From assembly GCF_010500615.1 (NCBI RefSeq), contig NZ_JAAGNX010000001.1:372001-436000 (forward strand): a stretch of DNA of 64,000 bases, in the 5' to 3' direction. Numbering within the stretch: position 1 is the stretch's first letter; the number at the start of each line of letters is the position of its first letter. Both the position numbers and the translations under genes were made by a program. The DNA comes from Oceanipulchritudo coccoides. Its GTDB lineage: Bacteria; Verrucomicrobiota; Verrucomicrobiia; Opitutales; Oceanipulchritudinaceae. This document shows, in pieces, positions 1 to 64,000 of this stretch. The notes beneath the pieces were generated by a model. The model was given only the letters and a program-made list of their open reading frames with translations. It was not told the origin of the DNA and did not search any database.

Positions 1-799
1 TTGCCGGAGATTCGACGACAAGGAAAAGAACAAGAATACTGCCCCGAAGGAACCAGCCCGTCCTTATCCAACCCATGGATTCAAAGACAAAACTGGCGAT
101 AACGAGAAGGCCACAGCTCCCCGCAAAAGCAGCCCGTCTCAACCAGGGGAGCGTGAAGCTCCGGCTTTCCGGAAAGTTCTGACGGTGCGACATCCCAAAG
201 AAGCGCGGAATAAAAAAGGCGCCGACCCCCATTACGGGAAGGAGAAGAAACCCTTGGTTGAGGAGTAAGCGGGATAGAGGAAAGGCCAAGCCTGGCAAGG
301 CGTCGGGAATTGTCTGAATCCCGATCTGCAGAAGGGTTCCAATCAGTGCGCAGAGCAGTCCGAGAAAAACAAGAACAAAGGCGGGTGGGGGAAGATCCCG
401 GCGGTCACGGAAACGTGTCATTAAGAGCATGACAAAGCTCCCCAGTAACAGGAAGTGAATGATATCCCCGGTAATGTGCCTGTGCACGAGGTGCATGGTG
501 CTCAGCAATGCCAATCCTGTTGCCGCTGAGACTGTGTGACTGAATCGAAACCCCCTTACTTCCAGCATCCTCGGCATGGCGGTCCCGAGGAACCCAAGCA
601 CGAACGCAGTCATGTGCCCCTGGATCATGATGCGCGAATGGGATAGTCCGGGATAGGCTTCCAGAAGACCGCTACTCCATGCCGGCCATAAGGCGATTCC
701 CAACACCCCCAGGATAAGGCCGGCGGGAAACAGCAAACGGAAAGGTTCGCCTTCATTGACCAAGTCAATGAACGAGGCGCGTTGTTTGATCGCTGACAT
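1..799 (-). CDS. nnrS: NnrS family membrane protein (C-terminus beyond window)
   Basis: Reading leftward from the ATG at 799 there is an open frame of 266 codons that reaches the left edge, so the C-terminus is missing. The protein is almost entirely hydrophobic, with about seven membrane segments visible. It carries the NnrS-type N-terminal block: FRLLFPAG near residue 20, then QGHMTAFVLGFLGTAMPRM near residue 60, which is a His followed by G and P in one helix. NnrS proteins are heme- and copper-containing membrane proteins linked to nitric oxide stress and denitrification; the exact chemistry is not settled. Context supports this: an FNR/DNR box lies 41.5 bp upstream and a DNR-like regulator is the next gene. 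Identification rests on this N-terminal motif and context. Confidence 0.8.
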   Translation of the reverse strand, partial: MSAIKQRASFIDLVNEGEPFRLLFPAGLILGVLGIALWPAWSSGLLEAYPGLSHSRIMIQGHMTAFVLGFLGTAMPRMLEVRGFRFSHTVSAATGLALLSTMHLVHRHITGDIIHFLLLGSFVMLLMTRFRDRRDLPPPAFVLVFLGLLCALIGTLLQIGIQTIPDALPGLAFPLSRLLLNQGFLLLPVMGVGAFFIPRFFGMSHRQNFPESRSFTLPWLRRAAFAGSCGLLVIASFVFESMGWIRTGWFLRGSILVLFLVVESPA

Positions 800-833
800 C
801 CGAATATCCTACCGCACAAATGGGACTCCCGCC

Positions 834-847
834 TTGATCTTGGTCAA
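834..847 (-). promoter_or_regulatory. FNR/DNR-type operator for nnrS
   Basis: TTGATCTTGGTCAA fits TTGAT-N4-RTCAA. Its centre (840.5) is exactly 41.5 bp from the A of the nnrS ATG at 799, and TAGGAT at 811-806 occupies the -12 to -7 slot expected for a class II FNR-activated promoter. Other copies of the box lie at 1600-1613 and 4401-4414. Confidence 0.8.
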
Positions 848-861
848 AGTCAGGCTGGTAA

Positions 862-1578
862 CTATTGTTCGACAAGGTATTGACGGAGCCCATCAAGATC
901 GAGGATGCGAATGACCGGTCCATCCACCTCAATCAGGTTTTCCTTGCGAAAACGGGCCAGAGCACGGGAAAGGGTCTCGCTCGAAACGCCGAGTTGTCCG
1001 GCAAGCACCTTCTTGCTTGAGGTTAAACGAACAACGGCGCCCTCATCCCTCTCAATCATCGGACAGAGACGGAGGAGGTAATGGGCAAGGCGACTCTCGA
1101 TGCGCTTGAATTTCTGGTCCTCCATTGTCTGAACCAGATGCTTCAGGTGAAAACTCATTGAGGTAAGCATGCGCAGGGCCAGCTCCGGTGTTCGCATGAT
1201 GAGGGCGCGAAAATCGGTTCTGCGGACCAGTACGACGATACTGGATTCGAGGGCGACCGCATTCGCCGGATAGCTTTGAAAGGTGGTCAGGCAGATTTCC
1301 GCGAAGCAATTGTAGGGGCGGAATATGGCGATGACCTGCTCCCGTCCGTCGGGCGTGACCCGGTTCACATGAATAGCGCCCTGCTGTACGATGAAAAAGC
1401 CCTGGGCTTTCTCATTTTCCCGGAAGAGTGTTTCACCCTTGTTCAAGCGGATGGTGTCACAGGTCGCTGCGATATTTTCCAGATCAGGTGGGGACATGTC
1501 AGCGAAGAGGGGACACTGACGCAGGGTTCCAAGGAGCACCGTCATTCTAGCCTCATCCATTGCCGAATAGTTGCTCAT
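862..1578 (-). CDS. Crp/Fnr family regulator, DNR/NNR-like
   Basis: This 238-residue protein has a cyclic-nucleotide-like sensor domain (about residues 20-140), a dimer helix (about 140-170) and a winged HTH (about 175-235). The recognition helix reads SSETLSRAL near residue 200, containing the E-x-x-S-R of FNR and DNR proteins that read TTGAT half-sites. Cysteines are at 22, 40, 91, 96 and 172, without the CX2C cluster of oxygen-sensing FNR, so an NO-responsive (DNR/NNR) role is more likely; this is inference. The start at 1578 has a GAAAG just upstream; an alternative ATG is codon 7. A perfect FNR box is centred 28.5 bp upstream, a position better suited to autorepression than activation. 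It probably governs the flanking nnrS, DUF2249 and nos transcription units. Confidence 0.88.
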   Translation of the reverse strand: MSNYSAMDEARMTVLLGTLRQCPLFADMSPPDLENIAATCDTIRLNKGETLFRENEKAQGFFIVQQGAIHVNRVTPDGREQVIAIFRPYNCFAEICLTTFQSYPANAVALESSIVVLVRRTDFRALIMRTPELALRMLTSMSFHLKHLVQTMEDQKFKRIESRLAHYLLRLCPMIERDEGAVVRLTSSKKVLAGQLGVSSETLSRALARFRKENLIEVDGPVIRILDLDGLRQYLVEQ

Positions 1579-1599
1579 CTTTCAAAAGTCGCACTGGAA

Positions 1600-1613
1600 T
1601 TGATGCAAATCAA
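1600..1613. promoter_or_regulatory. Perfect FNR/DNR box in divergent promoter
   Basis: TTGATGCAAATCAA is a perfect TTGAT-N4-ATCAA palindrome lying between the regulator (leftward) and the DUF2249 gene (rightward). Its centre is 41.5 bp from the rightward ATG at 1648, with TAAGGT at 1636-1641 in the -10 slot. To the left it would sit over the promoter of the regulator gene itself. Confidence 0.85.
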
Positions 1614-1647
1614 GGAAGATCAGGCATTAAGTCTTTAAGGTGAAGCC

Positions 1648-2109
1648 ATGAAGCCGGATTGGATAGAACTGGATGTGCGGCCTACACTGGCTGCAGGACG
1701 CGAGCCTTTTGCGCTCATCATGAATTCCCTGGATGCCTTGGAAAGTGGTCAGGGTTTACGGCTGACCGCGCCGTTTTACCCGAAGCCCCTGGTGGAGATG
1801 CTGAAGCAGCAGGGTTGGAAAACCGAGGAGCGCAAGCTGGAAGGAGATGATTGGGAAGTGCAGATCCGTCGTGGAAGCGAAGAAACTTCAGGCGCTGCCG
1901 TAGAACTCGACCTGAGGGAGCTGGCTCCGCCTGAACCGATGGTGCGCATTCTTGAAGCCCTGGAAGTGATGGAGAGCGAAAAAAAGCTGGTCGCGCTTAC
2001 ACCCTTTTATCCGGAAAACCTGTTGCCCCTGCTGAAAGAACGCGGGTTCCAGTGGGAAATCGAACGGGACCGCGGGCAAAGTTGCCGCATAACCATCCAT
2101 CAGGCATGA
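1648..2109 (+). CDS. Tandem DUF2249 protein
   Basis: A 153-residue cytosolic protein made of two DUF2249 repeats (about 5-75 and 84-152). Each begins with an ELDVR/ELDLRE-type strand and contains an ALEVMES/SLDALES helix followed by L-x-P-F-Y-P-x-x-L. DUF2249 proteins have a TusA-like fold and are repeatedly found beside nitric oxide reductase, NnrS and Fe-S repair genes, but their reaction is not established. Here the gene leads an operon with the membrane protein at 2106 (stop and start overlap as ATGA) and the DUF59 gene at 3410. An AAGGTGA Shine-Dalgarno-like stretch overlaps the predicted -10 element. The upstream FNR/DNR box predicts induction under anoxia or NO. Confidence 0.8.
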   Translation: MKPDWIELDVRPTLAAGREPFALIMNSLDALESGQGLRLTAPFYPKPLVEMLKQQGWKTEERKLEGDDWEVQIRRGSEETSGAAVELDLRELAPPEPMVRILEALEVMESEKKLVALTPFYPENLLPLLKERGFQWEIERDRGQSCRITIHQA

Positions 2110-3413
2110 AGCCAGCCACTCCGTCCTCCGGTGTAGTGGCGCGCCCCGCGTTGACACTCAGCTTTTTTGCCACGGGGTTTGTTTCCCTCTTCCTTGTTCT
2201 TTGCTGGATTGGAATCCGTCCGGAAACGCTCATGGGGAGCTATTACCAGCCAGCCTTGCTGGCGCTGGTGCACGCGGTGGTCCTTGGCTGGCTCGGGTCC
2301 ATTTTCATCGGGGCGGCTTACCAGCTCGGGCCGGTCATTGCCGAGCGTTCTCTTCGCTGGCCATGTCTCGGATGGGTGAACCTCGGGTTGCACCTCGGCG
2401 GTTTTCCGATCATGGTCCACGGCTTCGGGAGTGGTGATTACCATTGGGTGCTCATCGGAGGATCCTGTGTGAGTGCCGGGTTCCTGCTCTTTATCGTGGC
2501 ACAGGTGGGAACAGCCAGTTCCCGGTGGCGGGCTGATGCTGTTGGATGCAGCCTCGTCATTGCCTGGTTCTGGTTGGCGATTACCCTTGCTATAGGTTTG
2601 TACATGGCCTGGAGCCGGGTCCAGGGTGTCGGGATGGCGCCTTCACCGTGGCTGCGTGCCCATGCCATCGTCGGCCTGATCGGGTTCTTTCTAACGGTTT
2701 TCAACGCTGTCAGCCTGCGGCTTGTTCCGATGTTTGCGGTGACTGAGGTTCAATCCAAGGGCCGAATCTGGGGTTCGCTGATAGTGACCCAGATAGGCCT
2801 GCAAATCGTTACCCCAGGAGTGTTATCGATGAACAGTATTTTCAATTGGACAGCTGCCCTGCTGCTCTTCGTCGGGCAGTCCCTTTTTGTCTGGGAGATT
2901 GTCGCTCAGCTTTTACGCCGTCACCGCAAGCTCGATGCTCCATTGAAGTGGTTTGTTCTGTCCGTTGCGTGGTTGCCGGCAGCCCTTGCCGGGCTTCTCC
3001 TTCTGCTGGTAAGGCTTCCATGGAATTTCATCAACCTTGATCCGGCACAGGGAGCCGTCCTCGTCGTGGCCGTCTTCCTTGCCGGATGCCTGACAACGGC
3101 CATTCTCGGGATGAGCTTTAAGATTGTTCCCTTTCTGGTCTGGCAGGGTGCCTATGCCCGGCATTTGGGGCGGAGGCGGACACCGATGTTGAGTGACCTT
3201 GTTTCCCCGATTCTTTTCCGGGTTTCGGTCATCTTCACGAATGGAGGAACGGTTGGTCTTGTTGTCGCCCTGGCCCTGCAATCTTCCGATGTCCTACGCT
3301 GGACAGCCTTTTCCTTCGCGGTGGGCTTACTCGCCGTTATGGTCAATTATGCGATGGCCTTGAAGCATTTCTGGAAACCTCGTCTCGAAACTTTGCAAAG
3401 GTCTCTGTCATGA
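2106..3413 (+). CDS. Polytopic heme-copper-oxidase-like membrane protein
   Basis: About 435 residues with roughly twelve hydrophobic helices. ATG 2106 is chosen because it overlaps the preceding TGA (ATGA), although an upstream in-frame start at 2052 is possible. Two helices carry the same pattern of His, then G, then P: LLALVHAVVLGWLG...LGPV (His56) and LRAHAIVGLIGFFLTV...LVPMF (His186). NnrS has a similar motif, and so does the low-spin heme site of cbb3/NOR-type oxidase subunit I. The six-histidine catalytic site of true oxidases is not evident. It is best described as a putative heme-binding NO-response membrane protein of the NnrS / subunit-I-like group. It lies between DUF2249 and DUF59 genes and shares their promoter. 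Confidence 0.6.
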   Translation: MKPATPSSGVVARPALTLSFFATGFVSLFLVLCWIGIRPETLMGSYYQPALLALVHAVVLGWLGSIFIGAAYQLGPVIAERSLRWPCLGWVNLGLHLGGFPIMVHGFGSGDYHWVLIGGSCVSAGFLLFIVAQVGTASSRWRADAVGCSLVIAWFWLAITLAIGLYMAWSRVQGVGMAPSPWLRAHAIVGLIGFFLTVFNAVSLRLVPMFAVTEVQSKGRIWGSLIVTQIGLQIVTPGVLSMNSIFNWTAALLLFVGQSLFVWEIVAQLLRRHRKLDAPLKWFVLSVAWLPAALAGLLLLLVRLPWNFINLDPAQGAVLVVAVFLAGCLTTAILGMSFKIVPFLVWQGAYARHLGRRRTPMLSDLVSPILFRVSVIFTNGGTVGLVVALALQSSDVLRWTAFSFAVGLLAVMVNYAMALKHFWKPRLETLQRSLS

Positions 3414-3709
3414 TTCCTGAAAACGATATCATTGAATGCCTGCGCCTTGTTCCCGATCCGGAACTCGGGCTGAATATTGTTGATCTGGGAATGGTTGAGC
3501 AAGTCGACCAGCGTGAAGGGCACCTGCGGGTGCAGATTGTCCTGACTTCTCCGGGTTGCCCGTTAAGCGGCAGTATAGCCGATGCGGTTGATGTGACACT
3601 TCGGACCCTGCCAGGAGTGGAAACAGTCATGGTGGAATTTCCTCCAGACATTCAATGGGGGCCCAAACGACTCACGCCCGAGGCGAGGCGGATACTCTGG
3701 GGCGAGTAA
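3410..3709 (+). CDS. DUF59 / MIP18-family Fe-S assembly-type protein
   Basis: A 99-residue protein of the DUF59 family (PaaD/SufT/MIP18). The typical features are LRLVPDPELGLNIVDLGMV near the N-terminus and TSPGCPLSGSIADAV in the middle, with the family Cys (about residue 48) retained. Family members help assemble or repair Fe-S clusters. Its ATG overlaps the TGA of the membrane protein (ATGA), so it is the third gene of the operon that starts at 1648. Co-expression under an FNR/DNR box suggests repair of NO-damaged metal centres; that role is inferred from context. Confidence 0.82.
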   Translation: MIPENDIIECLRLVPDPELGLNIVDLGMVEQVDQREGHLRVQIVLTSPGCPLSGSIADAVDVTLRTLPGVETVMVEFPPDIQWGPKRLTPEARRILWGE

Positions 3710-3716
3710 TAATAAA

Positions 3717-3741
3717 AAAGCCCCGACATGGTCGGGGCTTT
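3717..3741. terminator. Bidirectional Rho-independent terminator
   Basis: AAAGCCCCGAC - ATG - GTCGGGGCTTT forms a perfect 11-bp stem with a 3-nt loop, with A and T tracts on the two sides. It lies between the convergent DUF59 (+) and sco (-) genes. Confidence 0.9.
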
Positions 3742-3771
3742 AAGATGAGTCAGCAGCAATGCTCGAGGTAT

Positions 3772-4365
3772 TTATTCGATCCCGACTGCCTCCAATACCT
3801 CTTCCGTTGTCCAGGCATTGCCTCGCCAGATCCGCTTGATGGTTCCGTCGGGCGATATCAAAGCGGTGCAAAGGGTGTGATTGAGTATCCCGCCGTCTTT
3901 GTTGCGGTGAACACGAAAGTCACGGGTAAGGGAGTCGATCGTGGCAGTGTCGGCGGTAGCGAAGTTCCAGGTCGCGGGATCGGCACCAACCGCTTTTGCA
4001 TATTCCTTCAGCAATTCAGGACGATCAAACTCGGGATCCAGCGAGATGCTGAGTAATCGCAATCCGGTATACCCCTTTTCCTGAATGGCTTCCTGTACGT
4101 CCTCAAACTGTTTGGCCATTCGGGGACAGAATTCCATTGCTGCGCAGCGCGTGAAAATGAAGGTGATGAGCGTTTGGCGCTCGCCGACAAGGGTGATCGG
4201 CTGGTTTCTTTCGCTGATCAGCGAGGGGGTGGGCGAACGGTCCCCTTCGCGGACTATTTCGCCGCTTGTTATACCGGGAGCAGCGAGAAGAAGGGCACAC
4301 AACAAAGCCTGAGGAATGCATGTGGAACTCCTGTGGAGGATTTTCATTATATGGATTGAATTCAT
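3772..4365 (-). CDS. SCO1/SenC-type copper chaperone / thioredoxin-fold protein
   Basis: A 197-residue exported protein with a signal peptide over about residues 8-36 and a Sco thioredoxin fold. The copper-site pair is FTRCAAMEFCPRM, with Cys74 and Cys80 as CX5C rather than the usual CX3C, and the distal ligand is His163 in LNHTLCTAL. Sco proteins deliver or reduce copper at CuA sites; NosZ has a CuA site and the nosZ operon is divergent, so CuA maturation of NosZ is the likely job. The ATG at 4365 has one predicted leader base if the FNR-dependent promoter is used. ATG 4347 (MKILHRSS) gives a shorter signal peptide and remains possible. Confidence 0.85.
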   Translation of the reverse strand: MNSIHIMKILHRSSTCIPQALLCALLLAAPGITSGEIVREGDRSPTPSLISERNQPITLVGERQTLITFIFTRCAAMEFCPRMAKQFEDVQEAIQEKGYTGLRLLSISLDPEFDRPELLKEYAKAVGADPATWNFATADTATIDSLTRDFRVHRNKDGGILNHTLCTALISPDGTIKRIWRGNAWTTEEVLEAVGIE

Positions 4366-4400
4366 GTTTCCGAGTATAAGGCCGGTTTGGGACTCAAGCC

Positions 4401-4414
4401 TTGATGCATGTCAA
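4401..4414. promoter_or_regulatory. FNR/DNR box shared by sco and nos operon
   Basis: TTGATGCATGTCAA lies between divergent sco and cupredoxin-nosZ. At 41.5 bp to the left the TSS would be 4366, with a good -10 (TATACT, 4378-4373). At 41.5 bp to the right it would be 4449, with TAAACT at 4437-4442. One box is therefore placed to activate both directions. Confidence 0.85.
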
Positions 4415-4450
4415 GGAAAGGTGAAGGCAGGTGAGTTAAACTGCTCTCAT

Positions 4451-4963
4451 ATGATAAAAAACAAACTAATTACCATAACCACCGCCCTTTTGCTGGGTGT
4501 GATCCTCTCTGGTTGCGGAAAGTCCGATTCATCGGGTTCTGCCTCCAGTGCAAAAGCTGCTGCCGAGCCCAAGGCAACACCTGACACGTTCATTATCATC
4601 GAGGCTAACGACAAGATGAAGTTCAACAAGGAGAGCTTCACTGTGGGAAGCGGCGATACGGTCCAACTGACATTAAAGAATGTCGGGACGATGCCAAAGT
4701 TCTCGATGGGGCATAATGTTGTCATTCTCGAGAAGGGATCAAGCGGGAAGGAATTTGCGGAGGCCGCGATGAACAGCGCCGCCAGCGATTACATACCCGC
4801 CACGAAGACCGGAGAGATTGTCGCTCACACAAAACTCCTGGGTGGCGGCGAGGAGGACACCATCGTCTTTGTCGCGCCATCCTCAAAAGGGGAATACCCC
4901 TTCATCTGCTCCTTTCCGGGCCACTTTCAGGTCTCGATGAAGGGTGTCATGCACGTGAATTAA
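4451..4963 (+). CDS. Azurin/plastocyanin-like cupredoxin lipoprotein
   Basis: About 170 residues from ATG 4451, which directly precedes a lipoprotein signal (lipobox LSGC, Cys22). The open frame extends further upstream, but that part overlaps the promoter region. The cupredoxin domain spans about 47-170 with type 1 copper ligands His88 (MGHNVVI), Cys153 and His158 (CSFPGH) and Met163. Azurin-type proteins transfer single electrons. The gene is 18 bp upstream of nosZ and probably supplies electrons to its CuA centre, replacing or supplementing cytochrome c; this is inferred from position. No clear Shine-Dalgarno is seen within 12 bp of the start. Confidence 0.87.
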   Translation: MIKNKLITITTALLLGVILSGCGKSDSSGSASSAKAAAEPKATPDTFIIIEANDKMKFNKESFTVGSGDTVQLTLKNVGTMPKFSMGHNVVILEKGSSGKEFAEAAMNSAASDYIPATKTGEIVAHTKLLGGGEEDTIVFVAPSSKGEYPFICSFPGHFQVSMKGVMHVN

Positions 4964-4981
4964 GCAAAGGAAAGATTACCA

Positions 4982-6871
4982 ATGAAATACAAATTCAGTA
5001 GCTCGATAATTCTCGGATCCATTCTTGCCGCACTCCTTGGGGGGTGCTCCGCAGGGGATCCTGAAACAGCGAACACCTCGGGGGATTCACTTGCCGAAAA
5101 GAGCTTTGTTGCTCCGGGAGAAAAGGATGAATTCTACCTCTTCTATTCGGGTGGACATTCTGGACAGGTTTTTGTCGCTGGTATTCCCTCCATGCGGCAC
5201 ATAGTGACCATCCCTGTCTTTTCCCCGTATCCAGGAACTGGATACGGATTTGATGATGAATCCCGTGCCATGTTGGGGGAATACACATGGGGAGATGTCC
5301 ACCACCCCGGACTTTCCCAGACAGACAGTCTGTATGACGGACGCTGGCTTTTTGTGAATGACAATGCAAACAACCGCGTCGCCCGGATTGATCTCCGGGA
5401 CTTCAAGACCAAGCAGATCCTTGGGCCGATTCCGAATTCAAGCGGCAATCATGGGTCGTCATTTGTCACCGAAAACACGGAATACATTCTTGTCGCAACG
5501 CGGTTCTCCGTTCCTCTCCCTAAAGGACGTGTGGCTCCAATGGAATCGTATGCAGATGAGTTCAACGGCATGGTAAGCGGTATCAAGGTGGATCAGGAAA
5601 CTGGTGAGATGAGTCTGGGTTGGCAGATACTGACGCCGCCGTTCAACTGGGACTTGGGATCCACAGGAAAAGGCCCAAGCAGCGGATGGGCATTCTGGAC
5701 ATCCTATAACACGGAAATGGCCCATGAAACTCTGGAAGTGAATGCCAGTCAGCGGGACCGTGACTATGCTGCCTTTGTGAACTGGAAATCCGCTGAACAA
5801 GCCGTAGCGGATGGCAAAGCCGAAATGATTGACGGCGTGCCGGTCTTGGATCCGTCGGCCGTGCCCGGAGTCATGTACTTCGTTCCCGTCGGGAAATCCC
5901 CGCATGGCGTTGATACCGATCCCTCCGGCCGATGGATTGTTGCCTCCGGGAAGCTGCAGCCAACGACAACGGTTTATGATTTCGAGAAGGTTCTGGCGGC
6001 CATTGAAGCGGAAGATTTTCAGGATACTTTCCGGGGCATCCCCGTACTCAATTATGATGCGATAGCGGAGGGAGAGGTTCCGGTGGGCCTTGGACCTCTG
6101 CATACACAGTACGATGGTGAAGGGAATGCCTACACATCGCTTTACATTGAGTCAGCTGTGGCAAAGTGGAAGCTGCCTCCCTGGACAGAGGAGCAGCGTG
6201 CGGACATGGAAAGTATCGTTACCGACAAGATGCCCGTACACTTTAATATCGGACACCTTGTTGTCGGGGGCAGTGACACCCGTGAGCCCTATGGGAAATG
6301 GCTGGTCGCCATGAACAAGCTGTCGAAGGGACGCCATGCAAATGTCGGGCCCTCACAGCCCGAATCCAGTCAGCTCATTGATATCAGCGGCGAGAAGATG
6401 GAAATGGTCTTTGAAGCCTACACGGAACCGGAGCCGCACTTCGCACAGATTCTCAAAGTGGATGCCATTGAACCTATCGAGGTATATCCTAAGGCAGAGA
6501 ATCATCATCCGCATGCAGTCTGGAGCCTTGATGAGGGAACGACCTGGCGTGAAGGGGATACGGTCCATGCAAAGATAGTTGCCGTGCGCAGCCGCTTCGG
6601 ACCGGAAAAGATTGAAGCTAAAGTTGGCGACAAGCTCGTCATTCACGTCACCAATATTGAGCAAACCTCCGACATGATTCATGGATTAGGGATTTCGGAG
6701 CATAACATCAATGTGGTCATTGATCCCGGGGAAACCAAAACCATCACCCTGGACCTTAAGAAACCGGGTGTGTTTCCATTCTACTGCACCAACTTCTGTT
6801 CCGCACTGCACCAGGAAATGCAGGGGTATCTTGTAGTGGAACCAGCGGGTGAAACGGCAATGTCCCAATAG
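4982..6871 (+). CDS. nosZ: Nitrous oxide reductase, clade II (lipoprotein type)
   Basis: NosZ reduces N2O to N2 in the periplasm. The 629-residue protein has an N-terminal seven-bladed propeller with CuZ histidines (DVHHPG, His107/108) and a C-terminal cupredoxin domain. The CuA motif FYCTNFCSALHQEM is complete (Cys602, Cys606, His610, Met613), with a further His in DMIHGLG. The export signal is a Sec lipoprotein signal (LLGGC, Cys22), without the twin arginine of clade I enzymes, which places it in clade II. AAAGGAAAG provides a good ribosome site. It is the second gene of the cupredoxin-nosZ-nosB-nosD-nosF-nosY operon. All key residues seen are intact, so an active enzyme is expected. Confidence 0.97.
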   Translation: MKYKFSSSIILGSILAALLGGCSAGDPETANTSGDSLAEKSFVAPGEKDEFYLFYSGGHSGQVFVAGIPSMRHIVTIPVFSPYPGTGYGFDDESRAMLGEYTWGDVHHPGLSQTDSLYDGRWLFVNDNANNRVARIDLRDFKTKQILGPIPNSSGNHGSSFVTENTEYILVATRFSVPLPKGRVAPMESYADEFNGMVSGIKVDQETGEMSLGWQILTPPFNWDLGSTGKGPSSGWAFWTSYNTEMAHETLEVNASQRDRDYAAFVNWKSAEQAVADGKAEMIDGVPVLDPSAVPGVMYFVPVGKSPHGVDTDPSGRWIVASGKLQPTTTVYDFEKVLAAIEAEDFQDTFRGIPVLNYDAIAEGEVPVGLGPLHTQYDGEGNAYTSLYIESAVAKWKLPPWTEEQRADMESIVTDKMPVHFNIGHLVVGGSDTREPYGKWLVAMNKLSKGRHANVGPSQPESSQLIDISGEKMEMVFEAYTEPEPHFAQILKVDAIEPIEVYPKAENHHPHAVWSLDEGTTWREGDTVHAKIVAVRSRFGPEKIEAKVGDKLVIHVTNIEQTSDMIHGLGISEHNINVVIDPGETKTITLDLKKPGVFPFYCTNFCSALHQEMQGYLVVEPAGETAMSQ

Positions 6872-6899
6872 CCGGATGCTCTGATTAATGAATTAAGCA

Positions 6900-6947
6900 G
6901 CCTGGCAACGGAACCGTCATATTCGGCGGTTCCGTTTGCGGGCCAGC
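6900..6947 (+). other. Stem-loop between nosZ and nosB
   Basis: AACGGAACCG (6907-6916) pairs with CGGTTCCGTT (6927-6936), and outer arms CTGGC / GCCAG extend it. There is no T-tract after the stem, so it is more likely an mRNA-stabilising or partly attenuating element than a full terminator. Confidence 0.6.
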
Positions 6948-6961
6948 TTTGAAGGTAAGAA

Positions 6962-7615
6962 ATGAAGAACCCGCTGAAATCATCATCCGAGACAAATCTT
7001 CCCTGGTGGCGGCGTGAATTGCGATTCCTTGACCGTGCACTCAATCCGCTGTCAAGAGGCCTAATGCTCGTGGCAGCAGTATTGTTTGCCCTTGTTGTCC
7101 TGTTTCCGCTCTGGCGCATCACCTTGGTGGCCCCCCAGTACCAGGAGGGCCTTCGCTTGACCATTTACGCCTATCAGCTTGTGGGTGGAAACGGTGGGCA
7201 GGATCTTGTCGAGATCAACAACCTCAATCACTACATTGGAATGAAACCGATTGAGGAGTCCGACTTTGTCGAGATCACATGGCTCCCTTTCGTGCTGGGG
7301 ATTTTCGTGATTCTTTCTCTGCGGGCGGCCGTTCTTGGTCGAATCAGCCAGGTTATTGATATCCTGGTGTTGTTTACCTATCTGGGCCTGTTTTCCTTGG
7401 GCTTGTTTTACCATCGTCTGTACACTTACGGGCATGACCTGGATCCAAAAGCGCCGATGACGATTGAGCCCTTTACACCAGTTATCATCGGGAAAAACAA
7501 AATCGCGAATTTTGTCCAGTGGAGTTACCCGTCTGTTGGCGGTTGGCTTATGCTGCTCATTCCTGTCGTTCTTGTCCTCGCGGTCTGGTTTTCCCGGAAG
7601 GGGAGGAGAGCATGA
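6962..7615 (+). CDS. NosB-like integral membrane protein
   Basis: A 217-residue protein with about four membrane helices (about 33-52, 107-123, 131-150, 191-211). Between helices 1 and 2 is an external loop with LNHYIGMKPI, and later PFTPVIIGKNKIANF; both are conserved blocks in the small polytopic protein that follows nosZ in clade II clusters (called NosB in Wolinella). Its role is unknown but is linked to the nos electron path or maturation. AAGGTAAG is the ribosome site. Its stop overlaps the nosD start (ATGA), so the two are translationally coupled. The assignment depends on position and these motifs. Confidence 0.68.
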   Translation: MKNPLKSSSETNLPWWRRELRFLDRALNPLSRGLMLVAAVLFALVVLFPLWRITLVAPQYQEGLRLTIYAYQLVGGNGGQDLVEINNLNHYIGMKPIEESDFVEITWLPFVLGIFVILSLRAAVLGRISQVIDILVLFTYLGLFSLGLFYHRLYTYGHDLDPKAPMTIEPFTPVIIGKNKIANFVQWSYPSVGGWLMLLIPVVLVLAVWFSRKGRRA

Positions 7616-8910
7616 TAAGGGCGGTTGTGGTCAGTCTCTTATTAATAGGATGCACCGTGGATCTGATGGCATCCACAGTAGTAGGCAGCCTGCAGGCGCG
7701 CGTTGATGCAGTACCTGAAGGAGGCACACTTGTTTTGGACAGCGGAACCTATGAAGGGCCCTTGCGTATCGACAAAGCCATGACAATTGACGGAAAGAGT
7801 AAGGCTGTTATCGACGGAAAGCGTTCCGGTTCCGTCATTACCGTGAATGCTCCCGGCGTACGTATCCGCAACCTCTACGTGCGCAATTCCGGGCTCAGCC
7901 TGGAGGAGGATGATGCGGGGATACTTGTGCGGGCCGACAGGGCAGTGCTGGAGGGGAACCGCATTGAGAGTTGCCTGCACGGAATCTACCTGAAGAAGGT
8001 TACCATCGCCGAGGTGCGCGGAAACACCATTGTCGGAGCTGCGACCGAGCTCGCCAGGACTTCCGACGTCCTCAGTACCGGTCTGGATTTCGATGGTGGT
8101 GACCTGCTCTGCGCTGTCGGTGAGTTGGACGTCAATCGTCGTGGCAACGGTATCCATGCATGGAACTCACGGAATGTCCTTCTGGAAGAAAACGTCATCT
8201 CGCACACAAGGGACGGAATATACTTTTCCTTCACTGATGAGTCGGAGGTTCTCGGAAACCGGGTCACCGATTGTCGTTACGGCCTTCACTACATGTACAG
8301 CGACGGAAACACGTTTGCCCGCAACCGTTTTTCAAGAAATGCGGCCGGTGCGGCCTTGATGTATTCCGGGAGGCTCCTTGTTGAAGGGAACGAGTTTTCA
8401 GGCAACCGCGGGAAACGTGCCTACGGGGCTTTGCTCCAGTCCGTGGATGCCTCAGTCCTGAAAGACAACCGGTTCATTAATAACACGGTTGGACTCTACA
8501 GTGAAAACGCGCAGGACAACGAACTCGAGGATAATGTAGTTGGAAAAAACTACATTGGGTACCGGATTGGCGGCAGCTCCAGGGGGAACCGGCATTTCCT
8601 GAACCACTTTCAGCAGAACATCCACAATGTCGAACTGGCTGGTGAAGGAAAATACAATGAGTGGGCTGTTGAGGGGCGGGGAAACCGCTGGGGCCTGTCC
8701 AGCGTTCCTGATCTGGATGGCGATGGGGTAGGAGAGTTTCCCCACCGTGAATCGGATCTCCTTGGAGGTCTCAGGCAGCAGTTTCCCATCGCAGGCCTGC
8801 TTTCGGGCAGCCCGGGCCTCGAGCTGATCCGCTTCATTAATGAGCGCAGTCCGATCCCCGGTCTCCGCACCGTAGAGGATCCTCACCCATTGACTAACGA
8901 ACATGATTAA
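7612..8910 (+). CDS. nosD: NosD periplasmic beta-helix copper/sulfur maturation protein
   Basis: About 432 residues from ATG 7612, which overlaps the nosB stop; the open frame begins earlier, at 7519, but that part lies inside nosB. A signal peptide (about 1-22) is followed by right-handed parallel beta-helix repeats rich in G-N-x-I/F and N-x-(F/V) turns (about 40-360), the CASH/NosD architecture. NosD works with the NosFY ABC transporter in assembling the CuZ [4Cu:2S] cluster of NosZ. The C-terminal segment with DLDGDGVGEFP is typical of the family. Its end overlaps nosF by 8 nt. Confidence 0.93.
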   Translation: MIRAVVVSLLLIGCTVDLMASTVVGSLQARVDAVPEGGTLVLDSGTYEGPLRIDKAMTIDGKSKAVIDGKRSGSVITVNAPGVRIRNLYVRNSGLSLEEDDAGILVRADRAVLEGNRIESCLHGIYLKKVTIAEVRGNTIVGAATELARTSDVLSTGLDFDGGDLLCAVGELDVNRRGNGIHAWNSRNVLLEENVISHTRDGIYFSFTDESEVLGNRVTDCRYGLHYMYSDGNTFARNRFSRNAAGAALMYSGRLLVEGNEFSGNRGKRAYGALLQSVDASVLKDNRFINNTVGLYSENAQDNELEDNVVGKNYIGYRIGGSSRGNRHFLNHFQQNIHNVELAGEGKYNEWAVEGRGNRWGLSSVPDLDGDGVGEFPHRESDLLGGLRQQFPIAGLLSGSPGLELIRFINERSPIPGLRTVEDPHPLTNEHD

Positions 8911-9604
8911 TCTTAGTGACATTCGCCTGAAGCTGGACCGGCAATCCGTTTTGAAGGGATTCGACCTCGATGCGGAGAGTGCTTGCGTTTCCTTGGTAGT
9001 GGGCCCGAACGGAGCCGGAAAATCCAGCTCACTTAAGGTGGCATGTGGCCTCTGGAGGCCGTCTTCCGGAGCGGTGCTTGTGGATGGAAGGGATATCACC
9101 GATTGTCCCCGCGAGTACCGCAAGTACGTTGCCTACCTTCCGCAGTCTCCTTCTTTTCATCCCCGATTAACCGTTGCACAAGTGGCTGAATTTTATGCTC
9201 GAATCGAGCGATGCTCCCCGGATGAAGTCGAGTACGCATTGGAATGCTTCGGCATGGATGCCTGCTCCGGAAAAAGGACCGGAAACCTGTCAGGAGGATT
9301 CCGTCAACGGCTTGGTCTTGCCGTGTTATCCCTTTCAAAGGCACCAGTGCTCCTCCTTGATGAGCCCGGCTTGAGTCTGGATCCATTCTGGCGGGAACGG
9401 CTGCAGGAATGGCTCAGGGAGGAGGCCGCATCCGGCAGGACACTCATTGTCGCGACCCATCTTCTCGCTGAATGGGAAGGTAAGGCCGATCGCTGTTTTC
9501 TTTGCGACGACGGCCGCATTGTCGGTCAATTGAATCCGGAATATCTCCGACAGGCTTTTCCGGCTCCCTTGGACCAGAGAGAAAGGAAGGTGGCCAATGA
9601 CTGA
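8903..9604 (+). CDS. nosF: NosF ABC transporter ATPase
   Basis: A 233-residue ABC ATPase with Walker A GPNGAGKSS (about residues 34-42), signature NLSGGFRQRLG (about 128-138) and Walker B VLLLDEPGLSLD (about 151-162), followed by an H-loop (ATHLL). It powers NosDFY, which supplies sulfur and enables copper loading for the CuZ site of NosZ. It overlaps nosD and nosY by 8 nt each, indicating tight coupling of the three subunits. Confidence 0.93.
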   Translation: MINLSDIRLKLDRQSVLKGFDLDAESACVSLVVGPNGAGKSSSLKVACGLWRPSSGAVLVDGRDITDCPREYRKYVAYLPQSPSFHPRLTVAQVAEFYARIERCSPDEVEYALECFGMDACSGKRTGNLSGGFRQRLGLAVLSLSKAPVLLLDEPGLSLDPFWRERLQEWLREEAASGRTLIVATHLLAEWEGKADRCFLCDDGRIVGQLNPEYLRQAFPAPLDQRERKVAND

Positions 9605-10394
9605 CCGGATCGTAGTTGGCTGGAGGTTTCTCGTTGCACTGGTTTGCCGGGAGAGGCAGGCCGTCATGGCGAGTCGTGTATCATGGTCCTTCGGGATCGG
9701 CTGCCTGTTGTGGGGATTGGCCGGTAGCCCTCTTTTTGGTATCGGCAGAGCAGATACCGTTGTCTGGTTTCTCCTTCCCGTACTCCTTTACGCCGTTCCA
9801 CCGGTAGCATTGCTTTCGGGAGTTGTCGCCTGGCAGGGCGATGCTGGAGAGGAGGAACTCATCCAGACGCGCCTGCCCTCGCCTTTGACCCGGCTTCTCG
9901 CAAAGTGGGTCACATGGACTTTGCTTCTTGAATTGGCCACTTTGTGTATGCTGATTCCGCTTCTGCCAAGTGCTGTTGATCCTTCTGCTCTCCTGAGAAT
10001 CTGGCTGTTCGCCGGAGGAGAAATCTCGGTATTTGTGGCATTCGGTCTCGTCATTGGCCGCTTTTGCAAGGATCCCCTGTTGGCGTATTCAAGCTCCTTG
10101 ATTATCGGATTTTTAATGGTAGCCGGAGGCGGGCTGGTTGCTTACGTTGCCGCGTGGCAGCCGATGATTCAGCGGTTTCCGGATCTCTGGACCTTGATTC
10201 TTATGCTGCATCCCGTCGAGTCCCTTCGTGTGTGCCTCGTTTATTCAGTCGAGAATCTTCCCTTTGACGCACGTACTCTTCCTCCCATTACTTCATTCTG
10301 GTTGCAGAATTCCGGATTGTGGTATCTCGGCTTATCCTTGACCTGGTCATTTGTGGCCCTGCTCGTGACCCGGTTCAAACCCGGAAAACCGTAA
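9597..10394 (+). CDS. nosY: NosY ABC transporter permease
   Basis: A 265-residue membrane protein with six predicted helices, matching the ABC-2 permease size of NosY. It contains DAGEEELIQTRLPSP after the second helix, the NosY-type coupling loop, and LHPVESLRV near the C-terminus. It is the last gene of the nos operon. No nosL, nosR or nosG/H/C gene follows within the window. Confidence 0.9.
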   Translation: MTDRIVVGWRFLVALVCRERQAVMASRVSWSFGIGCLLWGLAGSPLFGIGRADTVVWFLLPVLLYAVPPVALLSGVVAWQGDAGEEELIQTRLPSPLTRLLAKWVTWTLLLELATLCMLIPLLPSAVDPSALLRIWLFAGGEISVFVAFGLVIGRFCKDPLLAYSSSLIIGFLMVAGGGLVAYVAAWQPMIQRFPDLWTLILMLHPVESLRVCLVYSVENLPFDARTLPPITSFWLQNSGLWYLGLSLTWSFVALLVTRFKPGKP

Positions 10395-10757
10395 TAAATG
10401 TCACCATAAGCCGATTGGCGATCGGATCGTGATGACGATCGTATAGCGCAAGACGGCAAAGAAACCGAATTATCTCAAAACTTTGATAAGGAGTGGTGCT
10501 TGTAACCATTCTGCAACCGGAAATCTTGACCGCCCTGCATCCCTCTATTGATGCGCCTTTCCGGGTTTCTGTCTTGAATCCCCCCCTCTCCGCCATTAAA
10601 CTGTCGCAAGTGTGTTGAATACCAGTAACTTGCGAATCACAAATGCCTTAACAGGCCGCCGCAGGCACGACAAATCACAACAAATCACGACTTTCGTGGG
10701 CCTTTTTGCCTTGATTATGCCTCAACTGACCTTGACTGGATCTTGACTGGGGACGGG
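10395..10757. other. Intergenic junction of nos operon and island
   Basis: No gene is seen. The stretch holds the imperfect palindrome TTATC...GATAA (10470-10489), the first tRNA-Ser-3'-like repeat (10576-10597), a tandem ACAAATCAC pair near 10670-10690, TTATGCCTC at 10715-10723, and two close direct copies of CTTGACTGG (10731-10739 and 10742-10750). Direct repeats beside an attachment-like core could be recombinase arm sites; this is inference. Confidence 0.5.
10576..10597 (+). repeat. tRNA-Ser 3'-end-like repeat, copy A (left island edge)
   Basis: GAATCCCCCCCTCTCCGCCATT resembles the T-loop, acceptor strand and CCA of tRNA-Ser (CCTCTCC-G-CCA). No 5' acceptor strand GGAGAGG or paired T-stem lies upstream, so it is not a functional tRNA. 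Copies B (17315) and C (20127) have the same orientation. Confidence 0.7.
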
Positions 10758-11186
10758 TTATTTTCTCTCACGGCGGCACGGCGAGCACGGAGGGAGTTGT
10801 CCATTGATGATTCTGGTGATCCCGTCTTTCATGAGGGCTTCGCCAAAGTTCAGAAGGTAGCCGAGTTTGAGATTGGATAATTTGAGGTAGGTGAGAAGTT
10901 GTTTTTTGTGGGCTGGGTTCGTGCGTTCTACAGACTTGAGTTCCAGGATTACTTTCTCCTCAACGATCAGGTCTGCCCGGAATCCCTCATCCAGTTGAAT
11001 GCCTTTGTAACGAATAGGAACGACGACTTGGCGTTGCGCGCTCAATCCAGCTTCCTCCAGAGCATGTGCCAATAACACCTCATAAACGGATTCCAGCAGT
11101 CCCGGGCCCAGATCCCGATGCAGCGAAAAGGCGACATCCAACATCCGATCAGCAATTTCATTTTCATGTAGTGAAGACATCCCCAC
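10758..11186 (-). CDS. GxxExxY protein (PD-(D/E)xK-like fold)
   Basis: A 142-residue protein with the family motif GLLESVY (about 28-34) and the nuclease-like core DLIVEEKVILELKSVE (about 73-88), where D-E-x-K could be a PD-(D/E)xK site. GxxExxY proteins are widespread and of unproven function. The C-terminal codons (PPCSPCRRERK) are formed by a 27-bp repeat at 10764-10790 that recurs inverted at 11248-11274, about 60 bp upstream of the start. The gene is thus enclosed by inverted repeats like a small mobile cassette. Start could also be codon 3 (MSSLHENE). Confidence 0.85.
   Translation of the reverse strand: MGMSSLHENEIADRMLDVAFSLHRDLGPGLLESVYEVLLAHALEEAGLSAQRQVVVPIRYKGIQLDEGFRADLIVEEKVILELKSVERTNPAHKKQLLTYLKLSNLKLGYLLNFGEALMKDGITRIINGQLPPCSPCRRERK
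10764..10790 (+). repeat. Left inverted repeat of GxxExxY cassette
   Basis: TCTCTCACGG CGGCACGGCG AGCACGG pairs with 11248-11274 at 26 of 27 positions. It lies inside the 3' end of the gene. Confidence 0.85.
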
Positions 11187-11247
11187 ATCATCTCCTGCTT
11201 CCCGATTTCAAACTACCCATAAAAACACTCAAAATCAGGCATTGACG

Positions 11248-11274
11248 CCGTGTTCGCCGTGCCGCCGTGAGAGA
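11248..11274 (-). repeat. Right inverted repeat of GxxExxY cassette
   Basis: Reverse complement of 10764-10790 with one mismatch (position 11253). It lies about 60 bp upstream of the gene's start. Confidence 0.85.
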
Positions 11275-11325
11275 TAAATCCGAGCAATTAGACCTATGAT
11301 TGGCCAATCGCTCTGGTAGAGTGTA

Positions 11326-11583
11326 ATGGCCATGAAAATACACGCCGATCACCAACCCTACCGCAAGAAGCCCTACGCCGCCCGGTGGTATGAGGGCAAA
11401 GGCCAGCGAAACAAGTTCTTCGCCTCGGAGGCGGCCAGGGACGAGTTCATCGCCCAGTTCAAGCAGACCGCCCAGCGTGCCGACCCTGCCTTTCCGACCA
11501 TCGAGCCACACAAGCTGATCCGCTGGCATCAGGCCATGGCGATTGCGCCAGAGGCGGATCCGGTCGAAGTCTTCAAGTTCTGA
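11326..11583 (+). CDS. Small protein resembling a recombinase arm-binding domain
   Basis: An 85-residue basic, aromatic-rich protein: HADHQPYRKKPYAARWYEGK, then QRNKFFASEAARDEFIAQF. The order 'YxARWxxGxxRxKFFxSExxRDEF' resembles the N-terminal AP2/arm-binding strand module of tyrosine integrases from the same phylum. The frame stops after EADPVEVFKF, so it has no catalytic domain. It may be the truncated relic of an island integrase or a stand-alone small DNA-binding protein. No family name can be given with certainty. It lies between the GxxExxY cassette and a PAS-domain remnant. Confidence 0.5.
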   Translation: MAMKIHADHQPYRKKPYAARWYEGKGQRNKFFASEAARDEFIAQFKQTAQRADPAFPTIEPHKLIRWHQAMAIAPEADPVEVFKF

Positions 11584-11602
11584 GTGATAGAGTGATTCCA
11601 CG

Positions 11603-11750
11603 GGGGATGTGACTGCCTATCGCGTGGAACGCAAATTCCAGCGAAAAGATGGCAGCATCTTCTGGGGAGATATTTCCGTACGGGCACTGCGTGGAGCGGA
11701 TGGAGTGAGCCAAACAGTGTTGAATCACTCCTTCTCTCTATTGAGCTATT
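11603..11750 (+). pseudogene. PAS-domain fragment
   Basis: An open frame without a proper start reads AYRVERKFQRKDGSIFWGDI then SVRALRGADG, a clear match to the C-terminal half of a PAS/PAC sensor domain, before diverging and stopping near 11750. No kinase or other domain follows. It is the leftover of a sensor protein gene in the island. Confidence 0.6.
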
Positions 11751-11772
11751 AAAATCGATTAGCCTAAGTTTC

Positions 11773-14466
11773 TCACAGATTATTCATCACAAAGTTATCG
11801 AACTTAGCCTCCTGCGACTTACTGGTGTAAAATCCAGCCTTCCCGGATGACAAAGAACTGTCACTTCCCGAGATAACTTCCAACCCATCGACTAAACCAA
11901 GCAAGGAAGTTCCGTTCAATTCAAATCTGTATTCATTATAGATACCTGTTGAAGGGAGCGGAGTGCTTCCAGATTGAGCAATAATCGATGCATTGTCTCC
12001 AACTATTTTAATTAATTGGTAAGTGGCTGAACTCTTATCGAAGATGAAAGCATAATAGTTAGATGCATCTTGATAGCGAGCGACGATACCGACTTGAACT
12101 TCACCTGGTTTATTTTTTTTGGACCATGAATCGACCTTCAACTCAGCGCTCACTTCCACATTGGTATGATCTGAAGCAGTGTTAAAGCTAAGATCGGAAC
12201 TGTTTCCGGCTGAAGTTTCGTAGGTATAATCTACCCCGTCTGCGACAACTGCCCAATTTCCTTCAGCTTCGGTCCAGCCATCGCTAATCCCATCAGAAAA
12301 ATCATCCGATAAATCATCAGCAGGCGGTGGTGGTGCCGAAGAATTATCTGTGATAAAGTCGTCAAAAATAGCCATTTGAGGAGCGCCTGAGAAAACACCG
12401 GTGTAGCCTTGAGTGAGAGTGCTATCTGTCGCTGCAGTGACTAAGACTCCATCCAAAAATCCTTCAAGAGCGCTTCCGTTAAGTCGGAATTCCAATTGAT
12501 ATTCCTGGCCCGGATTTAAAGTGTAGGAACTAGCTGAGTTAGCCAACACGGTAATTGGATTTCCAGTTCCTGCTCTCATTATAATTCGAAATTTCTTCAG
12601 GTAATCATCATAAAAAAATGCGTAATGGTTATCGACATCAGTTAGCCGGCCAAGCAACCCAGCTTGAGCTTTGCCGGGTAATGTAGCAGGGTCCCAAGTA
12701 TCTACCCGCACAGTCGATACCACAGAGTAATCAGATCCCCAAGTCTCCTCTGCATAAAGCCGATTCATATTTGAGAGTCCTTCAGTTTCCAATGCATAGT
12801 CCAATCCATCGGCAACAGTTTGACCTCCTCCAGAGAGAGCTATCCAACCGATGCTTGTACGATGATCGAAGTCATCAAAGAAGGAGTAATGTTGAAAGCT
12901 TAATCCTTGAACATGATTGACCGTGAAACGACCCTCCGCCGCCGACTTGACAGGTGTCCCATCGATGTATAAATTTGTAAAGGATATATCTTCCATGAAG
13001 GAATCGGTCGAATTCAACCCTGTTAGCAGGTTATCCAGACTTTCCGGCGCCATTGGGGCATCGACGATGATGTTAGAAAATTTCACATTTCTAAAGACAG
13101 CATTGCTATTGGTCATCTGCATGAAAAAAATAGGTCTGTATCGTGTCCCATTATTGCTAAGTCCGTAATTAGGATCTTCCACATGAATATTCGAAATGTA
13201 GATATTTTCCACTGTTTCCCCAGTGTTGATTCCTCTTAGATTAAAAACGGAACCGCCTTGCCCACCTAGTAACTCAGCTCGATGGTTATATATGACACTC
13301 GAATCACTCACACTTGTACCAGATCCTCCAGCTCCTGCTGTAAAGATAAAAGAAGATCCGTTGGCGTCGTTCCAAGTGGTTATGTTCCTAATAACGACAT
13401 CCTGCTGTCCATTTGCGATGTAAATGCTGTCGTCTTGTGTTCTAAGAAAACAATCTTCAACAATCGCATATTTCTGAACGCCTATTCCATCGGAATTATT
13501 TCGCCAGTTTTGGGTTTTTATATTGCGGATAATATTGGGAGTAGTTGCCCCGTTTATATTGCCCATAGATACAGAGTGAAAAGGAGGATCTACAATAGTT
13601 AACCCTTCCAATACGATGTTGCTGTTAAGGCCTTGTATGTTAATCATGCGATACCAATTTCGTTGAGCTTGAGGCCATTCTTTTGGAGGCCAATTAACTT
13701 GCTCACCTGAGAGGACTCCATAGCCCCATATTTTGACATTATCAACAGTCTGAGTCGCATAATTAGTATCTAAAACAACCATTCCCCCATAAACAAAGGA
13801 ACCTCCTTCCAGGTAATATCTTTTATTGGATGCGATTTGATAGCCTGGCCCTAAGTTGTGGACTCCCGGTTTAAAATGCAAAGTGGTCCAAGTCTCTGAA
13901 CCCGTAGCCGCAGGTATAAGGTCTCCGGGATTAACAACAAGGACGTTGGGATCATTTTCAACAGGTACGTCCTGCTCATAGGAATTTGCAAATATGCTTA
14001 AGCTATGATCGAATGGATTCGCATTGGGTTTGCCGTCGATTTCTATCGCTAAATTTGCAGGTTTCGACAGGGAAAAAGTGGCGGTATTGTTGTTGATCGT
14101 CACCGGAATATTATAAGCCGTTGGGCGCACGATAGCGCTACTGATGGGTCCTGTTAATTTTGTAACCCGGATCTGAATAGTGCCCGAAAATTCAAAATTA
14201 GTGTAGGAGGCAGTCCATCCCGCGAGACTCAAATAATAGCCTTGAAGGTCGGGATCACTGTTGTCTTTAGCAGTTGTCATATAAGTGAAAGAGTGCGTCC
14301 AATTCTGTCCGTCAGCAGAGAGTTCAACTTGATACTTATCCGAAGGACTTATTCCTGCCGGCTGAGGATACACTGTGTAACTTTGCGCCGACACAAAGAC
14401 GGCGGAAACGAGGGTATAAAGGATTGCAAGAAAGCAACCGAAATGAGGTATAGATCGTTTTAACAT
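11773..14466 (-). CDS. Secreted beta-helix glycoside hydrolase (GH28/GH49-like) with two C-terminal sandwich domains
   Basis: An 897-residue secreted protein. A signal peptide (about 1-27) precedes an N-terminal beta domain (about 30-200), then a right-handed parallel beta-helix (about 200-520). The helix contains NNSDGIGV and TQDDSIYI, the N-x-D and D-D acidic pairs that form the catalytic centre of GH28 and related families, plus HFKPGVHNLGPGY, as in GH49 dextranase/isopullulanase-type enzymes. The GH28 G-H-G motif is not obvious. Two related jelly-roll repeats follow (about 530-715 and 725-895), each with 'DDF.....W', LLGRL/IVARY, 'NHYAFFYDD' / 'NYYAFIFDK' and a final FDDF/FDNF. Substrate is unknown, probably an algal or plant polysaccharide. 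The gene is visibly more A+T-rich than its neighbours, suggesting transfer. Confidence 0.68.
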   Translation of the reverse strand: MLKRSIPHFGCFLAILYTLVSAVFVSAQSYTVYPQPAGISPSDKYQVELSADGQNWTHSFTYMTTAKDNSDPDLQGYYLSLAGWTASYTNFEFSGTIQIRVTKLTGPISSAIVRPTAYNIPVTINNNTATFSLSKPANLAIEIDGKPNANPFDHSLSIFANSYEQDVPVENDPNVLVVNPGDLIPAATGSETWTTLHFKPGVHNLGPGYQIASNKRYYLEGGSFVYGGMVVLDTNYATQTVDNVKIWGYGVLSGEQVNWPPKEWPQAQRNWYRMINIQGLNSNIVLEGLTIVDPPFHSVSMGNINGATTPNIIRNIKTQNWRNNSDGIGVQKYAIVEDCFLRTQDDSIYIANGQQDVVIRNITTWNDANGSSFIFTAGAGGSGTSVSDSSVIYNHRAELLGGQGGSVFNLRGINTGETVENIYISNIHVEDPNYGLSNNGTRYRPIFFMQMTNSNAVFRNVKFSNIIVDAPMAPESLDNLLTGLNSTDSFMEDISFTNLYIDGTPVKSAAEGRFTVNHVQGLSFQHYSFFDDFDHRTSIGWIALSGGGQTVADGLDYALETEGLSNMNRLYAEETWGSDYSVVSTVRVDTWDPATLPGKAQAGLLGRLTDVDNHYAFFYDDYLKKFRIIMRAGTGNPITVLANSASSYTLNPGQEYQLEFRLNGSALEGFLDGVLVTAATDSTLTQGYTGVFSGAPQMAIFDDFITDNSSAPPPPADDLSDDFSDGISDGWTEAEGNWAVVADGVDYTYETSAGNSSDLSFNTASDHTNVEVSAELKVDSWSKKNKPGEVQVGIVARYQDASNYYAFIFDKSSATYQLIKIVGDNASIIAQSGSTPLPSTGIYNEYRFELNGTSLLGLVDGLEVISGSDSSLSSGKAGFYTSKSQEAKFDNFVMNNL

Positions 14467-14612
14467 GAGGTAATAATTTAGGGTGAGTGAAATAGGTAGC
14501 TTTGGATTCGAAAGTTTATCACATTTGATCTTTATTAGATTAGTGAATTTGGCTCATTAAACAGAGTTATTAGGTCATATAATGGATTTACTGATAGGAA
14601 TTTGCTTTTTCC

Positions 14613-14652
14613 GGTCAGGCACAAAAAAGGGGTCATGTCGTTATGTTTGCAA
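14613..14652 (+). repeat. Left inverted repeat of RAYT element
   Basis: GGTCAGG-CAC followed by a 30-bp segment (14623-14652: AAAAAAGGGGTCATGTCG...) that is perfectly repeated in inverted orientation at 15667-15696. The outer GGTCAGG pairs with CCTGACC at 15698-15704. Confidence 0.9.
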
Positions 14653-14681
14653 ATATCCGGATTTGATGTATCAATTATACG

Positions 14682-15686
14682 ATGCCACGCAGTCTACGTA
14701 TTGAGAAAAAGAATGGGGTCTATCACATCATCAACCGTGGGAACTACCGCCAAGATGTGTTTATCAACGAAGGCGCCCACCAATCCTTCGAGGAGTGTTT
14801 GTTTGAAACCTGCGAAAAGTGCGGGTGGATACTCGAAGGGTTTTGTGTCATGACTAATCACTTCCACTTAGTCGTACGCACGCCGAAGGGAAATTTGATC
14901 TATGGCATGAAGTGGCTGCAATCGACCTTTGCGAATCGCTACCATAAGTTTCGAAAAGTCCACGGGAAGTTATTCCAGGGGCGCTACAAGAGCTTGATCG
15001 TCGAAGAAGACGGCTATCTGGGCGCCCTGCTCCACTACACACACTTGAATCCTGTCCGAGCAGGCATGGCCGATGTCGCGGGGCTGCGCGATTACCGCTG
15101 GTCGAGCTATTGGTATCTGAACCACCCTGCGAAGCAACCTGTGTTCATGGATTGTTCAGGGGCGCTGCTCGCCGCCGGTGGATTGGCTGACACGAGCTAT
15201 GGCCGCTGTAAGTATGCGGACTATCTCAATTGGCTCACGAGCGACAAAGCGGCTCAGGACGAAATGGCATTTGATAAGATGTGCCGTGGCTGGGCATTGG
15301 GAACTAAAGATTTCAAAAAAGCGCTCATCGCAGAAGCCGCGGACACGAGTGAAGATGAAGACGAGCCAACCAAGAAAGTCCCTCGCTACGACGGAGCCAC
15401 ACTTCAAGAAGCGAATGAGCTCAGGTGGGAACTGGTGCTCGAACAATGTATGGAGGCGCTCAATAAAACGCCTGATGATTCGACAAATGAAATGAAGTCA
15501 GCGGATTGGAAGATTCTGATCGCTGCTGTCTTGAAATGTAAAACCAGCGCCACGAATGTGTGGATTGCAGATCAGCTGAAGATGGGAGTCCCCCACGCAG
15601 TCAGCCGCTATGTCGGTATTTTTAGGCAGAGCAGAAAAAACGAGGAGGCTTCATTCCAAGAGCTGATTGCAAACATAACGACATGA
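14682..15686 (+). CDS. REP-associated tyrosine transposase (RAYT, Y1/HUH)
   Basis: A 334-residue Y1 transposase of the TnpA_REP type. The HUH metal site is NHFHLVV (His60, His62) and the nucleophile is likely Tyr119 in LLHYTHLNPVRAG. Also present are YHIINRG near residue 14 and LFQGRYKS near 97. The C-terminal extension (about 190-334) contains an acidic stretch and a DNA-binding-like helical tail. RAYTs nick and rejoin single-stranded DNA at REP-like palindromes. The gene sits inside perfect 30-bp inverted repeats; its stop codon lies inside the right one. All visible catalytic residues are intact, so the unit may still be mobile. Confidence 0.92.
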   Translation: MPRSLRIEKKNGVYHIINRGNYRQDVFINEGAHQSFEECLFETCEKCGWILEGFCVMTNHFHLVVRTPKGNLIYGMKWLQSTFANRYHKFRKVHGKLFQGRYKSLIVEEDGYLGALLHYTHLNPVRAGMADVAGLRDYRWSSYWYLNHPAKQPVFMDCSGALLAAGGLADTSYGRCKYADYLNWLTSDKAAQDEMAFDKMCRGWALGTKDFKKALIAEAADTSEDEDEPTKKVPRYDGATLQEANELRWELVLEQCMEALNKTPDDSTNEMKSADWKILIAAVLKCKTSATNVWIADQLKMGVPHAVSRYVGIFRQSRKNEEASFQELIANITT

Positions 15687-15704
15687 CCCCTTTTTTACCT
15701 GACC
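15667..15704 (-). repeat. Right inverted repeat of RAYT element
   Basis: 15667-15696 is the perfect 30-bp inverse of 14623-14652, followed by A and CCTGACC. A second TGACCCCTTTTT follows directly, giving a short tandem repeat at the element's edge. Confidence 0.9.
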
Positions 15705-15709
15705 CCTTT

Positions 15710-15931
15710 TTCACCTTGGTATGCCTCAAGAACGGATCGACTGATTTCATCGACTTCCAACAATTCCCGATGTCGACACCACTCTACGAAGTCTCCCAGG
15801 TAGATGGTGCGAATCAGAACTGTCTTCTCCGCATAATTATGGGTTTCCAGTCAGAGTAGGTGATCCTTAACCAACTTCTCGAGTGTGGGATGCTCGACAC
15901 ACTCCATTGATGCTTGTTTTGCTAATGTCAT
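15710..15931 (-). pseudogene. Tyrosine recombinase N-terminal fragment, interrupted
   Basis: Read from ATG 15931, the frame gives MTLAKQASMECVEHPTLEKL..., then a TGA (15853-15851), then in the same frame HNYAEKTVLIRTIYLGDFVE WCRHRELLEVDEISRSVLEAY. This is the SAM-like core-binding domain of XerC/XerD-type integrases ('Y-x-x-K-T-...-Y-x-x-D-F-x-x-W'). The reading frame then runs into the RAYT inverted repeat and stops at 15697-15695. The catalytic domain is absent. The nonsense codon and the element both disable it, so it is probably the lost integrase of the island. Confidence 0.7.
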
Positions 15932-16137
15932 AGGGCTTGGATCAGTAGAGGCGGTCCGATTATAGCAACTTCATTGAGCTAAGGGCAATGGTTCGTGTGC
16001 CAGGCAATGAGTCATTTCTGATCGTATGGAAGCGTATTTGACGGGGTAGGGTGCCTATTCATCCCAGATCTATTTGACTCGTAATTTCTGGAACGGATGT
16101 AACGGTGGAAACCGATAGAAATTGCTGCTAGATCACC

Positions 16138-16752
16138 ATGTCGGTTACCATACAAGACCACCCCCGTCACCGGGAAATCCTGAAAAACCTGCGGGCGGTA
16201 GCGAAAGGAATCCAGATTACCTGGAGTGGTTCCTGTTACCGGAGTGTGGAACTAAAGTGGGCTCACCCCGATAACCTGATTTCCGGAAGGGGCAGTCTTG
16301 ATCATGGTAGCCGCTGGATGCGTCCGGGGCGATACCGGGTTGTCTATGGTGCTTCATCCGCACAAATTGCTTTGAAAGAGTCTCTGAGGGCTTTCCAGTA
16401 TTACGGTGTTAAGAAACCCCGACAAAATCCCCGCCTGCTGGTACAGATAGATACGTCCTTTTCGCGCATCGCAGATCTCACCTCAATCGAGGATCACCTC
16501 TCATGGCCAGGCAAAGATGACCTGCTCAACGAGGATTGGAGCAAAATCAATGAGCGGGGTTATGAAACCCTTTCCCAAGCCCTTGGGCGCGCCTTGGTTG
16601 AATGTGGATTTGAGGGGCTGGTTTGTAACTCCTCCCAGGATCGCCGTGGCAGAAATATCGTCTGGTTTCCCGATTACCTAGATTCCAGCTCCCAGGTTGA
16701 GATCGTGGGCTCCTCCGAATTAAAAAAATGGCTTGTAAGAAAACATGCATAA
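16138..16752 (+). CDS. RES-domain toxin
   Basis: A 204-residue RES-family protein. The conserved Arg-Tyr-Glu/Ser set is visible: CYRSVELKWA (about 33-42), GRYRVVYGASSAQIALKES (about 63-81) and the C-terminal NIVWFPD segment. RES toxins of characterised RES-Xre systems degrade NAD+ and arrest growth. Its partner is probably the DUF2384/Xre-type protein at 16801. The order here is toxin first, whereas the antitoxin usually comes first. The gap of 48 bp between them contains two direct copies of ACATGCATA, so the antitoxin may have its own promoter. No strong ribosome site precedes the ATG. Confidence 0.82.
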   Translation: MSVTIQDHPRHREILKNLRAVAKGIQITWSGSCYRSVELKWAHPDNLISGRGSLDHGSRWMRPGRYRVVYGASSAQIALKESLRAFQYYGVKKPRQNPRLLVQIDTSFSRIADLTSIEDHLSWPGKDDLLNEDWSKINERGYETLSQALGRALVECGFEGLVCNSSQDRRGRNIVWFPDYLDSSSQVEIVGSSELKKWLVRKHA

Positions 16753-16763
16753 GTACATGCATA
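16743..16763 (+). promoter_or_regulatory. Tandem ACATGCATA repeat, candidate operator
   Basis: ACATGCATA-AGT-ACATGCATA, two exact 9-bp direct repeats each with an ATGCAT palindrome 12 bp apart, overlaps the toxin stop codon upstream of the antitoxin gene. It is placed to be an autoregulatory site. Confidence 0.5.
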
Positions 16764-16800
16764 GTATTGACCGCAAAAAGAAATAGATGTAATTTACGCT

Positions 16801-17196
16801 ATGGCCACACAAACGATAAAGAGCTCTCGCAGGAGAACCACGAAAAAGAAAATAAGTAGGAGTACTGTCAGCCAGGATATGGATGTTAAGGCATTTTGCC
16901 GACGTTATAAAGTGGTGCGTCCCGACTTGACCCGGCTAACCGGGTATTCCCAACGTGCGGTCGATAAATGGGCGGCAGGCGACAAGCCGGGACCAGCTGC
17001 CAAGAAGCACCTGAAAGAAATTGTCCGACTGTTTGACGCCTTGGCGGATCTTATGGAAACCGATTATGTGGGGGAGTGGATTAAGACACCAAATGAGGCA
17101 TTTGAGGGTTCCACTCCCTTGCAGGTGATTGAGCGTGGTGAGGTTGATCGCATCTGGCGAATGATCTATCGGCTTGAGACCGGAGAAGCGGTTTAA
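16801..17196 (+). CDS. Xre/MbcA/ParS-type antitoxin (DUF2384)
   Basis: A 131-residue protein. A basic N-terminus (SSRRRTTKKK) leads to an HTH-like region with LTRLTGYSQRAVDKWAAG (about 46-63), then the DUF2384 toxin-binding domain with WIKTPNEAFEGSTPLQVIE and a final WRMIYRL (about 97-126). These domains pair with RES toxins. It lies 48 bp after the RES gene and is the likely neutralising partner and DNA-binding autoregulator. Confidence 0.82.
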   Translation: MATQTIKSSRRRTTKKKISRSTVSQDMDVKAFCRRYKVVRPDLTRLTGYSQRAVDKWAAGDKPGPAAKKHLKEIVRLFDALADLMETDYVGEWIKTPNEAFEGSTPLQVIERGEVDRIWRMIYRLETGEAV

Positions 17197-17244
17197 TCCC
17201 TTAAATACCCCTCAATACGACAAAAGACTACTTCCGTGCCTCGA

Positions 17245-17344
17245 TTATGCCTCTACCAAATATTTAGCGCTTTCGTAAGTTATTGCAAATAAACGCTTTG
17301 TAAAACCCAGTTCGAGTCCCCCCCTCTCCGCCATTCGACAAGCT
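17245..17344 (+). repeat. Attachment-like site, copy B (internal junction)
   Basis: TTATGCCTC at 17245-17253 is followed 70 nt later by the core AGTCCCCCCCTCTCCGCCAT plus TCGACAAGCT (17315-17344), a tRNA-Ser 3'-end-like sequence. Copy C at 20056-20155 has the same layout with 71 nt. The T-stem cannot pair, so this is not a tRNA. Confidence 0.7.
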
Positions 17345-17493
17345 TGTTGGAACTAAGGGGTCTACAACAAAAAGTGGGGACTGCGCATTTTTTTGGTTCA
17401 TGTTGAGGGTTAGTCTCAACTGACCAGGGGGACATGCTTAACTTCTATCAAAAGAGGGCCGCCTGACACCCAGGGGCATTTAAGGAATCTATT

Positions 17494-17655
17494 ATGGAAG
17501 AACAACAGGGCGGGGTCCCTCAGCAGACCGGTCCCTCCGAGAGACATCCCGATTTTTTCATTTCCCACAAAGTTATGGGCCAGAAATGGGCAAATTCTGA
17601 GGAAAAATCGGCTTCGGGGGGCGATCAGGGGGTCGAAAATATGGGAAATCAGTAG
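17494..17655 (+). CDS. Possible small polar protein
   Basis: A 53-codon frame (MEEQQGGVPQQTG...) is preceded by AAGGA seven bases upstream of the ATG, a good ribosome site. The product is hydrophilic and Gln/Gly/Ser-rich with no recognisable domain. Its TAG overlaps the first base of the palindrome GGGAAATTTCCC. It could be a real small protein or chance; no homology can be claimed. Confidence 0.25.
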   Translation: MEEQQGGVPQQTGPSERHPDFFISHKVMGQKWANSEEKSASGGDQGVENMGNQ

Positions 17656-17763
17656 GGAAATTTCCCACTTGAACCTCGTCGATCCCCTGGGCATGTCCCA
17701 TTGGCAGGAAATGGCTCCTGAGGCGTAATTCCAGTAAATATAGCTCACAATTTGCTTTTAATT

Positions 17764-17790
17764 GAGGCATAAGTGTGCGATTTATGCCTC
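17764..17790. promoter_or_regulatory. Inverted repeat abutting the fic start codon
   Basis: GAGGCATAA (17764-17772) and TTATGCCTC (17782-17790) are a perfect 9-bp inverted repeat with a 9-nt spacer ending immediately before the fic ATG at 17791. It could be an operator or an RNA hairpin that hides the start. The same 9-mer occurs at 10715 and 17245. Confidence 0.6.
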
Positions 17791-18885
17791 ATGCGTTGGA
17801 ACTGGCAGCAAACCGACTGGCCACACTTCAGGTATGAAAGTGGGAAATTCACCAAAGCGGAAACGGCTTTTCTGAAGGGTGTCGGCGTAGTCTTGGGCAC
17901 CTGCGAACATCTGGAGTCAGAGGATGCGCAGCGGCTCAAAATCGAACTGATTAGCACGGAGGCGATCAAGACCTCCGCGATTGAGGGAGAGGTGCTGGAC
18001 CGGGACAGTGTCCAGTCTTCGCTGAAGCGGCACTTTGGACTGCAATCCGATCGCAAACAGATCCCTGAACGGGAATCCGGCATCGCGGAATTGATGGTGG
18101 ATTTGTACACCAGCGCCGAAAAGCCGCTCACACATGAGGTGTTATTTTCCTGGCACCGGATGGTGATGGCTGGAAGTCGCGATGTTCGGGATATTGGAAG
18201 ATACCGCACCCATGATGAAGCGATGCAGGTGGTGTCGGGACCCATCGAGCATCGCCGGATCCATTTTGAAGCACCGCCTTCTGGACGGGTTGGTTTGGAA
18301 ATGGATGGTTTCATCAAGTGGTTCAACAAGACCCGGGACCTGCCCGCACTGGTGCGCAGTGGCTTGGCACATTTGTACTTTGTCAGTGTCCACCCCTTTG
18401 AGGATGGGAATGGCCGTATTGCGCGGGCCTTGTCGGAGAAGGTGTTGGCCCAGGCAATCGGTGAGCCAACCCTGACGGCATTGTCCTACCAGATCGAGAG
18501 TGAGCGAAAAGAATACTACAAGCAACTGGAGCTGGCCAACAAGGACCTGGAGGTGACGGCATGGCTGGAGTACTTTTGCGGGGAGGTTCTGGCTGCTCAG
18601 AAATGGACGCTTGGACAGATCCGCTTTCTGGTTGAAAAGACCAAGCTCTACGACCGGCTCAGGGGTCGCCTCAATGAACGTCAGCAGAAAGTTCTGGAGC
18701 GGATGTTCCGGGAAGGGCCTGAAGGATTCAAAGGCGGCTTGAGCGCCGAAAAGTACACTTCCATTGCGAAGTGCTCGAGGGCGACCACAACCCGCGATCT
18801 TACTGATTTGGTATCAATGGGGGCACTGGAGAAATCCGGCCAATTGAAGGGCACCCGTTATTGGCTTGCTCTTCCACAGAATTGA
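17791..18885 (+). CDS. Fic-domain AMP-transferase (DUF4172-Fic, self-inhibited class II)
   Basis: About 364 residues. ATG 17791 is preferred over the in-frame GTG at 17773 because it begins the DUF4172 signature WNWQQTDWPHFRY at residue 3. The inhibitory motif TSAIEGE (about residue 60) fits (S/T)xxxE(G/N), marking class II Fic proteins that block themselves. The catalytic motif HPFEDGNGRIAR is complete at about residue 200. A C-terminal winged-HTH-like segment (about 290-364, with ATTTRDLTDLVSMGALEKSG) probably binds DNA. Such proteins AMPylate target proteins. There is no adjacent antitoxin, consistent with self-inhibition. It lies between attachment-like copies B and C. Confidence 0.9.
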   Translation: MRWNWQQTDWPHFRYESGKFTKAETAFLKGVGVVLGTCEHLESEDAQRLKIELISTEAIKTSAIEGEVLDRDSVQSSLKRHFGLQSDRKQIPERESGIAELMVDLYTSAEKPLTHEVLFSWHRMVMAGSRDVRDIGRYRTHDEAMQVVSGPIEHRRIHFEAPPSGRVGLEMDGFIKWFNKTRDLPALVRSGLAHLYFVSVHPFEDGNGRIARALSEKVLAQAIGEPTLTALSYQIESERKEYYKQLELANKDLEVTAWLEYFCGEVLAAQKWTLGQIRFLVEKTKLYDRLRGRLNERQQKVLERMFREGPEGFKGGLSAEKYTSIAKCSRATTTRDLTDLVSMGALEKSGQLKGTRYWLALPQN

Positions 18886-18888
18886 TAA

Positions 18889-18996
18889 GGCTCAGTACTC
18901 CCTCGGAATCCACGTCTCCCCAGTCGCCGCGCACGTGCCGGTTGATGTAGGGGGCAAAGTCGACTCCAAGACCGATGGCGCCGGGGGTGTAAAGAA
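18889..18996 (-). pseudogene. Fragment of an 'RHxxGDWG' small-protein gene
   Basis: On the minus strand, after a TAG, the frame reads VLYTPGAIGLGVDFAPYINR then HVRGDWGDVDSEG. This matches the core of a family of about 100-residue proteins (TPGA...RHxxGDWGdxxxeD) common on plasmids and islands and of unknown function. It lacks a start and its C-terminal part runs into the 3' end of fic, so it is a remnant. Confidence 0.5.
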
Positions 18997-19341
18997 CCTA
19001 CAGGCCAACCATAGCCAAGGGCGTACCAGATCACGCTGGGCGTTTGGAGAATGAACGCAATGAACAGCTTCTCGGCTACTAACCCTTCAACTTGTGGAAG
19101 TAAATATCGCCTACTCTGACTAAACAACGAAACACCTAGCCCGCCTGGTGGTGTTGTCCCGGTGAACCTGGGAAGGGAGACGACATGTTTCAATCCAATC
19201 CTTCCGGAGAACTCGGTAATCGCGCGACTGTTCACGCTATGGAGGGGCCATAGCTGATGTTTAGAACCTTGAAGGTCAAGTTGAACCCGCGGGGTAGGGG
19301 ATGTGATGAAGTTTATCGGTTATTATGATGCTATTACTGAC
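18997..19341. other. Non-coding stretch upstream of higB
   Basis: No supported gene. Frames here are short, change reading frame and do not resemble a protein family. Probably decayed island DNA leading into the higBA promoter. Confidence 0.4.
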
Positions 19342-19370
19342 TTGACGAAGTTAACGCACATGTTAACTTT
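19342..19370 (+). promoter_or_regulatory. higBA promoter with paired GTTAAC operator
   Basis: TTGACG (19342-19347) is a good -35. TAACTT (19364-19369) sits near the -10 position. Two GTTAAC palindromes (19350-19355, 19362-19367) are 12 bp apart in the spacer and -10, a suitable operator for HigA. The predicted transcript would start at or next to the ATG at 19378. Confidence 0.5.
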
Positions 19371-19377
19371 ATGAAAA

Positions 19378-19728
19378 ATGAGGGAAGTCCTGTTTTTCAG
19401 GAGAGCGGATGGCAGCAGTCCGGTGGAGGAGTTTATCGACGCCCTGACCGATAAGCAGGCCAGAAAGGTCGCCTGGGTGCTTGGACTGATTGAGGACATG
19501 GACATCATCCCTTCACAATATTGGAAGAAACTGAAAAACACAGATGATATTTGGGAGGCCAGAATTCAGTTCGGGGGCGACATCTTCTGGATTCTCGGAT
19601 TCGAGAATGGAGGCAATTTTGTGGTGCTCACAAATGCCTTCGCCAAGAAGACGCAGAAGACTCCCCGCAGTGAAATTGCCCTGGCTGAGCAAAGAAGAAA
19701 GCACTATCTGAAGGAGAACAAGAAATGA
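19378..19728 (+). CDS. higB: HigB-like toxin (Gp49/RelE-ParE superfamily)
   Basis: A 116-residue protein of the phage Gp49/HigB type: EVLFFRRADGSSPVEEFID at the N-terminus, the YWKKLKNTDDIWEARIQFGG core (about 43-62), ILGFENGGNFVVLTNAFAKK (about 65-85) and a lysine-rich tail. Family members are ribosome-dependent mRNA endonucleases. Toxin precedes antitoxin, the usual HigBA order, with a 4-nt ATGA overlap with the next gene. No Shine-Dalgarno precedes the ATG. Confidence 0.88.
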   Translation: MREVLFFRRADGSSPVEEFIDALTDKQARKVAWVLGLIEDMDIIPSQYWKKLKNTDDIWEARIQFGGDIFWILGFENGGNFVVLTNAFAKKTQKTPRSEIALAEQRRKHYLKENKK

Positions 19729-20000
19729 GCGACTTAAAGAAATACATTGAGAAAAGAAAGGCCACCAATCCCGAATTTGCCGAGGGCTTTGACGAGGGGT
19801 ATGAGAACTTCCGAATTGGGATCATGCTCAAGCAGGCCCGACTGGATGCGGGACTAACGCAGGATGAGGTCGCCAGTGCAATTGGAACCCGGAAGACTGC
19901 AATTTCCAGGCTGGAGAATCATGTGCAGGACGTGAAGCTATCGACGGTCGAGAAGTATGTTAAAGCACTTGGCAAACGGATTGAAATCAAGATTGCCTGA
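19725..20000 (+). CDS. higA: HigA-type HTH antitoxin
   Basis: A 91-residue protein with a Cro/C1-type HTH (about 27-80): MLKQARLDAGLTQDEVASAI, then RKTAISRLENH. The helical N-terminus (SDLKKYIEKRKATNPEFAEG) is typical of antitoxins that pair with Gp49-like toxins. It overlaps the toxin stop by 4 nt, has a GGAGAA ribosome site inside the toxin gene, and should repress the shared promoter at 19342-19370. Confidence 0.9.
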   Translation: MSDLKKYIEKRKATNPEFAEGFDEGYENFRIGIMLKQARLDAGLTQDEVASAIGTRKTAISRLENHVQDVKLSTVEKYVKALGKRIEIKIA

Positions 20001-20055
20001 GGGTTTCCATCTGCAATTCCACTGGATGCAACTCAACACGACTCCAGTGTATTGA

Positions 20056-20155
20056 TTATACCTAAACCAAAATTCTTCTCGTTTTGCTGAGTTCTTGATT
20101 ATAAATACTTAAGAGATTCACGTACAAGTCCCCCCTCTCCGCCATTCGAGAAGCT
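20056..20155 (+). repeat. Attachment-like site, copy C (right island edge)
   Basis: TTATACCTA at 20056-20064, then after 71 nt from motif start the core AGTCCCCCCTCTCCGCCATT plus CGAGAAGCT (20127-20155). It matches copy B at 28 of 30 core positions, with one C fewer. Confidence 0.7.
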
Positions 20156-20193
20156 CATGGCAGGCCAAGCGAGCGCGACGAGTCGGGCATGAT

Positions 20194-21543
20194 CTACGGC
20201 TTGGGGTGCGCGAGGAGCCAATCCACGGTTTTCTCGGGAAACTGACTCCAGGAACCACCTGAGGCAAAGGTCGGGGAATGCCGTCCACCTTCGATTGTCC
20301 ATAACTCCACTGTGCCGCCCGGTGGGTTTGTGGCGTAGCGCGTGACTTTGGTGTCCAGGCCCGGGATGGTGAGATCGAGATCCAGAGACGCGTTGGTTTC
20401 GGTCTCTTGTCCTTCGCACCCATTGTAGGCGGCCCAGATCTCAATCGTCCCAACCGCGCCGGGATGTTGAAGCTGCGCGACGGGGATTGCGCCGGTGGGA
20501 TCCTTCACGAGTCCGCCCCCATAAGTGATGAGCTCGTCCTCGGTGCCATGGATTTGCAGGATGTGGACGGGTTCAGTTGGGACGTGCAGGCTCGGGTCCC
20601 ACTCGGTTACCCCGGCGAGGCTTGCGATGGATGCGATCATTGACGCCCGTTCGCTCGCCATGCGGTAGGCCATGAACCCTCCATTTGATTGTCCGATTAT
20701 ATGGATACGTTTTGGATCCACGTTGTACTGCTCGCAGATTTCGCTAATCAAACTGGTCAGGTAGGCGACGTCATCAACCTGCGAGTCGTAAAAGTTACAA
20801 CAGGCTGTGGTAGCGTTCCAGAACGTGTCTTGATCTTCGCTCGCCTCCTGTATTCCAGGCGGGGCGCAATATAGAAAGCCTCGCGACTCAGCCAGGGCAT
20901 TGATTCCGAAGTAGTTCGTGATCCCCGTCGGACTTCCAGTATATCCATGGAGGCCGATGAGCAATGGCATCGATACCTCAGGGTCGTACGAGGTGGGAAT
21001 GAACACCCTGGTCGGTCTGGGATGTGGATTCTGCAGTCGATAAAAGACTGAGGTATCGGGCCAAGGGAGCACGACGCCGGGATCGGCCGCGCCCACCGTT
21101 TCCCATGGTCCAGAGACTGTGGTCGCTGCTTCGAGGATGCCTTCTCCGGTCCAACTCCCCGTTACTGTCCCATCGAGGAACTCGAGGCGTAAGCCCGGAT
21201 CAAAAGGCGGGTCAATCGGCCCCAGGATATTGAGAATCGCACCCTCACTAGTGATTGATCCGTCACCGTCCGTCAGCACTGCGCGGTAGGTTCCGACGTC
21301 GGAAAATCCCGCTTCGCTTATGATCAGGTCCCGGCTGGTTGCCCCCGGGATCTCAATCCCGTTGAATTGCCATTGTATTGATGGGGTCGTAGTCCGGGGA
21401 TAGCGGATGAAGAGTGTTGCCGTACCACCCAGCTCAACGCTCGTGTCTTGTGGATGAAAAGCAATTACCGGAAGGGCGAAGGATTCCGTCAGTGCGATGA
21501 AGAAAACTCCAATGGCGAAAATCAGGCGGTTTATGAGCAGCAT
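20194..21543 (-). CDS. Secreted LpqC/PHB-depolymerase-like esterase with Ig-like domain
   Basis: About 449 residues from ATG 21543, which begins a clear signal peptide (LLINRLIFAIGVFFIAL); the frame stays open up to 21729. An Ig-like domain (about 30-105, ending VGTYRAVLTD) precedes a linker and an alpha/beta hydrolase of the feruloyl esterase / PHB depolymerase group (COG3509). The nucleophile is in GQSNGGFMAYRMA, the acid probably in HGTEDELITYG and the histidine in GGRHSPTF. The oxyanion region is IGLHGYTGSP. The substrate is an ester of an external polymer, not determinable here. It is convergent to attachment copy C and may be the first gene outside the island. Confidence 0.8.
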   Translation of the reverse strand: MLLINRLIFAIGVFFIALTESFALPVIAFHPQDTSVELGGTATLFIRYPRTTTPSIQWQFNGIEIPGATSRDLIISEAGFSDVGTYRAVLTDGDGSITSEGAILNILGPIDPPFDPGLRLEFLDGTVTGSWTGEGILEAATTVSGPWETVGAADPGVVLPWPDTSVFYRLQNPHPRPTRVFIPTSYDPEVSMPLLIGLHGYTGSPTGITNYFGINALAESRGFLYCAPPGIQEASEDQDTFWNATTACCNFYDSQVDDVAYLTSLISEICEQYNVDPKRIHIIGQSNGGFMAYRMASERASMIASIASLAGVTEWDPSLHVPTEPVHILQIHGTEDELITYGGGLVKDPTGAIPVAQLQHPGAVGTIEIWAAYNGCEGQETETNASLDLDLTIPGLDTKVTRYATNPPGGTVELWTIEGGRHSPTFASGGSWSQFPEKTVDWLLAHPKP

Positions 21544-21832
21544 GAGTGAGTAGGGCAACGAGTATTGAGCGGCAGCAAAGCCCGGTCGTTTGGTGTCGAT
21601 GGTTTCAATTGCGTTCAGGGTGTTCATGGGCACGGATACGGAGACCGAAATGGGGAGATGGTCCCGACGCCGTTGCTGACCGCGCCGCTCTCGTGGTAAA
21701 ACTTGAAGCGATTTGCGGCCCCTCGTCAATAGCCTAGGGCTTGGCCAAGCAGGGGCTTGGATTCAGGCTTCCTCAGGAATTATGCTACAGAGGCAAATTC
21801 AAGCTTTCAACCTACAGGCTTGTTTCTCGCCG
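21544..21832. other. Intergenic stretch around the esterase start
   Basis: The esterase frame continues upstream of 21543 to 21729, but that part is arginine-rich and lacks a signal peptide. No other gene or clear promoter is seen up to the aldo/keto reductase stop at 21833. Confidence 0.4.
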
Positions 21833-22804
21833 CTATTGCGGAAAGGTCTTCCTGAGGAATTCCATATCCTCGTCGCTGAGCTTGAATGACTGGGCGGCGA
21901 GATTGCAGGCGACCTGCCTTTCGTTGCGGAAGCCGGGGATGGTGCAGGCGACGCGCGGATGGTTCAGGACAAACCGCTGGGCCACCGAGGAGAGGGTCTC
22001 GACATCTGAACCGAAGCGAGCCACCAAGGCGTCAATGCGCGGCTTGATCTCGAGCAGCCCCTCGCGTGAAAAGGCCTTGTTGTTCCGGCGGAAATCCCCC
22101 TCATCAAATTTGGGCGGATTGTCTGGACTGTACTTGTTGAGGAGCCGGCCCTGGGCGAGGGGACTGAAGGCCACGAAGGACATCTCGTATTTCTCGAGGA
22201 GCTTTTGTACCGGACACCCGGCATCAATGTGTGGACGTTCGGCGATGTTGGCCCAGCTCTGCAGAACCGTGGGTCGGACCAACGGGACTGCTCTTTCAAA
22301 GTCCTCATTACTGTAGGCGCTCTGGCCCTTTACGCGGACCTTTCCCTCCTTGACGAGAGCATCCATGGTCGCAGCGGCTTCCTCAAGATGCGGCCCGAAG
22401 TCTCCATGGTGGAAATAGTAGATGTCGATATAGTCCCGCTGTAGATTGATCAGGGACTGCTCGCACTGGTGGCGGATGTGGGCGGGCTCGTAGGCGTGTT
22501 CCGCCGTTCCCGGGAAGTGGCCGATCTTCGTCGCAATGACAAAGTCCTCACTCTTCAGGCCCAACTTCTTGAGGACGCGGGCCAGCATGCGCTCGGCTTT
22601 CCCGTTTCCGTAGACATCGGCATTGTCGAAGTGGTTTACTCCGCCATCAACCGCCTGTTTGATTGCTACGGCGATTTCGTCCTCGTCCACATTTGCCCAG
22701 CCATTCGGATTGCCATTGACCCAGTTCAGACCGCCCATGGTCCAGCAGCCCAGACTGATTTCGCTCACTTTAATCTCTGAGTTTCCTAATTTGCGGTAAT
22801 TCAT
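21833..22804 (-). CDS. Aldo/keto reductase
   Basis: A 323-residue NADPH-dependent (beta/alpha)8 barrel. The catalytic tetrad is visible: Asp60 and Tyr65 in HFDNADVYGNG, Lys93 in ATKIGHF, and His132/133 in YYFHHGDFG. The C-terminal cofactor region has IPGFRNERQV. It resembles the YdjG/perakine-reductase type of general aldehyde or ketone reductases. Single gene; substrate unknown. Confidence 0.9.
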   Translation of the reverse strand: MNYRKLGNSEIKVSEISLGCWTMGGLNWVNGNPNGWANVDEDEIAVAIKQAVDGGVNHFDNADVYGNGKAERMLARVLKKLGLKSEDFVIATKIGHFPGTAEHAYEPAHIRHQCEQSLINLQRDYIDIYYFHHGDFGPHLEEAAATMDALVKEGKVRVKGQSAYSNEDFERAVPLVRPTVLQSWANIAERPHIDAGCPVQKLLEKYEMSFVAFSPLAQGRLLNKYSPDNPPKFDEGDFRRNNKAFSREGLLEIKPRIDALVARFGSDVETLSSVAQRFVLNHPRVACTIPGFRNERQVACNLAAQSFKLSDEDMEFLRKTFPQ

Positions 22805-22897
22805 GACTTATAGGATGCTTGCCTGTCAGGATTTGTCCAATCTCCTCTCGCAGGCCTGTTTGACAATCGCTGGAGGTGGCCTTATCTTCCAAGCATC

Positions 22898-23434
22898 ATG
22901 AAATTACGATCCATCTTAATCGCCGCTTTGATTCTCACTCTTTTTCAACCTCTCCAGGCTGCCAAGAAGGTCGTCCTCGATGCCCAGATTGAGCAGGCCG
23001 TCGAAGACTTCTATGAGCTCACTTCAGCCGGCAAGAAACTGGCCAACAAGGCGAAGGGCATGCTTGTCTTCCCGAGCGTGAAGAAGGCCGGTCTCGGTGT
23101 TGGTGGTGAGTACGGCGAAGGTGCCCTCCTCATTGATGGCAAAATTGTCCAGTACTATAATACAGCTGCGGCTTCCATCGGTTTCCAGATGGGAGTTCAG
23201 GTCAAGAGCCAGATTATCCTTTTCATGGAGAAAAGCGCCCTCAAGCAATTCCGGAACAGCGAGGGTTGGGAAATCGGTGTCGATGGTAGTGTCGCCATCG
23301 CTACGCTCGGAGCCGGAGGCGAGATTGAAACAAAAGTTTTGAACCAGCCGGTGGTCGGATTTATCTTCGGCAACAAGGGGCTCATGTATAACTTGAGTCT
23401 CGAGGGGACCAAGATTTCCAAAATAGAGAAATAG
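22898..23434 (+). CDS. Ysc84/SYLF-domain lipid-binding protein
   Basis: A 178-residue secreted protein with a signal peptide (about 1-21) and a SYLF/Ysc84 domain: AKGMLVFPSVKKAGLGVGGE, GEGALL, YYNTAAASIGFQMGVQ and a final VGFIFGNKGLMYNLSLEGTK. The family binds phosphoinositides in eukaryotes; bacterial members are periplasmic and of unknown role. Single gene. Confidence 0.85.
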   Translation: MKLRSILIAALILTLFQPLQAAKKVVLDAQIEQAVEDFYELTSAGKKLANKAKGMLVFPSVKKAGLGVGGEYGEGALLIDGKIVQYYNTAAASIGFQMGVQVKSQIILFMEKSALKQFRNSEGWEIGVDGSVAIATLGAGGEIETKVLNQPVVGFIFGNKGLMYNLSLEGTKISKIEK

Positions 23435-23767
23435 TTGCGGCCTGTTTGAGCCTGTCTATGCGGGCGACTAATGGTGGTTATTAGTTGAAGTTGCGGGAGC
23501 TTTGGACCGAGCTGGCTTTAAAAAAGCCTCTGAAACTGTAAATAAACAGAGTTTGTGGTCGGTTTCCCAGCGGCGGATTCTCTGTTGGTCGCTTTCACAG
23601 CTATCTGATTAACAGAAACTTAGGGAAAATTTAGCAGAAGCTAAATAGATTTCCGGATTAGATTCAGGTGTTTTTGCTATAAACTAAGGAAAAAATGCTT
23701 GCTTCACTAGGGACTTTAGCCCAGATTATCGATTGTCGCATAATAAATTCTCAATCCAGCAATAATC
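23435..23767. other. Intergenic stretch before PEP-CTERM gene
   Basis: 333 bp, A+T-rich toward the right end. No recognised gene or clear site. Confidence 0.4.
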
Positions 23768-24487
23768 ATGAAATCACACAATCTTCTGCGCTGCGCCCTC
23801 AGTTTAACGGGCATCTTCGTCGGCATCCAAGTTGCCAGCGGAGCGGAGACCTTCAACTTCTCGGTACCCGGATCAATTCCTGGAGTGACCGGTTTTGTTA
23901 AGGACTACTCCGATGTCGCTGCTTCCGGTACAGTCACTTTCGACGGAACGACCGTAACCCTGTTCATCGAGAACGGCAACGCGATGAATTCCTCGATCAG
24001 CAAGGTGTATCTCTTGAAGCCAGTCGTCGGTGGATCCAACATCGACACAACCGGAGTATCCGGCGTCGCTGACTGGAGTGCCTACAATTCACTCGCTGAT
24101 CCTGCTAGCAATGGCAAGCCTGGCACTATTTTGAGTTCCTATGTGGACTGGAATAATGCCGATTATTTTGGGGCTGCTGCGGATAGTTCCTCTGCTCGCA
24201 TTGACGAGGGCAATTCAGCCACTTTCACGTTTACGATGGCCTCATCAACCGACGCAGTCAACTGGCTGGGTTACGGTGATCCTTCCACTCCAACCATTGT
24301 CATTCGCTGGCAGGAAGTGGGCTACAACGACCGCGATGGCAGCACTGCCGGTTACGGCTGGCTGGACACGGGAGGAACTGTTCCGCCTGTTCCGGAGCCT
24401 CGCTTGATCGCTCCTCTGGCCGTACTTGGCCTTGGTGGACTGCTCATGGCTCGCCGTCGCCTTACCCGCAAGGGTAAGAAGGCCTAG
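23768..24487 (+). CDS. PEP-CTERM surface protein
   Basis: A 239-residue exported protein: signal peptide (about 1-25), a Thr/Ser/Gly-rich beta domain, and a C-terminal sorting signal made of VPEPR, a hydrophobic helix (LIAPLAVLGLGGLLMA) and a basic RRRLTRKGKK tail. The signal is recognised by exosortase, which anchors or releases the protein at the cell surface; no exosortase is in the window. The body has no recognised domain. A strong terminator follows at 24517. Confidence 0.9.
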   Translation: MKSHNLLRCALSLTGIFVGIQVASGAETFNFSVPGSIPGVTGFVKDYSDVAASGTVTFDGTTVTLFIENGNAMNSSISKVYLLKPVVGGSNIDTTGVSGVADWSAYNSLADPASNGKPGTILSSYVDWNNADYFGAAADSSSARIDEGNSATFTFTMASSTDAVNWLGYGDPSTPTIVIRWQEVGYNDRDGSTAGYGWLDTGGTVPPVPEPRLIAPLAVLGLGGLLMARRRLTRKGKKA

Positions 24488-24516
24488 TCTTTCTATTCAT
24501 TCAAGTTTTCCTTTTG

Positions 24517-24558
24517 TCCGGTCCCTTGTCGTTATTTCGACTTGGGGCCGGATTTTTT
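24517..24558. terminator. Terminator between convergent PEP-CTERM and kinase genes
   Basis: TCCGGTCCC (24517-24525) pairs with GGGGCCGGA (24544-24552) with one G:T wobble, GTCG/CGAC extends the stem inside, and TTTTTTATTT follows. Confidence 0.85.
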
Positions 24559-26326
24559 ATTTCTGCTCCTGAAGCAGGTCAGCGTACTTGGCCAGAACGC
24601 TCTCTATAGCCTTCCGGTTGATGGGTTTGGGAAGGTAATCATCCATCCCTGCGGCAAGGCAGCGCTCCCGGTCGCCCTCAACCGCGGAAGCAGTCAGGGC
24701 AATGATTTGGGGCTCAGTCCCGTATTTATCGCGGATGCGCTGGGTAGCCGTAAAACCGTCCATGACCGGCATTTGCAGGTCCATAAAAATCAATTCACAC
24801 GGATGGGATTCCAAATAGTCCAGTGCTTCAAGTCCATTTGTGACGGTGGCGCTTTCATATCCTAGGCTGCGCAGGATCCGCTTGGTAACGAGGCGATTGA
24901 CGGAATTGTCCTCGACAATGAGGATGCTCCGACTGTTCACCAAGGCCGGATTTTCGCTGTCTGTTGCGTTCTGCTCCTCACGCTCCTTTACGCGCACATT
25001 CGGGGCCTTCTGGAGCTCCACATAAAAGGTAAAGCGGGACCCTGACGGGGAAGTTGTATCGATCTGTATTTTTCCTCTCATGAGGCTGCAAAGGCGCTTG
25101 CATATGGTCAGGCCCAGACCTGTTCCACCGTGAAGGCGAGTGGGGGAGGTGTCTTCCTGGCTGAATGGATCAAAAATCGAATCGAGGCGATCAGGAGCGA
25201 TGCCCATGCCAGTATCTTCAACGGAGACAAACAGTTTCAGGCGTACGGAGGTCACGGGTTCGGTCCATGCCTTTAGTGATACCGTTCCTGATTCAGTAAA
25301 TTTGACGGCGTTATTGACCAGATTGTAAATGATCTGCCGCAAGCGCACAGGATCGCCGGAGACAGTTTCGGGTAGGGAGTCATCCAGTTCAATCCGACCG
25401 GTCAGTCCCTTCTTTTTCATATTGTGGCTGAAAAGGGCGAATGAGCTCTGCAGGCACTCGGCGATATTAAAGCTCCGATCGGACAAAATCAATTTGCCGG
25501 ACTCAATCTTCGAGAGATCGAGGATGTCGTTGATAATTGTCAGGAGCATCTCACCGCTCGAGCGAATGACTTCGAGGTACGAACGCTGTTGTGCATCCAG
25601 TTCCGACTCGAGAAGCAATTCAGTGAGCCCGATCACCCCATTCATCGGGGTGCGGATTTCATGACTCATGTTGGCCAGGAATTCAGTTTTTGCCCGCGTT
25701 GCCTTTTGCGCTTCTTCCATGGCGATACGCATGGTTTCCTGAGTCTTGATGCTGGCTGTCACATCGTTGACAAGTGAGGCCACCGCGAGGATACGACCCT
25801 TGGGATTCTTGATTATGGTATTGTTCCACTGGCAAGTGATCAGACTGCCGTCCTTGCGGATATTCTCATTCAGGCTTTTTTGTCCACCTTCGTCCCGGAG
25901 GTTTCTTTGCCAGATTTCATCCACATGTTCCTTGATTGATTCCGGCACAATGAGTTCCATGGCATGGCGGCCGATCGCCTCCTTGGCGGTGTATCCAAAA
26001 ATTTTCTCTGCGGCCTTGTTCCATGTGACGACCCGGAATTCCAGATTCCATTCAATGTAGGCGAGCGGAGTCTCTCTCAGGATGAACATCAGGTGCTGGC
26101 GCGAATGGCGAAGAGAGGAACCACTCCTGTCCAGCTCGGCCTCTGCCTCTGGAATCCGGTTGCTCACAAAATAGCCCGCGTAGCACCCTGTAATTCCAAA
26201 TATCCCCCCTAAAATCAGACCGCCATAGATGACAAACTCTGAATCCCTGCCAGCATACAGGTAGAGGCCGATAGCGACCAGGCTGAGGAAGGGCAGGAGA
26301 ATCAGAAGGAATTTGCGGGAAGGCAT
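24557..26326 (-). CDS. Hybrid sensor histidine kinase (PAS-HisKA-HATPase-REC)
   Basis: About 589 residues from ATG 26326; an in-frame GTG at 26368 is an alternative. Two N-terminal membrane helices (about 4-24 and 33-55) are followed by a PAS/PAC domain (about 75-200, EKIFGYTAKEAIGRHAMELI), HisKA with NMSHEIRTPMNGVIGL (phospho-His near residue 220), and HATPase_c with GGTGLGLTICK. A C-terminal receiver (about 460-585) carries LIVEDNSVNRLVTKR and LIFMDLQMPVMDG (phospho-Asp near 512). There is almost no periplasmic domain, so it probably senses a cytosolic or membrane cue. The gene stands alone. Confidence 0.93.
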   Translation of the reverse strand: MPSRKFLLILLPFLSLVAIGLYLYAGRDSEFVIYGGLILGGIFGITGCYAGYFVSNRIPEAEAELDRSGSSLRHSRQHLMFILRETPLAYIEWNLEFRVVTWNKAAEKIFGYTAKEAIGRHAMELIVPESIKEHVDEIWQRNLRDEGGQKSLNENIRKDGSLITCQWNNTIIKNPKGRILAVASLVNDVTASIKTQETMRIAMEEAQKATRAKTEFLANMSHEIRTPMNGVIGLTELLLESELDAQQRSYLEVIRSSGEMLLTIINDILDLSKIESGKLILSDRSFNIAECLQSSFALFSHNMKKKGLTGRIELDDSLPETVSGDPVRLRQIIYNLVNNAVKFTESGTVSLKAWTEPVTSVRLKLFVSVEDTGMGIAPDRLDSIFDPFSQEDTSPTRLHGGTGLGLTICKRLCSLMRGKIQIDTTSPSGSRFTFYVELQKAPNVRVKEREEQNATDSENPALVNSRSILIVEDNSVNRLVTKRILRSLGYESATVTNGLEALDYLESHPCELIFMDLQMPVMDGFTATQRIRDKYGTEPQIIALTASAVEGDRERCLAAGMDDYLPKPINRKAIESVLAKYADLLQEQK

Positions 26327-26502
26327 ATTTTTCGTCGGACGAAGGCAGGTTGCCGCCTTGGGGTGCACTTGTCAGTCAAATTCGTAAATGGACCAGGATA
26401 AGCCGACGGATCCAGCCTGCCCGATTCCTGTTATCGTGCTTGCTCAAAATAGGGTAACGATTGCGGTGGACATCCACTCATCACTTTCTTTCGCTGGGCA
26501 AC

Positions 26503-26862
26503 ATGGCATATGAAATGACAGGTAAAATTAAGAAGATTTTCGACCAGCAGGATTTTCCCAGCGGCTTCTACAAGCGGGAATTTGTTGTCACAACGGATGA
26601 AAAATTCCCTCAGGAAGTGAAGTTAAGCTGCTTGAAGGACAAGGTCGCCGCCTTGGATAATTTCAAGGAAGGAGATACCGTCCAAGTGAGTTTCAACGTC
26701 AACGGGCGTGAATGGAACGAGAAGTATTTCGTGGATTTGACGGCATGGAAAATTGAGGCTGCCGGTGCGGCGGCTCCACAAGGTCCTCCAGTCAACGAAC
26801 AAGTCGTGCCGGCTGAGGATCCCGGGGATTACACAGTCGATGACGAGGATATTCCCTTTTGA
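26503..26862 (+). CDS. DUF3127 protein with SSB-like acidic tail
   Basis: A 119-residue protein from ATG 26503 ([16 protein letters not shown]); the frame is open 14 codons further upstream, but the family start fits here. The DUF3127 domain (about 1-90: [32 protein letters not shown]) is an OB-fold type single-strand-binding-like module. A Pro/Ala linker leads to the end [11 protein letters not shown], which closely resembles the C-terminal tip of SSB (D-D-D-I-P-F) that recruits DNA repair enzymes. The function is unproven. It ends just upstream of the RlmL-type gene. Confidence 0.82.
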
Positions 26863-26882
26863 TCGCCCCGGGAATTCCTGAA

Positions 26883-28010
26883 ATGGATTGCGTGGCAACG
26901 TGCCGTCCCGGACTCGAAGGAGTGCTGGCAGCAGAAATCGAGAAACTGGGGGGGCGGTCGATTAAACCCGGAAAGCGATCGGTTGCTTTCTCGACGAATC
27001 ATCCCGGGCTTTACCGGATGAATATGGCCCTGCGTGCAGCGATCCAGGTCCTTGTTCCAATCCGGACCTTCAATGCCAGGGATTATAAACTGCTATATTT
27101 CCAATCGCGGCGCACCAACTGGCACCAGTATTTTACCGCGGACAAAACGTTACGCATCGACGTCAATGGCCACTCCCCGACACTTCAGAACACCCAGTAT
27201 GTGGTCCACCGGGTGAAGGATGGCATTGTCGACACCTTTCGCAAGATGACGGGAGGAATCCGCCCCTCCATCGACAAGGCAGAACCGGAAATTCATGTCG
27301 TCGTGCACATGCATGGGAGCAAGATCACCCTTTGTCTGGACAGCTCAGGAATTCCACTTTTCAAACGCGGTTACCGGCTGGAGCACGGGGAAGCGCCAAT
27401 CAAGGAGGATCTGGCGGCTGGCATTCTGCAGCTCAGTAATGCCAAGGAGCATGCCGGTATCGTTGATCCGATGTGCGGATCGGGGACTTTTCTCTTTGAG
27501 GGCATGATGCTAATGCATGACATGGCCCCGAACCTGAAGCGCTCTTTCGCCTTTCAGCATTGGTTGGATTACGATGAGGAAGCCTTCCTCGCGGAACAGG
27601 CATCATTGGAAAAGGCAGGCAGTATTAAAAAGGACATTCCCATCGTCGGTTGCGACATTGATGAGGAATCCATTGATCTGGTGAAGAGAATTGCCGCGAC
27701 ACATTTCCCCGATATTCCGTTAACGCTTCATCACAGTGCTTTTCAGGAGGTTGAACTGGACTTGCCCAACTGCCTCATGGTGACAAATCCTCCCTACGGA
27801 AAGCGGCTCGGCGAGGAGTCCGAGCTTCCAGCCCTTTACCGGGATATTGGCACCGCGGCGAAAAAGGCAGTCATGGGTGGCCGGCTGGCGGTTTTCACGA
27901 CAAACCGTAAGGCAGCTCGCCAAATCCGGCTGACTCAGGATCGTTCGTGCACCCTTTTCAACGGTGCCTTGGAGGGGCTTCTGTACGAATATTCCGTCCG
28001 GGGCGCCTGA
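26883..28010 (+). CDS. THUMP-domain 23S rRNA guanine-N2 methyltransferase-like protein (RlmL N-terminal type)
   Basis: About 375 residues. Start ATG 26883 (MDCVATCRPGLEGVLAAEI); a TTG eight codons earlier is possible. An N-terminal ferredoxin-like/THUMP RNA-binding part (about 1-160) precedes a class I methyltransferase (about 165-375) with DPMCGSGTFLFEG (SAM motif), VGCDIDEESI and the catalytic TNPPYGKRLGEE (N-P-P-Y). This is the RlmL/YcbY N-half family, which makes m2G2445 in 23S rRNA. The RlmK half found in E. coli RlmKL is absent. It lies 20 bp after the DUF3127 gene. Confidence 0.9.
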   Translation: MDCVATCRPGLEGVLAAEIEKLGGRSIKPGKRSVAFSTNHPGLYRMNMALRAAIQVLVPIRTFNARDYKLLYFQSRRTNWHQYFTADKTLRIDVNGHSPTLQNTQYVVHRVKDGIVDTFRKMTGGIRPSIDKAEPEIHVVVHMHGSKITLCLDSSGIPLFKRGYRLEHGEAPIKEDLAAGILQLSNAKEHAGIVDPMCGSGTFLFEGMMLMHDMAPNLKRSFAFQHWLDYDEEAFLAEQASLEKAGSIKKDIPIVGCDIDEESIDLVKRIAATHFPDIPLTLHHSAFQEVELDLPNCLMVTNPPYGKRLGEESELPALYRDIGTAAKKAVMGGRLAVFTTNRKAARQIRLTQDRSCTLFNGALEGLLYEYSVRGA

Positions 28011-28051
28011 GAACTAAGCTTTATTTCACCTCCCGACTTGGCAATCCATCG

Positions 28052-29038
28052 ATGCCGACACATCTTGAAGGTGTGGAACCGCTTCTCAATGTATCCGACG
28101 TCAGCAAGCAGTTTGGCTCCCTGACGGCTGTCGATTCGGTCTCCCTTAAGGTTTATCCCGGGGAGATTTTTGCCCTTCTTGGACCAAACGGTGCCGGGAA
28201 AACAACCTTGATTGGCTGCATCAGTGGGCTGATCCAGCGCTTTTCCGGTAGTATCCATGTCGGTGGACTTGATGTGCGAGAGGATTATCCAACTGTCCGG
28301 CAACTGGTCGGCCTGGTTCCACAGGAACTGAACTTTGACGGCTTTTTCAAGGCCCGGCAGATTCTCGAATATCAGGGAGGCTTTTTCGGTGTCAGGAACT
28401 ATCGGGAACGGGCGGCCCAGCTTCTCGAGGCATTTTCCCTAACGTCAAAAGCGGAGGCGAACAGTCGCTGGCTTTCGGGAGGGATGAAGCGCCGCCTCAT
28501 GATCTGCAAGGCCCTCGTCCATAACCCGGCCTTGCTCTTTCTTGATGAACCGACTGCCGGGGTGGATGTTGAATTGAGGGATGAGCTCTGGGCGTATGTC
28601 CGTCGCCTGCGTGAATCCGGGACGACCATTGTCCTGACGACACACTACCTTGAGGAAGCGGAGCAGCTGGCCGACCGGATCGGTGTCATCAACAACGGCC
28701 GCCTTCTCCTGGTTGAGCGCCGGAACGAGTTGCTCAATCACTATGGCGAGCGCTGGCTGCAAGTGACCTTTCATCGCAGAGTGGAGAAAGGAGCTTTTGC
28801 AGACAGCGGCTGTAACCGGGTGGAATCCATCAAGCCCCGGACCTGCCGTTTTTACTTCAGGGATTCGACCCTGGACGAAGGGGAAACACCGGAAATAGTC
28901 CCGCGCCTGCTCAAACAGTTTGAGGAAATGGGACTGATGCCCCTTCGGATCGAGGGAGGGCGCAGCCGCCTGGAGGATATCTTCCGTAAGGTCATCGGCG
29001 AAGACGGCGCGGACAACGGCGGAGGTGAAAATGAGTAA
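28052..29038 (+). CDS. ABC transporter ATPase, YadG-like
   Basis: About 328 residues from ATG 28052 (MPTHLEGVEPLLNV); the open frame reaches back into the preceding gene. Walker A GPNGAGKTT (about 42-50), Q-loop, signature WLSGGMKRRLM (about 139-149), Walker B ALLFLDEPTAGVD and H-loop TTHYLEEAE. A C-terminal domain (about 230-328) is typical of DrrA/YadG exporters. Together with the permease at 29031 (8-nt overlap) it forms an ABC-2 exporter of unknown substrate. Confidence 0.92.
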   Translation: MPTHLEGVEPLLNVSDVSKQFGSLTAVDSVSLKVYPGEIFALLGPNGAGKTTLIGCISGLIQRFSGSIHVGGLDVREDYPTVRQLVGLVPQELNFDGFFKARQILEYQGGFFGVRNYRERAAQLLEAFSLTSKAEANSRWLSGGMKRRLMICKALVHNPALLFLDEPTAGVDVELRDELWAYVRRLRESGTTIVLTTHYLEEAEQLADRIGVINNGRLLLVERRNELLNHYGERWLQVTFHRRVEKGAFADSGCNRVESIKPRTCRFYFRDSTLDEGETPEIVPRLLKQFEEMGLMPLRIEGGRSRLEDIFRKVIGEDGADNGGGENE

Positions 29039-29906
29039 GCACATTGATAAGATGAAATCCCCTGCTTACCCTGAGCTGGATCCTCAATGGCAAGCTTCGG
29101 CCGCCCGCCATTTTGATGATGTCCTGCTCCGTGCAAAGGGCGAAACTGGCCTTTGGGGAACATGGGTTCTTTTCCGCAAAGAGATGCAGCGCTTTCTTTC
29201 CATCGCCGGACAGACTATCATCAGCCCTGTCCTGACGACCATGCTCTGGTATCTGGTTTTTGGATACTCCCTGGGGGATCGCCTGAATGAGATTCAAGGG
29301 ATTCCCTACACGGATTTTCTTGTCCCGGGATTGGTCATGATGGCGATTATTTCCAACGCTTTCCTGAACAGCGCCTTCTCCTTTTTCATAGGCAAGGTAC
29401 ACGGGACGGTGGTGGACCTGCTTGTCACACCGCTCCGCCCATGGCAGATCATGGCCGCTTACACCGGGGCCAGTGTTGTGCGGGCCATGCTGGTGGGGAT
29501 GGTCATCTGGGGCGTCGCCGCCTTCATGGGGGCGGAGACCTTCCACAACGTTGGCTGGACGCTCATTTTCATGCTTCTGACAAGTTTTGCCTTCGCCCTG
29601 TTTGGCCTTCTGGCGGGGATACTTGCCAAGGATTTTGATCACATCAATTTCGTCCCCAATTTCCTGTTGCTGCCACTGACTTTTCTCGGCGGCGTCTTCT
29701 ACTCCATTCGTCTTCTCCCGAGCCCATGGGAGCAGATCTCCCTGTTGAACCCGATCGTGTACATGGTCAACGGACTCAGGTTTGGCATGACAGGTATCAG
29801 CGATGTGCCTGTCCTGCCGGGGTTTGGTATCGTATTTTTGAGCGTGCTGGCTGGATTAGCCATCACCCTTCGTCTCCTGGGTTCGGGAACGGGTCTGAAA
29901 CCCTGA
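29031..29906 (+). CDS. ABC-2 transporter permease, YadH-like
   Basis: About 291 residues; ATG 29031 is chosen because GGAGG lies seven bases upstream. Six membrane helices, with the family features TIISPVLTTMLWYLVFGYSL, YTDFLVPGLVMMAI, LLLPLTFLGGVFYSI and LNPIVYMVNGLRFGM. It pairs with the ATPase gene it overlaps by 8 nt. Exported substrate is unknown. Confidence 0.92.
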   Translation: MSKHIDKMKSPAYPELDPQWQASAARHFDDVLLRAKGETGLWGTWVLFRKEMQRFLSIAGQTIISPVLTTMLWYLVFGYSLGDRLNEIQGIPYTDFLVPGLVMMAIISNAFLNSAFSFFIGKVHGTVVDLLVTPLRPWQIMAAYTGASVVRAMLVGMVIWGVAAFMGAETFHNVGWTLIFMLLTSFAFALFGLLAGILAKDFDHINFVPNFLLLPLTFLGGVFYSIRLLPSPWEQISLLNPIVYMVNGLRFGMTGISDVPVLPGFGIVFLSVLAGLAITLRLLGSGTGLKP

Positions 29907-29907
29907 T

Positions 29908-31914
29908 TTAAAGCAACGGGGCAATGACCAGGGAAACAATCGCCATCACGTTGATCAGGATATTCATTGATGGCCCGGAAGTATCCTTCAGAGGATCACC
30001 AACGGTGTCTCCCACGACACAGGCATGGTGAGCATCTGAATTCTTGCCCCCGTAATTCCCTTTTTCGATGAATTTCTTGGCATTGTCCCAAGCACCGCCT
30101 GAGTTGGCCATCATCAGGGCAAGGAGGACGCATCCAAGCAGGGCACCGACAAGCATTCCGCCCAGCGTTGAGGGTCCAAATCCAAACCCGACCACGACCG
30201 GGCTCAGAACCGCTATGGCAGCCGGAAGGAACATGCGCTTGAGGGCCGCTTCGGTCGCGATATCCACACAGCGTGCGGAGTCCGGTTTGGCGTTGCCATC
30301 CAGCAAGCCGGGGATTTCCCGGAATTGACGCCGGATTTCCTCAATCATCTCCCCGGCAGCCAAGCCGACGGCATTCATCGTGATGGAGCTCACCAGGAAC
30401 GGCAGGAGCCCACCGATGAAAACCCCGGTGAGCACGGCCGGATCTGAAAGCTGGAGCATAAAATCGTCGTGATGTGACCGGACAACGTTCACGTATGCCG
30501 CGATGATTGCCAAGCCGGCAAGAGCGGCAGCACCAATGGCAAATCCTTTCCCGATGGCGGCTGTCGTATTGCCAACCTCATCAAGAGAATCTGTGATATC
30601 CCGGGTTTTCTTCCCCAGGCCAGCCATTTCAGCGATCCCTCCGGCGTTGTCAGCCACAGGCCCATAGGCGTCGATACTCATTGTGATACCGATTGTCGCC
30701 AGCATGCCGACCGCGGCAATCCCGACTCCGTAAAGCCCTGCCAGTTCACTGGTCAAAAGGAGGATTCCGGCGATGGTCAGGAGGGGAATAACGACCGACT
30801 GCAGGCCGGCTGCCAATCCGGAAATCATGACGGTGGCGACCCCGGTCTGGGAAGACTTGGCAATTTCCCGCATGGGCCGTCCGCCGGTGTAATATTCCGT
30901 GGCAAGACCGATGATGACTCCGCCAGCAGAGCCGCAAAGGACGCATAGCCAGACTGAATTCGAGACCCCGAGGAACAGCATCACAAGGTAGGCTGCAGCG
31001 ATGAATAAGATGGAAGCGGACAAGGTCCCCATACGCAACGCACGGGCTGGTTCCTTATGGGCGAAGAGACGCACGACAAGCATTCCGGAGAGGGAGCAGA
31101 GCAAACCGACTGAGGCCAACCCAAGAGGAAGAAACATCAGGCTGGCTGGGGATATGGCAATCGCCTGCCATGATGATGCGGTCATGGTTGCCGCGATGGC
31201 CATGGTGGCAATCTGGGCATTACAGTATGACTCAAAGAGGTCGGAACCCATGCCTGCGACATCCCCCACATTGTCACCAACGTTGTCCGCAATCACGCCC
31301 GGGTTGCGGGGGTCGTCTTCAGGAATCCCGGATTCCACCTTGCCAACAAGGTCGGCGCCGACATCGGCGGCCTTGGTGAAAATGCCACCGCCAACGCGGA
31401 AGAAAATGGCCACGAGGGATGCGCCCATGGCGAATCCATGAATGATATGGATGTCACCGGCCGTGTTGCCAAAGAAGACAAACAAGCCGCCGACTCCGAG
31501 AAGACCCATAGAGGCAACGGTCAAACCCATGATGGTACCACCAAAGAATGCCGTCCGGAGGGCTTCCTGAGGCCCCTTTTCATAAGCGGCCACCGTAGTG
31601 CGCGAGTTGGCTTTGGTCGCCGTGTACATTCCAATGAAACCTGCCACAGCGGAAGACAAGGCTCCCAAAGTGAAAGCGAGGGATTCATAGGGATCCTTGA
31701 ACCAGAGGACAACGATCACCACGGACCCGAACATGGCGAGGAGCTTGAATTCCCGCTTCATGAAGACCATGGCCCCGTTGTGGATCTGTTCTGCTATATC
31801 CTCGATTTCTCCTGTACCTGATGGCAGGGCGCGAATCCGGCGATAGATAAGAAAGGCGCAGAACAGCCCGAACGCACCAAGGGCAGGTGCAATAAATCGA
31901 AGGGAATCATTCAT
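29908..31914 (-). CDS. hppA: K+-dependent membrane-bound ion-pumping pyrophosphatase
   Basis: A 668-residue integral membrane pyrophosphatase with about 16 helices. It couples PPi hydrolysis to H+ (or Na+) export. Substrate-binding motifs are complete: [34 protein letters not shown] and the C-terminal [47 protein letters not shown] carries Ala where K+-independent enzymes have Lys, indicating the K+-dependent class. Whether it pumps H+ or Na+ cannot be decided here. Convergent with the ABC permease with only one base between the stops. Confidence 0.96.
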
Positions 31915-31956
31915 AGGTAAACCCGGTAAAGTGTTGAGGGTAGGGTAAGGGTGTAA

Positions 31957-32733
31957 TTAGAATCTGGATACCGAAGTGGCGGAACCCCACCAGAGGTGAT
32001 GCTTGCCTTCCAGATCGTCCTCGGAGGGGAAAGGGTAATATTTAAAGTCGTTCTGGTCACCGACAAAGAAGCCCGTATCAACAACTGGATAAATGAGGTC
32101 CTTGTTGAGGTCACGATGGACAATCTTCGTCATTTTATCCTGCTTGTAGTCGAGGGAGGTGAGGCATTCGCGAAGGTGGTTCAAATCCTTGTACGGCAAG
32201 TTGGATGCCGAGCTCTTTTCCGGATCGGTGGCCATGCCATTGAGGCGCAATTCACAGAAGGCGAGTTTTGGCAGGAAGACCGGGTTGTCCGGATTAGTGA
32301 CATAGCGGGCAAATTCTTCCGGGCCGAGCGGGCTGGCAACTTTAGGGTAGACCGGGCAGATCTCCTGGTACAGGTGGTAGCCTTTTCTTTCGGGAGGCGA
32401 CTCACTGGACGGGTCAAGCTGCAGGGTCAGGCCGTCTTTAGTCGTCAGGTAGAGCGCCCCGATCGCGCTGACGGGAACTTGGGCGAGCACATTGTAGACA
32501 GAGACATAGGAGGACCGTCTTGGTGAGCCATCGGGATGAGGATGACATTTATCCAGGGCGGTTTTCATCTTGAACGCATCCGACGTGAATGCCGGATCAA
32601 TGGAGAAAAAGATGGCGGGTCCGCGGGTTAGTTTTTTATCCCCGATAGCCAGATACTTGCCGAACCGGTCGGGCGGAAGTTGCGAATAGATAAGTGCTTC
32701 GGGGATGAGGGAGAGGTATAGATATGTTTCCAT
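31957..32733 (-). CDS. Hypothetical protein
   Basis: About 258 residues from ATG 32733 (METYLYLSLIPEALIYSQLP); ten more codons are open upstream. The protein is cytosolic, without membrane segments, and has an aromatic C-terminus (HHLWWGSATSVSRF). No domain is recognised. Sequence such as DKKLTRGPAIFFSIDP and SIDPAFTSDAFK suggests a folded globular protein. It sits upstream of hppA in the same direction with a 42-bp gap, so the two may be co-transcribed. Confidence 0.7.
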   Translation of the reverse strand: METYLYLSLIPEALIYSQLPPDRFGKYLAIGDKKLTRGPAIFFSIDPAFTSDAFKMKTALDKCHPHPDGSPRRSSYVSVYNVLAQVPVSAIGALYLTTKDGLTLQLDPSSESPPERKGYHLYQEICPVYPKVASPLGPEEFARYVTNPDNPVFLPKLAFCELRLNGMATDPEKSSASNLPYKDLNHLRECLTSLDYKQDKMTKIVHRDLNKDLIYPVVDTGFFVGDQNDFKYYPFPSEDDLEGKHHLWWGSATSVSRF

Positions 32734-32850
32734 AGGGTAAGATTTTGCAGGTAGAATGGGCAAAAGCGGAAGAAAATCAAGTGCTTCAGAGACCTATCAA
32801 ATCAAGAAATCCCTTGAGTCGATTGATTCAGGGCGAATAAATACCCGCAC

Positions 32851-34656
32851 ATGAGTGATGCCAACCTTGGAGAAACCAACACTGTCCGGCGTTCCCTGCC
32901 GGAATACCTGAGGCATCACTTTACAGATACCCAGCGCTATCTAATCATCTGGATCATCACTGGACTGGCTTGCGGGCTTGCCGCCGTGGCCTTCCACAAG
33001 TCAATTGATCTGGTGTTCCATCTTGTGAGTGCCGGGGCGTCCTGGTTGGGCGAGGGAAACACATTTCTTGTTTACATTCTTCTGGGTGTGGGGCCCGTGA
33101 TCGGGGGCCTGTTAACCGGCCTCATCCTTGTTTACGGGGAACCGGCTGCCGGTGGATCGGGGATACCGCGAACGAAAGCCCAGTATTATCGCAATTTCGG
33201 GGTGATCCGGCTCCGGGAGGCGTTTTACCGATTCATAGTGGGGACCATCTCGGTCGGATTTGGGATGAGCCTTGGCCGTGAAGGACCGACCGTGCACATC
33301 TGCTCGGCGATCGCGTCGAAGATTGGTCAGGTCTTTGGACTGGCCAAGAAGCGAGTCCAGGCGATGGTCCCCCTCGGCATGGGAGCCGGAATTTCCGCCG
33401 CCTTCAATACACCCATGGCGGCAGTCTTTTTTGTCTTTGAAGAGCTGTTGGGGGATTTCAGCAGCAAGTCCTTCTTCGGGATTTTCGTCTGTGTGGTCAT
33501 CGCGGCGGCGGTCCAGCGAATCCTGATCGGAGAGCATCCAGCCTTTGATATTGAGCTGGGAATTATTTCAACCGACTGGTGGATGCTGTTGGCCATTCCC
33601 TTGGGATTGTTGAGTGCGCTGTTCGGTCATGCATTTGTGGAAGGGATTCTTTACAGCCGGCAATTCTTCCGTGACCAGGCTCACTTGCCAGAGTGGGTGC
33701 GTCCTGGGATCGGCGGACTCGGTGTCGGGGTTGTCGGGGTCGCGGTGGCGTTCTTTTCCGACGGAAATCTGGGTATTTTCGGGATTGGATACACAGATCT
33801 GGATGCCGCCCTGAACGGGCGCATGACGGTGATCACCATCATCGCAATGCTCTTCTTTGGAAAGATCATCGCCAGCGTGCTGGCCTACGGGAGCGGGGGC
33901 AGTGGAGGGCTTTTTGCCCCGACACTATTTATCGGCGGGATGCTCGGGGCTCTTCTCGGATTATTTGCCCAGCCCATCTTGAATTTTGAGAATGAAATCG
34001 TTGGAGCCATGGCCCTTTTGGGGATGGGGGCCTTTTTCGCGGCAGTGATACGATGTCCAATGACCTCCATTGTCATTATCTGGGAGATGACTGGCCAGTA
34101 TGGATTAATCCTTCCCCTGATGGTCGGAAACATGCTGGCCTGGCTGATTGCTTCCAAGCTACAGCCTGTACCGCTATATGATGCCCTCCTTCTGCAGGAC
34201 AAGATCAACTTGAAAAAGATGCCACACTACGTCGGCGACCAGGACTGGCGCAATTTGCCAGTCAGCACCATCATGACCTTTGATCCGGTCTCTCTCGGGT
34301 CAGATCTTTTCCCGGCGAATTCCCTTTCAAAAATCGAAACGGAAGGACTCAGGCATCACGCATATCCGATCATCGATCCCTCCGGCAAGCTGACGGGGAT
34401 GATTACTCACCACGAGCTTGAGGAACACCATCGGGCAGGGAAAGAGATTCCCTTGGGCGAGTTGATTACCGGACAGACCTTGGTTCGCCTGCGCCCCGAA
34501 ACCTCAATTCGCGACGTTGCTCAAGTCCTTGTGATGGAGGATGTGCTACAGGCCCCTGTTGTGAGCTCCAAAGATGACACAAAGCTGATCGGGATTGTCA
34601 CTTTACATGACATTGCCCGCCAGCAAAACGCCATAGACGACTCACTCGGCCGGTGA
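32851..34656 (+). CDS. ClC-type chloride channel/exchanger with CBS domains
   Basis: A 601-residue ClC protein. Ion-pathway motifs GSGIPRTK, GREGPTVH (with the gating Glu) and GSGGSGGLFAPTLFIGG are intact. The FVFEELLGDF segment keeps the glutamate used for proton transfer, favouring a Cl-/H+ exchanger over a channel. About 440 residues of membrane domain are followed by two CBS domains (about 470-600) that would sense nucleotides. Its end overlaps the convergent gene at 34642 by 15 nt. Confidence 0.94.
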   Translation: MSDANLGETNTVRRSLPEYLRHHFTDTQRYLIIWIITGLACGLAAVAFHKSIDLVFHLVSAGASWLGEGNTFLVYILLGVGPVIGGLLTGLILVYGEPAAGGSGIPRTKAQYYRNFGVIRLREAFYRFIVGTISVGFGMSLGREGPTVHICSAIASKIGQVFGLAKKRVQAMVPLGMGAGISAAFNTPMAAVFFVFEELLGDFSSKSFFGIFVCVVIAAAVQRILIGEHPAFDIELGIISTDWWMLLAIPLGLLSALFGHAFVEGILYSRQFFRDQAHLPEWVRPGIGGLGVGVVGVAVAFFSDGNLGIFGIGYTDLDAALNGRMTVITIIAMLFFGKIIASVLAYGSGGSGGLFAPTLFIGGMLGALLGLFAQPILNFENEIVGAMALLGMGAFFAAVIRCPMTSIVIIWEMTGQYGLILPLMVGNMLAWLIASKLQPVPLYDALLLQDKINLKKMPHYVGDQDWRNLPVSTIMTFDPVSLGSDLFPANSLSKIETEGLRHHAYPIIDPSGKLTGMITHHELEEHHRAGKEIPLGELITGQTLVRLRPETSIRDVAQVLVMEDVLQAPVVSSKDDTKLIGIVTLHDIARQQNAIDDSLGR

Positions 34657-35910
34657 GGGGGCGGGAGTTTGCTCTGTCCCGGCTCTTGCTTCGGCAATCG
34701 CCGCAAAAGAGGAGGCAAAGGTGATGGGAATGATGGCCCCGGCAAGGGCGAGGTTGGTCTTGTACGAAGTGGGCTGGAAGTTGATGACCCGGTAGGCCTT
34801 GTCTTCCAGAAAAGAGACTCCTGCCTGCGGTCCCGTGTAGTTCATGAGCAATGACTTCAAAGCCGTGATAATGGGCAACAACTTCTCGTTACCGACAACT
34901 TGTGCATCGAGTTGGGCAATCTGCATCTCAGCAAAAGCAGCGCTTGTGTACCAGAAGGAAAGCCCGTTTCCGGGGAGACCTGCCGTCTCTTTCTGGAAAT
35001 CTGCACTGGAGGAAATGGACTCGGGGCTTTGCAGAAACCATTCCTTGGAACCTTCATTGAAGGAGACCATGAGGTCGTTGGATCCTTTGACCGGGCTCAG
35101 GAAAATGGCCAGGGATTGAGTTTCAACGGGGACCGTGAGCTTGTATTCAGTCGTGCCTGCTGACTCGTTGGCAGTGAAACCCGCCTGCTGGAGGATCGGG
35201 GCGAAGGTATCCAGCAGGTCAGCCACGTTGGCAATCCTGATAGCGGCCTTCCCCTGGAGCATGGCCAGGGCAGGAGGTCCGGCTACTTCCATTCCGCCGT
35301 CGGGCTTGGCAGCAATTTGGATACGGGTAGTCAGTCGGGAAATGATCTCGGCTACCGTGGGTCCTTCGGGGAGAATGGGCTTGTTCATCTGGGCATCAAT
35401 GATGCCTTCTCCCATGGGTCCCATGATGTCGATGACCACATTTCGGATCATCGTGTAGAGAGCGACCCCGTTTAAATTCATCTCCAGGACGATGTCTGCA
35501 TCAGCAGGAGCTGTTTTCTGGATGGAAAACGGCTGGTTGGAGTCTCCAAAGAGGACAAACAGGCCCTTGGGTGCTTCCGAGAATTCCATCAGCATCTGGT
35601 TGGTAAACCCGCCGCCTGATCGTGCTTCGGAAACGGCCACGGCTGACTCCAGGGAGGTCAAGCCCATGTTCTCAAAAAGGCGCTGGAAGTCGACCGGGAT
35701 CGGGGGGACTTCCGGACCTGTCATCAGGTATGCGAGGTAGGCGTCTGTAAAAAATGAGCCAGCTGCCTGGACATCCCCTCGAAAGTCCGCGTAGGCGACA
35801 AATTCGGGATTTTCAACAGAAAGCCTTTCCAGCGCACCTGAAAAAGGCGAGGACATGGCAGCAAAAGGCAACAGGCAGGTTCCAGCAACGAGGATCGGGA
35901 GGGATTTCAT
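34642..35910 (-). CDS. Exported hypothetical protein
   Basis: A 422-residue protein with a signal peptide (about 1-20) and a single hydrophobic segment near the C-terminus (NLALAGAIIPITFASSFAAIA, about 388-408). The middle resembles DUF3352-like periplasmic proteins in its alternating beta strands and 'GLPGNGLSFWYTS', but no family can be named firmly. The C-terminus is Pro/Ala-rich. Its last 15 bases overlap the convergent ClC gene. Confidence 0.7.
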   Translation of the reverse strand: MKSLPILVAGTCLLPFAAMSSPFSGALERLSVENPEFVAYADFRGDVQAAGSFFTDAYLAYLMTGPEVPPIPVDFQRLFENMGLTSLESAVAVSEARSGGGFTNQMLMEFSEAPKGLFVLFGDSNQPFSIQKTAPADADIVLEMNLNGVALYTMIRNVVIDIMGPMGEGIIDAQMNKPILPEGPTVAEIISRLTTRIQIAAKPDGGMEVAGPPALAMLQGKAAIRIANVADLLDTFAPILQQAGFTANESAGTTEYKLTVPVETQSLAIFLSPVKGSNDLMVSFNEGSKEWFLQSPESISSSADFQKETAGLPGNGLSFWYTSAAFAEMQIAQLDAQVVGNEKLLPIITALKSLLMNYTGPQAGVSFLEDKAYRVINFQPTSYKTNLALAGAIIPITFASSFAAIAEARAGTEQTPAPSPAE

Positions 35911-35987
35911 AATACTAAATAGCTTTGAATTAAGAATTAGACGAAGGGCGCACTTGCGCGATTCGATATGGGAACTAAATTAATCCT

Positions 35988-37232
35988 ATGGCAATGCCAA
36001 AGGAACTGACGAAGCAAGAGCTGAGTGCTCTGCGCGAGCAATTTCCCATTCTTCAACAGGAAGTGAATGGGAAGCCGCTTGTGTACCTGGACAATGCAGC
36101 GACTTCGCAAAAACCCAAGGCAGTGATTGAGCGGCTCAAGCGGTATTACCTGGAGGACAACGCGAACATTCATCGTGGGGTGCATGCCTTGTCCCAGAGG
36201 GCTACAGACGACTATGAGGCTTCCCGTGCCAAGGTGGCCTCATTCATCGGGGCCAAGGACCCGGGCGAGATAGTCTTCACGCGTGGGGCGACCGAATCCA
36301 TCAACCTGGTTGCCAGCAGTCTTGCCCAATCGACACTGCAGGCCGGTGATACGGTGCTTGTCACGGAGATGGAGCACCATGCCAATATCGTTCCCTGGCA
36401 GTTGCTCCGGGATCGAATCGGAATCAAGCTGGCAACGGTCCGAGTCAGTGATTCAGGCGAGCTGGACGAAGAGGATTTTTATCTCAAGCTGGAGTCTGAA
36501 AAGCCAAAACTGGTCAGTTTTGTCCATGTCTCGAATTCATTAGGGGTCATCAATCCGGCCAAAAAGCTCATCTCGGCGGCCCATTGTGAAGGGATTCCCG
36601 TCCTGCTCGATGCCTGCCAGTCGATTCCGCATTTTCCGGTCGATGTGCAGGAGCTTGATTGCGACTGGCTTGTTTTCAGCGGTCATAAATTGTTCGGGCC
36701 AACAGGGATTGGTGTTCTTTATGGCAAGAAAGATATTTTGAACAGCATGCCTCCTTATCAGGGTGGGGGAGATATGATCGAGTCCGTCAGTTTTGAAAAG
36801 ACGGTCTACAAGAATGCTCCAGAGCGTTTTGAAGCGGGGACGCCTCACATTGCTGGCGCAATCGGACTGGCTGCTGCGATCGAGTTTTTGGAATCCATGG
36901 ACCGAGAGGCGCTACTGGCCCACGAAACACGGTTATTGGAAGCCGCCACGAAAGGCCTTCAAACCGTCCCGGGACTGCGCATTATCGGGGAAAGTGATAA
37001 CAAGGCCTCTGTGATCTCCTTTGTCATGGATGCGGCCCATCCGCATGATGTCGCCTCCTTCCTTGACGCAGCGGGAATTGCCATCCGTTCGGGGCATCAT
37101 TGTACACAGCCCTTGATGATCCGGCTTGGCCTTCCCGGCACCGCACGGGCCAGCTTTTCTATCTACAACACGCTCGATGAGGTAGACGCGCTGGTCGAGG
37201 AACTGGTCAGGATTCAGAAATTCTTCGCCTGA
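35988..37232 (+). CDS. sufS: Cysteine desulfurase, SufS type
   Basis: A 414-residue PLP enzyme that takes sulfur from cysteine for Fe-S clusters. It carries YLDNAATSQKP at the N-terminus, HRGVHALSQRAT, the PLP lysine in FSGHKLFGPTGIG (near residue 233), and the short-loop active-site Cys372 in IRSGHHCTQPLM of the SufS/CsdA group. No other suf gene is adjacent. Two start ATGs (35988, 35994) are possible. Confidence 0.93.
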   Translation: MAMPKELTKQELSALREQFPILQQEVNGKPLVYLDNAATSQKPKAVIERLKRYYLEDNANIHRGVHALSQRATDDYEASRAKVASFIGAKDPGEIVFTRGATESINLVASSLAQSTLQAGDTVLVTEMEHHANIVPWQLLRDRIGIKLATVRVSDSGELDEEDFYLKLESEKPKLVSFVHVSNSLGVINPAKKLISAAHCEGIPVLLDACQSIPHFPVDVQELDCDWLVFSGHKLFGPTGIGVLYGKKDILNSMPPYQGGGDMIESVSFEKTVYKNAPERFEAGTPHIAGAIGLAAAIEFLESMDREALLAHETRLLEAATKGLQTVPGLRIIGESDNKASVISFVMDAAHPHDVASFLDAAGIAIRSGHHCTQPLMIRLGLPGTARASFSIYNTLDEVDALVEELVRIQKFFA

Positions 37233-37244
37233 ATCACCTCGCCC

Positions 37245-38441
37245 CTAGATGCATTGGGCGATTGCCCGGCAGAGTGTGTCGCGGTTTTTGTCATTAATTC
37301 CCGCTACATTGATGCGGCCACTCTTGACGATGTAGATGGCGTGGTCCTGCCGCAGCTTCTGTACGCTTTCCTCCGACAAGCCACTGAAGGAGAACATGCC
37401 CTTCTGCTCGCGAATGAAGGAGAAATCGCCGGGAACACCGGCTTTTTCAAGGCCATCGACAAATTCACTTCGGACAGTGTTGATGCGGGAGCGCATGGTT
37501 TTCAATTCCTCTTCCCAGAGCTGACGCAACTCAGTGTCATTGAGAATGGTCGAGACAATCGCGCTGCCATGGGCGGGAGGATTGGAATAGTTTGTCCGCA
37601 CAATGACCTTCAACTGGCTGAGGATGCGTGCTGCCTCATCAGCATTCTTTGCCACGACGTGCATGGCACCCACTCGATCCTGATAGAGTCCGAAATTCTT
37701 TGAGAAAGATGAACAGACAATGAACTCCAGCCCATACTCAGAAAAGGCCCGGATGGCGACGGCGTCGTCAATCCAGCCTTTCGAGAACCCCTGGTACGCA
37801 AAATCGAGTAGTGGGAGCAACTTCCGCTCCTTGCAGACCTTGGCAATGGTTTCCCAGTCTTCTTCAGTTGGATCAACCCCCGTCGGGTTATGACAGCAGG
37901 CGTGAAGGAGGACGATGTCATTCTCCGGGATGGTCTCAAGGACAGTGATCATGCCCTCAAGGTTCAAGCCATGCGTTTCCGGATTGTAATAGGGGTAAGT
38001 CTTAATATCGAGGCCGGCGGCGGTAAAGATGCCCTGATGGTTGGCCCAGGTGGGATTGCTGACCCAGATGGTCCGCTGGCCCAGTGAACGCCTGATAAAG
38101 TCTCCCGCCAAGCGAAGACCACCGGTGCCACCCGGGGTATGAACCGAGGCCAGACGCTTTGTGAGAATCATTTCATTGCCTTCCCCGAAGACCAAGGCCT
38201 GGCAATGTCCCAGATAATCCGGGTGCCCGTTGATCGGAAGGTAGCCCTTGCTGCCTGCGCCCCTGGCCAGGATCTCTTCGGCTCGCCTTACCGATTCAAG
38301 CAGAGGGGACTTGCCGCTTTCATCCTGATAGACGCCAACCGTCAGGTTGATCTTGTCAGGATTGGGATCGTTCTTGAAAGCCTCACTCAAGCCGAGAATC
38401 GGATCTGGTGGAGCGGTCTGGACCAGTTCGAATAGATTCAT
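37245..38441 (-). CDS. Aromatic/aspartate aminotransferase (class I)
   Basis: A 398-residue class I aminotransferase of the AspC/TyrB subgroup. Visible are NLTVGVYQDESGKSPLL, HTPGGTGGLRLAGDF, HACCHNPTGVDP, DFAYQGFSKGW and the PLP lysine in SSFSKNFGLYQDRVG (near residue 249). It should interconvert aspartate or aromatic amino acids with 2-oxo acids. AspC versus TyrB cannot be separated from sequence alone. Convergent with sufS. Confidence 0.92.
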   Translation of the reverse strand: MNLFELVQTAPPDPILGLSEAFKNDPNPDKINLTVGVYQDESGKSPLLESVRRAEEILARGAGSKGYLPINGHPDYLGHCQALVFGEGNEMILTKRLASVHTPGGTGGLRLAGDFIRRSLGQRTIWVSNPTWANHQGIFTAAGLDIKTYPYYNPETHGLNLEGMITVLETIPENDIVLLHACCHNPTGVDPTEEDWETIAKVCKERKLLPLLDFAYQGFSKGWIDDAVAIRAFSEYGLEFIVCSSFSKNFGLYQDRVGAMHVVAKNADEAARILSQLKVIVRTNYSNPPAHGSAIVSTILNDTELRQLWEEELKTMRSRINTVRSEFVDGLEKAGVPGDFSFIREQKGMFSFSGLSEESVQKLRQDHAIYIVKSGRINVAGINDKNRDTLCRAIAQCI

Positions 38442-38554
38442 GCCCGAATTTCAAGAGGATGCTTCGCTCAACATCAAGGCAGGATTTGGCTAATTCCGAA
38501 AAAATTGATTTCCGGATTGATTGGAACAAGCAGTTTGGCACTTTGACTTCAGGT

Positions 38555-39544
38555 ATGACGGGCAGGTTTTTACTTCTTTTTGGAATTGCGGGGCTAACAG
38601 CGACTCAGTCCTTCGCGGCGGATACGTCCTTGCCGGACAGGATCGAGATACGCGGGGGAGCCGTCCTCTTGGGGCATATTGAATCCGTTGGCGAGCGTGA
38701 ACTGAATCTGCAGACAGGCTACGCGGGCTTGGTTACGGTGGATTTGGATCAAGTTGAGCGGCTTGTTCTTGGGACAACGCGCGAGATTGAGTTGCCGGAG
38801 CACCTTGCAGATAAACCCGCTCCTTTGGCGGCCCGAGCCGCGCCGGTAACTCCCGCTAGAAAGTCCCATTCCGAGCCGGGCCGGCTACCCGGGTGGAAGG
38901 TGGAAGGCGGGATGGACCTCAATGGGAACACCGGGAATACCGACCGCTTTAACCTGACCCTTACCCTTCAGGCCGAATTGGAACGCGAATTCGACCGCCT
39001 GAAGCTGTATGGCCGGTATGCCTACGGAACGAATCGCGGGGTGCGATCGGCCAACGAGATCATCGGGGGTGCCCGCTACAACAACTATGTTTTTGACCGC
39101 GTGGGATTTTTCCTCCGGGAAGAATTTGAGCAGGATGACTTTGAAGGCATTTATATCCGCTCGACATCCGCAGCAGGACTCATCTTCGAGTTTAGCAACG
39201 AGAAACGGCTCCGCGTGGAGGCCCGCACCGGCTTGAGTTACCGATTTGAGGACTACACCGATGACGGGGCGGATGACTTCCCGGGAATGGACTTCGGACT
39301 GGATGTGAACTGGCAGTTTATCCAGTGGGCGCGCTTCAAGGGGACATACTCCTTCCTTCCCTCAATCCGGGATTTTGAGGATTTCATCTTCGAACAGGAT
39401 AGCGGCTTCAATCTACCTTTGAATCAGACTGAGCAATGGAAACTGCGTTTTGGTATCTCCAGCCAGTACAACAACCAGCCTGATTTTGGCCGGGAAAAGG
39501 TGGACACCCGCTATTATGCCCGGCTGATCGCCTCCTGGAACTGA
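38555..39544 (+). CDS. DUF481 outer-membrane beta-barrel protein
   Basis: About 329 residues from ATG 38555, which begins a signal peptide (MTGRFLLLFGIAGLTATQSF); the open frame extends upstream to 38408 without such a signal. A short N-terminal domain (about 25-80) has a GGAVLLGHIE-type fold. Then comes the DUF481 barrel (about 110-329), starting GWKVEGGMDLNGNTGNTDR and ending with alternating amphipathic strands (YYARLIASWN). It resembles YdiY-type outer-membrane proteins; function unknown. Confidence 0.85.
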   Translation: MTGRFLLLFGIAGLTATQSFAADTSLPDRIEIRGGAVLLGHIESVGERELNLQTGYAGLVTVDLDQVERLVLGTTREIELPEHLADKPAPLAARAAPVTPARKSHSEPGRLPGWKVEGGMDLNGNTGNTDRFNLTLTLQAELEREFDRLKLYGRYAYGTNRGVRSANEIIGGARYNNYVFDRVGFFLREEFEQDDFEGIYIRSTSAAGLIFEFSNEKRLRVEARTGLSYRFEDYTDDGADDFPGMDFGLDVNWQFIQWARFKGTYSFLPSIRDFEDFIFEQDSGFNLPLNQTEQWKLRFGISSQYNNQPDFGREKVDTRYYARLIASWN

Positions 39545-39604
39545 AGGGGTGTTCTGGCAGAGCCAAATCCCTTGGGACGATTTTTCTTTCACCAAAGGAA
39601 TTTC

Positions 39605-39631
39605 ATGGCTATCGTCTTCGTTCAAGTGTGA
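39605..39631 (+). other. Possible 8-codon leader frame coupled to acyl ligase
   Basis: ATG GCT ... TGA encodes MAIVFVQV. It has a strong AAAGGAA ribosome site (39594-39600), while the following gene's GTG start (39628) overlaps its stop (GTGA). It could load ribosomes onto the GTG start. Confidence 0.4.
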
Positions 39632-41268
39632 GTGAAGAAGGTTACATTCTGGAACGTGGGTATGCTGAGTTCAACCAGCAGCCAGAGCTCGATGAGCACA
39701 TAGCCGCCCTCGCCGTCAAGGGCTTGGTCCACAGGCCGTTTAAAAAGCGCATAGTCGACCTTTCGCAGGAACGAAAGGAATTGAGCGGCGGCATGATCCT
39801 GGCGGTTGCCTTGACGATGGCTGATCGCTGGAAAGAAACCATTCCGGACAAGCGGGTGGGCGTTGTTTTCCCGGCTGGTCTTGGTGGAATCCTGACAAAT
39901 TTGGCGCTGGCCCTGCTCGATAAAGTCCCGGTCAACCTGAACTTCACCTCCGGACGCCACGCCATAGAGCGGGCGCTCGAGATCGGGGAGATTCGCACCG
40001 TTATTTCCGCTGGCCCGGTCAAGGAGAAGGTTCCGGATTTTCCGTGGCCGGAAAACTTCATTGATCTGGTCCGCGAGCGGGCCTTCATTGATAAGAAAGT
40101 GGTGCTCAAGCGCCTTGCCCTGATAGGCCTTCTTCCAGCAGGAGTGCTTCTGCGGAAATTCAATGTGCCGACCAAAGGTGGCGATCGCGAGGGCGGGCTT
40201 CTTTTCTCCAGCGGAAGCACGGGGCTTCCCAAGGGAATTCCCCTCACGCACCGAAACATCATTTCCAATTGCATCCAGATTCGCAACTGCCAGTTGCTCC
40301 ATCGTGATCAAATCCTCCTGGCCTGCCTGCCGACATTTCATAGTTTCGGGTTTACGGCGACACTCTGGTATCCGCTATTTGAGGGACTCAAGTGTGTGAC
40401 CCTGCCATCCCCCCTTGAAACGCGGAAGATCGCAGAGGCCATTGAGCAGGAAAACGTAACAGTCATGATGGGGACTCCGACCTTTCTCAGGCCATATTTC
40501 AAGCGGGTTGAGGCAAAGCAGTTGAAGTCGCTCAAGTTTGTAGTTGGGGGTGCGGAAAAGACCCCGCCCGGATTTGCGGAGCGCTGGGAGAAGCATTTTG
40601 GGAGCGAGTATCTGGAGGGCTATGGCCTCACGGAAACATCGCCCGTGGTGAGTGTGAATCTTCCCTCCATCAAGGGCCAGCCCACTGGCAAGCGGGAGGG
40701 TTCGGTCGGAAGATTGATGAACGGCATGCGTGCGCGTGTCACTCATCCCACGACGGGGGCTGTCCTCCCCAAGAACAAACGCGGGATTCTGGAAGTACAG
40801 GGTGGCAATGTCTTCAAGGGTTACTTCCGGGATCGGGACGCCACTGAAAAGGTCTTTCACGACAAGTGGTTTGTCACCGGAGACCTTGCCCGCATTGATG
40901 AGGATGACTTTCTGTTTATCGAGGGACGAATCAGCCGGTTTTCGAAACTGGGCGGAGAGATGGTCCCGCATGGCCGACTCGAACAGATTATTGCTGAGTG
41001 CTTCCATCTTGAGGATGCCGAGTCGCCTCTGGTTGCGGTAACAGGCATCTCCGATGAGTTAAAGGGCGAGGCGCTGGTTCTCCTGACCGCTGTGGAGATT
41101 AAATCATCGACTCTTCGTGAGCGGCTCCTGCGGGAAGGTGTGCCCAATCTTTGGATTCCCAAGATAATTCACCGGGTAGATTCCATCCCGAGCCTGGCTT
41201 CAGGAAAGCTGGACCTGCAGGCCTTGAATTCCCTGGCCATGCGGAAGATGAATCCCGATCAGGGCTGA
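39628..41268 (+). CDS. AMP-forming acyl-CoA/acyl-ACP ligase, Aas C-domain type
   Basis: A 546-residue adenylate-forming enzyme. ATP motif LLFSSGSTGLPKGIPLTH, LPTFHSFGFT, GYGLTETSPVVSVN, and the final hinge WFVTGDLARIDEDDFLFIEG / RFSKLGGEMVP with Lys near the C-terminus (ASGKLDLQAL). It most resembles the acyl-ACP synthetase half of Aas, without the acyltransferase domain. It would activate fatty acids for phospholipid repair or remodelling. The GTG start is supported by the overlapping leader frame. Confidence 0.88.
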   Translation: MSEEGYILERGYAEFNQQPELDEHIAALAVKGLVHRPFKKRIVDLSQERKELSGGMILAVALTMADRWKETIPDKRVGVVFPAGLGGILTNLALALLDKVPVNLNFTSGRHAIERALEIGEIRTVISAGPVKEKVPDFPWPENFIDLVRERAFIDKKVVLKRLALIGLLPAGVLLRKFNVPTKGGDREGGLLFSSGSTGLPKGIPLTHRNIISNCIQIRNCQLLHRDQILLACLPTFHSFGFTATLWYPLFEGLKCVTLPSPLETRKIAEAIEQENVTVMMGTPTFLRPYFKRVEAKQLKSLKFVVGGAEKTPPGFAERWEKHFGSEYLEGYGLTETSPVVSVNLPSIKGQPTGKREGSVGRLMNGMRARVTHPTTGAVLPKNKRGILEVQGGNVFKGYFRDRDATEKVFHDKWFVTGDLARIDEDDFLFIEGRISRFSKLGGEMVPHGRLEQIIAECFHLEDAESPLVAVTGISDELKGEALVLLTAVEIKSSTLRERLLREGVPNLWIPKIIHRVDSIPSLASGKLDLQALNSLAMRKMNPDQG

Positions 41269-42062
41269 GTTTGGCGCTGTCGAACCGCCTCGAATGTGGC
41301 GATGGCCGCCATGGCAGCAACATTGAGGCTGTCCGTGACCCCCTTCATTGGGATGCGGCAGGCCGGATAGGTCTCAAGCCAGTCCGGACTGAGCCCCTTC
41401 TCCTCCGATCCAAGGAGGATCATTGAGGGGCTTTTCAAATCTTCGTCCCAGAGAAGGTTCTCGCCATCGGGGGAGGTGAGGACAGGACGAATTTCATGCT
41501 CCTCCAGAAATACCATGAGGTCGGCATTTTCGACCTGGCAGAATGGAACATCAAAGAAAGCGCCTTGGGATGCCCGAATGACATTGGGATTGTAGGGATC
41601 TGTGACCGGGTTGGTCAGGATGAGGGCATCCACCCCGGCGGCACTGGCCGTGCGGAAAACGGCTCCGATGTTCCCGGGTTTTTCCAGTGCCTCAAGTGCA
41701 AGGAGAAGAGGAACCTTGGAAAGTTTGAGCTCCTTGAGAGTTGTCTCCTTTTGCAAACCTGTGGCCAGAAGGCCGTCGGGACCTTGTCGGTAAGCGCTCT
41801 TGGCGAATGCCTCCGGTGACAGTTTGACCATTTCAAGCCCGGCGTCCTCCGCTGCTTCAATGAGCTGGAATGATTCTGCCTCCTTGAACAGGTCCTCGCT
41901 GAAAAAGAGGGTTTCCATTGGCCAGCGGGTCGCCAGGGCACGCTTGATCTCACGGTATCCCTCGATCAGAAATTTGCCCTGTCTCCGGCGATGGCTGCCT
42001 TCGCGCAGGCGAACGAGGTTCTTCACTCGGGGGTTTTGTACACTGGAGATCGTTTCAAACAT
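41259..42062 (-). CDS. TrmH/SpoU-family RNA 2'-O-methyltransferase
   Basis: A 267-residue SPOUT enzyme. The N-terminal substrate-binding domain (about 1-95) begins SVQNPRVKNLVRLREGSHRR, and the knot domain carries motif 1 EKPGNIGAVFRTA, motif 2 ILLGSEEKGLS and motif 3 IPMKGVTDSLNVAAMAA. It methylates the ribose of an rRNA or tRNA guanosine/uridine; the exact target is unknown. It ends 10 nt inside the convergent acyl-ligase gene. Confidence 0.92.
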   Translation of the reverse strand: MFETISSVQNPRVKNLVRLREGSHRRRQGKFLIEGYREIKRALATRWPMETLFFSEDLFKEAESFQLIEAAEDAGLEMVKLSPEAFAKSAYRQGPDGLLATGLQKETTLKELKLSKVPLLLALEALEKPGNIGAVFRTASAAGVDALILTNPVTDPYNPNVIRASQGAFFDVPFCQVENADLMVFLEEHEIRPVLTSPDGENLLWDEDLKSPSMILLGSEEKGLSPDWLETYPACRIPMKGVTDSLNVAAMAAIATFEAVRQRQTQP

Positions 42063-42159
42063 GGGTGATTTCTCCGTTAACAGGAGAGCAATTGTTTAAA
42101 GAAGGAAATTTGCCTCTTGTCCAGAGGGCAAAGGATATCTTCTTCTAATCCTTGGCGAT

Positions 42160-43392
42160 ATGAAACCCCCGAAAAACTTTGTTCCCGACCCATTTGCCTA
42201 CCACGAGGAGGTCGAGCTCTTGATCGACGACGTGACCAATCTTGGTCAAGGCGTGGGCCGAATTGACGGTTGGGTGGTATTTGTTCCTTTCGTGCTGCCC
42301 GGGGAGCGGGTTGTGGCCCGCATTTGGCGAAACAAAAAGCAGTATTCCGATTCTGATCTCGTCCGCATCATTGAAGCGAGCCCTGACCGCGTGGACCCTG
42401 TCTGCGGATTGTTCGGCGTGTGTGGCGGATGTCAGTATCAACATTACAGCTACGCGGGCCAGCTGGATTGGAAGCGGAAACAAATCGAGCAGTTGATCCT
42501 GAAAATGACGGACTGCAAGGTGCCGGTGAACGCCTGCCTTGGAGATACCGGACACACCTATGGCTACCGCTCCAAGATCACCCCGCATTTTCGTCGTCCA
42601 CCCCATTTGCCGGATACTCCAATTGGATTCCAGAAAGCGGCGAGCCGTGCCATTGTTGATGTCCAGCAATGCCCGATCGCCAGTCCCGGAATCAATGAAG
42701 CGCTTCCGGTCCAGCGCAAGCGCTTGAAGGCGGAGGACGGCCTTTACAGGAGGGGAGGGACCCTTCTATTGCGCGATTGCCGTGAGGGTGTTGTCCACGA
42801 CATGAAAGCCGTGGTCAGTGAGAAAATTGACGACTTAACCTTCAGGTTTGTCGCGGGGGAGTTTTTTCAGAACAACCCGCATGTCCTTCCGCGGATGGTC
42901 TCTTACGCCTTGCAACAGGCGGCACGGCCGGGAATCCGGTTCCTGGTCGACGCTTATTGTGGAGTGGGCGTTTTCGGGATTTGTGGACATGAGCTATTTG
43001 AGAAGGTTGAGGGAATTGAGGTCAGCGAACCGGCCATCCAGCTCGCCCGTGAAAACGCGACCCTCAATGGAGTGGAAAATGTGACCTTTCACCTGGGAAA
43101 AGCGGAGGCGATTTTCAGTGAGCTACAGTTTGAGCCTTCTGAAACAACGGTCCTCCTGGACCCTCCGAGGAAAGGATGCGACCCCGGTTTTATTGCCCAG
43201 CTGATTGCCTTCCGGCCGGCAAGAATTGTCTACGTCAGCTGTGGTCCTGATACCCAGGCACGGGATCTCAAACTATTCCTGGACAGCAACTTGTACCGGA
43301 TAACCGATGTCCAACCGGTGGATCTCTTTCCCCAGACCCGGCACATCGAAAATATTGCGACGCTTGAGCTGGCTACCGATCTCAGCGTTTAA
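42160..43392 (+). CDS. RlmD/TrmA-type RNA 5-methyluridine methyltransferase
   Basis: A 410-residue class I methyltransferase with an N-terminal TRAM domain (about 12-70) and a Fe-S motif CGLFGVCGGCQYQHY (about 82-96) with a distal Cys. It also carries FFQNNPHVLPRM, the SAM site DAYCGVGVFGI, LDPPRKGCDPGF, and the catalytic cysteine in YVSCGPDTQARD. It makes m5U in 23S rRNA or tRNA. Convergent with the lipoate ligase, overlapping by 11 nt. Confidence 0.93.
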   Translation: MKPPKNFVPDPFAYHEEVELLIDDVTNLGQGVGRIDGWVVFVPFVLPGERVVARIWRNKKQYSDSDLVRIIEASPDRVDPVCGLFGVCGGCQYQHYSYAGQLDWKRKQIEQLILKMTDCKVPVNACLGDTGHTYGYRSKITPHFRRPPHLPDTPIGFQKAASRAIVDVQQCPIASPGINEALPVQRKRLKAEDGLYRRGGTLLLRDCREGVVHDMKAVVSEKIDDLTFRFVAGEFFQNNPHVLPRMVSYALQQAARPGIRFLVDAYCGVGVFGICGHELFEKVEGIEVSEPAIQLARENATLNGVENVTFHLGKAEAIFSELQFEPSETTVLLDPPRKGCDPGFIAQLIAFRPARIVYVSCGPDTQARDLKLFLDSNLYRITDVQPVDLFPQTRHIENIATLELATDLSV

Positions 43393-44092
43393 AATTCCAC
43401 TCCGAAGAGGCAAACCGGGATTCCTCACCGGCAATGGCATCCCTTGAAATGGGGTCCGCGTCGTTAGTCGGGCCGGCTTCCAACCATTTTTCCAGAAAGC
43501 GCCCGAATCCCGCGATAAACATATCTTTTTGCGGAAGGCTCTCTGCTGCGCGGGACAGGCTCCCCTGAATCAGGATTCCCTCCTTATTCCTTTTCATCGC
43601 TGCTCCGGCAATCTTGAGGCCTGAGTCGGGGGCAATTACATCAAACGGTTCCGGTGACTGAAAACACACCCCGGAATTTTGTGATTCCGCCTCTGCGCAT
43701 GGGCCTGGACAAGGGGCGAGCTCTGCTCGTAAGCCAGCGGAGCAGAGAACGTCCGCAATGCCTTGATGGAGTTCCCTGTAGATCTCTTGAGCCGCTGAGC
43801 GATGAAAGCGATGGGTTGCCGGGATTGCCAATGAATAGGTCAAATCATCCCGGTGATCGACAATGCCTCCGCCGGTCAATCGTCGGATACAAGTCCCCTC
43901 AAAGTTCCCTGTCTGCTGGCGTACCCATTCCCATTTCTGACTGTAGCCAAAAGTGATCGCCGGCTCATCCCATCCGTAAAAACGCCACAGGATTTGATCC
44001 CGGGGAAGGCAGGCAGAGAGCATCGCGGAATCGAAGGCCATGTTGCCTGCCGCCGTGGTGCTCGCATAGGGAAAGTCGCGTAATTGTGTCAC
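43382..44092 (-). CDS. Lipoate-protein ligase A family protein
   Basis: A 236-residue member of the LplA/LipB/BirA fold. Motifs: PAITFGYSQKWEWV, RRLTGGGIVDHRDDLTYSLA and the lysine-containing KIAGAAMKRNKEGILIQGSL. It should attach lipoate (or octanoate) to E2 lipoyl domains; the 2-oxoglutarate dehydrogenase E2 gene is in this window at 61.9 kb. The short length lacks the LplA C-terminal domain, as in LipM/LipL types. Confidence 0.85.
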   Translation of the reverse strand: MTQLRDFPYASTTAAGNMAFDSAMLSACLPRDQILWRFYGWDEPAITFGYSQKWEWVRQQTGNFEGTCIRRLTGGGIVDHRDDLTYSLAIPATHRFHRSAAQEIYRELHQGIADVLCSAGLRAELAPCPGPCAEAESQNSGVCFQSPEPFDVIAPDSGLKIAGAAMKRNKEGILIQGSLSRAAESLPQKDMFIAGFGRFLEKWLEAGPTNDADPISRDAIAGEESRFASSEWNFKR

Positions 44093-44141
44093 AAGGGATT
44101 GATATTCGGCAGGAAGGTGTTAAATCCACAATCATAAATTG

Positions 44142-45233
44142 ATGAAGTTTACTGATCTGACCCGCCGGGAAATATCATCCCTACCCGTGTACCAACCCGG
44201 CAAACCGACCGAGTTGCTGGCGCGTGAATATGGGCTGAGCCTAGACACCATTATCAAGCTGGCATCCAACGAAAATCCTCTGGGTCCGCCGCCGGAATCC
44301 ATTGAGGCGATTCAATCGACAGCAGCCGGAGTGGCCTTTTATCCTGACAACAGTGGCTATGAACTGGTGCATGCCATCTCTGCTAAATACGGGTTTTCAC
44401 CGGAGCAGATTACTTTGGCTGCCGGATCGAACGAGATATTTTATCGGTTGTGCGATCTCTTCGCAGAGCCCGGGGCAGAGGTTGTGGTGGGGGAATATGC
44501 GTTTATCTCCTACCGCATAGCCGCTCTCTTGGCGGGTGCCAAACTTGTCCCGGTTCCCATGCCGGACCTGATACATGACTTGGATGCGATGCTGGAGGCC
44601 GTGACTCCTCAAACACGGCTTGTTTTCCTTCCCAATCCAAATAACCCGACTGGTTCAGCCCTTCCTGTCAGTGAAGTCGCCGCTTTTGCCCGCTCCCTGC
44701 CGGAATGGGTCATCTTTTGCTACGATGAGGCCTACATGGAATACCAGGATGAGTCCCTGGATGTGCAGTCGCTCATTGATGACGGCATCAAGATTATCGG
44801 GACGCGGACTTTCTCCAAGATTTACGGCTTGGCCGGACTGAGGATTGGCTATGGCTACTCGGATCCAGACTTGGCTGAACTGCTGAACCGGGTACGGCCT
44901 CCATTCAACACAGCCAACATTGCCCAGGCCGCCGCCATTGCAGCTTTGAGCAACGACTCTTGGATCAAGATGAGCCGGGAGGTCAATAACGCCGGCCGAC
45001 AGCAGCTCTTCAAGGGCATTTCCGAGGCCGGATTTGATCCAATCGGGGAAAATGGGAATTTTCTTCTCTTTAAGGTGGATAAAGCCACCACCATTGCCCA
45101 CTCTCTGCAGGAAATGGGAATTATCGTGCGGCCACTTGCGGGATATGGACTTCCGGACCTTCTACGTGTCTCAATTGGTTCGGAATCCCAAAACGCATAC
45201 TTCCTGGAAGCCTTGTCCAAAGTAACCTCTTAA
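44142..45233 (+). CDS. hisC: Histidinol-phosphate aminotransferase
   Basis: A 363-residue PLP enzyme of histidine synthesis, converting imidazole-acetol phosphate and glutamate to histidinol phosphate. ATG 44142 is used; the TTG three bases earlier is an alternative. Motifs: KLASNENPLGPPP, FYPDNSGYELV, NPNNPTGSALP, FCYDEAYMEY and the PLP lysine in TRTFSKIYGLAGLRIGY (near residue 226). The final RPLAGYGLPDLLRVSIG matches HisC. Standing alone from other his genes. Confidence 0.92.
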   Translation: MKFTDLTRREISSLPVYQPGKPTELLAREYGLSLDTIIKLASNENPLGPPPESIEAIQSTAAGVAFYPDNSGYELVHAISAKYGFSPEQITLAAGSNEIFYRLCDLFAEPGAEVVVGEYAFISYRIAALLAGAKLVPVPMPDLIHDLDAMLEAVTPQTRLVFLPNPNNPTGSALPVSEVAAFARSLPEWVIFCYDEAYMEYQDESLDVQSLIDDGIKIIGTRTFSKIYGLAGLRIGYGYSDPDLAELLNRVRPPFNTANIAQAAAIAALSNDSWIKMSREVNNAGRQQLFKGISEAGFDPIGENGNFLLFKVDKATTIAHSLQEMGIIVRPLAGYGLPDLLRVSIGSESQNAYFLEALSKVTS

Positions 45234-45263
45234 GGAGATGTCGAAGTCCACGACCTTTAATTT

Positions 45264-46610
45264 GTGAGTTCCCACATTTCAAACCACCTTGTCGAGATTA
45301 TCGGCATCCCACTCACGCTGTTTTTCAATGCCCTGCTTGTTGCATGTGAATTCAGCCTCATTAAGATCCGGTTCAGCCATTTCAACACGGATTTGAAGGA
45401 TCAGGTAGATGCCCACAGGCTTCTGCGGCCTCTTCTCCAGTCAGGCGATCGCTCGATTCGAGTCATCCGGCTTGGCTTGACTGGCTGCCTCATCCTGTAC
45501 GCCCTTTTCAGTTACCCGCTTTTGATCGCGCTTTTTGGACTGGTACCTTTGCCGGGAAGCTTGGCAACTGCCGGGGCTGCTCTCCTTGCTTTTATTGTGG
45601 CCGTTACCGTCCATCAGCTTGTGGGTGAGATGTTTCCCCGGGCAGTGGGATTGGCTTATCCCTTGCAAAGCCTGAAAACAGGCGCACCGCTGGTTATCTT
45701 CCTTGGGTGGCTGACACGACCGATCCGGCTACTGGTGCTCGGTGCGGTCCGCTTTGTCTGGCGGGTCTGGCGCGGTGAATCCCTTCCGGATCTCGACTCG
45801 CTGGATTTGGAAACGCAGATTGAGCTCCTACGCAAGGAGTCCCCGGAGATGTCAATGGTGGCTCAGCTCATTCTCAAGAACACGCTCATGATGAGGGAGC
45901 TTGTCGTCGCCGATGTGCTTCTTCCCAGAAACCAGGTCAAGTATTTTGACCTCAACCTTACCCTTGAGGAAAACCTCCAGATGGCCCGTGAATCGGGACA
46001 TACCCGCTTTCCCCTTTGTTACGGTGATCTGGATCGGTGCCTCGGGCTGATTCATATCAAGGACATTTTTCGCTATCCCGGTGACTTGACCCGGATGGAC
46101 CTGCGACGCCTTAAGCGAAATATGATCCGGATTGACAGTGAGGAGCCTCTTGAATCGGCGCTGACGAAGCTCCTCTCTCACCGGATGCATATGGCTTTGG
46201 TGATCGATGAATTCCATGGCACGGAGGGACTTCTTACCCTCGAGCGTATCCTCGAGCAACTGGTCGGGGAAATTCGGGATGAATTTGATGCCGACGAAGA
46301 GGTGCTTATCAAGTCGGATCTGAAGAACGACGAGGCCATTGTGTCGGGGTTGACCCCACTGCATGAGATTGAGTCCATTTTCGGGACTCAGCTGGACACG
46401 GAAGAAGTCTCAACCATTGGGGGACTTGTCACAAGTGAGCTCGGGCGCATCCCGGAGGCTGGCGAAAGTGTTGAAATCGAGAATCTTGCCATTGAGGTGA
46501 CCGACGTCGACGATACCCGCGTCCTTGAAGTGCGCATACGCTCCATCTCCGCCAGTGATGAATCGGAAGAGGAATCAGATGTGCCGGGCAAAGGGCCGGA
46601 TGAAGACTAG
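45264..46610 (+). CDS. CorC/HlyC-type membrane protein with CBS pair (CNNM-like)
   Basis: A 448-residue protein with a GTG start. An N-terminal CNNM-like membrane domain (about 1-170, beginning FFNALLVACEFSLIKIRFSH) is followed by two CBS domains (about 215-335, VADVLLPRNQV and HTRFPLCYGDLDRCLGLIHI KD) and a CorC_HlyC transporter-associated domain (about 350-430). The tail is acidic. The family is linked to Mg2+/Co2+ efflux; 'hemolysin' is a historical name. Convergent with the TPR gene, with 3 bases between. Confidence 0.88.
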   Translation: MSSHISNHLVEIIGIPLTLFFNALLVACEFSLIKIRFSHFNTDLKDQVDAHRLLRPLLQSGDRSIRVIRLGLTGCLILYALFSYPLLIALFGLVPLPGSLATAGAALLAFIVAVTVHQLVGEMFPRAVGLAYPLQSLKTGAPLVIFLGWLTRPIRLLVLGAVRFVWRVWRGESLPDLDSLDLETQIELLRKESPEMSMVAQLILKNTLMMRELVVADVLLPRNQVKYFDLNLTLEENLQMARESGHTRFPLCYGDLDRCLGLIHIKDIFRYPGDLTRMDLRRLKRNMIRIDSEEPLESALTKLLSHRMHMALVIDEFHGTEGLLTLERILEQLVGEIRDEFDADEEVLIKSDLKNDEAIVSGLTPLHEIESIFGTQLDTEEVSTIGGLVTSELGRIPEAGESVEIENLAIEVTDVDDTRVLEVRIRSISASDESEEESDVPGKGPDED

Positions 46611-46613
46611 ATC

Positions 46614-48311
46614 CTAGGAATTTTCCTGCTCAACGCGCTGCCAGATTTCCCAATCGACTGAATCCCGTTCCTCGAGGATTTTCTCCAGCTCTTCAAGCAG
46701 CGTTACACGGTCCTCGGTAAAAAGAAACCGGTCACTTTGCAGCCGCTGGTGAATATCTTCAATGATCGCGTAATCAGGCCTGCGCAGCTCGAAAAGTTTT
46801 TTCAGGTGCTGACTGATGGCAAAGTAGGCCCCAACTTCCATTTCCACATCAATCAATGATACCAGAACGGCTTCATTACCTTCCTCCCGCGCATAGGCTT
46901 CTTCCAAAATCTTCAATGCTTGTTCCGTCAGGTCATATTTTTTGTAACTTCTCGAGGCTTGAAAAAGCTGGTTGACGTTGGTCCGGGTGGATTCAAGGAA
47001 ATTCTTAAGGTAGAGATTTCCGAGCTCGGAATCCCCTTGCGTATAGTACGCAAGCGCCCTGATCGCGTTAAAGGTGCTTTCAGAGTTCAGAAGCCATGAG
47101 GGGTCTTCCCGGACCAATTCGTTACAGAGCTCGATGGCCTTGGCAGGCTCCCCGTTGCTGACGTATGCTTCAGCAAGGCTTAGGCTGAACAGTCCCAGAT
47201 TATAGCCATTTTCCAAAGCAAGATCATAGAGTCGGCTGGATGCTCGGACATTGCCATATTCCGCCGCCAGTTGCGCCAGAGCTGTCATTGCCTGTTCGTT
47301 ATTGCGATGCTCCTGCAGTAGGGCATCAATCTCCCGGTCCCGGCGATCGGTCATGCCTGAAGCTGAAAGAACATCAATCAGCATGATACGGGGCTGCCAC
47401 TCCAGAGGCTTTTGAATGACAAGTTCCAAGGCAGCTTCCCTCGCCTTGTTATACTCCTTCTCGGTTTTGTAGATATTGACCAGCCTCGTGTAGACAGGAT
47501 CCAGATTTCCTCCCGGGCTTGAATTGATGACCGAAGCCAGGACTTGCGCAGCTGTATCTGCCTTGCCTGTTTTTATATAGAGGCTCGTCCCAATGATAAC
47601 GCCATCCATTGTCTGTTTGATATCGGTGCTTTCAAAGATTTGCCTCACGATGTCATACTTGCCTTTGAACATTGCAGACTGCATCCGCATGACATTCAAG
47701 ATTCGCTGGACTTCCAGGGGTGGATCTTCTTCCAGTAATTTGTCCGTCAGTTCGAGTATGCGGTCATCCTCCTTGCTCATCAGGAGAAGGGTGCTCATCA
47801 ATTTAATGAAATCCGGGTCCTCAAGGCCATACTGCACACCACCAACAAGAATGTCTGTGGCCAAATCCGGCCTCCAACCGGCGTAAACCTGAGCCAGGAG
47901 CATACGACCCTCAATGTTTGCCGGGGACCTGGCAACACCCTCCCGCAGAAGGGAGAAGGCGCGTCGGTAGTCTTCCCGCTCAAGGGCTGCCTTGCCTTGG
48001 TCAATCTGGTAGTTGCCTTGCTGTATGCGGACATTGGAACGGTTTGCCGGGAACAGAACCATGTCCGTGAAGCTGACATCTTCAAAATCCCGGACATTTT
48101 TAAAGAAATAGTAGAGACCGACCGATTTCCCCATCCAGCCAAACACGCCCAGCAGGACCATTAAAATAATCACCCGGCCCCATTTGATATTTATGCGAAC
48201 GCTGCCTCGAGGGGTCTGCTCGCGGCTGGCAAATCCAAGCCAGATCGAGTACGAACGGGAAGAGGCTTGAGATTCAGTGTTTTCGGTTGGATTCGGGGTT
48301 TCTTCACTCAT
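46614..48311 (-). CDS. Membrane-anchored TPR protein
   Basis: About 565 residues from ATG 48311 (MSEETPNPTENTES); starts at 48326 and 48386 are in frame. A short cytosolic N-terminus precedes one membrane helix (about 45-68, VIILMVLLGVFGWMGKSVGL), then about ten helical TPR-like repeats (LEREDYRRAFSLLREGVARS, KEYNKAREAALELV, TEQALKILEEAY). It resembles periplasmic TPR scaffolds found with exopolysaccharide and PEP-CTERM systems, and lies divergent from the beta-barrel and Wza/Wzc genes. Specific function unknown. Confidence 0.82.
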   Translation of the reverse strand: MSEETPNPTENTESQASSRSYSIWLGFASREQTPRGSVRINIKWGRVIILMVLLGVFGWMGKSVGLYYFFKNVRDFEDVSFTDMVLFPANRSNVRIQQGNYQIDQGKAALEREDYRRAFSLLREGVARSPANIEGRMLLAQVYAGWRPDLATDILVGGVQYGLEDPDFIKLMSTLLLMSKEDDRILELTDKLLEEDPPLEVQRILNVMRMQSAMFKGKYDIVRQIFESTDIKQTMDGVIIGTSLYIKTGKADTAAQVLASVINSSPGGNLDPVYTRLVNIYKTEKEYNKAREAALELVIQKPLEWQPRIMLIDVLSASGMTDRRDREIDALLQEHRNNEQAMTALAQLAAEYGNVRASSRLYDLALENGYNLGLFSLSLAEAYVSNGEPAKAIELCNELVREDPSWLLNSESTFNAIRALAYYTQGDSELGNLYLKNFLESTRTNVNQLFQASRSYKKYDLTEQALKILEEAYAREEGNEAVLVSLIDVEMEVGAYFAISQHLKKLFELRRPDYAIIEDIHQRLQSDRFLFTEDRVTLLEELEKILEERDSVDWEIWQRVEQENS

Positions 48312-48465
48312 AATCTTGTTTTCCATTAAACACTTTGTATTGGCAAAGGGAAATTCGCTCTTGTCAATGGTTTCAGCCCAATTCACCTTTCCTTTGATTA
48401 GTTGAATTTACTGATTGATTTATCAAACGCATATTCCCATATTCTCTATCCTATCGCATTATAAT

Positions 48466-49602
48466 ATGAAGGCTTTTAACACTTTTTTACCTTTGGCGTT
48501 GCTTGTTTCTGGAGCTGCAAGTTCCCTCAGCGGGGCATTTATGCAGTTCGGTGACAATTCGACTGTTCATCTTCTCGCTGACGCGGATTATGTCTACACG
48601 GACAATCTTTTCCATCGCAGAACTGAGACGAAAGATGACTACATGGAGTTTTCTCCCGGTTTTGAGATCAAACTGTCCCGCGATGCGGCGACGACCGTCT
48701 CCTTCCGGTACCAGCACCGGTTCACCAGCTTCAGCAAATATTCCGAATTAGACGGCGATTACAGTGATCTCAGTGGGCAGATCCGCTACAATTCCGGACG
48801 AATGCTGACCAGCGGTTATGTCCAGTATGAGGAACTTGCTTCAAATTCAGCTGATGTGAATCTTGAAGGTGTTCTCATCGAACGCGATGAGTTTGATGCC
48901 GGCGGCCGCATCAAGTACGATGTTTCCGAGCTGACCGCGATCGAGGTGGGGGTCGATTATTCTGAAGTAGACTATGATTTGGCCCAATTTACCGATTACG
49001 ACAGTTTTTCGATCCCAATTACGCTTTTCTACAGGGTTCGCCCAAAGATTGACCTGACAGCGGGTGTGCGTCTCCGTGAAGTGGACACATCTGGTACTGT
49101 CGATTACGACGACACTTACTACTTTATTGGTGCCGTGGGAGAGTTCTTCAGCCCCATGTTGTTTGCCGATATCAGGATCGGTTTTCAGGATCGGGAGTTT
49201 GACGGAGCGGATTTCGATACCTCTTCTGCCACCTACGATATCACTTTCATCTACACAGGTGATGTAAAAACCACAGTTTACGCAGGAATTTCGCGCGATT
49301 ATCGTACCAGTGCCATCGGTGGTGGTGCTTACACATATACCAGTGCCACCCTTGGCGCGCGCTACAGCCTGAATGAAGTCTTCGGATTTAATGCGAGTAT
49401 CGTTGTCGGCGAGAGTGATTACGAGCAGAGCCCTCGTGCTGAAGACCTGACAACATTCGATGCGGGCGTCACTTATAACCCGAACGATTTCCTGACCATC
49501 CAAGCGGGCTACAGGTCCCAGGACGTAAGCGGAAAAGATCCTGTTTTTTCATCGGATTATCAGACGAACACCTTCCGGGTGTCGGCTTCAGTTCGCTACT
49601 AA
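48466..49602 (+). CDS. Outer-membrane beta-barrel protein (BBP2-like)
   Basis: About 378 residues from ATG 48466, starting a signal peptide (MKAFNTFLPLALLVSGAAS). Nearly the whole mature part consists of alternating amphipathic strands ending with the barrel signal FRVSASVRY. It resembles outer-membrane beta-barrel porin 2-type proteins associated with exopolysaccharide export. A terminator at 49632 separates it from the wza-like gene, but the theme is shared. Confidence 0.8.
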   Translation: MKAFNTFLPLALLVSGAASSLSGAFMQFGDNSTVHLLADADYVYTDNLFHRRTETKDDYMEFSPGFEIKLSRDAATTVSFRYQHRFTSFSKYSELDGDYSDLSGQIRYNSGRMLTSGYVQYEELASNSADVNLEGVLIERDEFDAGGRIKYDVSELTAIEVGVDYSEVDYDLAQFTDYDSFSIPITLFYRVRPKIDLTAGVRLREVDTSGTVDYDDTYYFIGAVGEFFSPMLFADIRIGFQDREFDGADFDTSSATYDITFIYTGDVKTTVYAGISRDYRTSAIGGGAYTYTSATLGARYSLNEVFGFNASIVVGESDYEQSPRAEDLTTFDAGVTYNPNDFLTIQAGYRSQDVSGKDPVFSSDYQTNTFRVSASVRY

Positions 49603-49631
49603 TTCACGTTCATATTGAACAATGCTATTTT

Positions 49632-49665
49632 GAAGAGGTCAATTTGTGTTGACCTCTTCCTTTTT
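49632..49665 (+). terminator. Rho-independent terminator after beta-barrel gene
   Basis: GAAGAGGTCAA - TTTGTG - TTGACCTCTTC, an 11-bp perfect stem followed by CTTTTT. Confidence 0.92.
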
Positions 49666-49688
49666 GCAGTTTTCGCCTCTTTCTGATT

Positions 49689-50315
49689 ATGAAGTCCCCT
49701 TTATTCACTCGTCTGTTTTTGTTGTTTCCGCTCCTTTTCGGCTCGGGGATTACCGTTTTGGCCCAAAATGAAGGTGGCCCAAACGAGTTTTCCATCGATT
49801 CCCAAGCCTCTCTCGCGTATACGATTTCTCCACTGGATTACCTTAAAATAGCCCTTTATGTGGCTGACGAGGTTCAATTTCAGACGGAAGTGCGGGTTTC
49901 CCAGAGTGGGATGATCACCGTTCCCCATCTGGGTCTTGTCAAAGTGGCGGACCTAACGGTTGAGGAAATGCGGGAAAAACTCTATGAGCCCTACAATCGG
50001 GACTTCTATGTCGAACCCCACATTGATGTCGTGGTGCTCTCCTACGCCGAGCGCAGTGTGACGGTCATTGGCAAAGTCAACCGGCAGGGGCTTGTCCCGT
50101 TTCCAAGTGAAGAGGGACTGACTCTTCTCGAGGCCATTGCCTTGGCAGGGGGTTGGAGTGGAGACCGTTTGTCAGACAAGCGGAACGTCACCATCACGCG
50201 AACAAGTGATGATGGGGAAAAGTTTGTCATCAAGGTAGACGCCCGGAATATCACAACCCAGGAATATCCGCTTCAGGAAGGCGATTTAGTCAATGTTCCT
50301 GAGCGCCTCTGGTAA
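49689..50315 (+). CDS. Polysaccharide export protein, Wza-like
   Basis: A 208-residue exported protein. Signal peptide (about 1-25), a Poly_export domain (about 40-118: YTISPLDYLKIALY, VSQSGMITVPHLGLV, YVEPHIDVVVLSY) and one SLBB domain (about 122-205: VTVIGKVNRQG, LTLLEAIALAGG). It is shorter than E. coli Wza and lacks a lipobox and the extra SLBB repeats, so it may be a partial channel or periplasmic adaptor. It is 33 bp upstream of the Wzc-like kinase gene. Confidence 0.9.
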   Translation: MKSPLFTRLFLLFPLLFGSGITVLAQNEGGPNEFSIDSQASLAYTISPLDYLKIALYVADEVQFQTEVRVSQSGMITVPHLGLVKVADLTVEEMREKLYEPYNRDFYVEPHIDVVVLSYAERSVTVIGKVNRQGLVPFPSEEGLTLLEAIALAGGWSGDRLSDKRNVTITRTSDDGEKFVIKVDARNITTQEYPLQEGDLVNVPERLW

Positions 50316-50348
50316 TTTTTTCAGATTAACAATTTTAAAGCTAAAGAG

Positions 50349-52616
50349 ATGAGCAACAATCAGTACCAGTCAGGTGGTTCCCAAGGTGGATATTATGGTG
50401 GATATTATTACGGGGAGGGCTACTCCGGTTATGCTGACTCGGGAAACGCTCCTTCCCGCTCACTGACGGATTACTTGCTCATTCTCCGTGAACGCATCTG
50501 GTGGCTCGTGGTATCTATCTTTGTCGTCTTTCTTGGTTTTGCCCTCTACACTTTTAATGCCCCTAAGCTTTACCGGGCCGCAGCCTCCGTGGAAATCCTG
50601 AGGCAGAAAGACCAAGTCTTCCAAATTCAGGACATCGTCCGGCAGGAAGTTGCCAATGCGGAGGATTTCAATACCCAGATTAAGATTCTGGAAAGTTTGA
50701 ATATTGTTCAGGCAGTGGATGAGCGCCTGAAAGGAAATCTGCGTAACCGCTTTCTAGCCCCCTACGAGAAGGGTTTGGACGCCACTCTGCGTGGGACACG
50801 CAGTGTCGGGCAAATTCTATACTCAAACCGTGCCATCTCCCCCGTCCGGCTGTCCCTTGTCGTAAATATTATCTTCACGCATCCGGATAAAGAAGTTGCA
50901 GCTGTAGTGGCCAATTACTTTGCGGAGGAATATATTGATTTTAATCGTAATCAGCAGATTGAAGGATCCTTGCGCGCGGTGGATGATCTGCGCAGCCAAG
51001 CCGATCAGCAGCTCGCCAAAATCAAGGAAATGGAAATGCGGCTGGCCGACTTCAAGGAGAAGTACGATACGCTCTCGGTCGATCGCTCCCAGGATATCGA
51101 TAATCAGCAGCTGATCAGCCTGAATACGCGTCTTGAGCAGGATAAGCAACTCTATGACGAAGCCAGCACCGTGATGGCCCAGATCAACGAGGCTCGCGAC
51201 AGTGGAGATCCGCTTTGGGAGCTTGGATTTATCGCCAATAACGCGGAAGTTTCTGATCTGCTCAACAAGCTGACAGTCAACAAGATCCAGATTGCGACAC
51301 TTTCCAAGAAGTTCAGGGCCATGCACCCGACAATGATTGCTGCCCAGGAACAGTTGGACCAGACCCAGTCCGAGCTCGACAAAGCGGTCAATACGGCTGC
51401 GTCACGTTTCGAGAAGGATTTTGAGCGGACTGAAGCAAACCTAAGAAACTCCGAAGACCGTCTGGCTTTAAATCAGCAGAAATTGATCGAGTTGGACCGT
51501 ATCCGCCCTGAATACAATGCTTTGGCCCGGGATCTGGCGATCAGCCAGGAGCTGTATAATCACTACTACAATCGGCTGCAACAAGCGGCGGTGAAGGTGA
51601 CCACAGAAGGGCAGACAGCCCGCATTATTGATCGCGCTGTTGAGCCTGTCCGGCCCTTCAAGCCGAACATCACGATGAATCTGGCGATTGGTCTTGTTAT
51701 GGGGACGGGTGTTGGCCTTGGATTGGTTTTCCTTTTGGCTTTCCTTGATGATAAGGTAAAGTCCGCCTTCGACATTGAATCAACTCTCGGCGTTCCACTT
51801 GTCGGGATCGTCCCGCATATTTTCAGCATTGATTCCCAGGAGAAAGCCCGTATCGCGGCGGATGAACACGATAAGCATGCTGTTGAGGCCTTTAGATCGA
51901 TTCATTCGACCTTGAAGCTCAACGAGGAGAGCCGAAATGCAAAGGTCATCCTTTCTACCAGCACGATTCCCAGCGAAGGTAAAACCTTCATCAGCACGAA
52001 TTTGTCCATCACTTTTGCTGCGCATGGTGAGCGGACAATTGTTGTAGATGCCGACTTGCGGATGCCGAATGTCTCCAAGGAGCTTAATATTGATGGGAAG
52101 CGCGGGATTATCCAGCTGATTGCTGATAAGGGAGATTTGGACTCTTACATCTACAAGGATTTTCTCCCGAACCTTGACCTGTTGCCGGCAGGTGGGAATA
52201 CCAAGAAACCTACCCAGATCCTTGGTAGTGAAGAATTTGCAAATTTAATCCATGAGTTGCGGCTGCGTTACGACCGCGTCATCATCGACACCCCCCCGAT
52301 TGCCACGGTGAGCGATGCCATGAACATTCTCCCGCTGGTGGATGGGGTGCTTATGGTCATCCGGTTCAATATGGTCAAACGCAAGACGGCCTCGGTGAAT
52401 ATCCGGCGGTTACGTGAGTCGAATGTCCCTATCTTCGGGGCTGTCCTGAATAATTTGAATACCCACGTGGCGGGCTATTACTATTCCCACTACTACGATA
52501 AGTCCTACAAGTCCTATAAACACTATTACTTGCAGAACAAGGGCATGGAAGATCTGGATGAGGAAGTTGCCGCTTCTGGCCCATCCGATGGTCCTCAAGA
52601 AACCAAGACTTCTTAA
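50349..52616 (+). CDS. Wzc-like polysaccharide co-polymerase and BY-kinase
   Basis: A 755-residue inner-membrane protein. Wzz domain flanked by two membrane helices (about 53-72 and 447-466) with a long coiled-coil, GNVR-type periplasmic part. Then a cytosolic tyrosine kinase: Walker A STIPSEGKTFIS (near 540), Walker A' VVDADLRMP, Walker B VIIDTPPIAT, and the C-terminal tyrosine cluster GYYYSHYYDKSYKSYKHYY. The N-terminus (QSGGSQGGYYGGYYYGEGYS) is also Tyr/Gly-rich. It controls chain length and export of a surface polysaccharide with the Wza-like partner. A terminator follows. Confidence 0.94.
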   Translation: MSNNQYQSGGSQGGYYGGYYYGEGYSGYADSGNAPSRSLTDYLLILRERIWWLVVSIFVVFLGFALYTFNAPKLYRAAASVEILRQKDQVFQIQDIVRQEVANAEDFNTQIKILESLNIVQAVDERLKGNLRNRFLAPYEKGLDATLRGTRSVGQILYSNRAISPVRLSLVVNIIFTHPDKEVAAVVANYFAEEYIDFNRNQQIEGSLRAVDDLRSQADQQLAKIKEMEMRLADFKEKYDTLSVDRSQDIDNQQLISLNTRLEQDKQLYDEASTVMAQINEARDSGDPLWELGFIANNAEVSDLLNKLTVNKIQIATLSKKFRAMHPTMIAAQEQLDQTQSELDKAVNTAASRFEKDFERTEANLRNSEDRLALNQQKLIELDRIRPEYNALARDLAISQELYNHYYNRLQQAAVKVTTEGQTARIIDRAVEPVRPFKPNITMNLAIGLVMGTGVGLGLVFLLAFLDDKVKSAFDIESTLGVPLVGIVPHIFSIDSQEKARIAADEHDKHAVEAFRSIHSTLKLNEESRNAKVILSTSTIPSEGKTFISTNLSITFAAHGERTIVVDADLRMPNVSKELNIDGKRGIIQLIADKGDLDSYIYKDFLPNLDLLPAGGNTKKPTQILGSEEFANLIHELRLRYDRVIIDTPPIATVSDAMNILPLVDGVLMVIRFNMVKRKTASVNIRRLRESNVPIFGAVLNNLNTHVAGYYYSHYYDKSYKSYKHYYLQNKGMEDLDEEVAASGPSDGPQETKTS

Positions 52617-52620
52617 TAAC

Positions 52621-52648
52621 AAAAGCCGGTTGATCCGGCTTTTTTTAT
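52621..52648 (+). terminator. Rho-independent terminator after wzc-like gene
   Basis: AAAAGCCGG - TTGAT - CCGGCTTTT with a continuing T-run. Confidence 0.92.
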
Positions 52649-52701
52649 TTTAATCAGACAAATTCACCCGGTTGGCGACGCTTACCCAAATGATTCGAAC
52701 A

Positions 52702-53202
52702 ATGGGCACCCAGATCAATGCAGATGAATGGCACAGTTTTTTCAGGGAATGGAGCGACCGCCTGCTTCTTTTCGCGAGACAGCAGAGCCGGTCCCTTGCC
52801 GATGCAGAGGATATTCTGCAGGAGGCCATGGTACAGATATGGGGAAAAAGGGAAGTGTTCCCGCGGATTGATTCAGGCCTGCTTTTCATGCAGATTCGCC
52901 GCGTCGCCATTGATCGGGCGAGGCGGGAGAAGCGCCGGGAACAACGTGAGCAGGAATATGCAAACGCCGATGATGGCGGTTTTTTTGAATCCAGGAAACC
53001 GGGCGATGCCCTTGATCTGGAGCAGGCTCTTCGCGCCCTGCCGAATGAACAACAGGAGGTACTGGTCTTGAAAATCTGGGGCGGACAGAGTTTCGAGGCA
53101 ATCGGGCGGACTCTCGACATTTCGCCGAATACGGCTGCTTCGCGTTACAGATACGGTCTGGAGCACCTGAGAAGTAACTTTCAGATCCGGGAATTGAAAT
53201 GA
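52702..53202 (+). CDS. ECF-type RNA polymerase sigma factor
   Basis: About 166 residues from ATG 52702 (MGTQINADEWHSFF); ATG 52690 and a TTG at 52672 are also in frame. Region 2 (about 10-75: RLLLFARQQSRSLADAEDIL QEAM, WGKRE) and region 4 (about 108-160: ALPNEQQEVLVLKIWGGQSF, LDISPNTAASRYRYGLEHLR). It overlaps the next gene by 4 nt (ATGA), which encodes a membrane protein that is probably its anti-sigma factor. Confidence 0.9.
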   Translation: MGTQINADEWHSFFREWSDRLLLFARQQSRSLADAEDILQEAMVQIWGKREVFPRIDSGLLFMQIRRVAIDRARREKRREQREQEYANADDGGFFESRKPGDALDLEQALRALPNEQQEVLVLKIWGGQSFEAIGRTLDISPNTAASRYRYGLEHLRSNFQIRELK

Positions 53203-53708
53203 ACCTTGATGAAAAAAACAGTTTTGAAGATCAGTTAAGGCAGTTCAAGCCCTCCAAGGCTAGCCCTCAGATTGAATTGCAGATCAGCCGGGGTCTTGAA
53301 AAAAGCAACCGCGTTGAGCGCAGGCGCAAGTTTGCCTCAATCCTGACTTGGGGCAGTGTGGCCATGGCCGCTTCAATCCTGATCACTTTTGGCTTTCTCC
53401 TTTTCAACGGACGGCTCACCTTGAGTCCCGGTGAGCCCGTTCCGACTGGCGCGGAGCCAATTGCTTTACAAGCCGAACCTCCAGCTCCTGAAGAGACGCT
53501 GGATACTTTCCAACCTGTCCTCGCTGAAAACAATCTCCAAAGTCGCGTCGATGAGGGTATTGTTTTTCTGCGTAATGGCCTGACTGCCCGTCGTTACCGG
53601 TACGAATTCCTTGATCGTGTTGTCTGGAAGAATCCCTCCAACGGAGCGGTAGTGGAAATGGAGATTCCTCGAGACGAAGTTATTTTAGTCCCCGTTCAGA
53701 CATATTGA
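53199..53708 (+). CDS. Putative anti-sigma factor with one membrane helix
   Basis: A 169-residue protein: cytosolic N-terminus (about 1-45), one membrane helix (about 48-69, LTWGSVAMAASILITFGFLL), Pro/Glu-rich linker and a periplasmic part. There is no zinc HCC motif. Start overlaps the sigma-factor stop (ATGA), the standard sigma/anti-sigma arrangement; the role is inferred from that. Confidence 0.65.
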   Translation: MNLDEKNSFEDQLRQFKPSKASPQIELQISRGLEKSNRVERRRKFASILTWGSVAMAASILITFGFLLFNGRLTLSPGEPVPTGAEPIALQAEPPAPEETLDTFQPVLAENNLQSRVDEGIVFLRNGLTARRYRYEFLDRVVWKNPSNGAVVEMEIPRDEVILVPVQTY

Positions 53709-53751
53709 ACGGAAATATTCAAAATTCACCCCCTTATGAAAGGAAATCAAA

Positions 53752-54846
53752 ATGAAGAGTAACACAAAGCGTTCATTCCCTGCTTTGGCAGGGATATTGG
53801 TGATGCTGTCCTGTTCGCCGCTGCTGGCATCCGAGGATTCCCAAGCCACCGATGGGGAATCCATACAAGCTATCGTCACGGAAGCCCAGCGCATGGCCCA
53901 GGAGTGGGCACAACGAATTCGCGGTTGGAGTGAAGGCAGTGAGAAAAATACCACCTATCTTGGAGTGGTCATTGAGTCCGTGCCTAAGGTCCTGCGAGAT
54001 TATATCGATCTTCCAGATGGTGTCGGGTTGCTTTTTACCCGGATCGCCAAGGATAGTCCGGCCGAGAAAGCCGGACTCATGGACAACGACATTATAGTTT
54101 CCTTCGACGGCCAATTGATCATAAATTTCAACCAGCTGTCCACCTTGATCGACCTAAGGGGGCCAGGAGCCGAGGTTCCCATGAAGATCCTTCGGAAGGG
54201 TGAAGAAATCGACCTGACAGTTACTCTTGAGGAACGGGTCCGGCGAAACGGGTCAATTGTTGTCCCTGACGCACCGGATATCCCGGAGCTACCCGAAAGC
54301 CCTGATGCCGATGGGGTCGGCCTGTTCATGGAGAAAATCGAGGAGTGGATTCCCGGTTCAGTGAAAGTGTTCGTGGATGAAAATGAACAGGTCCATGTTG
54401 ATTTGCAGGATTTGAAAGAGGACTTGCACGATCTTCGCCTGAAGGTGATTGAGTTGAGGGAATCCAACGGTGCGCCCTCTGATATTCGAAAGGAATACGG
54501 CGACTTGGGCGCGCGGACAAAAGTTGTCCGGGTTCAGGACCGCAGGGTGAATTATACCAGCCCCGAGGGGTTTCTGGTCCTTTCTTCATCAGAATCCGGC
54601 CAACAGGCGGAAGTTCGGGACGCCCAAGGCAGCCTTGTCTACGAGGGTCCTGTTCCTGAGGATTATGCCAGAACATTACCCGAGAAAGCGGTCGAATTGA
54701 TCGACGCCTACATGGGGTCACGGGAAAAACTCCAGTTGGAATCAGACGGGAAGACCGTGGAAATTGAAATTAATGACACGGAGATTGAACCCCTGACCCT
54801 TGTTCTGGACTCCGGCGAGGCCCCAATGGCAGGCAAATTATTTTGA
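53752..54846 (+). CDS. Periplasmic PDZ-domain protein
   Basis: A 364-residue exported protein. Signal peptide (about 1-26), then a PDZ domain (about 65-155: TYLGVVIESVPKVLRDYIDL, GLLFTRIAKDSPAEKAGLMD, NDIIVSFDGQLI). No protease domain or catalytic Ser/His is present. The second half is an acidic helical segment and a beta-rich end. It follows the sigma/anti-sigma pair by 44 bp and may sense periplasmic state for them, as PDZ proteins do in sigma-E pathways; this is inference. Confidence 0.8.
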   Translation: MKSNTKRSFPALAGILVMLSCSPLLASEDSQATDGESIQAIVTEAQRMAQEWAQRIRGWSEGSEKNTTYLGVVIESVPKVLRDYIDLPDGVGLLFTRIAKDSPAEKAGLMDNDIIVSFDGQLIINFNQLSTLIDLRGPGAEVPMKILRKGEEIDLTVTLEERVRRNGSIVVPDAPDIPELPESPDADGVGLFMEKIEEWIPGSVKVFVDENEQVHVDLQDLKEDLHDLRLKVIELRESNGAPSDIRKEYGDLGARTKVVRVQDRRVNYTSPEGFLVLSSSESGQQAEVRDAQGSLVYEGPVPEDYARTLPEKAVELIDAYMGSREKLQLESDGKTVEIEINDTEIEPLTLVLDSGEAPMAGKLF

Positions 54847-54882
54847 CTCTATCTGGGGATCTGATTCTCCTGAGAGTCTGTT

Positions 54883-55269
54883 ATGCTTCAACCTGACCAC
54901 TTGGATTCATATGCCCATCTGCTCGACCGTGAGCAATTGGACATGCTCATAGAAGCGGGAGGAGATGACTCCACATCCCTGCTGGATGAAATATTTGGTC
55001 TTTTTGAGTCGGAAAGCCGTGAGAAACTGGAGGAGCTCCAGAATTACAAGGCTCAGGCTGATTATGAGAAGTTAGGCAAGGCTGCCCATGCCCTTGCTGG
55101 CAGCAGTGCGAATATCGGCGGACGGGAGTTGGCTCGTCAGGCAAAGCAAATCGAGGACCTTTGCAAGAGCCAGAATGGCGAGGAGGCTGCCACTTTGGTA
55201 GATTCGCTGGAGATCACCTATCGAGATACTATTCTTGCCCTGAAAAAGCTGTCCGGAAAGCCGGTTTGA
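54883..55269 (+). CDS. HPt-domain phosphotransfer protein
   Basis: A 128-residue single HPt domain. The phospho-accepting site is His69 in LGKAAHALAGSSANIGG. Four-helix-bundle pattern throughout. It could relay phosphate between a hybrid kinase (one is at 24.6 kb) and a receiver such as the CheY-like protein at 55697; pairing is not proven. Confidence 0.85.
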   Translation: MLQPDHLDSYAHLLDREQLDMLIEAGGDDSTSLLDEIFGLFESESREKLEELQNYKAQADYEKLGKAAHALAGSSANIGGRELARQAKQIEDLCKSQNGEEAATLVDSLEITYRDTILALKKLSGKPV

Positions 55270-55311
55270 TTAACTCGACAGGTTCTCTCCAAGCCTTGGA
55301 TTCGGGCATGA

Positions 55312-55343
55312 AAAAGCCGCTCAGCATGTGCTGAACGGCTTTG
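55312..55343 (-). terminator. Terminator of the small basic protein gene
   Basis: AAAGCCG-CT-CAGCA-TG-TGCTG-AA-CGGCTTT, read leftward, is followed by a TTTTT run (55315-55311). It lies between the HPt gene and the minus-strand small gene. Confidence 0.75.
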
Positions 55344-55367
55344 GAAGGGCAATTTTCCAAAAGATGT

Positions 55368-55526
55368 TTAATCGTCGGCTTTGGTTTTAACCAAACCGGT
55401 CACCCGGTCGCCGTCTTTCCACTCGCCCCTTTTCTGGAGGAGTGAGACGCGTTCAAAGCGCTTGAGAACATTGCGACGCTTCTTGCCGGTGGCAGCGCCT
55501 ACTTTAAAACTGGGATGTTGTGACAT
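55368..55526 (-). CDS. Small basic protein of Verrucomicrobia/Chlamydiae
   Basis: A 52-residue, highly basic protein: MSQHPSFKVGAATGKKRRNV, then LKRFERVSLL. This matches the small basic protein family confined to Verrucomicrobia, Chlamydiae and relatives (TIGR04137), thought to associate with the ribosome. It is the strongest taxonomic marker in the window. A terminator lies downstream at 55312-55343. Confidence 0.88.
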   Translation of the reverse strand: MSQHPSFKVGAATGKKRRNVLKRFERVSLLQKRGEWKDGDRVTGLVKTKADD

Positions 55527-55696
55527 AATACGTTCCTTTGATTAAAGCGGTTTAAAGAAGCACCTTTGTGGACGAGTGCAAGATTTTTTGGGTAAAACGA
55601 GAGAAATTTCAGGGAATAATTCGGGGCTGCGGATTTTTTTAAGTGCCAATCTATTATGGCTTGCGAGAATCCGCGCTCTGGCGATAATTCCTCAGC

Positions 55697-56083
55697 ATGT
55701 CTATACCGCGTACTGCTCTTGTCGCTGACGATGAGAATCACATTCGTTCATATGTCCGTATTATCCTGACCCATCTGGGCGTTGAGGAGGTCTTCGAAGC
55801 CAGGACCGGGGATGAGGCTCTGGTCACTTTCCAGGAGAAAAATCCGGATATTGTCTTTTTAGACATCAACATGCCCGGGATGACCGGATTGGAAGTGTTG
55901 CCTAAGATTATGGAAATTGATGAAGACGCGGTTGTCATCATGCTCACCGGGCATGCTTCGCGTCATCTGGTCGAGCACGCCGCCCAGGCCGGGGCAATTC
56001 ACTATATTCGCAAGGACACACCACAACAGGAGATTTCAAGTATGCTGAAAACTCTTTTTGATGAACTCGACGGAGGTGAATAA
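55697..56083 (+). CDS. CheY-like response regulator (single receiver)
   Basis: A 128-residue receiver domain with no output domain. Acidic pocket Asp11/Asp12 (LVADDENHI), phospho-Asp56 in VFLDINMPGMTG, Thr84 in IMLTGHA and Lys106 in YIRKD. It is followed four bases later by the small gene at 56087 and then the GspE-like gene, so it may regulate pilus or secretion activity; inference from context. Confidence 0.9.
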   Translation: MSIPRTALVADDENHIRSYVRIILTHLGVEEVFEARTGDEALVTFQEKNPDIVFLDINMPGMTGLEVLPKIMEIDEDAVVIMLTGHASRHLVEHAAQAGAIHYIRKDTPQQEISSMLKTLFDELDGGE

Positions 56084-56086
56084 GTC

Positions 56087-56287
56087 ATGAAAGATTCCGA
56101 CTCACACAAGATAGAAAACAAATCCCTTCTCAAGGAAGTTCGTTATTCTTTACGCGAGTTGCTAGCGGAAGTGGCCGAGGAGCGCGAAGGCTCTTCAATC
56201 GGCCAGGAAATGGTTGATCAGACAGAGATCGGCAAATTATTCAAAAGCAGAAAAAAGAAGGCCAATCGTGGAAACTCAGGAGAATAA
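56087..56287 (+). CDS. Small charged protein between CheY-like and GspE-like genes
   Basis: A 66-residue highly charged protein (KIENKSLLKEVRYSLRELLA, then EVAEEREGSS). Its 3' end overlaps the GspE-like start by 20 nt. No domain is recognised; it is likely helical. Tight spacing on both sides suggests a real co-translated gene, perhaps an adaptor for the neighbouring receiver or ATPase. Confidence 0.65.
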   Translation: MKDSDSHKIENKSLLKEVRYSLRELLAEVAEEREGSSIGQEMVDQTEIGKLFKSRKKKANRGNSGE

Positions 56288-58004
56288 ACTCTTTTTGGAT
56301 ACGCTTCGCGAACGCGAGGCCAATTTTTTATCTGAGGATCTCGAGCCTCTTTTGCAAAAGTGCGGAGGGGTGACCATCAGCTTCCTGGAAGCTGTAATAG
56401 AGCGGGAATACCTCAGTAAAAACCGGGCTTGTAAGCTTTGGGCTGACGGATTGGGCCTTGCCTATGTCAATCCGCTCATAGCCGTTGTCACACCTGATGC
56501 TGTCCAACGAATACCAGTTGAAATAGCCCGAAAAGGCCAAGTGCTCGGTCTTTATGTGATCAACAATGTCCTGACGGTGGCGATGGCCACGCCGACAGAC
56601 ACCCGTCTGGTGAAACAGATCCAGGCCATTGCGAATATTGAGATTTCCCCCGTATTTGCTCCGCCGAGGGAAATCAGTCATGCCATCGAGCTCTATTATC
56701 GTAGCCAGGAAAATGTCCTCGAGGATATTGAACAGTTTGAGAAAGAGCAGGAAGAGCTGCTTCAATCCCTGACCGACGAAGACTTGAAGGATCTGGCTTC
56801 CTCGAACAGCCTGAGCCGACTTCTCGACGGAATGATCTATCTTGCCGTCCGGGAGAGGGCATCGGACATCCATATGGAGGCTGGGGAGGACCAGGCTGTC
56901 GTGCGGTTCCGTATAGATGGCAAACTGATCCACTATTATTCCTACGGAAAGGCCATCCACCGGGCTTTTTCAACTCGTCTGAAGGTGCTTTGTAAACTGA
57001 ACGTGGCTGAGTCCCGTTTCCCCCAGGACGGGCGTTTCTCCATGCCCTTCGGAATGGGTAAGGCTGATTTCCGGGTGAGCCTGATTCCAACAGTCCACGG
57101 AATGAAGGCGGTTCTCCGGATTCTGCCGGGAGTCAACCGCAGAGGGGTGATTGGCCTTGACCAGATGATGATATCGACCCCGATCCTTGAATCCTTCAGG
57201 CGGGTCATCAAGTCTCCCAACGGGATTGTATTTGTTACCGGACCCACCGGAAGTGGTAAGACAACCACTTTGTATGCCTCCTTGGAGGAGTTGAATTCAG
57301 CTGACGTCAATATCACGACGATTGAGGATCCGGTTGAAGTCCAGATTCCGGGCGTCACCCAGAGCCAGGTTAATTCCCATATCGACCTCAGCTTCAGCTT
57401 GCTTTTGCGGTCTATTCTACGCCAAGACCCGGACATTATCCTCGTCGGGGAAATCCGGGATTATGACACGGCCAAGATTGCTACAGAAGCAGCCCTGACC
57501 GGACACATGGTCTTGAGTACCCTTCACACGAACAATGCCATCCAGGCAATTTTGCGAATGATGGAGATTGGGATCGAACCTTACATGGTTGCTCCTTCCA
57601 TCATGGGTGTTCTTGGTCAGCGACTCGGGGCAAGAATATGCGAAAGCTGTAAGCGGGCCTATTTTCCGGGACGGGAAGTCCTTGATCGCTACTTCTATGA
57701 TATTCCTGAGGGAGAGGAGATTGCCTTTTCGCAGGGAGTCGGGTGCACCAATTGTCGGCAGACCGGTTATTCCGGGAGAATTGCCTTCCACGAGCTCCTT
57801 CTCGTCGACGATGTCATGCGCAGTATGATCGGACAACGGGTCGGTCAGGACGAGCTTCTGCGGTACGCGACAAAGTTGGGATACCGCAGTCTGCGATACG
57901 ATGGGATGAAAAAGGTTTTACTGGGACTGACAACTATCGAGGAGATCGAAAAGCATACGGTACTTGAGTGGGGTCCTGAATTGGAGGAACAAGCTGGTTC
58001 CTGA
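56268..58004 (+). CDS. GspE/PilB-family secretion/pilus ATPase
   Basis: About 578 residues from GTG 56268 (VETQENKLFLDTLREREANF), chosen because GAAGG lies seven bases upstream. An N-terminal T2SSE_N domain (about 20-150) precedes the ATPase: Walker A GPTGSGKTTT (near 324), Asp box EDPVE, Walker B VGEIRD, His box GHMVLSTLHTN, and a zinc knuckle CESC...CTNC (near 457 and 492). It powers type II secretion or type IV pilus assembly. No other pilus or secretion gene is adjacent in the window. Confidence 0.93.
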   Translation: METQENKLFLDTLREREANFLSEDLEPLLQKCGGVTISFLEAVIEREYLSKNRACKLWADGLGLAYVNPLIAVVTPDAVQRIPVEIARKGQVLGLYVINNVLTVAMATPTDTRLVKQIQAIANIEISPVFAPPREISHAIELYYRSQENVLEDIEQFEKEQEELLQSLTDEDLKDLASSNSLSRLLDGMIYLAVRERASDIHMEAGEDQAVVRFRIDGKLIHYYSYGKAIHRAFSTRLKVLCKLNVAESRFPQDGRFSMPFGMGKADFRVSLIPTVHGMKAVLRILPGVNRRGVIGLDQMMISTPILESFRRVIKSPNGIVFVTGPTGSGKTTTLYASLEELNSADVNITTIEDPVEVQIPGVTQSQVNSHIDLSFSLLLRSILRQDPDIILVGEIRDYDTAKIATEAALTGHMVLSTLHTNNAIQAILRMMEIGIEPYMVAPSIMGVLGQRLGARICESCKRAYFPGREVLDRYFYDIPEGEEIAFSQGVGCTNCRQTGYSGRIAFHELLLVDDVMRSMIGQRVGQDELLRYATKLGYRSLRYDGMKKVLLGLTTIEEIEKHTVLEWGPELEEQAGS

Positions 58005-58047
58005 TTTTTACCGGAAGAAGGGAAACAGAACAGGCACTCTTTTTGGG

Positions 58048-59295
58048 ATGAAAGGAGTGGAAAAAGTCATTGATCGTATCCGGCGTCATTCGTCCGACTT
58101 TGCAACTTTCACGGTAAATGTGATTTACGGGCGCGAGACGGGGCGTTGCGCCCGTCTATGGGCCCTGTTTCTTTTTGGGCTCAGTATTATTTACCGGGGT
58201 GTTGTTTTTGTCCGGTTTCAGCTGTACAAGCATCGAATTCTTCGTGCCCAGCATCTCGGCTGCCTTGTCGTGGTTGTTGGGAACCTGACAGTTGGCGGGA
58301 CTGGCAAGACACCTGTAGTGGAAAGGCTTGCCAAAACACTTCATGCAAAGGGCAGAAAAGTGGCAATCCTCAGTCGGGGATACAAGAGCAAGAAAGAACC
58401 GGTATATAAAAAATGGATACGCTGGATACTCCACCAGCCACCAGTTCCACCCCGTGTGGTAAGTGACGGGGAAACGATTTTCTTTGATTCGGAAGTTGCG
58501 GGTGATGAGCCATACATGCTTGCCAGGAATCTTCCGGGAGTCGTTGTCGTGACGGATAAGGACCGGGTCAAGGCGGGGCTGTTTGCCATACGGAAATACG
58601 GTGTGGACACCTTGATTCTGGATGACGGATTCCAGTATTACCAGCTGCAGGATCACTTGCAATTGCTTCTCGTGGACAAGACCAACCCGTTTGGCAACGG
58701 CAACCTCCTTCCGCGGGGAATATTACGCGAGCCCATTTCGCAGATGCGACGCGCTTCGTATATATTCCTTACAAAGTCGGAGAAGCAACCGGATGAGGCA
58801 CTTGTTGACACATTGGAAAAGCACCGCCCTGAGCGGGAATGGATCGAGTGCACCCATCGGCCCCAGTATCTGCAGTCCGTCTTTGGAGATGAGCAACGCC
58901 CGCTCAATTGGCTTGAAGGCAAACGTGTCGGTGCCTTGAGTGGCATCGCCATGCCGGAAAGCTTCGAGCAGTTTATAATGGATCTCGGTGCGGTGGAGAT
59001 TGTTCCTTTCCGTTTTCTTGACCACCACCGTTTCACGCATCACGAACTGGATCGCATCACGAGGGAGATTGAGGAGAATGATTTGCAACTGTTGGTGACG
59101 ACCGAGAAGGATGCTGTCCGGATCAAGCCTGATTTTATGCCACCCATTCCCTTTTATTTTTTACGGGTTGAGATTCACATGCTCGCCGGAACCTCAAATT
59201 TCGAAGAAGCTGTCCGCCGAATCTGTTTTCCCAGAGAGTCCGCGGATGCTGACCGCTGGAAGAGCGGGCAGACACAGCCACTTTTTCCAAAGTAA
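58048..59295 (+). CDS. lpxK: Tetraacyldisaccharide 4'-kinase
   Basis: About 415 residues from ATG 58048 ([11 protein letters not shown]); the frame extends to a TTG at 57964. One N-terminal membrane helix (about 38-58), then the P-loop [19 protein letters not shown] (near 76-94) typical of LpxK, with [14 protein letters not shown]-type [11 protein letters not shown], and [12 protein letters not shown]. LpxK phosphorylates the 4' position of the lipid A precursor, so the cell makes LPS-type lipid A. Confidence 0.93.
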
Positions 59296-59303
59296 TCTTC
59301 AAG

Positions 59304-60086
59304 ATGGATATCACCTTTCTAGGAACGGGAACGTCCCAAGGAGTTCCCATGATCGCACACAACGCAAAAGATTCCTGCGATCTTGGTGACAAGCGCAATT
59401 GGCGCAGCCGGACAAGCGCACATGTCCGTATGGGCGGGATGGCTTTTCAAATTGATGCGGCCCCTGAATTCCGATTGCAGTGTATCGAGAACAAGATCGA
59501 GTGGATTGATATTTTCCTCCTCACTCATGGTCACTCCGATCATGTCATGGGAATGGATGACCTCCGTCGATTTATCGACTTGAGGGGAGGGGAGGCTCTG
59601 CCGGTTTACAGCACACCGGAAGGATTGAAACGAGTATCAGAAGTATTTCCCTATGCCATTCGACCTAAGCCTGAGTTCAAGGGATATCCAGCTTTCGCAT
59701 TGGAATTGATGCCGGAGCAGTTGACCACTTCTGCTGGAACCGTTTCCATGACGTATCTGCCGCACGGCCGGGTGGAGGTCATGGGGCTTGTGTTTGAAGA
59801 AGCCGAGACGGGAAAGAAGCTTGCTTATTACACGGACTGCAAGCGGCTGACCCCGAAAGCAAAGGAACTCGCACAAGGTGCGGATGTTGTCGTGCTCGAT
59901 GCCCTAAGGCCAATGCCGCATCCCACTCACATGACATTGCATGAGGCAATTGAGGCCGCTGAAGAGCTGGGCGCGCGGGAAACTTACTTCACCCATATGA
60001 CCTACATGATTGATCACGCTCGCGATAGCCGGCGTCTTCCCAAGGGAATGGCATTTGCTCACGACGGCCTCTCTGTTCAGGTGTGA
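59304..60086 (+). CDS. MBL-fold metallohydrolase (PhnP/RNase Z-like)
   Basis: A 260-residue beta-lactamase-fold protein. FLGTGTSQGVPMI begins it, the metal-binding THGHSDHVMG (His75, His77, Asp79, His80) is complete, and YLPHGRVEVMG and YYTDCKRL follow. It resembles PhnP-type phosphodiesterases (cyclic ribose phosphate or tRNA-like substrates). No phosphonate genes are adjacent, so the substrate is open. Confidence 0.88.
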   Translation: MDITFLGTGTSQGVPMIAHNAKDSCDLGDKRNWRSRTSAHVRMGGMAFQIDAAPEFRLQCIENKIEWIDIFLLTHGHSDHVMGMDDLRRFIDLRGGEALPVYSTPEGLKRVSEVFPYAIRPKPEFKGYPAFALELMPEQLTTSAGTVSMTYLPHGRVEVMGLVFEEAETGKKLAYYTDCKRLTPKAKELAQGADVVVLDALRPMPHPTHMTLHEAIEAAEELGARETYFTHMTYMIDHARDSRRLPKGMAFAHDGLSVQV

Positions 60087-60093
60087 GCGCCTG

Positions 60094-60474
60094 TTATTGT
60101 CCTGCCTTGAGGACGACCCGGTTTATATGACTACAGCCAGGGATACTCCCAAGAGCGGTCAGGATTCGCCCCTCTGCAAAAATCAATTCCCGACGGACTG
60201 TGGCATTGGGAACCTGGACGATCAGGGCTCCGGAATAATCAATACGCTCCGGGCGACACCGCTTTGCGAAGGCCGGGCCAACGATACGGGGCCAGTTTTT
60301 CAGGATTGCTTCCTCCGGAGTGCTTTTCCCGATGTGGTACTTCTCCGTCAAAGTCTCGATGAGGCTTCCGAATGAGGTCGAGCGATAGTCAGCCGGCAAG
60401 GTTGTGTCTTCCGGTACATTCCGGAAGTTGGCAATCAATCGTTCTTCACGCGGACTGAATTTCCTGACCATCAC
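60094..60474 (-). CDS. DUF721/DciA-like protein
   Basis: A 126-residue protein with a DUF721 core: IGKSTPEEAILKNWPRIVGP, then AFAKRCRPERIDYSGALIVQ and VPNATVRRELIF. The family includes DciA, the helicase loader that places DnaB at the origin in most bacteria, so that is a possible role. Lies between the MBL gene and lpd. Confidence 0.82.
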   Translation of the reverse strand: MMVRKFSPREERLIANFRNVPEDTTLPADYRSTSFGSLIETLTEKYHIGKSTPEEAILKNWPRIVGPAFAKRCRPERIDYSGALIVQVPNATVRRELIFAEGRILTALGSIPGCSHINRVVLKAGQ

Positions 60475-60480
60475 TTGCCC

Positions 60481-61881
60481 TCATAGAGAATGGATAGCTC
60501 GCCCTTGAACCGCAAGCGCCGCTTCTTTCAATGATTCACTGATTGTCGGATGTGCATGCACGGTTCCAGCCAGATCCTCGGCGCTTCCCCCGTACTCCAT
60601 GTGGGCAACAATGGAGGCTATTATTTCTGAAGCCCCGGAAGCCATGATTGCCGCACCAATGATGCGGTCAGTTTTGGCATCGGTGATGATTTTCGCAACT
60701 CCGTCTGTCGCATCCTGTGCAATCGCGCGGCCATTCGCGAGAAGAGGGAACTTACCGGTCTTGAAATCAATCCCTCTGTCACTGGCCTGCTGTTCGGTTA
60801 GCCCGACTGAGGCAACTTCGGGCTCAGTGTAGATCACGTTTGGGACGCGGGAATAATCCACATGGGCTTTTCTTCCCGCAATTGCCTCTGCGACGGCAAC
60901 ACCGTCTTCCTCGGCCTTGTGAGCCAACATGGGTCCTTCGATGACATCACCGATGGCCCAAATGTTGTTGATCCCTGTCCGGAACGAATCCACTGGGATG
61001 CGGCCCTTTTCATCGGTTGAAAGCCCGATTTTTTCCAAACCGAGTCCCTGCGTGTGAGGTTTTCGCCCGACGGAAAGGAGGACTTTTTCCGCCTCGAACT
61101 TGATCTCCTTCCCCTTTTTCTCAGCCGTGACAACAACCTTGGTTTTGAGTTGCTTGCAACCGGTCACCTTGGTGCCCGTATGAAATTTCATACCCTGCTT
61201 CTTGAAAGCCCGCTCAGCAAGTTTGCTGATATCGGTATCGGAGCCGGCAGCTATAGTTGGAAGGAATTCCAGAAAAGTGACCTCGGACCCGAGCCTTGAC
61301 CACACTGAACCCAGTTCAAGACCGATGGCTCCAGCACCAATGACCAGCAAAGATTTTGGTACGGACTCAAAGGCAATGGCTTCCGTACTGGTCACTATCT
61401 GCTTACCGTCGGGCTGCATGAATGGCAGGCTAACGGGGACTGAGCCTGTGGCGATGACGATGTTCTTTCCCATGACCCGGGTGGGCGTTCCGTCGTCTGG
61501 ATGTACATTGATTTCGTTCTTCGAGACAAATGACCCCGTCCCTTTGTGAACAGTTATCTCCCGCTTCTTGACGAGTGTTTCCACGCCCTTGCGGAGCTGA
61601 TCGACAACCTTCCCTTTCCGCTCCATCAGCTTAGCGACATTGATCGCCAATTTATCAATGACAAGTCCGTGGGCTTCCCCGTGTGCGGCCTGATGATAAA
61701 GCTCCGTTGAATGGAGGAGTGCCTTGCTTGGAATGCATCCCACATTCAGGCAGGTCCCACCCAAGTGTGGATCTTTTTCAACAATGGCCGTGGAAAGGCC
61801 CAACTGTGCACAGCGAATGGCGCAAACATATCCGCCCGGTCCCGACCCGACTATGACAACATCAAATGAATTTTTACTCAT
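60481..61881 (-). CDS. lpd: Dihydrolipoyl dehydrogenase (E3)
   Basis: A 466-residue FAD disulfide oxidoreductase. FAD motif [16 protein letters not shown], redox disulfide Cys44/Cys49 in [16 protein letters not shown] motif [17 protein letters not shown], and the C-terminal base in HAHPTISE. It reoxidises the lipoyl arm of the 2-oxoglutarate dehydrogenase complex; it is the last gene of sucA-sucB-lpd, 10 bp after sucB. Confidence 0.96.
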
Positions 61882-61890
61882 GGGTATTCT

Positions 61891-63123
61891 TCAAATTTCA
61901 AACATCAAACGCATTGGATCCTCGAGCGCTTTCTTAATGCTGACGAGGAACCCCACGGCTTCCCGTCCGTCGACAAGCCGGTGATCATAGCTTAGGGCGA
62001 GATACATGATTGGACGAATGACGACTTCCCCATCCAATGCGACAGGGCGGTCCTGGATGGTATGCATGCCCAATATGGCGGATTGTGGTGCGTTCAAGAT
62101 GGGCGTGGAGAGCATTGAGCCAAAAATGCCACCATTCGTTATGGTGAAAACGCCACCCTGCAAATCCTCAATCGAGATCTTCCCTTCCTTTGCCTTGTTG
62201 GCGTAGGCGATTATGTCCTGCTCAATCTCAGCGAAGGATTTGGACTCACAATCGCGGACCACCGGGACCATCAGGCCCTTCGGGGTACTCACAGCAATGC
62301 CGACATCGTAGTAATTATTGGTGACAATTTCATCTTCATCAATCTGCGCATTCACGGCGGGATATTCCTTCAGCGCATGTACAACGGCTTTTGTGAAGAA
62401 GCTCATGAATCCAAGTTTGACTCCATGTTTTTTAACAAATGCTTCCTGATGTGATTTCCTGCAGGCCATGACCGCACTCATGTCGACCTCGTTGAAAGTC
62501 GTGAGCATGGCGGTCGTTTGCTGGGCCTGCACAAGACGCTTGGCAATTGTCCTCCTGAGCGGGGTCATCTTTTTCCGCGTGACTCGACCTGTAGCCTGGA
62601 CAGTTTGTGCCGGCTTTGCCGGTTCAGACTCGGGAGTAGAGCCAGCCGGATCAACCGGATCAGCCTTTTCGACTGCTGCCAGCATGTCGGCTTTCGTTAC
62701 TCGCCCGGCTTTCCCCGTTCCATCCACCGAGTCCGGATCAATGCCGGATTCTTCAGCAATGCGGCGGACAGAGGCGGGGTGCTGCCCTTTTGGTTTAGCA
62801 TTGGCAGATTCGGCTTCGCCTTCCTCCTCCTCGCTGGAGTCTTCCTGTGAACTGCTATCAGGTTCCTGCTCCGTTGTCTCAGCCTTTGCGCTTTCATCAA
62901 TAATGGCAATGACACTCCCCACCTCAACTTCATCTCCCTCCGAAACCTTCAGGTCAATTGTGCCAGAGGTCTCAGCCATTCCTTCCGAGGTGATCTTGTC
63001 GGTTTCCAGCTCAAAGATGGCCTGACCTTCCTCGACATAGTCACCGGTCTTGACATGCCACGTTGCGAGAATTCCGCTGGAGATTGATTCGCCCAGTGCG
63101 GGGATAATAACTTCTGTAGCCAT
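61891..63123 (-). CDS. sucB: Dihydrolipoyl succinyltransferase (E2 of 2-oxoglutarate dehydrogenase)
   Basis: A 410-residue E2: lipoyl domain with Lys43 in [10 protein letters not shown] (about 1-78), an acidic Ser/Glu linker, peripheral-subunit-binding domain ([20 protein letters not shown], about 117-150), and the catalytic domain (about 180-410) with [13 protein letters not shown] (His381, Asp385). It transfers succinyl from lipoate to CoA. It lies 15 bp after sucA. Confidence 0.95.
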
Positions 63124-63138
63124 AAGTTCTATACGATC

Positions 63139-64000
63139 CTATTTGAGGTTGAATGCCTTTTCGACCAGGTTTGCCTGTTCCATTTTATGCAGGACAAGCG
63201 AACCCACGGCCGTGCTGGCTGCGCTGTCGCGTCCGGCGTATTGGGGCCTTATTCCTGTAGCTTCCTCAATACGGGGTTCTATAAATCGCCATGCCCCCAT
63301 ATTTTCAGGTTCTTCCTGGCACCAGACGAGCGTCTTGAATTTGCCAAGTTCTTTCAGGATTCTTGAAAGACGATCATAATTAAACGGGTAGTATTGTTCA
63401 ATCCGTACGATAGCTGTGTCCTTGATATCGTTTTCCCTCCGGTAGCTCAAGAGATCGTAATAGACTTTACCCGAGCAAAGGATGACGCGCACAGGCTTTT
63501 TAATGGCCTTGTCCTCATCTGGCAGGATTGAATGGAAACACTTGTCGGTGAAGTCTGCAACCGAGGAAACGGCTTCCTTGTGCCGAAGAAGGCTTTTCGG
63601 AGCCATGATAATAAGTGGCTTCCTGAACGAACGGTGCATCTGGCGTCGCAGAATGTGGAAATACTGTGCTGGCGTAGTCAGGTTGGCGACTTGGATATTG
63701 TCTTCGGCACAGAGTTGAAGAAATCTTTCCAGACGGGCCGAGGAGTGTTCGGGGCCTTGTCCCTCGTAGCCGTGTGGAAGCAACATGACCAGTCCCGAAA
63801 CCCGTTGCCACTTCGATTCCGAGCTGGAGATGAATTGATCAATGATGACCTGCGCCCCGTTCACGAAATCGCCGAACTGCGCTTCCCACATGCAGAGCAT
63901 GCCCTGGAAATCAAGTGAGTAACCGTAGTCAAATCCAAGTACAGCAGCTTCGCTGAGAAGAGAGTTGTGGACGCAAAGCATTCCTTCCCGGTGGTCCATT
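63139..64000 (-). CDS. sucA: 2-oxoglutarate dehydrogenase E1, C-terminal part (cut by window edge)
   Basis: The visible 287 residues are the C-terminal transketolase part of Suc[61 protein letters not shown] and [20 protein letters not shown]. The thiamine-binding N-terminal portion lies beyond the right edge. First gene of the sucA-sucB-lpd operon. Confidence 0.95.

Follow-up and report, generated by a model that had tools for sequence, protein, structure and literature searches.

The closest described systems to the locus reported here are the RAYT/REP systems (REPtrons) and the S23 intervening sequences of 23S rRNA. In REPtrons, a small gene lies between oppositely oriented copies of a short repeat, which is also dispersed as singlets and inverted doublets, and the enzyme and its repeat seem to co-evolve (PMC8266576, PMC3116915). 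The 23S intervening sequence of Coxiella burnetii is a 428-nt selfish element that carries an S23 ORF and is excised by RNase III, with three tandem heptamers before the start codon (PMC4990558). In Geobacter metallireducens, inverted pairs of sites, each made of three tandem TCTCCGTS[Y] repeats, were presented in 2009 as class 2 'predicted global regulator binding sites'; where that paper describes them they are reported as regulator sites, with no mention of a link to GxxExxY genes (PMC2700814). The TAACTGA heptamer repeats of Beggiatoaceae (PMC4679880) were set aside, as their word and layout differ from those of the arms described below. Among nucleases, Cas4, RecB-type and lambda-exonuclease-like enzymes (4ic1, 4r5q, 3syy) are the nearest in predicted fold and in the order of the D...ExK...QxxxY motif. 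The Rpn (YhgA-like, PF04754) proteins are also of the PD-(D/E)XK type. They are described as linked to RecA-independent DNA transfer (PMC5350276), belong to a Pfam family other than that of GxxExxY, and are compared here by that description only.

The cassette found in the window (the whole 64,000-nucleotide stretch of Oceanipulchritudo coccoides DNA that was analysed) shares with REPtrons a dispersed repeat that flanks the GxxExxY gene in inverted orientation and also occurs as gene-less doublets, and with the S23 intervening sequence a unit size of about 430-520 bp, one small ORF, inverted repeats, and a set of three tandem heptamers before the start codon. It differs from the former in that RAYT is a HUH/Y1 enzyme, whereas the GxxExxY protein has a predicted PD-(D/E)XK fold, matching PF13366 with no match to the Y1_Tnp domain (PF01797), and in that REP is a single palindrome, frequently with a GTAG/CGTC-type tag, whereas each arm here consists of three direct tandem heptamers and is non-palindromic. 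It differs from the latter in that the S23 ORF encodes a four-helix bundle and sits in 23S rRNA, whereas GxxExxY (PF13366) has a predicted alpha/beta nuclease fold and the window cassette is flanked by tRNA-Ser and integrase remnants. Since its enzyme is not HUH and its ORF is not S23, the cassette is a member of neither class, and we conclude by analogy that it probably works like one of these elements with a different enzyme. As in insertion sequences, terminal inverted repeats enclose the gene; no known transposase (DDE, HUH, serine or tyrosine) was found in the window cassette, only PDDEXK_3 and a sub-threshold Cas4 match.

The window cassette and its insertion site

The GxxExxY gene occupies 10758-11186 on the (-) strand, starting at a GTG (11186) or an in-frame ATG (11180), and belongs to TIGR04256 (139 bits, cut-off 35) and PF13366, PDDEXK_3 (137 bits, cut-off 22). 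The sequence-only reading had placed it between 27-bp inverted repeats, one of them coding, and both statements are confirmed. The segment 10764-10790 (TCTCTCACGGCGGCACGGCGAGCACGG) agrees with the reverse complement of 11248-11274 (TCTCTCACGGCGGCACGGCGAACACGG) at 26 of 27 positions, and a repeat search extends the pair to 30 nt at 93% identity, giving a left arm (TTTTCTCTCACGGCGGCACGGCGAGCACGG; 10761-10790, (+) strand; words CACGGCG/CACGGCG/CACGG) 3' of the gene and a right arm (11248-11277, (-) strand) 5' of it, the latter being an inverted copy with 28/30 positions matching. Each arm is a three-word array, CACGGCG-G-CACGGCG-Ag/Aa-CACGG, for which the window holds two matches against 0.00 expected (100 dinucleotide shuffles), and the genome as a whole two exact copies and one match with 3 mismatches. 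The left arm encodes the C-terminus of the protein (...CSPCRRERK), with the stop codon (10758-10760) at the cassette border; this coding role is incidental, since the protein of a same-genus orthologue stops before the arm.

The entire arm-gene-arm cassette (10759-11277, about 518 bp, no strand assigned) is missing from the homologous site of a same-genus genome (G007:C106), where about 18 bases separate the left flank (10576-10758) from the right flank (from 11287), the sequence reading ...TTGACTGGGGACAGG up to the junction and AAATCTTCAAACGCCGCCTGATTGATCTATGATTGG after it. The left flank (10576-10758, (+) strand) consists of a tRNA-Ser 3'-end remnant (GAATCCCCCCCTCTCCGCCA) and about 160 bp ending in TTGACTGGGGACGGG; homologous flanks occur at tRNA-Ser/integrase loci in genomes of the same genus. 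The right flank (11287-11583, (+) strand) holds a truncated integrase gene, of which the upstream region and 85 initial codons (11326-11583) are left; at G007:C106 this gene is complete (394 aa; PHROG_1, E 2e-17). Because three other loci that have the integrase-side flank (G007:C334, G005:C167 and G006:C385, the first two with an intact tRNA-Ser) are likewise without the cassette, the simpler reading of these comparisons is that the window copy was inserted between a tRNA-Ser attachment-site remnant and the integrase gene. No target-site duplication is visible between the window and G007:C106, across flanks that have diverged to 76-85% identity. The left junction is common to G005:C71 and the window, which therefore probably share the same insertion; the right side of G005:C71 differs and adjoins a transposase-like ORF.

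The cassette lies just downstream of a nos cluster (4982-10394, (+) strand) with nosZ (nos_propeller and cupredoxin domains) followed by nosD-, nosF- and nosY-like genes. A tRNA-Ser-like 3' end (10501-10597) matches at 82% a stretch about 11.6 kb upstream and just beyond the window (G000:C1:370917-371013); ARAGORN found no intact tRNA in either of the two scanned tRNA-Ser-like stretches, and the nos cluster may sit on an island between two attachment-site remnants. On the other side are a gene whose 897-aa product matches glycosyl hydrolase 28 (11773-14466, (-) strand; E 1.5e-9) and, about 3.4 kb from the cassette, an IS200-like Y1_Tnp gene of 334 aa with RAYT-like sequence (14682-15686, (+) strand). 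Of the neighbouring ORFs that were read, none was recognised as a cas gene. Relatives were found neither in IMG/VR nor in phages and in only 7 of 72,556 plasmid records, for which reason a phage or plasmid module was set aside as a candidate; a toxin-antitoxin or defence module was likewise rejected, the cassette having no partner gene and the similarity to Cas4- and RT-associated PDDEXK proteins being weak.

The GxxExxY protein and its arms across phyla

The PD-(D/E)xK-like character attributed earlier to the protein is supported by motif and model alike. Among 54 sequences, D70, E80 and K82 (ATG numbering) are invariant and Q94 and Y98 are conserved in at least 90%, which provides the PD-(D/E)XK active-site residues; the glutamate of the GxxExxY motif is E30 in the same numbering. 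The order D...ExK...QxxxY is that of RecB/Cas4-type nucleases. The AlphaFold2 model (pLDDT 90.7, pTM 0.83) is restriction-endonuclease-like, with a mixed alpha/beta nuclease fold, and its best Foldseek match is the Cas4 structure 4ic1 (SSO0001; E 1.3e-4), with a VIA Z of 9.8 to 4ic1_G over 104 residues (rmsd 5.5); the other best structure matches are lambda-exonuclease-like enzymes, and most of the remaining Z values are middling. A sequence search of the PDB gave no match, and the similarities to Cas4 (sub-threshold) and to a defence-associated PDDEXK profile are weak; at about 125 aa, GxxExxY is smaller than the Cas4-type nucleases, and it is about 20% identical to the best-matching structure. 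The dN/dS ratio is about 0.1 between the window and its sibling (dN 0.075, dS 0.80) and mostly 0.1-0.2 in Nostoc, and the protein is therefore under purifying selection. A RecB/Cas4-like PD-(D/E)XK fold with an intact motif is supported for this predicted nuclease.

Arms are a regular companion of this gene. With an arm score defined as the best inverted match between the upstream and the downstream flank (threshold 26), 80 loci from many phyla were taken, of which 75 were usable; 63 of these reached the threshold, in contrast to 6 of 375 (1.6%) same-geometry control sites in the same loci. The sequence-only reading had proposed to ask whether similar repeats surround other GxxExxY genes and held that orthologues lacking them would speak against a cassette, and for the most part this check does not refute it: comparable arms are present at 120 of the 142 non-redundant loci from all fetched subfamilies (85%), and the other 22 (about 15%) have no detectable pair within 250 bp. 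In the phylum of the window genome, none of 30 PIN-domain genes has arms. The armless loci could be taken to favour an ordinary gene lying between similar sequences through chance or an assembly artefact; that reading is refuted by the controls, namely zero matches expected in shuffles, 1.6% at control sites and the independent recurrence of arm-bearing loci in many phyla, and retains a negligible probability. The gene itself is common, with three copies in the own genome, 0-7 per genome of the same family, and at most 13 per genome in the 134 of 240 genomes sampled in the phylum that carry it.

The common arm design is a word of about 7 bp repeated three times in tandem with spacers of 1-3 nt. 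The word is mostly CRCNNAG, and CGCAAAG, CACAGAG, CACGGAT, CACTGAT, CAGGAT and others were found; it varies from cassette to cassette, yet agrees between both arms of one. Because a profile built on 13 diverse proteins had diverged too far for scanning, the seed of the multi-phylum scan was the window subfamily, toward which these word statistics therefore lean. Protein identity correlates with arm similarity (Mantel Spearman 0.45, p 5e-4).

Genes for four-helix-bundle (TIGR02436, S23-like) proteins of the same phylum also lie between inverted iterated-word arrays (23 of 30 loci, L225-L254), written in another word type (AGTGGCTAGTGG, TAGGCATTAGGC, AAGCTTAGAGCTTA), which points to a common architecture whose words are specific to the protein. 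These loci, together with the three tandem heptamers upstream of the ORF in the Coxiella 23S intervening sequence (PMC4990558) and the greater likeness of the arms within one element than among related elements, are what an RNA-level element similar to the S23 intervening sequences would lead one to expect, in which the arms pair in the transcript, the stem is processed (for example by RNase III), making insertions tolerable, and the element spreads via RNA or rare recombination. Such an explanation is nevertheless unlikely: the window cassette lies between tRNA and integrase remnants and not in rRNA, no Rfam family matches the region (9000-15000), a predicted nuclease with an intact motif is conserved, and solitary arms without a partner are common.

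Exchange, dispersal and co-occurrence

Empty sites in relatives, which the earlier reading had proposed to look for, exist beyond the genus of the window. At one intergenic site in Nostoc, six species have a cassette and two have none, the flanks being about 88% identical; on the right the empty-site border falls at the outer arm edge, and on the left about 40 bp outside the arm, those 40 bp being missing too. As six of the eight species are occupied, parsimony allows these empty sites to be losses. The same site holds two cassette types. The flanks of G273 are nearest to those of G018 (91.9% and 93.3%), whereas its arms and gene are nearest to those of G271/G269/G272 (left arm 100% vs 79%, gene 89% vs 74%, right arm 97% vs 81%). 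Its best foreign-ancestry segment spans positions 671-1157 (permutation p 2e-4, Fisher 2e-21), with breakpoints at 664/671 and 1157/1174 and arms at about 669-697 and 1120-1152. G268 shows the opposite mismatch of flank and cassette, and the unit of exchange is therefore arm-gene-arm; for the single case of G273, it is still conceivable that homologous recombination happened to have its breakpoints near the arms. In the G268 cassette an identical 26-bp insertion is present in both arms, which shows that both arms of an element derive from each other or from a common template by copying. Further arm polymorphism was sought in 80 kb of four Nostoc genomes, which gave shared solitary arms and no clean new empty site. 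On comparison of genomes, the arms and the gene thus form a unit: they are found, missing or replaced together, with limits that fall at the outer edges of the arms or close by. The minimal mobile cassette put forward by the sequence-only reading is well supported by the arms at most loci, the empty sites and the exchange at the arm edges.

Gene-less arms are scattered through genomes, up to about 200 per genome. By pattern counts, on which the genome-wide repeat statistics are based, the strict CRCNRAG x3 pattern has 84 matches in Dolichospermum, 105 in Desmonostoc and 70 in Planctomycetales ZRK34, against 0-1 for the reversed control pattern. The dispersed copies stand alone, as is common, or as hairpin-like pairs, or in arrays around a cassette; among the places listed, 17 arm pairs within 250 bp are convergent, which is the cassette orientation, and none is divergent. 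At one locus (L118, in the region of L058) the GxxExxY gene lies within an array of hairpin-like arm pairs with a period of about 91 bp on both sides. In the sibling genome G005 (L157, L160, L161, L162, L164), a MITE of about 150 bp with termini ATACCAATTCAAAATAG / CTATTTGAAAGTGGTAT is present in at least five copies, and its core is a palindrome of two window-type arms, to which its terminal repeats are unrelated. Near-identical GxxExxY copies within one genome, unlike the case of an active insertion sequence, are limited to one pair (L094/L174 in G021), in which a 433-bp stretch reaching from the start codon to 18 bp beyond the downstream arm is 99.8% identical; the upstream arm is unduplicated and the identity begins just inside it, so this is not an arm-to-arm copy.

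Across the 240 genomes of the phylum, strict triple-word repeats occur in 90 of the 134 gene-bearing genomes, compared with 13 of the 106 without a detected gene, some of which are incomplete, many genomes being fragmented MAGs. Of 2117 repeat copies, 2060 (97%) are in GxxExxY-bearing genomes (within-family permutation of gene labels, p 5e-5); the absence of the strict pattern is uninformative, since it covers just one word family. Comparison therefore shows that arms also occur alone or as short gene-less inverted pairs, and almost only where, judging by the gene search, the protein is encoded.

These distributions bear on two further explanations. The arms may be moved in trans by a RAYT/Y1 transposase, an integrase or general recombination, with GxxExxY as cargo such as a defence or addiction gene; the Y1_Tnp gene 3.4 kb away, the window-type arm pairs inside the MITE of the sibling genome and the weak similarity of the protein to Cas4 and to a defence-associated PDDEXK profile are compatible with this. 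It is improbable, however, given that the arm words track the GxxExxY protein, that the repeats co-occur with it across genomes, and that PIN, another common small-gene family, is without arms. Still less probable is a regulatory role of the arms as operators, terminator/attenuator stems or nucleoid-protein sites, as proposed for the triple TCTCCGTS-type inverted pairs in Geobacter metallireducens: the arms do lie near the start and stop codons, but neither two long matching arms on both sides nor the co-movement with the gene, the empty site and the gene-less pairs elsewhere are expected of simple operators.

A candidate self-mobilising nuclease

Mobility of the GxxExxY cassette is, on the comparisons above, very probable, and the cassette looks like a tiny mobile element that has so far gone largely unrecognised; the open-access literature yielded no paper connecting triple-word repeats with GxxExxY genes. 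The whole account, in which a minimal mobile element includes a nuclease acting on its own arms, is likely, with appreciably less confidence than mobility itself. The protein would recognise the words of its own arms, probably by assembling into a multimer in which each subunit reads one word, or by binding a hairpin or cruciform of the paired arms, and would nick or cut at the arms; repair or replication would afterwards copy or move the unit. Gene-less arm pairs would thereby be disseminated as non-autonomous passengers, and an element would keep its two arms alike. The suggestion in the sequence-only reading of a possible action of the protein itself on the repeats is supported indirectly by the covariation of protein and arms, their co-occurrence across genomes and the intact active-site motif, while the action itself is something that we infer; the protein could instead be cargo and not the mobilising enzyme.

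More tentatively, and as a possibility that falls somewhat short of even chances, GxxExxY cassettes may constitute a separate autonomous class of minimal mobile DNA spread over many phyla, in which a stand-alone Cas4/RecB-like PD-(D/E)XK nuclease mobilises itself and gene-less relatives via co-evolving word-array arms, with the four-helix-bundle genes as a parallel class of the same architecture. These results provide a testable role for a very common nuclease family of 'unknown function' and for dispersed triple-word repeats so far interpreted as binding sites of regulators. Should the movement be driven by the nuclease, PD-(D/E)XK would join the HUH, DDE, serine and tyrosine enzymes as a stand-alone mobiliser of minimal elements, and the arm words would be predictable from the protein sequence.
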